Below are positions 1-43,114 of a stretch of 43,114 nt of DNA, in pieces. The notes beneath the pieces are model-generated. The model saw only the letters and a list, made by a program, of their open reading frames with translations, searched no databases and was not told the origin of the DNA. Source of the stretch: Hydrogenobacter sp. (lineage in GTDB: Bacteria > Aquificota > Aquificia > Aquificales > Aquificaceae); contig JBEULM010000010.1 in the NCBI GenBank assembly GCA_041287335.1, positions 1-43,114 on the forward strand, written 5' to 3'. The number at the start of each line of letters is the position of its first letter. Position 1 is the stretch's first letter. Both the position numbers and the translations under genes were made by a program.

Positions 1-22
1 ATTAATTTTCGGAGGTTTAGTT

Positions 23-2332
23 ATGCAGACCTTAGCTTATGGATTTCCCAAGCTGGGAGAGAAGAGAGAGTTCAAAAATCTCTTGGAGAGCTTTTGGAAA
101 GGTAAGATATTAGAAGGAGAATTTCTAAAAGGTATGAATTCCCTTAGAGATTGGATGGTGGAAAACTATAGAGCCAATGTGGATCTTTTTCCCTCTAATG
201 AGCTATCTTACTACGATTTTATGTTGGATACCGCTGTAATGGTTGGAGCTATACCTTCAAGGTTTGGGCACTTTGAAGGTCTCAGTACATATTTTGAAAT
301 GGCACGTGGAAAGCAAGCAATGGAGCTGACCAAGTACTTTAATACTAATTACCACTACATAGTTCCGGAGCTTGAAAACACAAACTTCAAATTGCTAAGG
401 AACTACCCCCTTGAGGATTACCTCTACTTTAAAAGCAAGGGTATAGAAACCCTACCCAAGATGATATCCCCCTATACCTTTTTGAAGCTTTCTAAGGCAC
501 TTATTAAAGAAGAAAGATCTGATCTGCCTCTTTATCGGCTGTCCAAAATAGATAAAAGCGCAGACTTAGAGAGGTATATGAATACTCTACTCTCCGTTTA
601 CGAAGAAGCCATCAAACAGCTCAGACAAGAAGGTGCTAAGGAGATCCTCTTAGAGGATCCAGCTCTTTGCTACGAGATGGAAGATGATGAATGGGACATC
701 GTCAGCGAGATGTATAAAGGTTTGAGTAAGCATGCGGACATATATGTGATTACCTATTACGACAGCGTATCTAACTACAGAAGATTTGTGGAACTTCCTG
801 TGAAAGCCTTAGGTCTTGACCTTGTATCAAACAGCGAAAACTTAGAGAACATAAGAAGGTTCGGCTTTCCCGCTGATAAAAAGCTTATAGCTGGCGTCAT
901 AAATGGTAGACAGGTGTGGAGAGCAAACCTTGTGGAAAAGGTAAAGCTCGTGGAAGAGCTTATGAAAATATCCCAACAAGTTATAATATCCAACTCGTGC
1001 CCTCTCTTTCATCTTCCCGTCAGCAAGCAGTCAGAAGAGGATCTTCCCGTTCATAGCGTGCAGATAGAAGGTTTACCCGTCATGAGTTTGAAAGAAAGAC
1101 TATCCTTCGCTAAAGAGAAGCTGGAAGAGCTAAAACTCATTAAGGAAGTTATAGAAGGTGATCAGCAGGCCCGAATGGAACTGCAGAGAATTCAAGAACT
1201 TGTTAGTATACCTTTTGGTGAAAGGGAAGATGTGAAAAAGAGACTCAAAGATCTTACAGATCGTGACTTTGGTAGGGATCTTACTTACAAAGATAGAACG
1301 AAACTGCAACAGGATCTTTTACAGCTTCCGATGTTTCCTACAACTACAATAGGTTCCTTTCCTCAAACTGAGGAAGTTAGAAAGATGAGAGCTTTATACA
1401 GCACAGGTAAGCTTTCCGATCAGGAGTATAAGGAGTTTATCAAGAAACAGATAGAGCATGTGATAAAGGTTCAAGAAGAAATAGGTCTTGATGTATTGGT
1501 GCATGGAGAATTTGAGAGAACAGATATGGTAGAGTTTTTCGCTCAAAAGCTGGAAGGTGTCGCAACCACCAAACATGGTTGGGTTCTATCTTACGGCTCA
1601 AGAGTTTATAGACCTCCCATCATTTACGGAGATGTGTATAGATCAGCACCTATGACGGTGGAGGAGATAACTTACGCCCAGTCATTGACGGAAAAACCTG
1701 TTAAAGGTATGCTTACTGGACCTGTAACCATACTAAACTGGAGCTACCACAGAGAAGACATACCCAAAAAGGAGATAGCTTATCAAATAGCCTTAGCTCT
1801 CCTTGATGAAGTCAGAGATCTGGAAAATGCTGGTATAAAGATAATACAGATCGATGAACCTGCCTTCAGGGAAGGTGCGCCTCTCAAGAGGAAGGACTGG
1901 GATGAGTACTTTGACTGGGCTGTAAAGGCTTTCAGGCTCTGTTCGAAGGCAAAACCGCAAACTCAAATACACACACACATGTGTTATAGCGAGTTTAATG
2001 ATGTTATAGATTACATATATCAAATGGACTTTGACGTCATATCAATAGAGGCTTCAAGAAGTAAAGGTGAAATAATAGAAGCCTTTGAGAAGTTTAAAAA
2101 ATGGGACAGACAGATAGGTATAGGTGTGTACGACATTCACTCACCTGCAGTACCGACAAAGGAGAGCATCAGGTTCGTGATAGAAAGGGCTATGAAGGTT
2201 CTACCCAAAGATCTTCTGTGGGTAAATCCAGACTGCGGACTAAAAACGAGAAGGTGGGAAGAAGTCATACCATCTCTTAAAAACATGGTAGAGGTGGCAA
2301 AGGAGATAAGAGAGAAGTATGCGGTAGTTTGA
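23..2332 (+). CDS. metE: Cobalamin-independent methionine synthase
   Basis: Transfers the methyl group of 5-methyltetrahydropteroyl-polyglutamate to homocysteine, the last step of methionine synthesis, in the cytoplasm. At 769 residues it has the family length (about 750-765) and both halves of the duplicated MetE barrel. The C-terminal half carries the expected zinc ligands: His652 and Cys654 in THMCYSEF, Glu676 in IEASRS and Cys738 in NPDCGLKTR. The N-terminal half starts with the typical [14 protein letters not shown] strong ribosome site (ggaggt, 11-16) lies six bases before the ATG, which fixes the start. The stop codon is followed at once by the ATG of a histidine kinase, so the two are probably cotranscribed. 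The promoter lies outside the window. Confidence 0.97.
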
Positions 2333-3322
2333 ATGAGCATACTCAGTGAGTTTTTGAGAGAGGTAGATGAAGGTTATGCGGTAATTGGTACTTCCGGAAG
2401 GCTGATTTACGCCAACAGTTTTATGATCAGCAAGAGCATACTAAAGAGGGATTGCGAAGGGAAGCCTTATTACGAATGTATCAAGGTGCTTAGCCTAATA
2501 TCGGCGGTAGCCGAAGGGCTCAGTGAAAAAAGAAGGGTAAGCGTGTCCTTTGAACATGAAGATGTTGAGTACAAAGCCGACATTTTCCCCACAGGTGATG
2601 GAATTCTCGTTCGTCTCACAGACATAACACAGTTCAAAAGGTACGAAAGATCAAAAAAGGAGTTTATAGCTAACATCTCTCACGAGCTTAAAACACCCAT
2701 CGCTATTATAAACAGCATACTTGAAACTCTTCTGGAAGAAGAAAAGGGTTATGAAAAAAGGAGAATGATAGAGAGAGCCTTACGAAGAACTCAGGAGATG
2801 AAAAACATAGTGGATGATCTTCTGATCATCACCAGGCTTGAATCTGGAGAGGAGAAACTTCACAAAAGGATCGTAAATCTGAAAGAACTTGTGAATGTAG
2901 TGTTTGATATGTTAAAAGAGATAGCAGACAGCTCAAAAGTTGAACTTCTAAATACCGTGGATGAGAATGTGAATATTTACGCTGATGAAGAAAAGATGAG
3001 CCTCCTACTTTTGAACCTTGTGGATAATGCTATAAAGTACAACAGAAAAAATGGAAAAGTGATTGTAAGAGGATGCAGAAAAGGGGATCATGTTCTTATA
3101 GAAGTCTCCGATACGGGTATAGGCATTCCCAAAGAGCATATACCCTTTATCTTTGAGAGGTTTTATCGGGTTGATAGATCAAGGTCAAGAGAGCTTGGCG
3201 GTACTGGACTTGGACTTTCCATAGTTAAACACGTAGCTCTCTCGCACGGTGGAAAAGTAGAGGTGGATAGCAAAGAGGGAGAAGGCAGTACTTTTAGGGT
3301 GTACATACCTCAAAGCATGTGA
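2333..3322 (+). CDS. Soluble PAS-type sensor histidine kinase (PhoR-like)
   Basis: Two-component sensor kinase that should autophosphorylate on His117 and pass the phosphate to a response regulator. Order: a PAS-like N-terminal sensor (about 1-100; [17 protein letters not shown]), the HisKA H-box with SHELKTP at 116-122, then an HATPase domain with N-box (LVDNAIKYN), DTGIGIP and GGTGLGLSI. There is no membrane segment or signal peptide, so it probably senses a cytoplasmic signal. Its ATG follows the metE stop directly, and no response regulator is adjacent, so the partner is unknown. The last 13 bases overlap the convergent ribBA. The family call is firm; the signal is not. Confidence 0.92.
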
Positions 3323-4521
3323 CCGAGTTTTTTCTTCTTAGTCTCAAGATACACCTTGTTGTGAGGATTTGGCTCAATTTTGAGAGGGACAACCTCTACA
3401 ACTTCAAGCCCATAGCCTTCTAAAGCCACTATCTTCCTTGGGTTATTCGTCAAAAGTCTCATTTTCCTTACCCCGAGATCAAGTAAGATCTGCACCCCAA
3501 CACCGTAATCCCTAAGGTCTGCGGGATAACCTATCTTTTCATTAGCCTCTACAGTATCGTATCCCATATCTTGAAGATGATAAGCTTTTATTTTGTTAAC
3601 TATCCCTATACCTCTTCCTTCGTGACCCATTATGTACACAAGGACACCTTTACCCTCTTTGGCTATCATCTCCATAGCGGTTTCAAGCTGAGATCTGCAG
3701 TCACATCTGAGAGATCTAAATACGTCACCTGTAAGGCACTCTGAATGAACCCTTACAAGCACCGGCTCATCCTCCTTCCACTCTCCCATAGTTAGAGCTA
3801 CTTGCTCCTCACCCGTGAGTGCGTGCTTGTAGGCATGTATCTTAAAAAAGCCATATCTCGTGGGAAGGTTCGCAGTAGCCTCCTTTAGAACAAGTCTTTC
3901 CCTCTTTAATCTGTATCTTATAAGGTCGGCTATGGTAATTATCTTAAGTCCAAATTTCTTTGCAAACTTAATAAGATCGGGAAGTCTTGCCATAGTCCCA
4001 TCTTCATTCATGATCTCGCATATAACACCTGCAGGATAGAGTCCCGCAAGCTTTGCAAGATCAACGGAAGCCTCTGTATGTCCAGCCCTCTCAAGTACAC
4101 CTCCTGGCTTTGCTCTGAGAGGAAAGACATGTCCAGGTCTTATAAAATCGGAAGGCTTCGCTTCGTGGCTTATAGCTAATCTTATGGTGATCGCTCTATC
4201 GTATGCGGATATACCTGTTGTTGTACCAAACTTGGGATGAGCATCTACAGACACGCAAAAATAAGTCCCCTTAGGATCCGTATTTCTGGTAGCCATAGGG
4301 TAAAGATCAAGCTCTTCACACCTTTCCGGAGTAAGCGTAAGGCAGACAAGTCCACGCCCATACTTAGTCATGAAGTTTATAGCCTCAGGCGTTACCTTCT
4401 CGGCAGCCATAACCAGATCACCTTCATTTTCCCTATCTGGATCGTCAACCACTATGACCATCTTACCCTCCCTTATGTCCTCTATAGCTTCCTCAATACT
4501 GCTAAACCTGAAATCCTCCAT
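3310..4521 (-). CDS. ribBA: Bifunctional riboflavin protein: DHBP synthase / GTP cyclohydrolase II
   Basis: Makes both riboflavin precursors: 3,4-dihydroxy-2-butanone 4-phosphate from ribulose 5-phosphate (N-terminal half) and the pyrimidine intermediate from GTP (C-terminal half). The RibB half (about 1-200) carries [10 protein letters not shown] at 26-35 and GHTEASVDL near 148-156. The RibA half (about 205-403) carries the zinc cysteines Cys262, Cys273 and Cys275 and GHEGRGIG at 299-306. The length of 403 is normal for the fusion and both active sites look intact. A strong ribosome site (aggaggtg) precedes the ATG. It sits three bases after a small membrane-protein gene and is probably transcribed with it. 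Confidence 0.97.
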
Positions 4522-4524
4522 TTG

Positions 4525-4734
4525 TCACCTCCTGATCAGATTTTCCTTAAGTTCTTTGATCTTCTCTAAAGTATTATCTATAACACTCTTTTTTTCTTCA
4601 TCTTCTTGTACCACTTTTACCTCCTTCCCGGCGAGATCTGAAGCTATTGCGTTTATGATTTTGGGACCAAAATGTGTCCACATGTGATCTATGAGTAAAA
4701 AAGCCAAAAGTAGATATATTATATACTTCACCAT
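4525..4734 (-). CDS. Small single-pass membrane protein, unknown
   Basis: A 69-residue protein I do not recognise. Residues 3-16 are strongly hydrophobic (YIIYLLLAFLLI), giving one membrane anchor or uncleaved signal; the remainder is charged and probably helical (VKVVQEDEEKKS to the C-terminal LIRR). It is the first gene before ribBA, only three bases upstream of it, and is kept as real because of that spacing, the divergent promoter in front of it and the sensible membrane/charged layout. No known motif is present. The next gene on the opposite strand begins 25 bases away. Confidence 0.6.
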   Translation of the reverse strand: MVKYIIYLLLAFLLIDHMWTHFGPKIINAIASDLAGKEVKVVQEDEEKKSVIDNTLEKIKELKENLIRR

Positions 4735-4758
4735 TTGTAATTTAAAATATTCCCACGT
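4735..4758. promoter_or_regulatory. Shared divergent promoter, overlapping -10 boxes
   Basis: The 24 bp between two divergent ATGs holds TAAAAT on the plus strand (4743-4748, 10 bases before the ABC transporter ATG) and TATTTT on the minus strand (4749-4744, 9 bases before the small membrane protein ATG). The minus promoter also has TTTACA at 4772-4767 with a 17 bp spacer. Both mRNAs would be leaderless or nearly so. The minus promoter is the better supported; the plus one lacks a clear -35. Confidence 0.5.
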
Positions 4759-6423
4759 ATGGACAGTGTAAAGTGGCTATTCTTGAGGACAAAGTCATAC
4801 ATACACCTAATCCTTATGGCGCTATTAGGTTCAGCTCTTGAATCTGCAGGGACAACAGGTATAAGCCTCATAGCAAAAAACCTCGTTGATAATGTGTTCT
4901 TGATGAAAAGCTACGAAGAGCTTTTTAAAACTGTATTTTTTTTGCTGTCCTTTGCCTTACTCAATCAGGCGGGAAATCTTCTCGCTTCCCTGTTTATAAA
5001 TCTTTACTCTGAGCTTGAAATAAAGAAAACAAGAAAGGAAGTGTTTGACAGGCTTTTGGGTGCACCCTACGGATTTTTATCAAAAAGCTCTTCCGGGGAC
5101 CTCATAACAAGACTCCTATCAGATATCCAGTCGTATAGATCCCTTCTTGGGGATCACATTCCCAAACTTTTTAGAGATCCTTTAACCGTACTTGCACTGC
5201 TTGGTGTACTCCTTTACAGGGATTTTATACTTACGTTATTTCTGGGTATACTTTTGCCTCTCTTAGCTTTTGCGGTAAGATATTTCGGTTACAAGAAGGG
5301 TAAACACACGAGAAGACTTCAGGAAAATGTAGGTATGCTTACGCAAAGCTTGGCTCACGTGCTTAGGGGATACGAGAATATAAAGATGTACTCTTCCGAA
5401 GTGAAGTTTTCCGAATGGTTTTCTTCATTCAACGAAAAGGTCTTCAAAGCCAGTATGAAATCGGTCGTTTACTCCACCGCCAACTCAGTTTTCAACTTTA
5501 TCTTCGGATACGTTGTAGTATCCATCATAATCCTGTATGGTGGTGTAAGAGTGATACAGGGAAGTATAACCGCGGGTGACTTCGTGTCTTACATAACCGC
5601 ATTATTCCTGCTTCACCAACCTCTATCAGAGGTTCAAAAGGGTTTGATGGAGGTAAGGGCAGGTATACCCATACTCAATAGGATAAGGGAGCTTCTACAT
5701 ATACCGCAGGAGAAGTCAGGAAACATCCTTTTCACCACTTTAAAGGAGAGCATAACTGTGCAGGATCTGAAAGTTACGTTGGGAGACGAAAAGCTTCTAA
5801 AAGGAGTTAGTTTGAAAGTTAGAAAAGGTGAAAAGATAGGAGTTATAGGTAGTACAGGTTCGGGAAAAACTACCTTTCTGAGAGTTCTTGCAGGATTACT
5901 GCCTTATGACGGGGTCGTAAGGTATGATGGCTTTGATCTAAAGGATATAGATAAGGAAAGCTTCAGAAGTTGTGTGGGTTTCTTTACGCAGGAGCCCTTC
6001 ATCTTTGCAGGTAGTGTAAGGGATAACCTTCTTATAGCCAAAAAAGATGCGAGCGATGAGGAGATGAAAAAAGCCCTTGATCTTGCCATGTGCGATTTTG
6101 TAAAAAGCCTCGATCAGATATTGGAAGAAGGTGGCAGGAATTTATCTGGAGGTGAGATGCAAAGGCTTGCCCTCGCAAGATTATTCCTAAAAAGTCCAGA
6201 CATAATCTTTCTTGATGAGGTTACGTCAGCTATGGATGTAAAGACCGAGGAGGAAGTTTTAAAGAATATTTTTGAGTTTTTTAAGGATAGGACTGTGATC
6301 TTAGTAGCTCATAGATTCTCCAATGTACTTTTGTGTGACCGTGTACTCGCTTTTAAAGAAGGAAGCCTAATTGCAGAAGGCAAACCGCAAGAGGTCATAA
6401 AATTTTTCCTTCAAAGCCCGTAA
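4759..6423 (+). CDS. ABC exporter, fused membrane and ATPase domains (MsbA-like)
   Basis: A 554-residue half-transporter that would act as a homodimer in the inner membrane. The N-terminal domain (about 1-310) has six membrane segments; the ATPase domain (about 330-554) has Walker A GSTGSGKTT (from about 364), signature LSGGE (about 461-465), Walker B DIIFLDE and the H-loop in VAHRFSN. MsbA-type flippase for the lipid A core is the leading guess, because the gene converges on lpxI with a 13-base overlap and the organism makes LPS, but lipid or peptide export by related exporters cannot be excluded from sequence. There is no Shine-Dalgarno; the start fits a near-leaderless mRNA. Confidence 0.88.
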   Translation: MDSVKWLFLRTKSYIHLILMALLGSALESAGTTGISLIAKNLVDNVFLMKSYEELFKTVFFLLSFALLNQAGNLLASLFINLYSELEIKKTRKEVFDRLLGAPYGFLSKSSSGDLITRLLSDIQSYRSLLGDHIPKLFRDPLTVLALLGVLLYRDFILTLFLGILLPLLAFAVRYFGYKKGKHTRRLQENVGMLTQSLAHVLRGYENIKMYSSEVKFSEWFSSFNEKVFKASMKSVVYSTANSVFNFIFGYVVVSIIILYGGVRVIQGSITAGDFVSYITALFLLHQPLSEVQKGLMEVRAGIPILNRIRELLHIPQEKSGNILFTTLKESITVQDLKVTLGDEKLLKGVSLKVRKGEKIGVIGSTGSGKTTFLRVLAGLLPYDGVVRYDGFDLKDIDKESFRSCVGFFTQEPFIFAGSVRDNLLIAKKDASDEEMKKALDLAMCDFVKSLDQILEEGGRNLSGGEMQRLALARLFLKSPDIIFLDEVTSAMDVKTEEEVLKNIFEFFKDRTVILVAHRFSNVLLCDRVLAFKEGSLIAEGKPQEVIKFFLQSP

Positions 6424-7193
6424 AGAGCTATATTGCTAATGTTGGCGAGTCTTAAAGTGTTTTCCATATCAATTATGTATATCTTACCAGCTTCAAGGAA
6501 TATGGCATCACCCTTTATCTTTTTTACCACTTCCACAGTTTTAGGTCCTATAGTAGGGACATCTATGCGAAAGTCCTGAAGCTTCCTGGCAACTTTTATA
6601 ACTCTACAATTCCTTCCAGCAACTTTTCCTGCTCTCTCAATAGCCTCTTGTGTTCCTTCCATAGCTTCCACACTCACCACGGATTTATCTTTAACCACTA
6701 CAGTCTGTCCTATATCAAGATTAGCTATTTCCTTAGCTATTGGAAAACCCCAGAGACCATCTTCCATAGCTTCCTTAGATGGTTCTACAAGACCTATTTT
6801 CCCGATCGGTGCGAGAAGGTCTTCAAGGTAAGGCTTTGGATCTATAAATTCAAAACCTCTGTTCTCGAGTTCTTGCATGAATGCCTTGACTATAGTTTGA
6901 GGCTTTCTGTCTTTGGATCTCCTCAATATGGAAAAAGCTATGCTGTCAAAAGCAAAAATGTGAGAAAAGATCAATTTATGTTCAAACTTTCCCAGCATAA
7001 CTATCTTCTTTATCTGCTTTTTTTCAAGGAGATTTATGAGCTTTCCCACCTTACCCACAGGTAAATGTTCGTCTGCATGAGCGGTAGTTATACCTCTGAC
7101 ACCTACGGTGAAAACCTCCACACCCCTTTTAGTTGCCTCCCGCTGAAAAGCGGATGGTAGATCACCCCACCCTGCTATTAGACATACCTTCAT
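6411..7193 (-). CDS. lpxI: UDP-2,3-diacylglucosamine pyrophosphatase LpxI
   Basis: Hydrolyses UDP-2,3-diacylglucosamine to lipid X, the fourth step of lipid A synthesis; LpxI replaces LpxH in many bacteria. The 260 residues match the family, with the opening [10 protein letters not shown], the middle [10 protein letters not shown] and the C-terminal [10 protein letters not shown]...[16 protein letters not shown]. The ATG overlaps the folE stop as ATGA, so it is translationally coupled to folE, and a purine-rich stretch (gggaaaggga) lies just upstream. The gene product should supply lipid A to the exporter encoded on the opposite strand. Confidence 0.92.
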
Positions 7194-7750
7194 TCCCTTT
7201 CCCTTTTTATGAGCTTTAAAAATTCTTCCCTAGTTCTTATGTCACTCAAGAATATACCGCGAAGAGCTGAAGTAGTCGTTATGTGTCCTGGAGATAGCAC
7301 ACCCCTCATTGACATACAAAGATGCTCCATTTCTAATACAACAGCTACACCTTTAGGTTTCAGCTGTTGCATCAAAAAGTCAGCTATCTCATTGGTGAGT
7401 CTTTCCTGAAGCTGAGGTTTCAGGGCAAAAGCCTTTACAGTTCTCACAAGCTTTGAAAGACCACAAACTATCCCATCTGGTATGTATGCTACGTGAGCCT
7501 TTCCAAAAAAGGGGAGAAGGTGATGTTCGCATATGCTATACACGTTTATGTCTTTTACAAGAACCATTTCGTTGTATGAACCAAACTCCTCAAAAAGTTT
7601 GAAATCAAACTCTCTTATCTTTTCGAACTCTTCCCACATGCGAGCCACTCTATCAGGAGTTTCTCTAAGTCCTTCCCTGTTTGGATCTTCTCCTATGCCT
7701 TCCAAAAGCAATCTTACCGCCTGCTTTATCTTTTCTTTGTCCACAGCCAT
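7190..7750 (-). CDS. folE: GTP cyclohydrolase I
   Basis: Converts GTP to 7,8-dihydroneopterin triphosphate, the first step of tetrahydrofolate synthesis. The 186 residues show the full enzyme core, including [20 protein letters not shown] and the zinc ligands Cys74 and His77 ([10 protein letters not shown]) and Cys145 (EHLCMSMRG). This is the zinc-dependent type IA enzyme. It is the first gene of a two-gene unit with lpxI, which overlaps its stop codon. The ATG lies 8 bases after a perfect TATAAT, with no Shine-Dalgarno, so the mRNA is probably leaderless or nearly so. Confidence 0.96.
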
Positions 7751-7758
7751 GATGGTTT

Positions 7759-7764
7759 ATTATA
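7759..7764 (-). promoter_or_regulatory. -10 box of folE
   Basis: TATAAT on the minus strand, separated from the folE ATG by 8 bases (aaaccatc). No good -35 lies 17 bp upstream; that position falls in a run of seven C on this strand. A TG occurs one base off the extended -10 position. Transcription would start about two bases before the start codon. Confidence 0.55.
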
Positions 7765-7794
7765 AGCATAAACCCAAAAACGGGGGGGTTAAAA

Positions 7795-8880
7795 TCAGTC
7801 AGCCCGCGGTCTTGGTGTACTTTCTGTGGAGGCTGGAAGCACGGGAACCTCAAGAGCCTGTTTAGGGATTTGACCGGTTAAGGACTTTAGAAAAGCTGTT
7901 ATGTATTTTATTTCTTCATTCGTCAATTCCTTGTTTAGCTGAGTTTTTGCCATTATTCTAACTGCATCTTCCAAATTCCACACACTACCATCGTGAAAGT
8001 ACGGGTAAGTTTTTTCTATGTTCCTGAGTGAGGGTGCTTTAAATACGAACATATCCTCTTCCTTATGCGTAACTCCAAACCTTCCAAGGTCAACGGGAAT
8101 AGTCGGTTTGTCCAAAGTTACATAAGGTGCGGTTGCTTTCCAGTAATCCACGAACTGACCGAACTTGAAAAATCCGTTCCCACCTACAGCAGTCCCACTG
8201 TGGCATGCAACACAGCCTACTTCTATAAAGAGCTTCAATCCTTTCTTTTCTTCGTTAGTTAGAGCACTGGTGTTACCTTTTAGAAACTCATCAAATCTTG
8301 ATGGTGTAACCAATGTCCTTTCAAAAGCTCCTATAGCTTTTCCAACATTTTCGTATCTAAGTGGGTCTTTTTCATTGGGAAAGGCTTTTTTAAACATCTC
8401 CACATACTCAGGTATGGATTTTAGCCTTTGTAAAACTTCCTTTTCCGATGGCATAGCCATCTCTATAGGATTTAGTATAGGACCGAGCGCTTGCTCCTCC
8501 ACATCTTTTGCCCTTCCATCCCAAAATTGTGCGATGTGAAGCGCTGCATTATATACACTGGGAGCATTTCTGGGTCCTATTGCCCATCTGTGACCTATTG
8601 ACGTGGGAAGATTATCAACTCCGTAAGTTGCCAAATTGTGACATGTGTTACAGCTTATAACTCCACTTTTGGACAGTCTTGGGTCGTAAAAAAGCGTTTT
8701 TCCAAGCATTACCTTTTCACTGGTAATTGGATTATTCGGATTTTCAACTACACTTGGTAAAGGTGCAAAAAACTGCCTCGCTTGAGTTAAGAGTTTTTCA
8801 TCCTCGTTTTGAGCATTTGCCTTTGCGTAGATACTTATCCCACCTGCTAACAAAACCGCACCTAAAAGTACCTTCCTCAT
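7795..8880 (-). CDS. Di-haem cytochrome c peroxidase, periplasmic
   Basis: Reduces hydrogen peroxide to water with electrons from cytochrome c in the periplasm. Two haem c sites are visible, CNTCH (about 77-81) and CVACH (about 223-227), with the MauG/CCP landmarks SCNTCHNL, GPRNAPSVYNAA, FWDGRA and FKAPSLRNI. An N-terminal signal peptide (KVLLGAVLLAGGISIYAKANAQ) directs export. The start chosen is the ATG at 8880, seven bases after ggaggt; the upstream in-frame ATG at 8895 would place that ribosome site inside the gene. At 361 residues with signal peptide it fits the CcpA family. MauG-like maturation enzymes share the fold, but the context gives no methylamine genes. Confidence 0.93.
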   Translation of the reverse strand: MRKVLLGAVLLAGGISIYAKANAQNEDEKLLTQARQFFAPLPSVVENPNNPITSEKVMLGKTLFYDPRLSKSGVISCNTCHNLATYGVDNLPTSIGHRWAIGPRNAPSVYNAALHIAQFWDGRAKDVEEQALGPILNPIEMAMPSEKEVLQRLKSIPEYVEMFKKAFPNEKDPLRYENVGKAIGAFERTLVTPSRFDEFLKGNTSALTNEEKKGLKLFIEVGCVACHSGTAVGGNGFFKFGQFVDYWKATAPYVTLDKPTIPVDLGRFGVTHKEEDMFVFKAPSLRNIEKTYPYFHDGSVWNLEDAVRIMAKTQLNKELTNEEIKYITAFLKSLTGQIPKQALEVPVLPASTESTPRPRAD

Positions 8881-8910
8881 CCTTCTTACCTCCATCCATA
8901 TTGTAATATT

Positions 8911-8939
8911 AGAATAACATAAAACGTATTCATTATCAA
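8911..8939 (-). promoter_or_regulatory. Sigma-70-type promoter of the cytochrome c peroxidase
   Basis: TTGATA at 8939-8934, a 17 bp spacer and TATTCT at 8916-8911 on the minus strand. The start site would fall near 8904, giving a leader of about 24 bases that contains the ggaggt ribosome site. This is one of the few promoters here with a good -35 and a conventional leader. Confidence 0.55.
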
Positions 8940-8957
8940 ATGAAAATAAATTTTTGT

Positions 8958-8963
8958 TATAAT
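8958..8963 (+). promoter_or_regulatory. -10 box of comF
   Basis: TATAAT on the plus strand. It contains the in-frame ATG at 8962, so that codon cannot be the start used from this promoter. A start site near 8970 falls on a second ATG (out of frame; three codons then TAA), followed by gggag and the comF ATG at 8986. No convincing -35. Confidence 0.5.
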
Positions 8964-8985
8964 GGTAAAATGCGGGAGTAAGGGG

Positions 8986-9642
8986 ATGGTGATAAGGATA
9001 CTTGCCAACATTGTAAAGTCCTTAGGCATCTGTGAAGAAAAGTGTATCTCCTGCGGTGGTAAGATCTACTACTTAGATCAAGGCTATGTGTGTGAAAAAT
9101 GCATCAAAAGCCTAAAGCCTTACCATCCTGTCCAATACAAGAGGCTGGATTACATAAGATCTTACAGAGTATTCGGAAGATATGAAGGAACGCTCAAAGA
9201 TATCATTCAAAATGTAAAGTTTCACGCAAATATCCCTTTGGCTCACCTGCTTGGGAAAACTATATCTCCTTATCTATGGGAGTATATACAAAACCTAAAG
9301 CCCGACCTTATAACCTGTCCAGCTATAAACGTAAGGCGCTATTGGTCAAGGGGATTTAACCACGCAGAAGAGATACTAAAAGGTGCTGATGTACCTTACA
9401 TAAAGGTATTTACGAGGACTGGCTTTGATCCAGCTTCCGCTGGGTTAAAGAGTGAAGATAGGCTAAGGGTAGTAAAGAGCCATCATTTGAGAAAAAATAC
9501 TATAGACCTTTTAGAGGATAAGAAGGTGCTTATATTTGACGATGTTCTTACAACAGGTGCAACCATAAAAAGACTTGCAGAGCTGGCACTTTCCGTAGGA
9601 GCATCACAGGTGCATGCCTTCTTTGTCGCTGAAGCTTTATAA
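8986..9642 (+). CDS. comF: ComF-family amidophosphoribosyltransferase-like protein
   Basis: ComF proteins are needed for natural transformation in several bacteria, probably acting on single-stranded DNA in the cytoplasm; their biochemistry is unsettled. Seen here: a four-cysteine zinc ribbon (CISCGG at about 18-23 and CEKC at about 35-38), the RRYWSRGFNHAE family motif, and a phosphoribosyltransferase loop FDDVLTTGAT near the C terminus. The ATG at 8986 is preferred (218 residues, normal length) because upstream in-frame starts lie in the -10 box. It stands alone, without other competence genes; pncB follows nine bases later but seems to have its own -10. Confidence 0.87.
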   Translation: MVIRILANIVKSLGICEEKCISCGGKIYYLDQGYVCEKCIKSLKPYHPVQYKRLDYIRSYRVFGRYEGTLKDIIQNVKFHANIPLAHLLGKTISPYLWEYIQNLKPDLITCPAINVRRYWSRGFNHAEEILKGADVPYIKVFTRTGFDPASAGLKSEDRLRVVKSHHLRKNTIDLLEDKKVLIFDDVLTTGATIKRLAELALSVGASQVHAFFVAEAL

Positions 9643-9643
9643 T
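9638..9643 (+). promoter_or_regulatory. Possible -10 box of pncB
   Basis: TATAAT overlaps the comF stop codon and lies 8 bases before the pncB ATG (ttattttc between). No -35 match at 17 bp. It follows the same spacing rule as other gene heads in the window, but a chance match in a stop region is possible. Confidence 0.4.
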
Positions 9644-9651
9644 TTATTTTC

Positions 9652-10917
9652 ATGCTTTCCACAGCTTTGATCACCGACCTTTATGAGCTTACAATGGCTC
9701 AGAGCTATTTAGAAAGTGGTAAATTGGGAAAGGCAGTCTTCAGTCTCTTTGTAAGAAAGCTTCCTAAAAATAGGAACTTTTTAGTATCGTGCGGACTTGA
9801 GACTTTACTTGAATACATAGAGAAGTTTAGGTTCAAAGATGAGGAGCTGATGTATCTCAAAAGCTTGAAGATCTTCAAAGATAGCTTTCTTGATTACCTC
9901 AGAGAGTACGAGTTTAGAGGAAGCATATACGCCATACCTGAAGGGAGGATAGTTTTCCAGAATGAGCCTATCGTGCAGGTAGAGGCTTCGCTTCCCGATG
10001 CTCAGATCCTTGAGACCTTGGTTATAAACGTGATACACTTTCAAACTCTTTCAGCCTCAAAAGCTGTCAGGAGTTATTTAGTTTCAAAAGGTAAAACCCT
10101 CATAGACTTTGGTTTGAGAAGGGCACACATGCCTGAAGCTGGGCTTTATGCGGCAAGGGCAGGTTATATAGCTGGGTTTGAAGGTAGTTCAAACCTCCTT
10201 GCAGGTATGAAGTTTGGCATACCTGTCTTTGGCACGATGGCACACTCTTTCGTAATGGTATTTGATGAGGAGATAGACGCCTTCAGAGCCTTTGCCAGAT
10301 CCTTTCCAGATAGAACGGTGCTTTTAGTAGACACTTACGATACTCTGGAGGGAGCAAAAAAGGCAGTCAAGCTAATGAAGGAAGGTATCAAGATAGTAGG
10401 TGTGAGACTTGATAGCGGGGATATAGAGGAACTTTCAAAGGGTGTTAGGAAGATATTTGATACGGAAGGCTTTAAGGATGTAAAAATAGTAGTGAGTGGA
10501 GGTGTTGATGAGTATGACATACAAAGGTGGCTCTCCGCAGGTTGTCCCATAGATGCTTTCGGTGTTGGAACCAAGTTTATAACATCCGAGGATGCCCCCT
10601 ACCTTGATATAGCTTATAAGCTGGTTGAGTATGAAGGAAAACCTAAGTACAAGCTCAGTCCGGGAAAGGAAACTTTTCCATACAAGAGGCAAGTAATAAG
10701 ACATTACGCTGGTGAGAAGATGGAGTATGATCAGGTGGTGCGGTACACAGAAGATGGCTTAGTTCGGCTAATACTTCATGAAGGCAAACTGAAAAAAAAA
10801 CTTCCTACGCTCTTAGAGATAAGGGAAACGCTTATGGAGGAACTAAAAAGCCTTCCTGAAAGTCTCGCTTCTCTTGAAAAATCCGAATACACGGTAAAAA
10901 TAGAACACATACCTTAA
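9652..10917 (+). CDS. pncB: Nicotinate phosphoribosyltransferase
   Basis: Joins nicotinate to PRPP to form nicotinate mononucleotide, the salvage entry into NAD. The 421 residues carry the family opening ITDLYELTMAQSYLESG, the central FGLRRAHMPEAGLYAARAG containing the conserved R-R segment, GTMAHSFVM and the C-terminal VRLDSGDIEELSKGVR...SGGVDEY block. Length suggests the shorter prokaryotic class of the family. With nadD elsewhere in this window, the mononucleotide can be carried on to NAD. A run of nine A (10792-10800) lies inside the reading frame, encoding the lysines of KLKKKLP. Confidence 0.95.
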   Translation: MLSTALITDLYELTMAQSYLESGKLGKAVFSLFVRKLPKNRNFLVSCGLETLLEYIEKFRFKDEELMYLKSLKIFKDSFLDYLREYEFRGSIYAIPEGRIVFQNEPIVQVEASLPDAQILETLVINVIHFQTLSASKAVRSYLVSKGKTLIDFGLRRAHMPEAGLYAARAGYIAGFEGSSNLLAGMKFGIPVFGTMAHSFVMVFDEEIDAFRAFARSFPDRTVLLVDTYDTLEGAKKAVKLMKEGIKIVGVRLDSGDIEELSKGVRKIFDTEGFKDVKIVVSGGVDEYDIQRWLSAGCPIDAFGVGTKFITSEDAPYLDIAYKLVEYEGKPKYKLSPGKETFPYKRQVIRHYAGEKMEYDQVVRYTEDGLVRLILHEGKLKKKLPTLLEIRETLMEELKSLPESLASLEKSEYTVKIEHIP

Positions 10918-10923
10918 ATATCT

Positions 10924-12648
10924 ATGAAGTACGTTACTTTAGCTACTGCAGGGCATGTGGATCATGGAAAGACGTCGCTCATAAAGGCACTTACAAACAT
11001 TGATACCGATAGATTGCCCCAAGAGAAAGAAAGAGGTATGAGCATAGATATAGGCTTTGCGTTTATTGACTATCCTCAGATAAATACGAGAGTGGAGATC
11101 ATAGACATACCTGGACACGAAAGGTTTCTCAAAAATGCCATTGCAGGACTTTCAAGCGCTCAGGGGGTTTTGCTCGTGATAGATACTAACGAAGGTATTA
11201 TGCCTCAAACGATCCAACATGTAAACCTCATGAAAAGTTTTGGGATATACCACTGTCTGGTTGTGCTTACAAAGATAGACAGGTCAGATCCTATGCTCGT
11301 ACAGATTGTTAAAGAGTATGTAGAGGAATTCTTAAGCAAGGAAGGAGTAATGTGTTTTGGTTTTTTCCCAGTTTCATCAACCGAAGGAACGGGGCTTGAA
11401 GAACTAAGAGAAGGTATAGGGAGTTATGTGAGAGATTTGAAAGAACCCGATTGGGATGCCTTCTTCAGGATGAATATAGATTCAGCTTTTCACGTGAAGG
11501 GTTACGGAACTGTAGTGAGGGGAAGTTGTATATCAGGCAGATTAAAAGAAGGCGATACACTTATCGCAGAGCCTATAGGAATCGAAGGTAAAGTAAGAAG
11601 AATACAGAATCACGGAAAGTTTGTTAAAGAGGGTAAGGCTGGAGAGAGGCTCGCTCTTAATATACCCGAAATGGATACCAAATTAATAGAGAGGGGCTTT
11701 TGGCTCGTAAAAAAAGGAGAATTGATGAAAACCAAGTTTTTGCTTATATCCACAAAAGATATAAAGCCTGGAAAGGAATACGTGTTCTTCTTCGGTATGA
11801 GGGGTGTGTCGGGCATAGCAAAACACATACAGGATGACATTTATGCTATTAAACTTTCTCAATTCGTAATATGTGCAAGAGAGGATAAGGGTCCGATACT
11901 TGATACCTCAGGTAGATATGTGGGAAGTTATACCCTTGTTCATCCTCATCCCAAGAAATTTTCTAAGAACTTCATAAAAAGACATATCACCTTATTAAAA
12001 GAGGATCTGGTAAATTACCAAATTATTGAAGGGGGTTTAAAGGGTGTAAATTTGAAAGAGATAAGCGCATCCTTAGGAAAAGCTATAAATCCTCAACATT
12101 TGCATGGAGTACGCATAGGTATGTTTATATATTCAGCACATATAATAGGAGAGCTTAGGAATAAGCTTGTACAACTTCTTGAAATGCACAAAGGTATGAT
12201 GAGACTTGCTGAGGCTAAAAGCAAGCTTAGGGTGAGTGATGAGGTACTTAGCTATCTTCTTAAAGAGACGAGAGGCTACACCGTGGTTGAGGGATACATA
12301 ATCAATGAGAAAAAGGCGGATATTGAGGCACTTGAAAGCTTCAAGAAGCTCATCCAGGCTATGAAAGATGGTATAAAGGAGGAGAGGGAACTGATAGCTT
12401 TTAAAGACATACTGAGTCTTGCTGTTAGAAAGGGATACGTGCATAGTTTAGGTGAATTTCTGTATATTAGCGATACACTTTTTAACGAGTTTGTAAACAA
12501 GCTCAGACAGTTGGGAGAAACCTTTAATATACAGCAGGCTAAGGAAAAGCTCGGACTCACGAGGAAGTATCTCATACCTTTGCTTGAGTATATGGATAGA
12601 AAGGGTCTTACCGTAAGGGAAGAACAAGTGAGGAGATTTTTAAGATGA
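10924..12648 (+). CDS. selB: Selenocysteine-specific elongation factor
   Basis: GTPase that carries selenocysteyl-tRNA to UGA codons marked by a SECIS hairpin. G1 GHVDHGKTS, the switch segment ERGMSIDIGFAFID, G3 DIPGHERF and G4 TKID are all present in the EF-Tu-like half (to about 340). The C-terminal part (about 380-574) is winged-helix-like and ends in a segment typical of the SECIS-binding repeat (LGLTRKYLIPLLEYMDRKG). At 574 residues it is a little shorter than E. coli SelB (614). It begins six bases after pncB and its stop overlaps the selA start as ATGA. Confidence 0.95.
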   Translation: MKYVTLATAGHVDHGKTSLIKALTNIDTDRLPQEKERGMSIDIGFAFIDYPQINTRVEIIDIPGHERFLKNAIAGLSSAQGVLLVIDTNEGIMPQTIQHVNLMKSFGIYHCLVVLTKIDRSDPMLVQIVKEYVEEFLSKEGVMCFGFFPVSSTEGTGLEELREGIGSYVRDLKEPDWDAFFRMNIDSAFHVKGYGTVVRGSCISGRLKEGDTLIAEPIGIEGKVRRIQNHGKFVKEGKAGERLALNIPEMDTKLIERGFWLVKKGELMKTKFLLISTKDIKPGKEYVFFFGMRGVSGIAKHIQDDIYAIKLSQFVICAREDKGPILDTSGRYVGSYTLVHPHPKKFSKNFIKRHITLLKEDLVNYQIIEGGLKGVNLKEISASLGKAINPQHLHGVRIGMFIYSAHIIGELRNKLVQLLEMHKGMMRLAEAKSKLRVSDEVLSYLLKETRGYTVVEGYIINEKKADIEALESFKKLIQAMKDGIKEERELIAFKDILSLAVRKGYVHSLGEFLYISDTLFNEFVNKLRQLGETFNIQQAKEKLGLTRKYLIPLLEYMDRKGLTVREEQVRRFLR

Positions 12649-13991
12649 AAGAAGATCTGCTAAGATCACTACCTCAGGTATCAAAACTCTTAGAACTATA
12701 CAAAGGTAAGTATCCGGAGGTTTACATAAGAGAGGCTATAAAAGAGGTGCTTGACACCTTTCGCAGAGAGATAAAGGAGGGTAAGAGAAACACTTTAAGG
12801 GATCTTCATGACCATATACAAAGGCGCATACATGAGAAAACCCATACTAAGCTGAAGAGAGTTATAAATGCAACCGGTGTCGTTATAAACACCAATCTTG
12901 GGAGGTCACCGCTCGCACAAGAGGTGGCAGAATTTGTAAAGTACATAGCTTCAGGTTACTCCAATCTGGAATACGATCTTGAGGAAGGCAAAAGAGGTTC
13001 AAGGTCTAAGCTTGTGGAGGAATATCTTATACATCTTACAGGCTGTGAATCAGCTTTTGTGGTAAATAACAACGCGAGCGCGGTATTTTTGGTGCTTAAC
13101 ACGCTTGCTAACGGTAGGGAGGTAGTTGTCTCAAGGGGAGAACTTGTAGAGATAGGTGGGGGTTTTCGCATACCGGATATAATGAGAGCAAGCGGTGCAA
13201 AGCTTGTTGAAATAGGAACCACCAACAAGACGAGAATAGAGGATTATAAAAAAGCTATAACTGAGAATACAGCACTGCTCATGAAGGTTCACAAAAGCAA
13301 TTTCTATATGGAGGGATTTGTAGATGAGGTTAAAGCTGAAGAACTTTTGGATCTCGGTATACCTGTATATTACGATGCTGGAAGTGGAATGCTTTTGGAT
13401 ATAAAAAAGTTGGGAGTAAACTTCAATGAGCCTGACTTTAAAAGTTGCATACAAAAGGGCATACACTTAGTATCCGGAAGCGGAGACAAACTCTTGGGAG
13501 GTCCGCAGGCAGGAATTATCTTAGGTAAGAGGGATCTGATAGAGCCTATAAAGAAGAATCCTCTCAGCAGGATAGTTAGAATAGACAAAATGACCCTTTC
13601 AGCCCTTGAAATGACTTTGAGGTTTTATATGGAGGGAAGGTATTTAGACATCCCCATTTTAAAGATGCTCACTTACAAAACTTCCCATCTGAAAAGGCGA
13701 GCTTTGAAGCTTATGAGATCTATTGAAAAAAGTGTGCCGGAATTTGAAGTTCAACTCGTAAGAGATACATCTAAATGCGGAGGAGGTGCTCTTCCCGAGC
13801 TGAAGCTTGAAACATACTGCGTTGCGATCAAACACAAGAAACTCACACCTTACGAGCTTGACAAAAGACTCAAAAATCTTGACACACCTATAATAGGTAG
13901 AATAAGAGAAGACAACCTTCTACTTGATGTGAGGACTATACTGGATGATGAGTTGAAATTAATACCTTACTTGCTTGCGAAGATCCTATAA
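12645..13991 (+). CDS. selA: L-seryl-tRNA(Sec) selenium transferase
   Basis: PLP enzyme that converts seryl-tRNA(Sec) to selenocysteyl-tRNA(Sec) with selenophosphate. The 448 residues show the family signature INATGVVINTNLGRSPL (about 74-90) and the PLP lysine Lys282 in GSGDKLLGGPQAG. It is coupled to selB by an ATGA overlap, so the two make one unit. The partners selC (tRNA-Sec) and selD (selenophosphate synthetase) are not in the window. Its last six bases overlap the convergent GcvH-like gene. Confidence 0.96.
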   Translation: MKEDLLRSLPQVSKLLELYKGKYPEVYIREAIKEVLDTFRREIKEGKRNTLRDLHDHIQRRIHEKTHTKLKRVINATGVVINTNLGRSPLAQEVAEFVKYIASGYSNLEYDLEEGKRGSRSKLVEEYLIHLTGCESAFVVNNNASAVFLVLNTLANGREVVVSRGELVEIGGGFRIPDIMRASGAKLVEIGTTNKTRIEDYKKAITENTALLMKVHKSNFYMEGFVDEVKAEELLDLGIPVYYDAGSGMLLDIKKLGVNFNEPDFKSCIQKGIHLVSGSGDKLLGGPQAGIILGKRDLIEPIKKNPLSRIVRIDKMTLSALEMTLRFYMEGRYLDIPILKMLTYKTSHLKRRALKLMRSIEKSVPEFEVQLVRDTSKCGGGALPELKLETYCVAIKHKKLTPYELDKRLKNLDTPIIGRIREDNLLLDVRTILDDELKLIPYLLAKIL

Positions 13992-14435
13992 ACTTTTACA
14001 CTCAACTCCTTCCTTGTCAATGTATTCCTTCATCTTCCTGAGAGCTTCCTCACCAGTGGTAAGATCCTTGAGATCCTTTTCAAGATTCGTAGGTTTGAGC
14101 CTGGCTATCCATCCTTTACCGTATGGATCGTCGTTAATGAGATCAGGAGTATCAAAGAGAATCTCGTTTCTTTCTATAACCTCACCTTCTATTACCGCAG
14201 GAACTGGACCTGTCCATTTGCCACTCTCAAGGCTTGCGATAGGCTTCCCTTTCTGCACGTACTTGCCCGGCGCTTTTATCCTAACATTCACCATCCTTCC
14301 TGCCCTTGTCTGTCCTATATCTGTTGCACCAACTCGGACACTACCATCAGACTCAAGCCTATACCATACTTGATTTTCTATATCGTAATACAGATCCAAA
14401 GGTATCCTACAGCCCCTATAGACTGTGTCACTCAT
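13986..14435 (-). CDS. GcvH-like lipoate-carrier protein
   Basis: A 149-residue single lipoyl-domain protein of the glycine-cleavage H family. Seen: the family N terminus IPLDLYYDIENQVWYRLE, VRVGATDIGQTRAGRM, and the lipoylation loop ESGKWTGPV with Lys73 as the probable lipoyl site. True GcvH usually has ESVK-A at this loop; ESGKW is unlike it. Aquificales carry several GcvH paralogues, and related lipoate-binding proteins of sulfur oxidizers work with sHdr, so the partner may not be the glycine cleavage system. The ATG at 14435 is chosen because it overlaps the stop of the aldolase gene (ATGAGTGA); longer in-frame versions lie inside that gene. No gcvT or gcvP is nearby. Confidence 0.85.
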   Translation of the reverse strand: MSDTVYRGCRIPLDLYYDIENQVWYRLESDGSVRVGATDIGQTRAGRMVNVRIKAPGKYVQKGKPIASLESGKWTGPVPAVIEGEVIERNEILFDTPDLINDDPYGKGWIARLKPTNLEKDLKDLTTGEEALRKMKEYIDKEGVECKSL

Positions 14436-14973
14436 CAAGCAGTATTTTACACGAATGTTCAAGTACGGATATATGACTGTAAGCATAAAAAGGTTCTGTA
14501 TCAGCTGAGAAAACACCGTGACCGCGTACCGAAAGTATATTCTCCTTTTTCAGGATTTGCGCTACAGCTTGTGCAAGCTCATAGCTTCCAGAAGGAAGCT
14601 CAGGAATAACATGCACCCTTCTGAGAAGATCCCTTCCTTCACTATCTTTGGGAACTATGAGGTCAGATGTAAAGGAAAGTTTTACCGTTAATGGCGGGTG
14701 AGCGTGTACTAAGGCTCTTTTATCCGTTTTCAGATATACCGCCCTATGAACGGTGAGTTCCGACGATGCCCTCTCATCGAGGAGACTTTCCTTCTCTACA
14801 TCCAACAGAATGAAATCTTCCTTTGTGAGCATTCCAAGGTGCGATCCCCTCCTTGTAATGAGAAGCTTTGTACCTATCCTGACGGAAAGGTTGCCTGCTC
14901 TCGCATCCACAAGCCCTTCCTCAAAGAGGAGCTTACCAATAGCGATAAGCTTCTTCACATAATGGTTTAGCAT
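14428..14973 (-). CDS. Class II aldolase/adducin-family protein
   Basis: Zinc-dependent aldolase or dehydratase of the L-fuculose-phosphate aldolase fold; the substrate is unknown. The catalytic set is intact: GNLS at 27-30, catalytic Glu72 after ASS, zinc ligands His90 and His92 (HAHPP) and His152 (RGHGVF). At 181 residues it is shorter than FucA (about 215), as in many small class II members. MtnB-like or fuculose-phosphate aldolase roles are possible, but nothing around it settles this. A TAAAAT box within the end of the preceding hemW-like gene lies nine bases before the ATG; the 3' end overlaps the GcvH-like gene by eight bases. Confidence 0.85.
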   Translation of the reverse strand: MLNHYVKKLIAIGKLLFEEGLVDARAGNLSVRIGTKLLITRRGSHLGMLTKEDFILLDVEKESLLDERASSELTVHRAVYLKTDKRALVHAHPPLTVKLSFTSDLIVPKDSEGRDLLRRVHVIPELPSGSYELAQAVAQILKKENILSVRGHGVFSADTEPFYAYSHISVLEHSCKILLDE

Positions 14974-14977
14974 CGTA

Positions 14978-16081
14978 CTACAATTTTATCCTCAAGCTCT
15001 CAAAAATTCTCAGGAGTATTTCGTTAATAACAAGCATACCTTCCTCTTTAAGTCTAAGCCCACTGTCGGTGCTTTCAAAAAACACCAGAAGATCTTCCGG
15101 TATTAGCTGTGTATACTCTTTCGGAATGCCGAGGCTGGTTCTGAGCCTTGTAAAAAGCCTGTCTTTAAAAAGCTCTACCCCTTCAAGCACTTCCCTATAA
15201 ATAGCAGGTTTTTCACCTCTTTTTAGCATCTCAATGTATTTAAAAAGGTTTTTGGTATTTCCAAATCTTACGTTATCTATGAAGCTCCATGCGGACACAC
15301 CTATACCCAAGAACTCCTTTCCCAGCCAATAAGAGAGGTTGTGTTTGCACTCGTAACCTGAAAAAGCAAAGTTGGAAATCTCATAATGTTCAAAACCGAG
15401 TTCTTTGAGTCCGTTCACGAGAAAGCTGTACATGTCCGCTATTTGATCGTCACCTAAAAGTTTTAAACTTCCCTTTGCAACAAGCTCTCCAAAAAGGGTG
15501 TCTTCGTATGGTGTAAGAAGATAGCAGGATACGTGTTTGACAGGAAGATCCTCCAAAAACTTTAGTTCTTCTTCAAGGTCCTTCATACTCTGATTTGGGT
15601 AAGCGTATATGAGGTCAACATTTATGTTATCTATTTGAGCTTTGAAAGCTGACATTATGCAATCTAATGAGTCTTTTACGGTGTGCCTCCTTCCCAAAGC
15701 TTTAAGTCCTTTCTCCTTGAAGCTCTGAACACCTATACTTACACGGTTTATCCCTATCTGAGCTATTCTTTTAAAGTCATCTTCTCTGTACGTTTCAGGG
15801 TTGCACTCTAAGGTAATTTCCTCCACCTTACGGATATCCACTATGGAAGAGAGATTCTTGAAAAACTCTTCATAAAGGGAAGGATTCAAAAGTGAGGGAG
15901 TGCCACCTCCCAAGTAGATGGTTCTGAGGGAAAAGTTCGCTCCTTTATAAAGTTCTAACTCTTTTATGAGAAGCTTTAGGTATTCCCCGTGAGAGACAAA
16001 AGATTGCGTGAAAGATACAAAGTCACAGTACGGACACTTATAAGAACAGAAGGGTATATGTATATAAAGAGCCTCTATCAT
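14978..16081 (-). CDS. hemW: HemW-like radical SAM protein
   Basis: Radical SAM protein of the HemN/HemW group. The iron-sulfur motif is Cys12, Cys16, Cys19 (CSYKCPYCDF), followed by LGGGTPSLL, ECNPE and RVSIGVQSF. The short N terminus starting directly with LYIHIPFC, the CPYCDF ending and the length of 367 favour HemW, a haem chaperone, over the true oxygen-independent coproporphyrinogen oxidase HemN, which is longer. The ATG overlaps the rodA stop as ATGA. Haem delivery would fit an organism with a di-haem peroxidase, though the link is not direct. Confidence 0.9.
   Translation of the reverse strand: MIEALYIHIPFCSYKCPYCDFVSFTQSFVSHGEYLKLLIKELELYKGANFSLRTIYLGGGTPSLLNPSLYEEFFKNLSSIVDIRKVEEITLECNPETYREDDFKRIAQIGINRVSIGVQSFKEKGLKALGRRHTVKDSLDCIMSAFKAQIDNINVDLIYAYPNQSMKDLEEELKFLEDLPVKHVSCYLLTPYEDTLFGELVAKGSLKLLGDDQIADMYSFLVNGLKELGFEHYEISNFAFSGYECKHNLSYWLGKEFLGIGVSAWSFIDNVRFGNTKNLFKYIEMLKRGEKPAIYREVLEGVELFKDRLFTRLRTSLGIPKEYTQLIPEDLLVFFESTDSGLRLKEEGMLVINEILLRIFESLRIKL
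14983..14988 (-). promoter_or_regulatory. Possible -10 box of the class II aldolase
   Basis: TAAAAT on the minus strand inside the last codons of the hemW-like gene, nine bases before the aldolase ATG. Its position agrees with other gene heads, but it has no clear -35 and may be chance. Confidence 0.3.
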
Positions 16082-17184
16082 ATTTTCTCCTCAAAGTGTA
16101 TATCCTTTAATCTATACTCCCTAACTATAGAAAAACAAACCCCGAGCATAAGGCTAAAAGTGAGTATACTGCTTCCACCAAAGCTCACAAAAGGTAAAGG
16201 GATACCTACAACTGGCATAAGTCCCATAGTCATCATAAGGTTGACAAACACCTGAAAGAGGAAAAGAGATACAGCACCACCCAAAAAAAGCCTCTGCGTT
16301 CCATCGTAAAGGCGCACACCGTAAAGGGTAAGCCTATATATAAAGAGAAAATACAGGGATACAAGAAAGGCACTCAACAAAAATCCCCATTCTTCGGCTA
16401 TAACGGAAAATATGAAGTCCGTATGCTTCTCGGGAAGAAATAGAAGGTGTGCCTGTGTACCCCTCAAAAAACCCTTACCGCTCACCCCCCCCGAACCTAC
16501 CGCTATTATAGACTGGATTAGCTGGTATCCGCTCCCGGAGTAATCGGCATAAGGATCAATAACCGCAAGTATCCTCTCCTTTTGATAATCTTTGAGAAAG
16601 TGCCAAAGCAGAGGTGAGAGTACTCCAAACGTCGCCCCAATTATAAAGAAAAATCTCAGACGTACACCTTTAAAAAAGAGTAAAGCCATGAGAATAATTC
16701 CGTAAGATATGGCTGTTCCGAGATCCGGCTGTTTCAACGTTAGGAGTGCAGGCATAGCAAAGGCAAGTATAAGTATAAAGGATTCTTTACTCACACTTCT
16801 CTTTATGTGTCCGAGTACATAAGTGGCAAAAAGGAGAAGGGAAAATTTCATAAATTCGGAGGGCTGTAAACTTAAAGGACCCAGATCTAGCCACCTTTTA
16901 GCTCCGTACACAGTCTTTCCAAAAAGAGGTACCAAAACCAAAAAGAAAAGATTTAGCATGTATATAACTGTTGCCAGATCGTAAATAGAGCGAAAGTTTC
17001 TTAGGCTAAGCGCAAATAAAACGAGCCATCCGAATAGCATATACAGAACCTGCTTTACAAAAAGTGGGGATATACCTCCTTTGTAGGTAGCACTGAAAAC
17101 GCCTATCAATCCTATGAGTTGTATTAAAAGTAACGTAAGCAAAAGGATGGGATCTACACCCTTTAAAAATTTTCTAAGCCTCAT
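16078..17184 (-). CDS. rodA: RodA-type peptidoglycan glycosyltransferase
   Basis: SEDS-family membrane enzyme that polymerises glycan strands during cell elongation. The 368 residues hold about ten membrane segments with the family motifs KRWLDLGPLSLQPSEFMKF, YQLIQSIIAVGSGGVSGKGF and the C-terminal VGIPLPFVSFGGSS. RodA rather than FtsW is favoured by the short N terminus; no divisome genes are near. The ATG at 17184 overlaps the end of the preceding zinc-ribbon gene; a GTG at 17202 is an alternative, and neither has a clear ribosome site. A run of eight G on the coding strand (16492-16485) lies in the GSGG motif. Confidence 0.93.
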   Translation of the reverse strand: MRLRKFLKGVDPILLLTLLLIQLIGLIGVFSATYKGGISPLFVKQVLYMLFGWLVLFALSLRNFRSIYDLATVIYMLNLFFLVLVPLFGKTVYGAKRWLDLGPLSLQPSEFMKFSLLLFATYVLGHIKRSVSKESFILILAFAMPALLTLKQPDLGTAISYGIILMALLFFKGVRLRFFFIIGATFGVLSPLLWHFLKDYQKERILAVIDPYADYSGSGYQLIQSIIAVGSGGVSGKGFLRGTQAHLLFLPEKHTDFIFSVIAEEWGFLLSAFLVSLYFLFIYRLTLYGVRLYDGTQRLFLGGAVSLFLFQVFVNLMMTMGLMPVVGIPLPFVSFGGSSILTFSLMLGVCFSIVREYRLKDIHFEEKI

Positions 17185-17881
17185 AATAAAGAATTCTCGC
17201 ACAATTAGGACACTTGACTATTTGTCCGGATACGGCTTTTGAGTATAGTGTAGCTGGAAGCCTCATACCACAACCACCGCATGCTCCAAAGCTTATAATC
17301 GGGACTATTACAGGATGTTCCACTTCCCTTTTTAGGAAGTCATACTCACGAAGTGCTTGCGTGGAAATCTCCTCTCTGATCTTTGCCTCTTCCCTTTTTA
17401 AATTCTCAAGCTTCCTTGATATGCTTTCCTTTTCAAAAACTATGTGTTCAATTTCCTCTTTTAACTCCCTATATTTTCTCTCAAAAGTCTTCTTTTGGCT
17501 TGCGTAAGTACTTTCCTTTTCTTTTCTATCCATTTCAAGTTTCTTTAACCTTTCATTCAGCTTTATAATACGATCCTCACACTTGGCTTTCTCTCTTAGA
17601 AGTGCTTTATACTCTTGTGCCTTTCTCACCATATTGAGTCTACTTTCTGCTCTTTTTATACCTTCCCTACAGATCAGGATCTCATCGTTGATTTTTTTTG
17701 CTTCTTCATTTAATCTCTTTAGATCCAAAAGTATACTTGCCTCTTCTTCTTCAAGCTTTGAAATCTCTTTTCTAAATTTTTCTTCCTCATCTTTGAGCTT
17801 TAAGGCAGTTCTTTCAAGTCTTTTTATGCCCATTTCTATATCCTGTAACTTGAGAAGGAGTTTTAAATCTTCTCTTTTCAT
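17174..17881 (-). CDS. Coiled-coil protein with C-terminal C4 zinc ribbon (CT398/DUF164 type)
   Basis: A 235-residue protein of a widespread family without an agreed function. Residues 5-185 are an almost unbroken Lys/Glu-rich coiled coil; the C terminus has a zinc ribbon with Cys201 and Cys204 (CGGC) and Cys224 and Cys227 (CPNC). It starts directly after the hslV stop and overlaps rodA, so it belongs to an hslV-to-hemW transcription unit. No signal peptide, so cytoplasmic. A chaperone or assembly role has been suggested for relatives; I cannot assign one here. Confidence 0.85.
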   Translation of the reverse strand: MKREDLKLLLKLQDIEMGIKRLERTALKLKDEEEKFRKEISKLEEEEASILLDLKRLNEEAKKINDEILICREGIKRAESRLNMVRKAQEYKALLREKAKCEDRIIKLNERLKKLEMDRKEKESTYASQKKTFERKYRELKEEIEHIVFEKESISRKLENLKREEAKIREEISTQALREYDFLKREVEHPVIVPIISFGACGGCGMRLPATLYSKAVSGQIVKCPNCARILYYEA

Positions 17882-18418
17882 TTAAGTTACTCTTTCTATC
17901 ACAAAATTTGAGTTTGTGTATATACATATCTCGCTTGCTATCTTTAGAGCTTCTCTCACTATGTCTTCAGCGGACATATTCGTGTGTCTATAAAGGGCAA
18001 GTGCCGCTGACCTTGCATAATCTCCTCCCGAACCTATGGCTATCACAGGCTCGTCTGGTTCTATTACATCGCCGTTACCCGAAAGAAGGAGCATGTTTTC
18101 CCTATCAGCTACCAAAAGCAAAGCTTCAAGCCTTCGCAGGTATTTGTCCATCCTCCACTCTTTTGCTAACTCTACACACGCCCTCACCAAATTTCCCCTC
18201 AACTCCTCCAATTTTGCTTCCAGTCTCTCCATAAGAGCAAGCCCATCAGCTGCAGATCCAGCAAAACCTACAACTACCGAATTGTTATACAATTTCCTTA
18301 TCTTTCTAGCTCCGTGCTTTATCACAGTATGTCCCATAGTTACCTGTCCATCCCCACCTATAACAGTGATGTCATCTTTTCTAACAGCGATGATCGTAGT
18401 AGAGTGCAGTAGGTTCAT
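17882..18418 (-). CDS. hslV: HslV peptidase subunit of the HslUV protease
   Basis: Threonine peptidase that forms a double-hexamer chamber gated by the HslU ATPase. After removal of a six-residue propeptide (MNLLHS) the mature enzyme begins TTIIAVRK with the catalytic threonine; GGDGQVTMG and [11 protein letters not shown] are also typical. The ATG at 18418 gives 178 residues, the usual size; longer in-frame forms would bury the catalytic Thr and are rejected. A perfect TATAAT sits six bases before this ATG, which places the expected transcription start on the A of the start codon. The hslU gene is 17 kb away in this window, an unusual split. Confidence 0.95.
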
Positions 18419-18424
18419 AATAAA

Positions 18425-18430
18425 ATTATA
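18425..18430 (-). promoter_or_regulatory. -10 box of hslV, leaderless
   Basis: TATAAT on the minus strand, six bases before the hslV ATG (tttatt between). With a standard discriminator the first transcribed base is the A of the start codon. The -35 position is weak. The box also argues against the longer upstream starts. Confidence 0.6.
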
Positions 18431-18464
18431 CGGAAAAATGTCTATAGAGTACCAGTTCTGATTA

Positions 18465-18992
18465 TCATCTTTCCCACATTTTTTCAAAATAGTCTTCATA
18501 CTTTTTAGCAAGATCAGGAGATCGTATAATCAAAAGATTTTCATAATTCAACTTCTCTGCGGAAGCAGTCCAGTTGTAAGATCCGGTTATTACTTCCTTA
18601 CCATCTATAACTGCAAATTTGTTGTGCATAAGCCCTTTTATAAACTTCTTTTCACCACCAGGGAGAAGTTTAACTGGAATGTTAGCTTGCAAAAACAAGG
18701 GATATCTGGAGAATCTCTCTTTGGCTTGCCCCTGATCAAGGATTATCCTCACCTTGACACCTCTCTGTTTGGCTCTTAAGACCGCATCACCTATCTCTCT
18801 TGAGGTAAAAGAAAACATAGCTATATCCAGAGTCCCTTTAGCCCTATCTATTTCTCTCACTATAGCGGACAAAGCTCCACCGTTTGGTGAAAAATAAACA
18901 TCTATGCTTTCACCTGAAATGACTACCTTTTGATCCTTACCGCAGGAGAAAACGAGAAAAGCAAGTCCCAAAAGAAAGATTCTCCTTTTCAT
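18465..18992 (-). CDS. Phospholipase D-type nuclease lipoprotein
   Basis: A 175-residue member of the Nuc-like single-HKD group of phosphodiesterases, which act as dimers and often cut DNA without a metal. The HKD motif is complete: His123, Lys125 and Asp130 in HNKFAVIDG, followed by GSYNWT. An N-terminal signal peptide ends in a lipobox (LVFSC, Cys17), so the protein should be lipid-anchored outside the cytoplasm. A role in degrading or processing extracellular DNA is possible; phospholipid hydrolysis is the alternative. A TATAAT box lies six bases before the ATG. Confidence 0.88.
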
Positions 18993-18998
18993 ACCTAT

Positions 18999-19004
18999 AT
19001 TATA
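18999..19004 (-). promoter_or_regulatory. -10 box of the nuclease lipoprotein gene
   Basis: TATAAT on the minus strand, six bases before the ATG at 18992. No Shine-Dalgarno fits in this space (ataggt), so a leaderless start is the simplest reading. The -35 region overlaps the end of the pirin gene and is poor. Confidence 0.5.
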
Positions 19005-19021
19005 TGAAAAGACAACGCTAG

Positions 19022-19813
19022 TTATGTTAGTTTATTTTCTTTCAAATCTCTTATAGCTTGTAAGATTTCCTCCTGCGTGTTCATCACGAAAGGTCCATAA
19101 CGAACCACAGGTTCTCCTAAGGGTTTTGCGCTACCCAAGAGTAAAAAACAAGGTTTTAGTACTTCAATTTTTATTTTATTTGCAAAAACTATAAGAACAG
19201 CTCCTGTAAAGATTTTCCCATTCACCACCACCTGACCTTCGCAAAGGGCTATAAAATTATTATTTCTAGCTTGTGGTTGGTATATAAACTCTTCCCCTTC
19301 TTGAAGTTCTATATGGAGATATTCAAGAGGGTAAAAACCCTTATCTTTTATGAGTTCTGTTGCAAGGTTTATTACTTTCCTTCTTTCTGAAAGTTCAATC
19401 GGCGTTGCTTTGTAGGTGTAGTAGAATGGTTCGGACATTTTCAGGATAGAAGGATTATTCAACCAGAGCTGAAAACCCCACAATCTGTCTGTATCTGGTG
19501 TTGGAACTTCAGAATGTATCACACCCTTCCCCGCATTCATCCATTGAAGCTCCCCATCTGCTAATATCCCTTCGTTTCCAGCAGTGTCTCTGTGTTTGAT
19601 CCTTCCGTTGATCACGTAAGTGAGAGTTTGAAAACCTCTATGTGGGTGATCGGGAAATCCCGCACTAAAATCTTCCTTTTTATCACTCTTTATCTCATCA
19701 AGCAACAAAAATGGGTCAAGCTCACGAAGATGCGGAGTACCTATGTATCTCTTTATCTTGACGCCAGCACCGTCAAAAACCTCCAGGACTGGGAAGGTAT
19801 GGAGGGACTTCAT
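19022..19813 (-). CDS. Pirin-family cupin protein
   Basis: A 263-residue double-cupin protein. The N-terminal cupin has the pirin metal-binding segment PDHPHRGFQTLTYVI and QWMNAGKGVIHSE, giving the expected His/His/His/Glu iron site. Some bacterial pirins have quercetin 2,3-dioxygenase activity and others act as regulators; the true substrate here is unknown. It is the first gene of the minus-strand run that continues into the nuclease gene and probably has its own promoter with a good TTGACA. No ribosome site is visible before the ATG. Confidence 0.9.
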   Translation of the reverse strand: MKSLHTFPVLEVFDGAGVKIKRYIGTPHLRELDPFLLLDEIKSDKKEDFSAGFPDHPHRGFQTLTYVINGRIKHRDTAGNEGILADGELQWMNAGKGVIHSEVPTPDTDRLWGFQLWLNNPSILKMSEPFYYTYKATPIELSERRKVINLATELIKDKGFYPLEYLHIELQEGEEFIYQPQARNNNFIALCEGQVVVNGKIFTGAVLIVFANKIKIEVLKPCFLLLGSAKPLGEPVVRYGPFVMNTQEEILQAIRDLKENKLT

Positions 19814-19821
19814 ACTTTTTA

Positions 19822-19850
19822 AACTTAGTGAATCTTTCTGAAAGTGTCAA
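19822..19850 (-). promoter_or_regulatory. Sigma-70-type promoter of the pirin gene, near-leaderless
   Basis: A perfect TTGACA at 19850-19845, a 17 bp spacer, and TAAGTT at 19827-19822 on the minus strand, then eight bases to the ATG at 19813. This is the best full promoter in the window and implies a 5' leader of at most two bases. Confidence 0.7.
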
Positions 19851-19934
19851 TTTAGGATCTTGAAGCCATTTTGTTTGCACTGGGAAACGGATAAGATCGG
19901 AAAAATTCGTCGGTGTATTATATTTATATTTCAG

Positions 19935-20168
19935 ATGAAGGTTCTTTACTTTTCTGTGGTGAAGGAAAGAATAAAGAAAGGCGAAGAAGAGCTGGACTTT
20001 AAAGGTACAGTGAGTGAACTTAGATTCGTATTGTCTCAAAAATATCCCGAACTTAGAGACCTCTTGGAGCGGATCAAATTCGCAGTAAATGAGGAGTATG
20101 TAGGTGACGATTATGAACTCAAAGGTGACGAAAGGGTTGCCCTAATACCTCCGGTTAGCGGTGGATAA
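19935..20168 (+). CDS. moaD: MoaD-like small sulfur carrier
   Basis: A 77-residue ubiquitin-fold protein that ends in the diglycine needed for thiocarboxylation (PPVSGG). MoaD donates sulfur to molybdopterin in molybdenum-cofactor synthesis; ThiS-like carriers look similar, but the opening KVLYFSVVKE and the ending ALIPPVSGG favour MoaD. The ATG at 19935 is chosen as the normal-length start; an in-frame extension to 19860 would cover the intergenic region. The stop overlaps the GTG of the next gene by eight bases. No other moa gene is in the window. Confidence 0.87.
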   Translation: MKVLYFSVVKERIKKGEEELDFKGTVSELRFVLSQKYPELRDLLERIKFAVNEEYVGDDYELKGDERVALIPPVSGG

Positions 20169-21093
20169 AAAGGCTTTGATTTTAAGACTTTCCTCTTTAG
20201 GTGATGTGGTACTCACTTCGTGCGTTATAGATCCACTCAGAAGTATGGGGTATAGTCCCTATCTTTTAACTTTTGAACCTTACGGAAGTATATTTGAGGA
20301 CGATACTAGGCTAAGCGTCATACAGATAAAAAAAGAGGAACTATTTAAAAGAGAGACGCTTAAGAAACTTAAAGGATTTGATCTTTACGTTGATCTTCAC
20401 AAAAACCTACGAACATTGCTTCTGAGGTTTTTTTTGGGAGGAAGGTGGAAGGTTTACAAAAAGCATACAGTAAGAAGAAGGCTTGCCATACATTTTGGGA
20501 TATTCAGAAAACCGTACAGCGTAATAGATGCCTATTTGGAGACTCTGAGGAGTGCCAGTGTAAAGCCCAAAATAGAAGTATCGGAGGAGAGGCTAAGATT
20601 TTGGAAAGAGAAGATCGGAGACGATTTTTTATGTATAGGTCCGGGTGCAAGGTACATAAAAAAGACATATCCCCACTTTAGGAAGGTGGCAGAACTTCTC
20701 AGAATGGATGGTCATAAGGTTGTCCTCGTAGGGGACAAAAGGGATAAACTTTTGACAGAAAATTGGAATTGCGTCAATCTTTGTGGTGAGCTTTCACTAA
20801 TTGATACCCTTGCGGTTATAAAGCTTGCTCGTGTGTTTGTAGGTAACGATTCGGGACTTTTACACATGGCGAGAGCTGTAGGTACTAAAGCGATACAGAT
20901 TTACGGAGGCACGCATCCTACTCTTGGCTTTTCCCTTTTTAAAGATGAAGGTATAGTTTTACTTAAAGGACTTAAGTGTCAGCCCTGTGACCTTCACGGA
21001 AGGGGAAGATGCAGATTCGGGACTTACGAATGTTTGGATATTGATCCTCAGCTGGTAAAAGATAAAGTAATAGAACTTCTTCACTTAAGTTAG
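20161..21093 (+). CDS. Glycosyltransferase family 9, heptosyltransferase-type
   Basis: Probably transfers an ADP-heptose to the inner core of LPS at the cytoplasmic face of the inner membrane. The 310 residues have the GT9 opening ILRLSSLGDVVLTSCVIDPL and the sugar-nucleotide segment VFVGNDSGLLHMARAVG followed by IYGGTHPTLGF. Four cysteines near the C terminus (CQPCDLHGRGRCRFGTYEC) are common in WaaF/RfaF relatives. The start is a GTG inside the last codons of moaD; no other start fits. The acceptor sugar cannot be told from sequence. A run of eight T lies within the frame at about 20427. Confidence 0.88.
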   Translation: MDKKALILRLSSLGDVVLTSCVIDPLRSMGYSPYLLTFEPYGSIFEDDTRLSVIQIKKEELFKRETLKKLKGFDLYVDLHKNLRTLLLRFFLGGRWKVYKKHTVRRRLAIHFGIFRKPYSVIDAYLETLRSASVKPKIEVSEERLRFWKEKIGDDFLCIGPGARYIKKTYPHFRKVAELLRMDGHKVVLVGDKRDKLLTENWNCVNLCGELSLIDTLAVIKLARVFVGNDSGLLHMARAVGTKAIQIYGGTHPTLGFSLFKDEGIVLLKGLKCQPCDLHGRGRCRFGTYECLDIDPQLVKDKVIELLHLS

Positions 21094-21513
21094 TCTCTCA
21101 AGTAAGTTGTTTGCTCCGTTGAGCTTTTGGTAAGCTGAGGATATAACGTAATAAAGCTGTTCTCCTTCTGCCACAGTAAGATCGTAGAGTGTTATACTCA
21201 TATCCTTCAGTACGTTGTAAAGCGTGGTATAAAGAGATTCATCCAGCTTCTTCTCAGGGTTTGGTATATCTCTGTATATACTCAATATGTATTCGCACAT
21301 ACCTTTTATACTTCTCGATATGTTTAGCACCTCTTCATCAAAACTGTACATCTGAAGGACCTCCTGATAGAGATCCTCTATCTCTTTTGCAACACTCCTA
21401 AAAAGCAGGTCTTCAAGGTAGGCTATTTCCATGGCTATAACCTCAGATATAATTTGGGTCAAGTGATAAAAATTTTCAAGACCTTCTTCCATAAAATCTA
21501 TCAACCCTTTCAA
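21085..21513 (-). CDS. Helical protein of unknown function
   Basis: A 142-residue protein I do not recognise. It is predicted almost wholly helical by eye, acidic, with no signal, membrane segment or catalytic motif (SVAKEIEDLYQEVLQMYSFDEE). The TTG at 21513 is chosen because ggagg lies six bases upstream; an ATG at 21492 is the alternative. It overlaps the TIGR00725-type gene by 38 bases and should be cotranscribed with it. Its 3' end overlaps the convergent glycosyltransferase gene by nine bases. Confidence 0.65.
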   Translation of the reverse strand: MKGLIDFMEEGLENFYHLTQIISEVIAMEIAYLEDLLFRSVAKEIEDLYQEVLQMYSFDEEVLNISRSIKGMCEYILSIYRDIPNPEKKLDESLYTTLYNVLKDMSITLYDLTVAEGEQLYYVISSAYQKLNGANNLLERLT

Positions 21514-21934
21514 GTATCTCCTCCAAACTGTTTACGTGTTCAACACCTTCAACGTTATGAGTTCTATAACCTACAACGTATTTCTCCAGTATAAGGGCGT
21601 AAGCTATCTCAGAAAGTGTTCCCCAATGTCCTCCTATAGCGATCACCATATCACCGCTCGCTACCACTATAGGATTTCTATTCCAGTTCATCCCCGTTTT
21701 TATCTTTATATCTACAAAAGGGTTGGCTTCCTCCCCTGTATAGGATGGCAATATGCCTATGCTGATACCCCCACCTTCTTTAACTCCCTTGCACACGCCT
21801 TCCATTACACCTCCCCTACCTCCACATACAATCCAGATACCCCTTTTTGCAAGTTCATAACCTAACTTGTAAGCGATCCTATATTCTTCTTCTGTAGCCT
21901 TAGAGGATCCTATAACGGATACGATCCTTTTCAT
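21476..21934 (-). CDS. TIGR00725-type Rossmann nucleotide-binding protein (SLOG fold)
   Basis: A 152-residue protein of the LOG/DprA-like SLOG superfamily. The family's nucleotide-binding glycines are present in VCGGRGGVMEGVCKGVKEGGG and the acidic/glycine stretch VIAIGGHWGTLSEIA. Relatives include lysine decarboxylase-like cytokinin-activating phosphoribohydrolases, but this subgroup is uncharacterised. The ATG at 21934 forms an ATGA overlap with the preceding gene, favouring it over a TTG three codons upstream. It sits between a propeller-like protein and a helical unknown, so an activity on nucleotides linked to them is possible but unproven. Confidence 0.82.
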   Translation of the reverse strand: MKRIVSVIGSSKATEEEYRIAYKLGYELAKRGIWIVCGGRGGVMEGVCKGVKEGGGISIGILPSYTGEEANPFVDIKIKTGMNWNRNPIVVASGDMVIAIGGHWGTLSEIAYALILEKYVVGYRTHNVEGVEHVNSLEEILERVDRFYGRRS

Positions 21935-23106
21935 GATATGCAAGAAGAAACGAGAGAGGGTATATCCTCTTGGAAGGTTTTAAAAGTTGAGTGCTTTTTT
22001 AAGATATGGTCAAGCATATCCGTATTGAGAGTGATACGATCTCCTTCACCTTTTATGAGCTCAAAGCGTTTTCCATACTCTAACAGACTCTCATAGTAGC
22101 CGGGATTGGAAAAGAGTACAAATATCTCAGGGAAGTATTTGGAAAGTCTAAATACGAGCTTCTCCATTTGGATGTTCCTTTCATCGGATCTCACATCAAG
22201 CAGTCCACGTTTTTCTTTGATACTTACTTTTGATCCCTTCTCCCTTTCAAAAAGCATCAGGGAAGCAAACACTATGGCTGATAAGGTGGTTAGGTCTATC
22301 TTTTGGTAGTTGTCCCCAAGTATGTCAGCTTTTGAAGCTACCTGTAAACCCTCCTTTTTGTATAAATACAGATGGTTTAAACCTTCCGAAAAGGATAGGT
22401 AAGAACTGTCACTTATATGAGCTATCCTCCCCCCCGCCTTACCGAAAATGTGCAGTCCGGTAACTGTAAGAAGGAAGGTGTGATACACGTTGTACTCTGC
22501 TTTTATTGGTTTTCCGTCAAATTCGCCTGCTGACGTGACTTCCATATCTTCGCTCATGTTTAAAACTTTTCCATCATCCCTCACGGCAACTGGTCCTTCC
22601 TCGCTCATAACCAATATGCGTACACCAGCAAGAGCCTTCTCACCAACTTTACCACCGTTCCTTTCAAGCTTGTAAAGGTAACTTTCCGAAGCTACATATA
22701 CGTAATCATCAGATACGCACAAACATCTGAAAGGTTTTTCCATAAGCTCCGAAACGGTGATCCTCTTTATTTCCGCTGGAGAAAATTTTTCCACAGGTAT
22801 TCGGAAAAGACCTGTCTTACCAAGAAGGTAAATCTCACGGTAAGTACACGACAGATCAACTAAGTCATCAGATATGGTAAGAGTTTCTGTGCTTGCATCA
22901 ATTTTGCTAACTCTTACGAAAAGATTTTTGCCTATGCCGTATATATAGTCCTTTGAGTTCACAAGCTTGCTGAGATCTTCGGTAAGTTTTCCACTCTTCC
23001 AGAGTAACCTTACCTCCTCACCTTTTACGAGAGACTCTTTATCGTACGCCTCCACCCTATAATCAGTGTGTACATAAACTCTCTTTTCGTCGCAAAGCAT
23101 ATACAT
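21931..23106 (-). CDS. Unknown protein, beta-propeller-like with helical C terminus
   Basis: A 391-residue protein I cannot assign. Residues 1 to about 270 are a string of short beta-strand repeats (for example DYVYVASESYLYKLE, LNHLYLYKKEGLQVAS) of the sort found in beta-propellers; about 275-391 is helical and charged (AIVFASLMLFEREK, KLVFRLSKYFPEIF). No signal peptide or catalytic motif. A good ribosome site (gaggaga) lies before the ATG at 23106; a second ATG two codons on is possible. It is coupled to the SLOG-fold gene by ATGA. A run of seven G on the coding strand lies at 22435-22429. Confidence 0.7.
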   Translation of the reverse strand: MYMLCDEKRVYVHTDYRVEAYDKESLVKGEEVRLLWKSGKLTEDLSKLVNSKDYIYGIGKNLFVRVSKIDASTETLTISDDLVDLSCTYREIYLLGKTGLFRIPVEKFSPAEIKRITVSELMEKPFRCLCVSDDYVYVASESYLYKLERNGGKVGEKALAGVRILVMSEEGPVAVRDDGKVLNMSEDMEVTSAGEFDGKPIKAEYNVYHTFLLTVTGLHIFGKAGGRIAHISDSSYLSFSEGLNHLYLYKKEGLQVASKADILGDNYQKIDLTTLSAIVFASLMLFEREKGSKVSIKEKRGLLDVRSDERNIQMEKLVFRLSKYFPEIFVLFSNPGYYESLLEYGKRFELIKGEGDRITLNTDMLDHILKKHSTFKTFQEDIPSLVSSCIS

Positions 23107-23129
23107 GTCTTTCTCCTCTTAAAGATATT

Positions 23130-23330
23130 TTACAGCGGGAGCCTCCCCTTTTTCACCCAAAAGAGAATAACAAAGCCAACAAAGAGTGAGGTTATAAGTA
23201 CAGAAATAGGCAAAGCTGATCCTCTGTTGATCCTCTCAAAGGTATCAAGTAGAAAGAGAAAGAGTAAATAAAAGCCATAGATCACCAAAAGCACAGAAAA
23301 GATTTGCCACAATTTACTTAACACTTTCAA
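23130..23330 (-). CDS. Small two-pass membrane protein, TTG start
   Basis: A 66-residue hydrophobic protein with two membrane segments (about WQIFSVLLVIYGFYLLFLFLL and VLITSLFVGFVILFWV) and a short charged link. The start is taken as TTG at 23330 because ggagg, lying in the last codons of the deacetylase gene, is seven bases upstream; this gives the order stop codon, two bases, start. A GTG 14 codons earlier would lie inside the deacetylase gene and lacks a better site. Function unknown. Confidence 0.65.
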   Translation of the reverse strand: MKVLSKLWQIFSVLLVIYGFYLLFLFLLDTFERINRGSALPISVLITSLFVGFVILFWVKKGRLPL

Positions 23331-23332
23331 TG

Positions 23333-24262
23333 TTAAACCTCCAACATGGTCTCTATAGTTACCTTCACACACTCTGCAAGCGCTCTGAGATTGTACCCAC
23401 CTTCAAGAGCGAATAGGGACGGAACTCCGAGTGTTTTGCAAGTGGTTAGGATACTCTCAACTATGCTCTTTACCCCTTGTGTGGTGACGTTCAGGTAAGT
23501 TAAAGGATCATCTCTGTGTATGTCGTAGCCCGCTGAAACAAGTACAAACTCAGGTTTATACTCCTGCACGAGTTTAGGTAACAAGCTTTTGTATATACTT
23601 TCATACTCTTGGTCACCAGCTCCCGCATTAAGTGGCAAGTTGTAAGTGTATCCTAATCCTTTCCCTGCACCCTTTTCTCTGTCAGAACCTGTTCCCGGAT
23701 AAAAGGGGTATTCGTGGGTGGAAAAATAGAAAACTCTGTCCTCTTCGTAAAAGCTTTTCTGAGTACCGTTTCCATGATGAGCATCAAAGTCAATTATAAA
23801 GATCCTGCTCAGGCCTTTGGTAAGAAGGTACCAGGCACCTATGGCTACATTGTTAAAGAGACAAAAACCCATAGCCTTTGAGTACTCAGCATGATGACCA
23901 GGAGGGCGAATTGCACAGAAAACGGTTTCCAGATTGCCCATAAGCAAAGTGTCTATACCTTCAAGTACTCCTCCCACTGCATGAAGTGCAACCTCATAAG
24001 ACTCAGGGACCACATAGGTATCAGGATCCAAGTATCCTCCTCCCGCAGAACAAAAGTCATGCACTTCCTGTATGTATGCGAGATCATGATTTAGGGCTAC
24101 ATCTTTCACATTAGCTCTTCTGGGTTTTATTTTTATAACATCCTTTAAAAGCTTGTTCCTGTCAAGTTCCTGAATTATACTGATTAGCCTATCCATATTT
24201 TCAGGGTGATTTTTCCAGTTATGTTTAAGATATATATCATCATAAACGAAACCCGTTCTCAT
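23333..24262 (-). CDS. Histone deacetylase-fold deacetylase (AcuC-like)
   Basis: Zinc-dependent amidohydrolase of the class II HDAC/AcuC/acetylpolyamine amidohydrolase family, 309 residues. The active site is complete: RPPGHHAE with His123-His124, the zinc motif DFDAHHGNGTQ (Asp160, His162), SAGYDIHRDDPL, and the C-terminal LEGGYNL carrying the glycine-rich loop. Candidate substrates are acetyl-lysine proteins (such as acetyl-CoA synthetase) or acetylpolyamines, and thermophiles make unusual polyamines; sequence alone does not decide. It heads a run of four smaller genes. The ATG lies eight bases after the shared -10. Confidence 0.93.
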   Translation of the reverse strand: MRTGFVYDDIYLKHNWKNHPENMDRLISIIQELDRNKLLKDVIKIKPRRANVKDVALNHDLAYIQEVHDFCSAGGGYLDPDTYVVPESYEVALHAVGGVLEGIDTLLMGNLETVFCAIRPPGHHAEYSKAMGFCLFNNVAIGAWYLLTKGLSRIFIIDFDAHHGNGTQKSFYEEDRVFYFSTHEYPFYPGTGSDREKGAGKGLGYTYNLPLNAGAGDQEYESIYKSLLPKLVQEYKPEFVLVSAGYDIHRDDPLTYLNVTTQGVKSIVESILTTCKTLGVPSLFALEGGYNLRALAECVKVTIETMLEV

Positions 24263-24270
24263 GCGAAAAA

Positions 24271-24280
24271 ATTATATAAT
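24271..24280. promoter_or_regulatory. Palindromic shared -10 of a divergent gene pair
   Basis: The 27 bp between the deacetylase and oxidoreductase ATGs contains attatataat, its own reverse complement. It gives TATAAT on both strands: 24275-24280 (plus, nine bases before the ATG at 24290) and 24276-24271 (minus, eight bases before the ATG at 24262). No good -35 for either. Both messages would be nearly leaderless. Confidence 0.6.
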
Positions 24281-24289
24281 AGAAATCCC

Positions 24290-25681
24290 ATGAGAATAGT
24301 CATAGTGGGAAATGGACCAGCTGCTGCGAGTGCTGTAGAGGCTATAAGGCAGGTAGATAGGGATTCGCACGTGATAGTGCTTTCTGATGAAGATTATCCT
24401 ACTTACGCACCGAACTGTATGGAGAATGTCATAAGGGGGGATATATCTCAGAAGGCGCTTTTTTATAAGGGAGGCTATGCCTTTTATGAAAAGCACAGAG
24501 TGGACTTTAGACCTAAAAAGGAGGTTGTGAGTATAGACAACAAAAGAAAGGTAGTGATAGTGAAAGGTGGTGAGGAACTGCCTTACGATAAATGTCTCCT
24601 TGCTGCGGGAGCTTACAGTTTTATACCCCCTATACCGGGCAATCAACTTGGCGGTGTGACGACCGCAAAGAATCTGGACGATGCAAAGAGGATAAGAAAT
24701 TGGATAACTTCGGGAAAGGTAAAAAAAGCTGTTATAGTCGGTGCAGGTCCGATAGGTGTAGAAGATGCGGAGACGCTTCTGCATATGGGTATTGAGGTAC
24801 ATGTGGTAGAGTTTTTTGATAGGGTCCTTCCTCGTATGTTGGATAAGTTTATGGCTGACAGGTATATGAACGTTCTCGAGCGGGAAGGGATAAAGTTTTA
24901 CCTTAATCATCAGGTGGTGGCTATTCATGGGGAGGACGGTTGGGTTGAAGCTGTTGAGATAATGCACAGAGAGTCAGATAAAAGTAAGTTCATAAAAACC
25001 GATATGGTGATCCTATCAACGGGCGTAAGACCGAGAACCCATTTGGTGCAGGATACGGACATAAAGCTACACATAGATGAGAGTAAAGGAAGGTTGATAG
25101 GTGGTGTGCTTGTAAATGAATATCAACAAACATCCGATCCAGATGTGTACGCAGCGGGTGACATATGTTCGGGAAAAGATGCCTGGGGGAATCACAGATG
25201 GATAGCTCTTTTCCCTACAGCTCAGCAAGGAGGGGCTATAGCTGGCTACAACATGGTAGGACTTAAGATTGAAAATCCGGGGCTTGTGGATTACAATGCG
25301 GTAAAAACCAGATGGGTAACTGCAGGTAGCGGTGGTACCTTTGAGGATGCTGAGGATGCTTTCACGGCTGAATACGAAAACTATCTAATAAAGGTGTTTC
25401 TAAAAGAGGGAAGGGTTTGTGGATATCAGTTTGTTGGCATTCCTAGAGAGCTGAGATCAAACACAAGAAACGCTTTTTTACAAAACATACAAGCTCAAGA
25501 CTTTTTAAGGAAAGTGCTAAATGAGAGAGGTTTAGGTCTTGAAGCTTCTGGTGTGCTTTTTCATCACTTTGTGAGATTCAGAGAAAGAGTTCTCTCTAAG
25601 GAAGCGCTGAAGGCTATAAAGATGGGTATGTTAAGAGCTCTTGCAAATCCAAAATACGAGATTCCCATATTCCATGTTTAA
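24290..25681 (+). CDS. FAD/NAD(P)-dependent pyridine-nucleotide oxidoreductase
   Basis: A 463-residue flavoprotein of the pyridine nucleotide-disulfide reductase superfamily (NirB N-terminal, rubredoxin reductase, NADH oxidase and CoA-disulfide reductase relatives). FAD site GNGPAAASA (7-15), NAD(P) site GAGPIGVEDAE and the second FAD site DVYAAGDI are clear; the last 140 residues form the dimer domain. A cysteine at residue 43 (YAPNCMENVI) stands where CoA-disulfide reductase and NADH oxidase have their single redox cysteine, though the surrounding sequence differs. The ATG at 24290 is fixed by the FAD motif and the -10. The electron acceptor is unknown. It overlaps nadD by eight bases. Confidence 0.88.
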   Translation: MRIVIVGNGPAAASAVEAIRQVDRDSHVIVLSDEDYPTYAPNCMENVIRGDISQKALFYKGGYAFYEKHRVDFRPKKEVVSIDNKRKVVIVKGGEELPYDKCLLAAGAYSFIPPIPGNQLGGVTTAKNLDDAKRIRNWITSGKVKKAVIVGAGPIGVEDAETLLHMGIEVHVVEFFDRVLPRMLDKFMADRYMNVLEREGIKFYLNHQVVAIHGEDGWVEAVEIMHRESDKSKFIKTDMVILSTGVRPRTHLVQDTDIKLHIDESKGRLIGGVLVNEYQQTSDPDVYAAGDICSGKDAWGNHRWIALFPTAQQGGAIAGYNMVGLKIENPGLVDYNAVKTRWVTAGSGGTFEDAEDAFTAEYENYLIKVFLKEGRVCGYQFVGIPRELRSNTRNAFLQNIQAQDFLRKVLNERGLGLEASGVLFHHFVRFRERVLSKEALKAIKMGMLRALANPKYEIPIFHV

Positions 25682-26288
25682 GATCTTCTTTGGTGGTAGT
25701 TTTGATCCTGTACATGTCGGACATCTGATCGTAGCAAGGGATGTTTTTGAAGATTTAAAAGTTGAAAAGATAATTTTTGTACCCGCATTTCAATCACCCC
25801 TTAAAGAACCTCACCGGGCAACTCCCAAACAGAGGCTGGTCATGCTTCATATGGCAACTAAGGGTGAAGGATGCTTTGACGTAAGTGATATAGAGATAAG
25901 GAGAGGAGGCATATCTTACACTATTGATACAGCGCAGGAGCTGCTTTCTCATCTTGGTGAAAGACCAACCTTTTTGGTGGGAGCGGACAGTATTCTAACG
26001 CTCCATATGTGGAAAGATCCTCAAAGACTCACCCAAATCGCCAGATTTGTTATAGCAGACAGAAACAAAAAAGCACAAGAGGTTAAAAAGTACTTCAAAT
26101 TGAATTTTCCCAGTCTGAGAGAAGAGAGGGATTTTTTTATTCTTGAGACCAGAAACATAGATGTATCTTCAACGGAGATAAGGCAGAGATTGAAGGAGGG
26201 GAAAAGCATAAAGTGGCTCGTCCCGGAAGATGTACAAGAGTATATACTGGAAAAAGGTATCTATATTAGAGAACCACCACCGGCTTAA
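25674..26288 (+). CDS. nadD: Nicotinate-nucleotide adenylyltransferase
   Basis: Adenylates nicotinate mononucleotide to deamido-NAD, acting on the product of PncB. The 204 residues start with KIFFGGSFDPVHVGHL, the T/HxGH nucleotidyltransferase signature, and carry the C-terminal SSTEIRQRL motif. The ATG at 25674 overlaps the preceding stop by eight bases and gives the normal family start; an upstream in-frame start at 25641 lies inside the oxidoreductase gene. The 3' end overlaps the convergent SulP gene by 23 bases. Confidence 0.96.
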   Translation: MFKIFFGGSFDPVHVGHLIVARDVFEDLKVEKIIFVPAFQSPLKEPHRATPKQRLVMLHMATKGEGCFDVSDIEIRRGGISYTIDTAQELLSHLGERPTFLVGADSILTLHMWKDPQRLTQIARFVIADRNKKAQEVKKYFKLNFPSLREERDFFILETRNIDVSSTEIRQRLKEGKSIKWLVPEDVQEYILEKGIYIREPPPA

Positions 26289-28047
26289 ATTCTGCAGATT
26301 TTACACTGTAACATTCTCTGAAGACTGCATAAAGGCATCTTTTTGCACAGTACTCATGGTCAAGCCTCTTAAAAAGCTCTACTATGGAGTGACCTTTTGA
26401 ATCAAAGATGAGATCCGCATTTATATGCTTCTCAAACTCTATTCTCTCAAGGATCGGATATACATCACAAGCGATATTTGCCATAGCGGGTTCTATCTTT
26501 TGTTTTCTTAATTCATCAAAAAGCCTCATGAGTGTAAATGCACCGGTAGCATCTATATAATGAACTGCTTCCATATCAAGTAAAAGGAACTTCAGATTAC
26601 CCTTTTCTTTTCTTTCTTTGACTTTCTCAAGCACATACTCGTAAACATACTCAGCATTTGCAAAATACACAGGCATATTGGGTCTTATGTAAAGTATTTG
26701 AGGGCATTGAGGAAGCCTTTCCCTTTCAGCATTGACAAAAGTCTGAGATTGAGGGTTTCTGGTAAGTACTACGAGCCTGGGATACATGGTTTTATATACG
26801 AAAGATCCAAGAGCTATGAGTGTTCCAAGAGTTAGAGCGACCCAAAGCTCCATAAAAAAAACGCTTCCAAAGGTTATACCTGCAACTAATCCATCAATTC
26901 TATTTACCTTGTACAGCTTTAGTATTTCCTGAGGCTTTATGAGGTTTATGACTGCAGAGAGGACGATCGCTGAGAGTGTCGCTTTGGGAAGGTAATAAAA
27001 GGCAGGAGCTACGAAAAGTAAAGTTATACCAACCGCACTGCCTGTTATAATACTCGCAAGGGGAGTTTTTGCACCAAGCTGAAAGTTAAGAGCGGATCTG
27101 GAAAAAGATCCACCTACGGGAAAACCTTTAAAAATGCCTGCTGTAATGTTTGCCATTCCTTGCCCTATAAGTTCCTGATTTGCATCCCATTTGTCACCGG
27201 CTTGAAGAGCGAGGCGCTTTGCTATAGCAACCGCCTCTATAAGTCCAAAGGCGGCAACTACTATAGCACCACCCCAAAGGGAGGCAATAGTTGAAAAGTC
27301 TGCCTTAGGAAAAGATGGAGTTGGTAAACCCTGAGGTACGTTACCCACTATGGCTACGCCAAACTTTTCAAGCCCGTAAAAGTATGAAAGTGATGAGGTT
27401 ATCACGACGGCAATAAGAGCGCCAGGAACGAGAGGGTGTATTTTTTTGGAGATCCATATGACTGTGTAAGCCAAGAGTCCTATTCCCACCGTATAAGGAT
27501 TGATATTTTGAATTTTTTGAAAAATATCAACGACTACCTGATATATTAACGTGCTTTGAGTTATCTTAAAGCCAAGCAGATGTCCCGCCTGACTGAGAGC
27601 TATTACAAGCGCGCCAGCGCTGGTAAAACCTGTTATAACACTCGTTGATATGAGTTCAACTACAAAACCCAGCTTTAACAGACCTATGGTGAGCCTTATA
27701 AAGCCCACCATAAGAGCTAAAACACCCATAAGTGAGATCCATTTATCTGACACAGGTTCTGCCATAGAGTAAAGCACAGATGCGGAAAGAAGTGCTGTCA
27801 TAGCAACAGGTCCTGTAGCGAGAAATCTTGAACTTCCAAACATTGAAGCCAGAATGGTAGGCAAAAAGGATGCGTATAGTCCGTATATGGGAGGCATACC
27901 TGCAAGCAGAGCGTAAGCCATGGATTGAGGTACCAAAACCGCTGCAACTGTAAGACCCGCTATTAAATCTCTTGCGATTTTATCCCGGTCGTAATCCTTA
28001 AGCCATCGTAAAAATGGAGCTACCTCAAAAGATATGGTAATCCTCAT
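26266..28047 (-). CDS. SulP-family anion transporter with STAS domain
   Basis: A 593-residue inner-membrane transporter of the sulfate/bicarbonate SulP (SLC26) family. About residues 20-420 hold 10-14 membrane segments with the family stretch LTVAAVLVPQSMAYALLAGMPPIYGLYASFLP; the C-terminal STAS domain (about 440-560) includes LLLDMEAVHYIDATGAFTL. Substrate could be sulfate, bicarbonate or another oxyanion. It follows the RND pump stop codon directly (TAA then ATG), the last gene of the metal-efflux operon. A convergent 23-base overlap with nadD closes the operon. Confidence 0.93.
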   Translation of the reverse strand: MRITISFEVAPFLRWLKDYDRDKIARDLIAGLTVAAVLVPQSMAYALLAGMPPIYGLYASFLPTILASMFGSSRFLATGPVAMTALLSASVLYSMAEPVSDKWISLMGVLALMVGFIRLTIGLLKLGFVVELISTSVITGFTSAGALVIALSQAGHLLGFKITQSTLIYQVVVDIFQKIQNINPYTVGIGLLAYTVIWISKKIHPLVPGALIAVVITSSLSYFYGLEKFGVAIVGNVPQGLPTPSFPKADFSTIASLWGGAIVVAAFGLIEAVAIAKRLALQAGDKWDANQELIGQGMANITAGIFKGFPVGGSFSRSALNFQLGAKTPLASIITGSAVGITLLFVAPAFYYLPKATLSAIVLSAVINLIKPQEILKLYKVNRIDGLVAGITFGSVFFMELWVALTLGTLIALGSFVYKTMYPRLVVLTRNPQSQTFVNAERERLPQCPQILYIRPNMPVYFANAEYVYEYVLEKVKERKEKGNLKFLLLDMEAVHYIDATGAFTLMRLFDELRKQKIEPAMANIACDVYPILERIEFEKHINADLIFDSKGHSIVELFKRLDHEYCAKRCLYAVFRECYSVKSAEFKPVVVL

Positions 28048-31000
28048 TTATCTGATAAAAATTTTACCAAATCTTTCGTAAACGAGTGGCAAAATCAAAA
28101 GTGTTAAAGTCGTTGAAGTAAAAATTCCACCTATTACCACAACGGCTAAGGGTTTTTGTATCTCGGAGCCTATGTCGGAAGCAAAAAGCATAGGAACTAA
28201 TCCTAAGGATGCAGCCGTAGCGGTTATGAGTATAGGTCTTAGTCTTCTGCTCGCGCCTAAGAAGACAGCTTCCCTCACGCTATAGCCGTTTTCCAAAAGG
28301 GACCTTATGTAAGATATGAGAACGACACCGTTGAGCGTAGCTATGCCAAAAACAGCTATGAAACCTAAAGCCGAAGGCACTGAAAGGTTATAGCCCGAAA
28401 AGTAAAGAGCCACTACCCCTCCTATAGTAGCAAACGGTACGTTCAATATTACTATGAAGGCATCCCTGAAGGAGTTATAGTTTATATACAAAAGCAAAAA
28501 GATGAGCATTACGGATAAAGGAACGACTATAGAAAGTCTCTTCATAGCTCTCTCTTGGTTTTCAAACTGTCCTCCGAAGGCTATAAAGTAACCCGGCGGT
28601 AGCTTTATATCCTTTGATATCCTCTCCTTTAACTCTCTCACAAATCCACCCAGATCCCTTCCTGATAGATTGGATTGAACAAGGGCAAATCTCATACCAT
28701 TTTCCCTCCTTATCTTCTGAAAGCCTTCGGCTACTTCCAGATTAGCCAGTTGGGAAAGGGTTAAAATGCTGCCATCTTTCAAAAGCAGGGGCATATTCTT
28801 GAGTTCAAGTATGTCCTTTCTCTCAAGTCCTATAACTATGGGGAATAGGATGGTATCTTTCTGGAGTTGCCCTACCTCTTTTCCTCCCAAAGCATAGGAG
28901 ACAAATTTCATGAGATCGGCAGTTGTCAAATCGTATCTCTTTAGCATATCCATTTTTGGGATTATGCGAAGTTGTAACTTACCTGATTGAGCTTCTGTCT
29001 CCACATCTACAGCACCCTTTGTGCCTTTTACTATTGTCTCTATCTGATACGCTATCTGGTTTATCTTTTGCAGATCATCTCCGAACACTTTTATGGCTAT
29101 CGTAGATTTTACGCCTGACAGTAGCTCATCGATCCTCATCTGTATGGGTTGTGTAAAGCTAAACTCTACTCCTGGAACACCCTTTAGCCTTTCTCTCAAG
29201 AGATTTACAAACTCCTCCCTGCTTTTGAAACTCTTCCACTGGGACATGGGTTTGAGAATTATGAAAGTCTCTATGTAACTTACATCCTCAGGCTCCCCTA
29301 CCTCAGCTCTTCCTATATTGGAAAAGGTTCTTACAACCTCAGGATAAGAAAGAGCTGTACTTTCAACAAGTTTGGCTACCCTTTTGGCTTCTTCAAGGGA
29401 AGTGTTAGGATTTAAAAAGGACTTTACAAGCACGGATCCTTCCTCAAGTTGAGGCGCAAACTCAGTTCCCACTCTTGAAAGTAGAAACAGGGAAAAAAAG
29501 AAGGAACATACAGCAATGCCTATAAGTACCCATCTTCCTTTTGTCGCTTTCTCTAAAAGTTTCACGTACCCTTCTCTTATCTTGCGAAACAGGTACGTTT
29601 CCTCCTTTCCCGCCTTGAGAATATAAAAAGACAAAACTGGCATAAAGAGGAAGGCAACTAACAACGAAGAAAGAAGGGCAAATATTATGGTCATGGCTAA
29701 GGGTTTGTAATACTTGCCCTCTACAGATTCCAGTGTGAATATGGGAAGAAAGACAACTATTATTATACCTATAGCAAAAAGCACAGGGCGCATCACTTCT
29801 CTGACCGAGTCTGCAATCAAAGAAAGTCTGTGCTTTTCTCTCGTTTCGGATAGGTGTCTGTATATGTTTTCTACCACAACAACTGTTGCATCGGCAAAAA
29901 GTCCCACACCGATAGCAAGACCACCTAAGGACATGAGATTACCCGATATGCCTGCAATTTTCATGAAGGTAAAAGTAAAAAGCATGGTGAGCGGTATGGA
30001 AAGAACTACGAGAAGAGCTGTTCTCAAGTTCCAAAGATACAAACTTATAGCTACGGATACCAGAATTATCCCTTCAAGGAGAGCCTTTTCTACAGTGGAA
30101 AGAGCCTTTTTTGTAAGATATGCCTGATCATAAAGAATTTCAAGCTTCACACCTTCAGGAAGTATCTTTTGGACTTGTTCAATCTTTTTCCTGAGATCCT
30201 CCACAAGCTTCATGGTATTCGTGCTTACCCTTTTGAGGACTATGTTTCCCTGTATTTCTTCACCGTTTAGAGTAAAGGCTCCTCTCCTGTTTGGAAGCTC
30301 CGAAGGTATAACCTTGGCTATCTGCCCGAGCTTTATCCATGTGCCGTCAGATTTTCTAACGGGTATGTTTTCAATGTCTTCCACGCTTTTTACCCTTCCA
30401 AGTCCTCTGACCACCATATCCCCCTGAGGTGAAAGCATGAAGCCACCCCCAGCTATTTGGTTATAATCCTCAAGAGATAGTATAACATCTTGAAGGGTTA
30501 TACCGTAAAGGGTCATCACGTCTGGGTTTAAACTTACTACATACGCCCTTTCGGGTCCCCACTGGGATATCTCTTCAACGCCATCAACAGACTTGATAAG
30601 CGGTTTTATCTTCCACATCTGCAAGGTTTTCAGATCCTCAAGAGAGTAATTGCCCTTTTCATCTACCAAGGCGTAAAAGAGCACGTTACCAAGACCTGAA
30701 GTGTTTGGACCCATTCTTGGCACATACCCCTGAGGTATCTGCGCTTGTGCTTCCGGCAGTTTTTGGGCTACCAAGTTTCTCGCAAAATACACATCCGTAC
30801 CGTCCTTGAAAAAGGCGGTAACGTAAGAAAGTCCGGGGAGGCTTACTGACCTGACAAGATCCACATCCTTTATGCCGGAAAGTACGGACTCTATGGGACG
30901 GGTCACAAGCACCTCTGTCTCTTCGGCTGAGAGTCCCGGCGTTTCTGTATATATAACTACTTGCACGGGTGTTGGATCAGGGAAGGTATCTATGGGAAGT

Positions 31001-31083
31001 CTCACAAAGTTCCAGATCCCTATAAGCACGCTAAAAAAGAGAAGTAGCAAAATCAAAATCCTGTAGTGGAGCAATTTACTCAT
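28048..31083 (-). CDS. Heavy-metal efflux RND transporter (CusA/CzcA family)
   Basis: Inner-membrane proton-driven pump that exports metal ions through a tripartite complex. The 1011 residues are typical, with an N-terminal segment (RLPIDTFPDPTPVQVVIYTETPGLSAEE), twelve membrane segments in two sets and two large periplasmic loops. The fourth membrane segment carries MSLGGLAIGVGLFADATVVVVEN, the HME-family proton-relay region containing the conserved Asp. Copper/silver and zinc/cobalt/nickel types differ mainly by residues I cannot align reliably, so the metal is left open. Its ATG overlaps the adaptor stop (ATGA). Confidence 0.94.
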   Translation of the reverse strand: MSKLLHYRILILLLLFFSVLIGIWNFVRLPIDTFPDPTPVQVVIYTETPGLSAEETEVLVTRPIESVLSGIKDVDLVRSVSLPGLSYVTAFFKDGTDVYFARNLVAQKLPEAQAQIPQGYVPRMGPNTSGLGNVLFYALVDEKGNYSLEDLKTLQMWKIKPLIKSVDGVEEISQWGPERAYVVSLNPDVMTLYGITLQDVILSLEDYNQIAGGGFMLSPQGDMVVRGLGRVKSVEDIENIPVRKSDGTWIKLGQIAKVIPSELPNRRGAFTLNGEEIQGNIVLKRVSTNTMKLVEDLRKKIEQVQKILPEGVKLEILYDQAYLTKKALSTVEKALLEGIILVSVAISLYLWNLRTALLVVLSIPLTMLFTFTFMKIAGISGNLMSLGGLAIGVGLFADATVVVVENIYRHLSETREKHRLSLIADSVREVMRPVLFAIGIIIVVFLPIFTLESVEGKYYKPLAMTIIFALLSSLLVAFLFMPVLSFYILKAGKEETYLFRKIREGYVKLLEKATKGRWVLIGIAVCSFFFSLFLLSRVGTEFAPQLEEGSVLVKSFLNPNTSLEEAKRVAKLVESTALSYPEVVRTFSNIGRAEVGEPEDVSYIETFIILKPMSQWKSFKSREEFVNLLRERLKGVPGVEFSFTQPIQMRIDELLSGVKSTIAIKVFGDDLQKINQIAYQIETIVKGTKGAVDVETEAQSGKLQLRIIPKMDMLKRYDLTTADLMKFVSYALGGKEVGQLQKDTILFPIVIGLERKDILELKNMPLLLKDGSILTLSQLANLEVAEGFQKIRRENGMRFALVQSNLSGRDLGGFVRELKERISKDIKLPPGYFIAFGGQFENQERAMKRLSIVVPLSVMLIFLLLYINYNSFRDAFIVILNVPFATIGGVVALYFSGYNLSVPSALGFIAVFGIATLNGVVLISYIRSLLENGYSVREAVFLGASRRLRPILITATAASLGLVPMLFASDIGSEIQKPLAVVVIGGIFTSTTLTLLILPLVYERFGKIFIR

Positions 31084-32108
31084 TTTTCTACCTGTGATCT
31101 CAAGAAAATCAAACCGCTGATTGCCACTTGTTGACCATCTTTGAGTCCGTCTACCAACACCATCTGCCCCTCCTCCTTTATCCTCCTGACAGCTTTTACG
31201 CTGAAGCCTTCAGGAACTTTTACGAAAACTACATCTCTGCCGTCTATGTTTTGGATAGCCTGAACAGGAATCCAAGTACCTACCGTGGTACCAAGCTCAA
31301 GAACAACCTCCGTCATAAGCCCAGGTCTTAAAAGGTCTTTTACATTGCCCACCAACAACCTAACGGGAACTCTCTTTGTATTTTGATCTACCTCGTGGGA
31401 TACATAATCTACTTTGCCTTCTATCCTCTGTCCTTGCCAAATTAGGTATCCCCTTATACCTTTTTTCACTTTTGCCACATCTTCGGGCATTGCGTAAGCG
31501 TAAACCCAGAGCTTTTCATGGGAGTGAATTTTAAACATCTCTTTGGATATATCAACACCACTTCCGGTATATATCTTCTGCTCTATCACGTACCCATCTA
31601 TGGGAGATCTTACCAAAATCCCGTCACCTATTATCTCACCGAAGGATCTAAGTGTTGTTAAAAGAGCCTCGTACTCACCTTTTGCCTTTTCGTAATCTAT
31701 CTTTGCACTGTAGTATCTCGCATAAGGAATGACCTCCTCTTTGTATAACATTTCCTCTCTGTCAAGCGTTTCCTGAGCGGTTTTGAGCTTTACCTTAGCC
31801 ATTCTGATCTGAGCTTGAAGGTCCGCTATCTGAGGTGAATAAACCAAAGCCAAAGGTGTGCCTTTCTTCACTTTATCCCCTTCCTTTACAAATATGCGTT
31901 TTACTACACCGCTGACGGGTGGGTAAATCTCTGCCACAAGACCTGCATACTCACTTACCTTTGCAGGAAGCCTAAGCTCTTCCTTTACCTTCTCTAACTT
32001 TACCGTGTAGAGTTTTATACCGAGTTTTTGTTGGATCTTTTGATCAAGCTTCAAAGTTTGAGAAAAAACGAGGAGAGGAAGTACGAAAAAGATCAACAAC
32101 ACTTTCAC
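31080..32108 (-). CDS. Periplasmic adaptor of the metal RND pump (CusB/CzcB type)
   Basis: Membrane-fusion protein, 342 residues, that links the RND pump to the outer-membrane channel. A signal peptide (LLIFFVLPLLVFSQ) is followed by a lipoyl-like beta domain (YPPVSGVVKRIFVKEGDKVKKG), a helical hairpin (about 95-145) and beta-barrel segments. There are no histidine-rich or extra metal-binding extensions, unlike the longest CzcB forms. It starts with GTG overlapping the OMP gene stop (GTGA). The fit between its size and that of its partners supports an intact complex. Confidence 0.9.
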   Translation of the reverse strand: MKVLLIFFVLPLLVFSQTLKLDQKIQQKLGIKLYTVKLEKVKEELRLPAKVSEYAGLVAEIYPPVSGVVKRIFVKEGDKVKKGTPLALVYSPQIADLQAQIRMAKVKLKTAQETLDREEMLYKEEVIPYARYYSAKIDYEKAKGEYEALLTTLRSFGEIIGDGILVRSPIDGYVIEQKIYTGSGVDISKEMFKIHSHEKLWVYAYAMPEDVAKVKKGIRGYLIWQGQRIEGKVDYVSHEVDQNTKRVPVRLLVGNVKDLLRPGLMTEVVLELGTTVGTWIPVQAIQNIDGRDVVFVKVPEGFSVKAVRRIKEEGQMVLVDGLKDGQQVAISGLIFLRSQVEK

Positions 32109-33271
32109 AGATCACCTCCCAAAAGCAGGTATTTGGCATACTCTCCATGAGCCTCCATGAGGAGGTTTGATCTGTACCTGAGGAGCTCTATGTATCTTCT
32201 TTTTGTGTCGGAAAGCTCAAGGGCTGTGATAGTTCTAAGCCTGTAGCTTTTTATTGCCAAACTCAACTCATCACGAGCCTTAGAAAGCAGATAGTTGTCT
32301 ATCTTACTTACTTCCTCCTTCAGTATACTGTACCTGCTCATTATACGCTCGTATTCGCCTTGCGTATTTATGAGTTCCAGCTTTTTAAAGTTTTCTAAAC
32401 TTCTCGCCTGTGAAGAAAGTTGGAGAATCTCAGCCTCCCTTCTGTAAAAGAGGGGTATGGTGGCAGAAAAACCGATTCTGAAACCGTAGGAGCTTTCGGA
32501 CACTTTTTCACTGAGAGCCTCTATACTAAGTTGCGGTTTGGCTAAGGTCTTCTCTACCTCAATGCTTCCCTTTACGCTCTTTATCAGGTAGGTATAGTAC
32601 CTTATCTGAGGCAGATCTTCAAAATTCAACGGTTTCATCTCCCTGAGGTCTTCCAAACTTCCATCTACATCACTTACACTTTCACCAATTAAAAAAGAGA
32701 GACGTTTGAGAGCATTCGCATAATCGTTCTTAGCTATTTCAAGCTCACTTCTTGCAAGCTCAAGTTCCCTCTCAGCTCTGAAAAATTCAAGCTTTGTCAC
32801 CTCACCTAAACCAAAAAGCTTTCTCACAAAATTGTAAACATCTTCGTTTATGCGATAATTCTCCTCAGCGATACGCAAAAGCTCCCTTTTATGCAAAGCA
32901 GAGTAAAAAGCTACATAAACTTCACTTTTTAGCGTGTTCCTCTCACGGGCTATCCTTTCTTGAAAGGCTAACACTTCGTACCTGACCGCTTTACCCATCA
33001 AAGTACCCAAAGGATAAAGAAGCAAAGGCTGTGAGTAAGAAAGTCTATATACAGGATTTGTTCTAACACCTTCCTTTGAGGTTCCCAAATTCCCCAGTTC
33101 CACCCCAAGGGTCGGATTAAGATAGCTTCTGTACATTAAGGTCTTTCCTTCTATAGCTTTGCCCTCCTCTTCAAGAGCCTTCAGTGAGGGATAAAAAGAA
33201 ACAGCCTTTTCTATTGCGGTTCTCAGATCAATACCGTAAGAGAGTCCTATAAGTAGGAGCAGTATGATCAT
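32105..33271 (-). CDS. TolC-like outer-membrane channel of the metal RND pump
   Basis: Outer-membrane efflux protein of 388 residues: a short signal peptide (IILLLLIGLSYG) and two repeated long helical regions typical of the TolC/OEP family, each with the KARDELSLAIKSYRL-type heptads. It pairs with the adaptor and pump encoded just downstream and should form the outer-membrane duct. Its ATG shares one base with the stop of the DUF2231 gene (TAATG). The channel is shorter than E. coli TolC, as for many CzcC-like proteins. Confidence 0.88.
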   Translation of the reverse strand: MIILLLLIGLSYGIDLRTAIEKAVSFYPSLKALEEEGKAIEGKTLMYRSYLNPTLGVELGNLGTSKEGVRTNPVYRLSYSQPLLLYPLGTLMGKAVRYEVLAFQERIARERNTLKSEVYVAFYSALHKRELLRIAEENYRINEDVYNFVRKLFGLGEVTKLEFFRAERELELARSELEIAKNDYANALKRLSFLIGESVSDVDGSLEDLREMKPLNFEDLPQIRYYTYLIKSVKGSIEVEKTLAKPQLSIEALSEKVSESSYGFRIGFSATIPLFYRREAEILQLSSQARSLENFKKLELINTQGEYERIMSRYSILKEEVSKIDNYLLSKARDELSLAIKSYRLRTITALELSDTKRRYIELLRYRSNLLMEAHGEYAKYLLLGGDL

Positions 33272-33696
33272 TAAAACCCACCCTTCAAAAGGTAGTCGTA
33301 AACAATGCTACCACCCCACCTTCCCTGCAGGAAAAGAAGCAAAACACCTATAAAGAGCAGTATGCTGTATATGTCTCTGATCTTCTCTGATTGAGTTCTA
33401 CCTTGTAAGAACCTCAAGACGCCAATGAGGAGGAAGAAAAAACTCAGAAAGAAACCGAGAAGCTCGTGGGACTCAAAAACGGGAATTTTGTGTAGTCTTT
33501 CTTCTATAGGCTCATGGGCTATTATGCCAGAAATTGTAGCTCCCAAAACTGCAAAGACGCTCACATAAGTGAGCATACCGTGCAGACCATCCGGAGTTTT
33601 TTTCCTAATCCTGTAGTATATGTCCGTTAATAGCAAAAACACCGGAAAAGCTATAGCAAAATGTACTACAGGTGGATGAAGTTTTACAATCTCCAT
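33271..33696 (-). CDS. DUF2231-family membrane protein
   Basis: A 141-residue inner-membrane protein with four segments. It opens with HPPVVHFAIAFPVFLLLTD, the family signature with conserved histidines, has HELLGFFLSF in the third segment, and ends with GGSIVYDYLLKGG, the family's C-terminal motif. Function unknown; relatives often lie with metal resistance or c-type cytochrome genes. It leads the five-gene RND operon. A ribosome site (gcggaggcg) precedes the ATG. A possible TACAAT lies about 18 bases upstream of the ATG but its -35 spacing is poor. Confidence 0.85.
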   Translation of the reverse strand: MEIVKLHPPVVHFAIAFPVFLLLTDIYYRIRKKTPDGLHGMLTYVSVFAVLGATISGIIAHEPIEERLHKIPVFESHELLGFFLSFFFLLIGVLRFLQGRTQSEKIRDIYSILLFIGVLLLFLQGRWGGSIVYDYLLKGGF

Positions 33697-33779
33697 ATCT
33701 CGCCTCCGCTTTTATTGTACGGATCATATATTAATACAACATTAATACGGTAAAATTTACTTATTGAAGAACATTTACC

Positions 33780-34391
33780 ATGAAACGTTTGTATCTTGTT
33801 AGACACGCGCAGAGCGAATACAACGAAAAGGGAATATTTCAAGGAAGGCTTGATAGCGATCTTACTCCTCTTGGATTTGTGCAAGCGAGACTTCTGGCTA
33901 TGGAGTTTATGGATAAAGAAGTACAAGTCATTTACTCTTCACCACAGAGGAGAGCATACAAAACAGCCCTGACCATAGGTGACATACTCGGTCTTGACGT
34001 TATTGTGGATAATAGGCTCAGGGAGATGTCTTTTGGGGATTATGAAGGGAAGCACTTTTGGAGTATGGTAGAAGAGTACAGAGAGGTTTTTTTAAACTGG
34101 CTTACAAACCCTGTCATGTATCCGTTACCCACACAGGAGGGAATGGAAGAATTCAAAGGAAGAGTAAGTGACTTTATAGAGGATGTAAAGAAAAGTCATT
34201 ACAATAACATATTGGTGGTTGCACATGGAGGGACACTTCATGCTATCGTGTGTCTTGTGACTGGGCTGGGACTTGAGAATCTTTGGAACATACACATGGA
34301 CAACACAGGCATAACTGAACTTCGCATAGAAGGTAATAAAGGTATCTTAGTTTATTTAAACAGGTTGTGCCACACAAAGGGACTCACCTAA
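33780..34391 (+). CDS. Phosphoglycerate mutase-family phosphatase
   Basis: A 203-residue histidine phosphatase with the RHG motif LYLVRHAQSEYNEKG (catalytic His9), Arg58 (SSPQRRAYKTA), Glu82 and the second histidine His149 (VVAHGG). In Hydrogenobacter thermophilus, homologues of this family were shown to be metal-independent phosphoserine phosphatases (PspA and its PspB partner), so a serine-biosynthesis role is plausible. Other options are a CobC-type phosphatase or a mutase. From memory, the position I align with residue 85 is Phe here but His in PspA. The 3' end overlaps tsaE by eight bases. No clear -10 at the leaderless distance; gaaga is the only weak ribosome site. Confidence 0.85.
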   Translation: MKRLYLVRHAQSEYNEKGIFQGRLDSDLTPLGFVQARLLAMEFMDKEVQVIYSSPQRRAYKTALTIGDILGLDVIVDNRLREMSFGDYEGKHFWSMVEEYREVFLNWLTNPVMYPLPTQEGMEEFKGRVSDFIEDVKKSHYNNILVVAHGGTLHAIVCLVTGLGLENLWNIHMDNTGITELRIEGNKGILVYLNRLCHTKGLT

Positions 34392-34773
34392 AACGAGTGA
34401 TCCTAAGGAGTCTACCTTTTGGCACGAACTCAATGCTTATAATAATGTCACAGCAATCCATATCCTTTGCCCATTCAATAACCACAACCCCCTCCCCTAT
34501 AAACTCTTTAAAATCAAACTCATCAACCCTATACAGATCTATGTGTATGAGTCTTCCCTTTTTCGTAGGATACTCATTGACGAGCGTAAAGGTGGGACTC
34601 CTAACTTGATAGCTTTCAAATATACCCATACCTTGAGCTATACCCTTAACGAGCGTAGTTTTGCCTGCTCCTATCTCTCCCAAAAGACATATAACTTCTT
34701 TGCCAGTAAGGGATTCACCTATATTTCTTCCCAGTTTTATAGTTTCCTCCTCAGAAGTGGAAATTATCTCCAT
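34384..34773 (-). CDS. tsaE: tRNA threonylcarbamoyladenosine ATPase TsaE
   Basis: ATPase partner of the TsaB-TsaD complex that makes the t6A base next to the anticodon. The 129 residues have the Walker A GEIGAGKTT, SPTFTLVNEY and the conserved IHIDLYRVDE and VVVIEWAKDM. The ATG at 34773 gives the normal start; the in-frame extension to 34836 would run through the divergent promoter into the next gene. A TATAAT lies nine bases upstream. Its 3' end overlaps the convergent phosphatase gene by eight bases. Confidence 0.93.
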   Translation of the reverse strand: MEIISTSEEETIKLGRNIGESLTGKEVICLLGEIGAGKTTLVKGIAQGMGIFESYQVRSPTFTLVNEYPTKKGRLIHIDLYRVDEFDFKEFIGEGVVVIEWAKDMDCCDIIISIEFVPKGRLLRITRFR

Positions 34774-34779
34774 GTGTGC

Positions 34780-34788
34780 TATATTATA
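34780..34788. promoter_or_regulatory. Shared -10 region of tsaE and the SSB-tailed gene
   Basis: The 21 bp between two divergent ATGs contains tatattata (34780-34788), nearly palindromic. Minus strand: TATAAT at 34788-34783, nine bases before tsaE. Plus strand: TATATT at 34780-34785, nine bases before the ATG at 34795 (or TATTAT at 34782-34787, seven bases). No -35 match on either side; both would extend into the opposite coding region. Confidence 0.55.
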
Positions 34789-34794
34789 AAAACT

Positions 34795-35262
34795 ATGGAA
34801 TTTTTCTTCTTCACTGATGTTTATGCGGACAGACACCTAATAGATTACTACATAGTATCCTTTAAGCTTATAAACCAGAACGTAGTCAGCACGAAAGAGT
34901 GGGAAGGCAGGAAGTATATAACGGAGATAAAGGACTGGCAGAGCTTTAGGGAAAACGTTTACGATATAGTACTTTATGAGTTTGGAGACGAAGTGGAGAG
35001 GTTTACGGATATAGAAACCGCATTGAGAACAGCTTATAAAATGGCATATACGGAAGCTTCAAGGAAATTACCCAAAAACATACTGCCATCTGTGGGTATA
35101 GGAACCCCTCCCCTTGATGTGATAAGGATGGTCTTCCCTGTGAGCTTTGAGTTTGAACCCTTCCCTAAGGATATAGATGTGTTTCTTGACAGGATAGTGA
35201 GGGAGATGGAAGAGGAAATAACAAGGAGTGAATTCAACGATGACGACGAAATCCCTTTCTGA
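34795..35262 (+). CDS. Unknown protein with SSB-like C-terminal tip
   Basis: A 155-residue protein I do not recognise. It opens [23 protein letters not shown], has a mixed alpha/beta body, and ends in an acidic stretch, [19 protein letters not shown]. The last residues match the conserved tip of bacterial single-strand DNA-binding protein (E. coli ends DDDIPF), which binds repair and replication partners. The body lacks the OB-fold opening of SSB. The tip codons (35239-35259) overlap the first codons of hslU in another frame. The ATG is set by the shared -10; a longer in-frame version antisense to tsaE is rejected. First gene of the hslU-hisIE unit. Confidence 0.75.
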
Positions 35263-36589
35263 CCTTTTAGAGGAACTGACGCCTAAGAGAATAGTTGAGG
35301 AGCTTGACAAATACATAGTGGGTCAAGAACAGGCTAAAAAGGCGGTTGCCTTGGCACTCAGAAATAGGTGGAGGAGGCAGAAGCTCCCAGAGCATATAAG
35401 GGATGAGGTAGCTCCAAAAAATATCCTCATGATAGGTCCAACGGGTGTGGGAAAAACGGAGATAGCAAGGAGGCTTGCTCAACTCATAAAGGCTCCCTTT
35501 ATAAAGGTGGAGGCTACTAAGTACACGGAAATAGGTTACGTAGGAAGGGATGTTGAATCCATGGTAAGGGAGCTTGTGGAAGCCTCTTACCAGATGGTAA
35601 AGCAGGAAAAGATCCAGAAGGTAAAAGAAAGAGCCAAAAGGGCAGCGGAAGAAAGGGTGTTGGATTATCTCGTTCCTCAACAGCTCACTTTCGGTATAAG
35701 AGAACAGCAGGATACGGGAAAAAGGGAGATGATGAGAGAAAAGCTCAGAAGCGGTGAGCTTGACGAAAAGGTTATAGAGATAGACCTACAAGAAAAAATG
35801 ACTCCTATGATAGGTATCGCTGGACCTCCAGGCTTTGAAGAGCTTGAGGAACAGATAAAGAGTATGCTTGGTAATATAGTGCCTGCAAGAAGGAGGAGGA
35901 AGGTTAAAGTGAAAGAGGCTCTTTCTTTGCTTGAGCAAGAGGAGGCGGAGAAGCTCATAGATACGGAGGAGGTATCTCGTGATGCCATACACAGAGCTGA
36001 GAATTTCGGGATAATATTTATAGACGAGATAGACAAGATAGCGGTTAAAACGCCAGGTGTAGGACCAGGTGTTTCAAGGGAGGGTGTACAGAGAGATCTC
36101 CTCCCCATAGTTGAAGGCACCACGGTTAAGACCAAGTACGGACCTGTCAGAACGGATCACATACTTTTTATAGCAGCTGGTGCCTTTCATATGGCAAAGC
36201 CATCGGATCTTATACCTGAGCTTCAAGGGAGATTTCCCATAAGGGTAGAGCTGAATCCTCTGACTAAAGAAGACTTTGTGCGTATACTTACCGAGCCTAA
36301 AAACGCTCTTACAAGACAGTATGTGGAACTTTTAAGAACAGAAGGAGTCCAGATAGAATTTACTGAAGATGCGGTAGAAGAGATAGCGAGAATCGCCGAG
36401 GAAGCTAACAAAAAAACTGAAAACATAGGAGCCAGACGTCTTCACACTGTTATGGAAAAGCTTCTTGAAGATATATCCTTTAACGCACCGGACATGGAAG
36501 GGCAACACATCATCATAGATGCGAGGTTTGTCAGAGCAAAGCTGGAAAACATTGTCAAAGATGTGGAACTTTCCAGGTACATACTATGA
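35240..36589 (+). CDS. hslU: HslU ATPase subunit of the HslUV protease
   Basis: AAA+ unfoldase that feeds substrates to HslV. The 449 residues carry the N-terminal [34 protein letters not shown], Walker [10 protein letters not shown], the I domain (about 120-235), Walker B IIFIDEID, the pore-loop segment [15 protein letters not shown], and a C terminus ending SRYIL, the tail that docks into HslV. ATG at 35240 is preferred (aggag 11 bases upstream) over GTG at 35228. It overlaps the preceding gene by 23 bases and the next as ATGA. Confidence 0.96.
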
Positions 36590-37071
36590 GGGACATTCCT
36601 TTGCGGATGCTTGTAGAACGCCTTGAAGAACTTATCACAGCTCAGCAAAAGCTTGCGAGTTTTATGCTACTTGCGGAAGGGATGAAACTATCTGTATCTA
36701 CAGCTTTAGATATGCTTTACGCTCATATGGAGATGCTTGACCTTACATCCGATATAATAAATGCCCTTCAGGATATTTCTGATGACTATACCAGAGAGTA
36801 TGCAATCACGCTTACGGCTGAGGCTTTATCTTGGACAGGCTTTATGTTACCTTACATAGAATCGTCTTCTCCCATCTTCATAGAGCATATAAAGATAGAA
36901 AGTCAACCGATAATATCGAGGATAAAGGCTATCGTCTCCCTTATAGAAAGGTTAGGTTCAGATATGGACGTCTTTTCTTCCGAAGAGATAATAAAAACTA
37001 TTGATATGATCTCAAAAGCCATTAGATACCAGCTTTTTATGGTAAAGAGATCTTACGAAACCATGGCGTGA
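36586..37071 (+). CDS. Helical protein of unknown function
   Basis: A 161-residue protein I do not recognise, predicted largely helical by eye, with no signal peptide, cysteine cluster or catalytic motif. It has alternating hydrophobic and acidic stretches ([20 protein letters not shown]). Its ATG overlaps the hslU stop as ATGA, so it is made with HslU, and hisIE follows four bases after its stop. A possible role as an HslU accessory or a chaperone is only a guess from position. Confidence 0.7.
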
Positions 37072-37075
37072 AGAC

Positions 37076-37693
37076 ATGCTTGTACTTAAATTTGACAAAG
37101 ATGGACTTATTCCCGTTGTAGCTCAGGATTACAGAACTGGAGAGATCAGAATGTTTGCATGGGCAAATGAGGAAGCCGTAAAAAGGACAGTTGAAACAGG
37201 TTACGCTCACTACTATTCAAGATCAAGGCGCAGTGTGTGGAAAAAAGGTGAGACGTCCGGTGAACTTCAGAAGGTAATAGAAGTTAGGGTTGATTGTGAC
37301 GAAGATTCACTACTTTACATAATAGATCAGGAAAAGAATAAAGCCTGTCACACAGGAGAAAGGAACTGCTTTTTCAGAGACATAAAAGGGGATCCTGCGA
37401 GGAAGGTCTTACCTTTTGAAACTCTACAAAGACTTCAGGAGATCATAAAAAGCAGGATAGAAGAGAGAAGGGAAGATTCATACACTTACAGATTATATAT
37501 GCAAGGTGAGGACAGAGTACTTCAAAAGTTTGGAGAGGAAGCTGTGGAAAGCCTCATAGCTCTAAAAAATGGGCATCGTGAACATATAAAGGCTGAGCTT
37601 TCGGACATGCTTTATCACATGCTCGTTATGCTTACCTTAAGAGGTGTTGACATATCGGAAGTCTTTGAAGAGCTTTCAAAAAGGTTCAGGTAA
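37076..37693 (+). CDS. hisI: Histidine biosynthesis bifunctional protein HisIE
   Basis: Carries out two consecutive steps: phosphoribosyl-AMP cyclohydrolase (HisI, about 1-110) and phosphoribosyl-ATP pyrophosphatase (HisE, about 115-205). HisI shows MFAWANEEAVKRT, SRSRRSVWKKGETSG and the zinc/magnesium set Cys74, Asp75, Asp77, Cys91 and Cys98 (RVDCDED, CHTGERNC). HisE shows the helical KFGEEAVESLIALKNG and ELSDMLYHMLVML. No other his gene is near. Length of 205 is normal for the fusion. Confidence 0.96.
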   Translation: MLVLKFDKDGLIPVVAQDYRTGEIRMFAWANEEAVKRTVETGYAHYYSRSRRSVWKKGETSGELQKVIEVRVDCDEDSLLYIIDQEKNKACHTGERNCFFRDIKGDPARKVLPFETLQRLQEIIKSRIEERREDSYTYRLYMQGEDRVLQKFGEEAVESLIALKNGHREHIKAELSDMLYHMLVMLTLRGVDISEVFEELSKRFR

Positions 37694-37694
37694 C

Positions 37695-39909
<2,215 letters not shown>

Positions 39910-39941
39910 CGTAATAGGAGTAAATATTGCGAGCTTATGCT

Positions 39942-42900
39942 TTACTTTTCCTGTAAGCAAGGCTTACCTTCTCCTTGTTCAAGGTGTAATAAATAGTTAA
40001 ATAAATCCTCAGCCCAGTTTTTATCTTCAAGGAATAAAACATGACAATTTTTGTAATCCTCTTTTGTAGGGGGGTTGCTTCTCCCCTTTATCAAATCTTG
40101 GTAAGGAGTATTAGAAAGTATAAAAGATTCAAGTATAATTTCTTTATCAATAATGCCTCTTTGTTTTAATTCGTTTTCTATTTCCTTAATCTCTTTTGAG
40201 AATCGTATTTTTTCATTATCTAATTCCTTCATATGTTCTAAACCTTTTGGGTCTATAAAAACTATAATCTGTTTCTTATTATCTTTTACCCACACAATAA
40301 AATCTGGATAAAAGCCTGACCATTGAAGCTGAAAACCAACTCCTGAAAATGGAACATTTCTTAGCAAGTATATTTCCAAACCAGAAAATTTTTGTTTATT
40401 TTCATTTATGTATTCCCTAAGCCCTTCAATAAATTTTCTTTCACTTTCAACTAAACCTTGTGGTTTCATCTCGTCTATTTCCTTACTCTGTAGTAATAAT
40501 GGCACGTATAAAGACCTATCAAAATAAATATGCGGTAGAATTTCACTATTTTCCTTGAGTAATTTTTCAAAATCTTTTATTAATTCCCTTATCTCTTCAA
40601 TTAATTTTTGTTTTGTCTTTTCTATCTTAACCGCATAGCCGTATTTTCCACTTGATATAGAGGGTATAGGAAGGCTATCTAATTGTTTGTAAGTTAGATG
40701 TTCTGTTTCAAATCGCTTAGCTTTCTTCTTGTAGAATAAGTCAATATACTTCTTTATAACCAAAAGTGCTATATCTTCTAATTTTTCTATATTTTCTACA
40801 TTTTCATTGTTGGGTAATAGTATATTGTATTGAGAAGATATAAGAATATCTTTGAGAATATTCATATCAAAAACCAAATTCCAATAATTTCTCTGCATTT
40901 TAAACCTTACCATCTCTGAAAAAATCTCTTCCCAATTTAGTAAGCTAACAATTTCTTCTGTAAACTTTGAGCCTTCAGCTTTTATTTTTGTTTTTTCTGT
41001 TTGTATCTCTTCCTTTTCTGACTGGTATATGGATACCTTTGGTGTTAGGTCGATTGTATAATTTATAGTATTATCAATTTCTAACTTTAGAAATTTCTCT
41101 TCTTCAAACTTCTTTTCTGATTTAGAAAGGATATAAAGCTCCTTCCATTTATCTTCGTGCATGGGTTTTACTGGTATTTCAATGTTTTCAAAATCAACAT
41201 CTTCACGCCTTATAGCTTCTAAAAATTTGTTTAGATAATCCGCTTTTATTCCATATATGTTTAGAGTTTCCAAAACCTTTATATCCTCATTACCACTTCT
41301 TTTTAAAGACATGTTTTGTCCTTTGAGCCTTACTCCCCTTCCAAACAACTGAATAATCTGTGGTCCCTGCCCTCTTCCGATGTTTAAAAGTCCCATTGAA
41401 GAAACACGCCATGTATCCCATCCTTCAATAAATTTCTTTGAGCCAATTAGAATATTTATACTTGAATTTTCTTTATTAATATCGTTAAAGAGAGAATTGG
41501 AAATCACATCTTGCTCAATTGAAATACCCTTTGCCTCTAAGAGCTTTTTAAATTCAGAAACATTACCGATATTTATAACACCAAAATATGGATTTTCACC
41601 TACTTTTAACCCTATTTCTCCTTCCGCCTTTTTTAGCTCAAATAGCCTAAAAGCACCCTTTCCACCAAAGACCTTTTCATATAAATCTTCAAGTTTAATA
41701 TTCTTTCCTTTGAGATAATTAAATTTATTCTCAAAAATATCCTTTTGATTTCCATTTTCGTTAATTTTTAGACTTCCACTTAGGATATCTTCTGCCATTC
41801 TTTTTAACCATTCTTCGTTTTCTATAGCCTTTTTGATAAACTCTAATATTTTAATTACATCAGAAATTGTTTCTTTTTCTTCCTTTGTGAGTTTTCCTTT
41901 ATTGCCGTTTTTCCCAATAACTGTTGCACCGACAAAAATCCAAAGTGGTTTTTCAATATTATATTGCTTTGCTAAATCCTTTTTCTCCTCATAAGCAAGA
42001 AGTTGTTCGTAGAAGGATAGAAGATTTGCGGTAAACATTAACTCTTGAAACTTTTCATCGGACATTGCTCCCGGTTTTACGTTCATGATAAAAAAGTCCT
42101 TACCATAACCGTCAAGGTAAAAGTATTTATAGGAATAATCAAAAACAATTGATTTAGCATACCTTCTAAGCGTTTCAGGGTTCTTTTCACTAAGAATCTG
42201 TCCGAAAGTTGCACTATATTCAAAGGTAAAGCCTTCTTTGGCAAGCTCATCTCTTATTTTCGCCCATTTTTGGTCTTCTGCTTTTCTACCTTTATGTGCT
42301 TCATCTACGAAAACAAGCGTTTTCCCCTCAAAGGTGCTTACCGGGATGGACATTCCACTGCCTTTCTTTTCTTCTACGAACTTTGTTATTTCTATAATCA
42401 GGATTCCATTTTTGCCGTTTGAAGAAATACTTCTGGAATTATTAGAATAGAGCTTACAAGGAATTCCACTTTTTTTTAACTCTTCAAAATGCTGTCCTGA
42501 AAGTACCTCGTTTGGAGTAATAAGAATAATATTGTCAGGAGTAAATAAATCATAATTAAAAAACTGGTAGTAGTTTATATGCATTATTAAGGTTTTACCA
42601 GCACCCGTTGCCATCCAAAAGGCAAGTTTTCGTAAATCATCTTCAGTGAATTTGTCTATGATGTTTTGGTTTTTGTAGTTTTTTTCAATAAAACCATTCA
42701 GTTCATTCAAGAATATATCTTTGTTGTTCTTGAGATTGTCAAGTACAATTTCGGTAAAAAGCACTGCAAGGTATTGAAAATACTTTAGGCTTATCTGACC
42801 ACGAATTCTGCTTATTTGATTCACATACGTCTTAATATTTTCATCATAAATATAAAGTTTTTCTTCGGGTAATTTACCCGTTAGCCCTTTCAAAACATTT

Positions 42901-43034
42901 ACATAATAACTCCTCCCATCACTATCGTATCCCTCCTCCACACCTTTTAACCTGCCAAACAATTCTCCATTTTCATTTACTCCAAAGAGTGAAAGTAGAT
43001 ATTTATTTAGTATCAGGTACTTTTCTAAATTCAT
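39942..43034 (-). CDS. Type III restriction enzyme, helicase-nuclease (Res) subunit
   Basis: A 1030-residue DNA translocase-nuclease. Helicase motifs: Walker A MATGAGKT (141-148), DEAH (244-247, VFVDEAHKGR), and motif VI-like QLFGRGVRLKG. The C terminus has a PD-(D/E)xK nuclease: PDF at 910-912 and IDPKG with Asp928 and Lys930. Res subunits cut only with the Mod methyltransferase. The ATG is fixed by ggagg seven bases upstream and shares a base with the preceding stop (TAATG). The region is markedly AT-rich, suggesting horizontal transfer. Res of a standalone DEAD-type system is the alternative. Confidence 0.85.
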   Translation of the reverse strand: MNLEKYLILNKYLLSLFGVNENGELFGRLKGVEEGYDSDGRSYYVNVLKGLTGKLPEEKLYIYDENIKTYVNQISRIRGQISLKYFQYLAVLFTEIVLDNLKNNKDIFLNELNGFIEKNYKNQNIIDKFTEDDLRKLAFWMATGAGKTLIMHINYYQFFNYDLFTPDNIILITPNEVLSGQHFEELKKSGIPCKLYSNNSRSISSNGKNGILIIEITKFVEEKKGSGMSIPVSTFEGKTLVFVDEAHKGRKAEDQKWAKIRDELAKEGFTFEYSATFGQILSEKNPETLRRYAKSIVFDYSYKYFYLDGYGKDFFIMNVKPGAMSDEKFQELMFTANLLSFYEQLLAYEEKKDLAKQYNIEKPLWIFVGATVIGKNGNKGKLTKEEKETISDVIKILEFIKKAIENEEWLKRMAEDILSGSLKINENGNQKDIFENKFNYLKGKNIKLEDLYEKVFGGKGAFRLFELKKAEGEIGLKVGENPYFGVINIGNVSEFKKLLEAKGISIEQDVISNSLFNDINKENSSINILIGSKKFIEGWDTWRVSSMGLLNIGRGQGPQIIQLFGRGVRLKGQNMSLKRSGNEDIKVLETLNIYGIKADYLNKFLEAIRREDVDFENIEIPVKPMHEDKWKELYILSKSEKKFEEEKFLKLEIDNTINYTIDLTPKVSIYQSEKEEIQTEKTKIKAEGSKFTEEIVSLLNWEEIFSEMVRFKMQRNYWNLVFDMNILKDILISSQYNILLPNNENVENIEKLEDIALLVIKKYIDLFYKKKAKRFETEHLTYKQLDSLPIPSISSGKYGYAVKIEKTKQKLIEEIRELIKDFEKLLKENSEILPHIYFDRSLYVPLLLQSKEIDEMKPQGLVESERKFIEGLREYINENKQKFSGLEIYLLRNVPFSGVGFQLQWSGFYPDFIVWVKDNKKQIIVFIDPKGLEHMKELDNEKIRFSKEIKEIENELKQRGIIDKEIILESFILSNTPYQDLIKGRSNPPTKEDYKNCHVLFLEDKNWAEDLFNYLLHLEQGEGKPCLQEK

Positions 43035-43114
43035 TATCCGACCTCCATCAACCTTTTAAGTTCAGGTTCTATGAATCTTATTTCCCAGTTTTTAGGAGTT
43101 AAAATACTTTGTCC
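43034..43114 (-). CDS. 3' end of a gene upstream of Res, probable Mod partner (partial)
   Basis: The last 26 codons of a gene cut by the window edge, ending ELKRLMEVG, with its TAA sharing one base with the Res ATG. The ggagg ribosome site of Res lies within its last codons. Type III systems place the Mod DNA methyltransferase immediately upstream of Res, so this is most likely mod, but the fragment is too short for any motif and another specificity protein is possible. Confidence 0.55.
   Translation of the reverse strand, partial: GQSILTPKNWEIRFIEPELKRLMEVG

Follow-up and report, generated by a model that had tools for sequence, protein, structure and literature searches.

A 27-bp divergent gap in Hydrogenobacter probably acts as a minimal bidirectional promoter of two leaderless transcripts

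We analysed a 43,114-nucleotide stretch of DNA (the window), which is contig C10 of the 1.67-Mb genome of a Hydrogenobacter species (Aquificaceae; hereafter G000). The gap at positions 24263 to 24289, which separates a gene for a putative deacetylase from a gene for a putative oxidoreductase, is probably a minimal bidirectional promoter from which two leaderless mRNAs would arise. We regard it as a very compact case of a known kind of promoter and not as a new switch.

The gap is 27 bp long and lies between two ATG codons that point apart. Its sequence, gcgaaaaaATTATATAATagaaatccc, is laid out as gcgaaaaa-ATTATATAAT-agaaatccc, and the central 10-mer ATTATATAAT (24271 to 24280) is a perfect palindrome that hence presents TATAAT on both strands. 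On the plus strand, the hexamer at 24275 to 24280 is the predicted -10 element of the oxidoreductase and the gene behind it, and it ends 9 nt before the oxidoreductase ATG at 24290. On the minus strand, the hexamer at 24276 to 24271 is the predicted -10 element of the deacetylase and ends 8 nt before the deacetylase ATG at 24262. The two hexamers share 2 bp, which is the reciprocal overlap of -10 elements from opposite strands expected of a bidirectional promoter. Reading by eye revealed no GGAGG-like ribosome site in either spacer, and on both sides the -10-like signal is too close to the start codon to leave room for a 5' leader. Our re-reading of the sequence thus agreed with the preliminary description of this DNA, which had reported one TATAAT per strand, eight and nine bases before the two ATGs, and no ribosome site.

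The minus-strand gene (23333 to 24262) encodes a 309-aa protein with a Hist_deacetyl domain (Pfam PF00850, E 4.7e-94), whose PDB relatives include HDAC6 and a lysine deacylase. The plus-strand gene (24290 to 25681) encodes a 463-aa FAD/NAD(P) oxidoreductase with a Pyr_redox_2 domain (PF07992, E 5.2e-58); its PDB relatives include CoA-disulfide reductases and NADH oxidases, and it scored under the NCBIfam cut-off for every one of 25 families (25 of 58 matches listed). Both starts agree with those of relatives. The oxidoreductase frame had been listed from an upstream GTG at 24206, within the deacetylase gene; the relatives start at the ATG that corresponds to 24290. A deacetylase start further upstream is barred by an in-frame TAA (24274 to 24272) four codons before the ATG. 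Behind the oxidoreductase lies a gene for nicotinate-nucleotide adenylyltransferase (nadD; 25677 to 26288, plus strand; TIGR00482, E 1e-50). Its frame had been listed from a TTG at 25641; the first ATG, at 25677, which we placed by counting along the translation, overlaps the oxidoreductase stop, so the two genes are probably on the same mRNA. Downstream of the deacetylase, on the minus strand (21931 to 23106), is a gene for a 391-aa protein that is 71% identical in the sister genome G004 and for which neither Pfam nor NCBIfam gave a hit at E 0.001. Rfam returned nothing at the gathering score in 23000 to 26500, ARAGORN detected no tRNA within the window, and the predicted folding of both expected mRNA starts was unremarkable (z -0.68 and -0.73).

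Comparison of five Hydrogenobacter genomes indicated that TATAAT placed 7 to 9 nt before an ATG is an ordinary leaderless class in this genus. The pattern TATAATN{7,10}ATG occurred 200 times in G000 against 61 times for a reversed control, and 167 against 36, 173 against 48, 222 against 50, and 194 against 49 times in genomes G001, G002, G003, and G004, respectively, corresponding to a 3.3- to 4.6-fold enrichment. We then profiled distances in 400 kb of G004, using 2,319 ATGs (nested ones counted too) at the head of frames of 100 codons or more. TATAAT preceded 10 of these at 7 nt, 9 at 8 nt, and 5 at 9 nt; among the remaining distances from 0 to 44, the 11-nt position had five occurrences and no other had more than three. 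GGAGG had its maximum 6 to 8 nt before the ATG in the same sample, and the presence of this peak beside the TATAAT peak indicates that leaderless starts and starts with a ribosome site coexist. The column composition of 36 leaderless promoters (29 from the G004 sample and seven from the window, the gap pair and the G004 pair included) revealed no -35 consensus; the absence of a -35 element at the gap is therefore no objection. The enrichment, the distance profile, and the relatives described below all support, at the level of sequence comparison, the leaderless starts that had been proposed earlier for both genes.

These starts resemble those described by Zheng et al. (2011; PMC3160421), who reported leaderless genes with a TAtaaT signal a few nucleotides upstream of the start codon in Aquificae (two of five genomes; 26.5 [20.7, 32.4] percent). 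Counted from its first T, that signal lies about 12 bp before the start, whereas the two boxes of the gap lie 14 and 15 bp before it, and, unlike in those genes, one box here would serve two genes. The main text of that article never uses the word “divergent”.

We propose that RNA polymerase with the housekeeping sigma factor would recognise the palindromic -10 in either orientation and would begin transcription about 7 bp past it on either side. Assuming exactly 7 bp beyond each -10, the starts would fall at 24287 on the plus strand and 24264 on the minus strand, 23 bp apart, and would yield two mRNAs whose 5' ends lie about 2 to 3 nt before the ATG, one for the deacetylase and one for the oxidoreductase and nadD. 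Neither side has a recognisable -35 element, which seems to be the rule among leaderless promoters of the genus. If both messages are leaderless, the -10 and its two spacers make up the whole intergenic region; the gap, with barely more than one -10 between the start codons, would then be near the shortest possible divergent start. This suggests that leaderless translation may let bidirectional promoters shrink to about 27 bp.

Bidirectional promoters have been defined as a class by divergent starts 7 to 25 bp apart (Middlemiss et al., 2023; PMC10268837); a spacing of 18 bp is the commonest, and 10 and 23 bp are also common (Warman et al., 2026; PMC12825309), so the spacing implied by the gap is one of the common distances. 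The promoters described by Warman, Grainger, and colleagues (PMC12825309, PMC10268837) likewise lie between divergent genes and have -10 elements that overlap across the two strands; unlike in those, both hexamers of the gap are perfect and no -35 element is seen. Polymerases are unable to bind such a promoter in both orientations at once, but five tested Escherichia coli bidirectional promoters had little competition at basal activity; competition appears when one direction is strongly activated, which can repress the other (PMC12825309). The site in the gap would similarly not be occupied in both orientations at once, with little effect at ordinary activity. Because exclusion would then hardly matter, the two genes appear to be co-located rather than switched. 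Hence, of the earlier suggestion that the shared site makes the genes mutually exclusive, the part that two polymerases cannot bind together is borne out by the published promoters, whereas mutually exclusive genes are not. The two strands may differ widely in promoter strength. In the literature that we searched, the coverage of which was partial, we found no paper on a promoter both leaderless and bidirectional in Aquificota.

The closest comparison is offered by G004, which groups with G000 with a support of 0.94 when both proteins are joined, and of 0.82 and 0.88 when they are taken singly. In G004, about 110 kb separates the start of the deacetylase (1,269,610) from that of the oxidoreductase (1,380,937), and both genes are on the minus strand. 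The window genes between 20161 and 24262 correspond to the deacetylase region of G004, and those between 24290 and 33696 correspond, in inverted orientation, to its oxidoreductase region, which places the break at the gap itself. Each separated gene nevertheless has ATTATATAAT before it, 8 nt from the deacetylase ATG (box at G004:1269619-1269628) and 9 nt from the oxidoreductase ATG (box at G004:1380947-1380956), exactly as in G000, with the spacers and neighbours around the boxes changed. Both boxes lie within one identical 16-mer, ATTATATAATAAACAT, and each copy of this 16-mer abuts an inverted-repeat end of one insertion-sequence-like family. The twin 16-mers, about 110 kb apart, have the look of a duplicated shared promoter.

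Since the separated genes each keep a box, the common ancestor probably already had the shared site, and the two genes can probably do without being coupled. The simplest history would start from an ancestral shared palindrome, followed by an insertion that duplicated the box and a later rearrangement, the order of these events being our reconstruction; alternatively, two loci may have been joined at a repeat. Under either history, the box has been kept at both genes and the coupling has not. We limit the claim of duplication to the 16-mer common to both G004 genes, because a long flanking repeat occurs at just 1 of 16 element ends. The preliminary description had named loss of the palindrome in relatives as evidence against its reading: the palindrome is kept in G004, but the shared gap is lost there, and no such box precedes the oxidoreductase in G001 to G003, in which, by eye, this gene starts close behind another reading frame.

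Across a wider set, the deacetylase was matched in 97 out of 101 genomes. Among 30 deacetylase loci, the window's own included, 19 had an exact TATAAT 7 to 10 nt before the start, four had five of the six letters, and seven had neither. For the oxidoreductase, the corresponding numbers among 30 loci, again including its own, were 8, 4, and 17, with one locus cut by a contig end; leaving its own out, 7 out of 29 loci (one of them contig-cut) had an exact TATAAT at the leaderless distance. This difference between the genes is what one would expect if only one strand of the palindrome worked, most likely that of the deacetylase, and if the oxidoreductase were mainly read from inside the deacetylase gene, its own TATAAT being an inevitable mirror image. 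A weak promoter-like match on the plus strand at 24212 to 24240 could serve such a start. However, the 3-kb region from 23000 to 26000 contained nine promoter-like matches against a mean of 5.9 (sd 2.7) in shuffled sequence, hardly over chance; a long leader would be no help, because the plus-strand spacer has no ribosome site; and the oxidoreductase of G004 retains its TATAAT at 9 nt even where it stands alone. We therefore consider a single working strand unlikely. The same promoter scan gave no candidate with the plus-strand TATAAT of the gap as second hexamer, and on the minus strand it gave a candidate with TATTAT (24281 to 24276) as second hexamer, matching at 9 of 12 positions.

The deacetylase and the oxidoreductase adjoin in G000 alone, that is, at 1 out of 30 deacetylase loci read up to 1.5 kb on each side, and the pair is thus not conserved as neighbours in relatives. 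In two genomes of another genus (G024, contig C62, and G035, contig C70), both genes are on one strand and about 3 kb separates the deacetylase from the oxidoreductase upstream of it; some link between the genes is therefore possible. Such a hint, together with the exclusive binding of polymerase and the repression of one direction under strong activation of the other (PMC12825309), would suit a designed switch in which polymerase binding sets the ratio between the deacetylase and the redox enzyme, as had been suggested earlier. We nevertheless judge such a switch very improbable, and ratio setting finds no support: the genes adjoin at a single locus and are parted by about 110 kb in G004, competition at basal activity was small at the five E. 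coli promoters (PMC12825309), and the single longer inverted repeat that surrounds the gap is not retained in G004.

The position of the palindrome between two start codons is more than chance. Exact ATTATATAAT occurred once in the window against 0.06 expected from shuffles, four times in the whole of G000 against once for the reversed string, and 16 times across the five genus genomes against nine times for the reversed string, so that the 10-mer alone is mildly enriched. The full arrangement, CATN{6,12}ATTATATAATN{6,12}ATG, had 17 occurrences, distributed over 15 out of 61 genomes of the family, and the reversed pattern had none in the same 61. At the 15 of these 17 places for which the DNA was read, frames of at least 100 codons were present on both sides in 11 cases and four failed; sorted by eye, the 11 represent seven gene pairs. 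Within the genus, 9 of the 15 copies of ATTATATAAT with a locus (16 copies in total) had, by our reading, a frame of 60 codons or more whose ATG lies 4 to 15 nt away on at least one side. If the palindrome were an AT-rich coincidence and both genes were transcribed from elsewhere, the weak excess of the 10-mer in the genus would be readily explained, but its position, its spacing, its retention at both G004 genes, and the 15-to-0 count for the full arrangement would not, and we find such a coincidence scarcely credible. Least credible of all is that the palindrome and a surrounding imperfect inverted repeat (arms 24256 to 24266 and 24286 to 24296, 91% complementary and almost concentric with the palindrome) form an operator for a dimeric regulator: the 11-nt arms are made up largely of the start codons and second codons of the two genes, whose proteins both begin Met-Arg (ATG-AGA), and in G004 the deacetylase starts ATG-AAA, so that its arm differs, as do the flanks.

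Minimal bidirectional promoters of the kind proposed for the gap may also exist elsewhere, as the sequence comparison indicates that the CAT-palindrome-ATG arrangement is recurrent in the family across different gene pairs. For an MscS-like/CutA-like pair (named by eye), the genes lay 26 to 31 bp apart at 4 out of 24 loci. Three of these four had the exact palindrome and the fourth had ATTATATATT; the three include the locus of the query itself, and the MscS-like proteins at the other two share 49 and 51% identity with the query. This pair and the 15 family genomes support, again by sequence comparison, the earlier proposal that both directions share a symmetric -10. A NadD-like/500-aa protein pair (names again by eye) from four genomes of one genus is also among the divergent pairs with a palindromic -10 (L061-L075).

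Within G000, two further divergent pairs, on contigs C32 and C35, have gaps of 38 and 34 bp with TATAAT at the leaderless distance on both sides; their -10 elements are separate, 12 and 8 bp apart, whereas the gap pair shares one box. A second ATTATATAAT, at C9:933, likewise presents TATAAT on both sides, but its spacers are longer than those of the gap, with 11 nt to the ATG of a 496-codon frame and 15 nt to that of a 246-codon frame. We rejected C9:933 and G004:426527 as a conserved palindromic gap, as the frame lengths are similar and the encoded proteins different, and we rejected C20:29048 (ATTATAAT) as a second overlapping pair, as its right-hand frame has just 20 codons. The gap at 24263 to 24289 is the tightest confirmed in G000 among the matches listed (100 of 248 single sites).

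Taking the family and G004 together, we tentatively suggest, while thinking it somewhat less probable than its opposite, that Aquificaceae repeatedly build a minimal divergent start in which a 10-bp palindromic -10 and two spacers of 6 to 11 nt form the whole intergenic region and yield two leaderless mRNAs; that selection would preserve the palindrome as its spacers, gene partners, and context vary; and that an insertion-sequence-like element split one such site in G004, leaving each gene with its own box. If this is true, G004 represents the natural separation of a shared promoter. With one shared box in G000 and a separate box before each gene in G004, the two genomes offer a clean natural comparison between shared and separate versions of one promoter in a thermophile, which bears directly on whether the sharing of a -10 affects expression of either gene.

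The ends of the insertion-sequence-like family, AATTTCTCACYYRRSGT, occurred 31 times exactly in four of the five genus genomes, and the reversed pattern did not occur. Copies of the element lie at about 61480 to 62438 on contig C47 of G000 (L114) and at G004:1380957-1381333 (L096), with further ends in G001, G002, and G004. The G000 copy spans 959 bp and has an open frame of 298 residues that looks transposase-like by eye; Pfam gave nothing above its cut-off for the 276-aa part scanned (best E 0.074). This copy is flanked by a direct repeat, 26 of 27 bases alike, that contains TATAAT and lies just before a tRNA-Val gene. We rejected the idea that the family generally makes long target-site duplications, because this repeat was the only one among 16 ends, namely those with a partner end within 1.5 kb, with some elements counted twice, from both ends. 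An exact TATAAT was present within the next 25 bases at 15 out of 30 distinct element ends with a locus, against 308 out of 20,000 random 50-mers from the G004 sample with TATAAT anywhere, a set that includes coding DNA and in which a preference for promoters and survival at promoters are inseparable. It is thus possible that the element seeks promoters.
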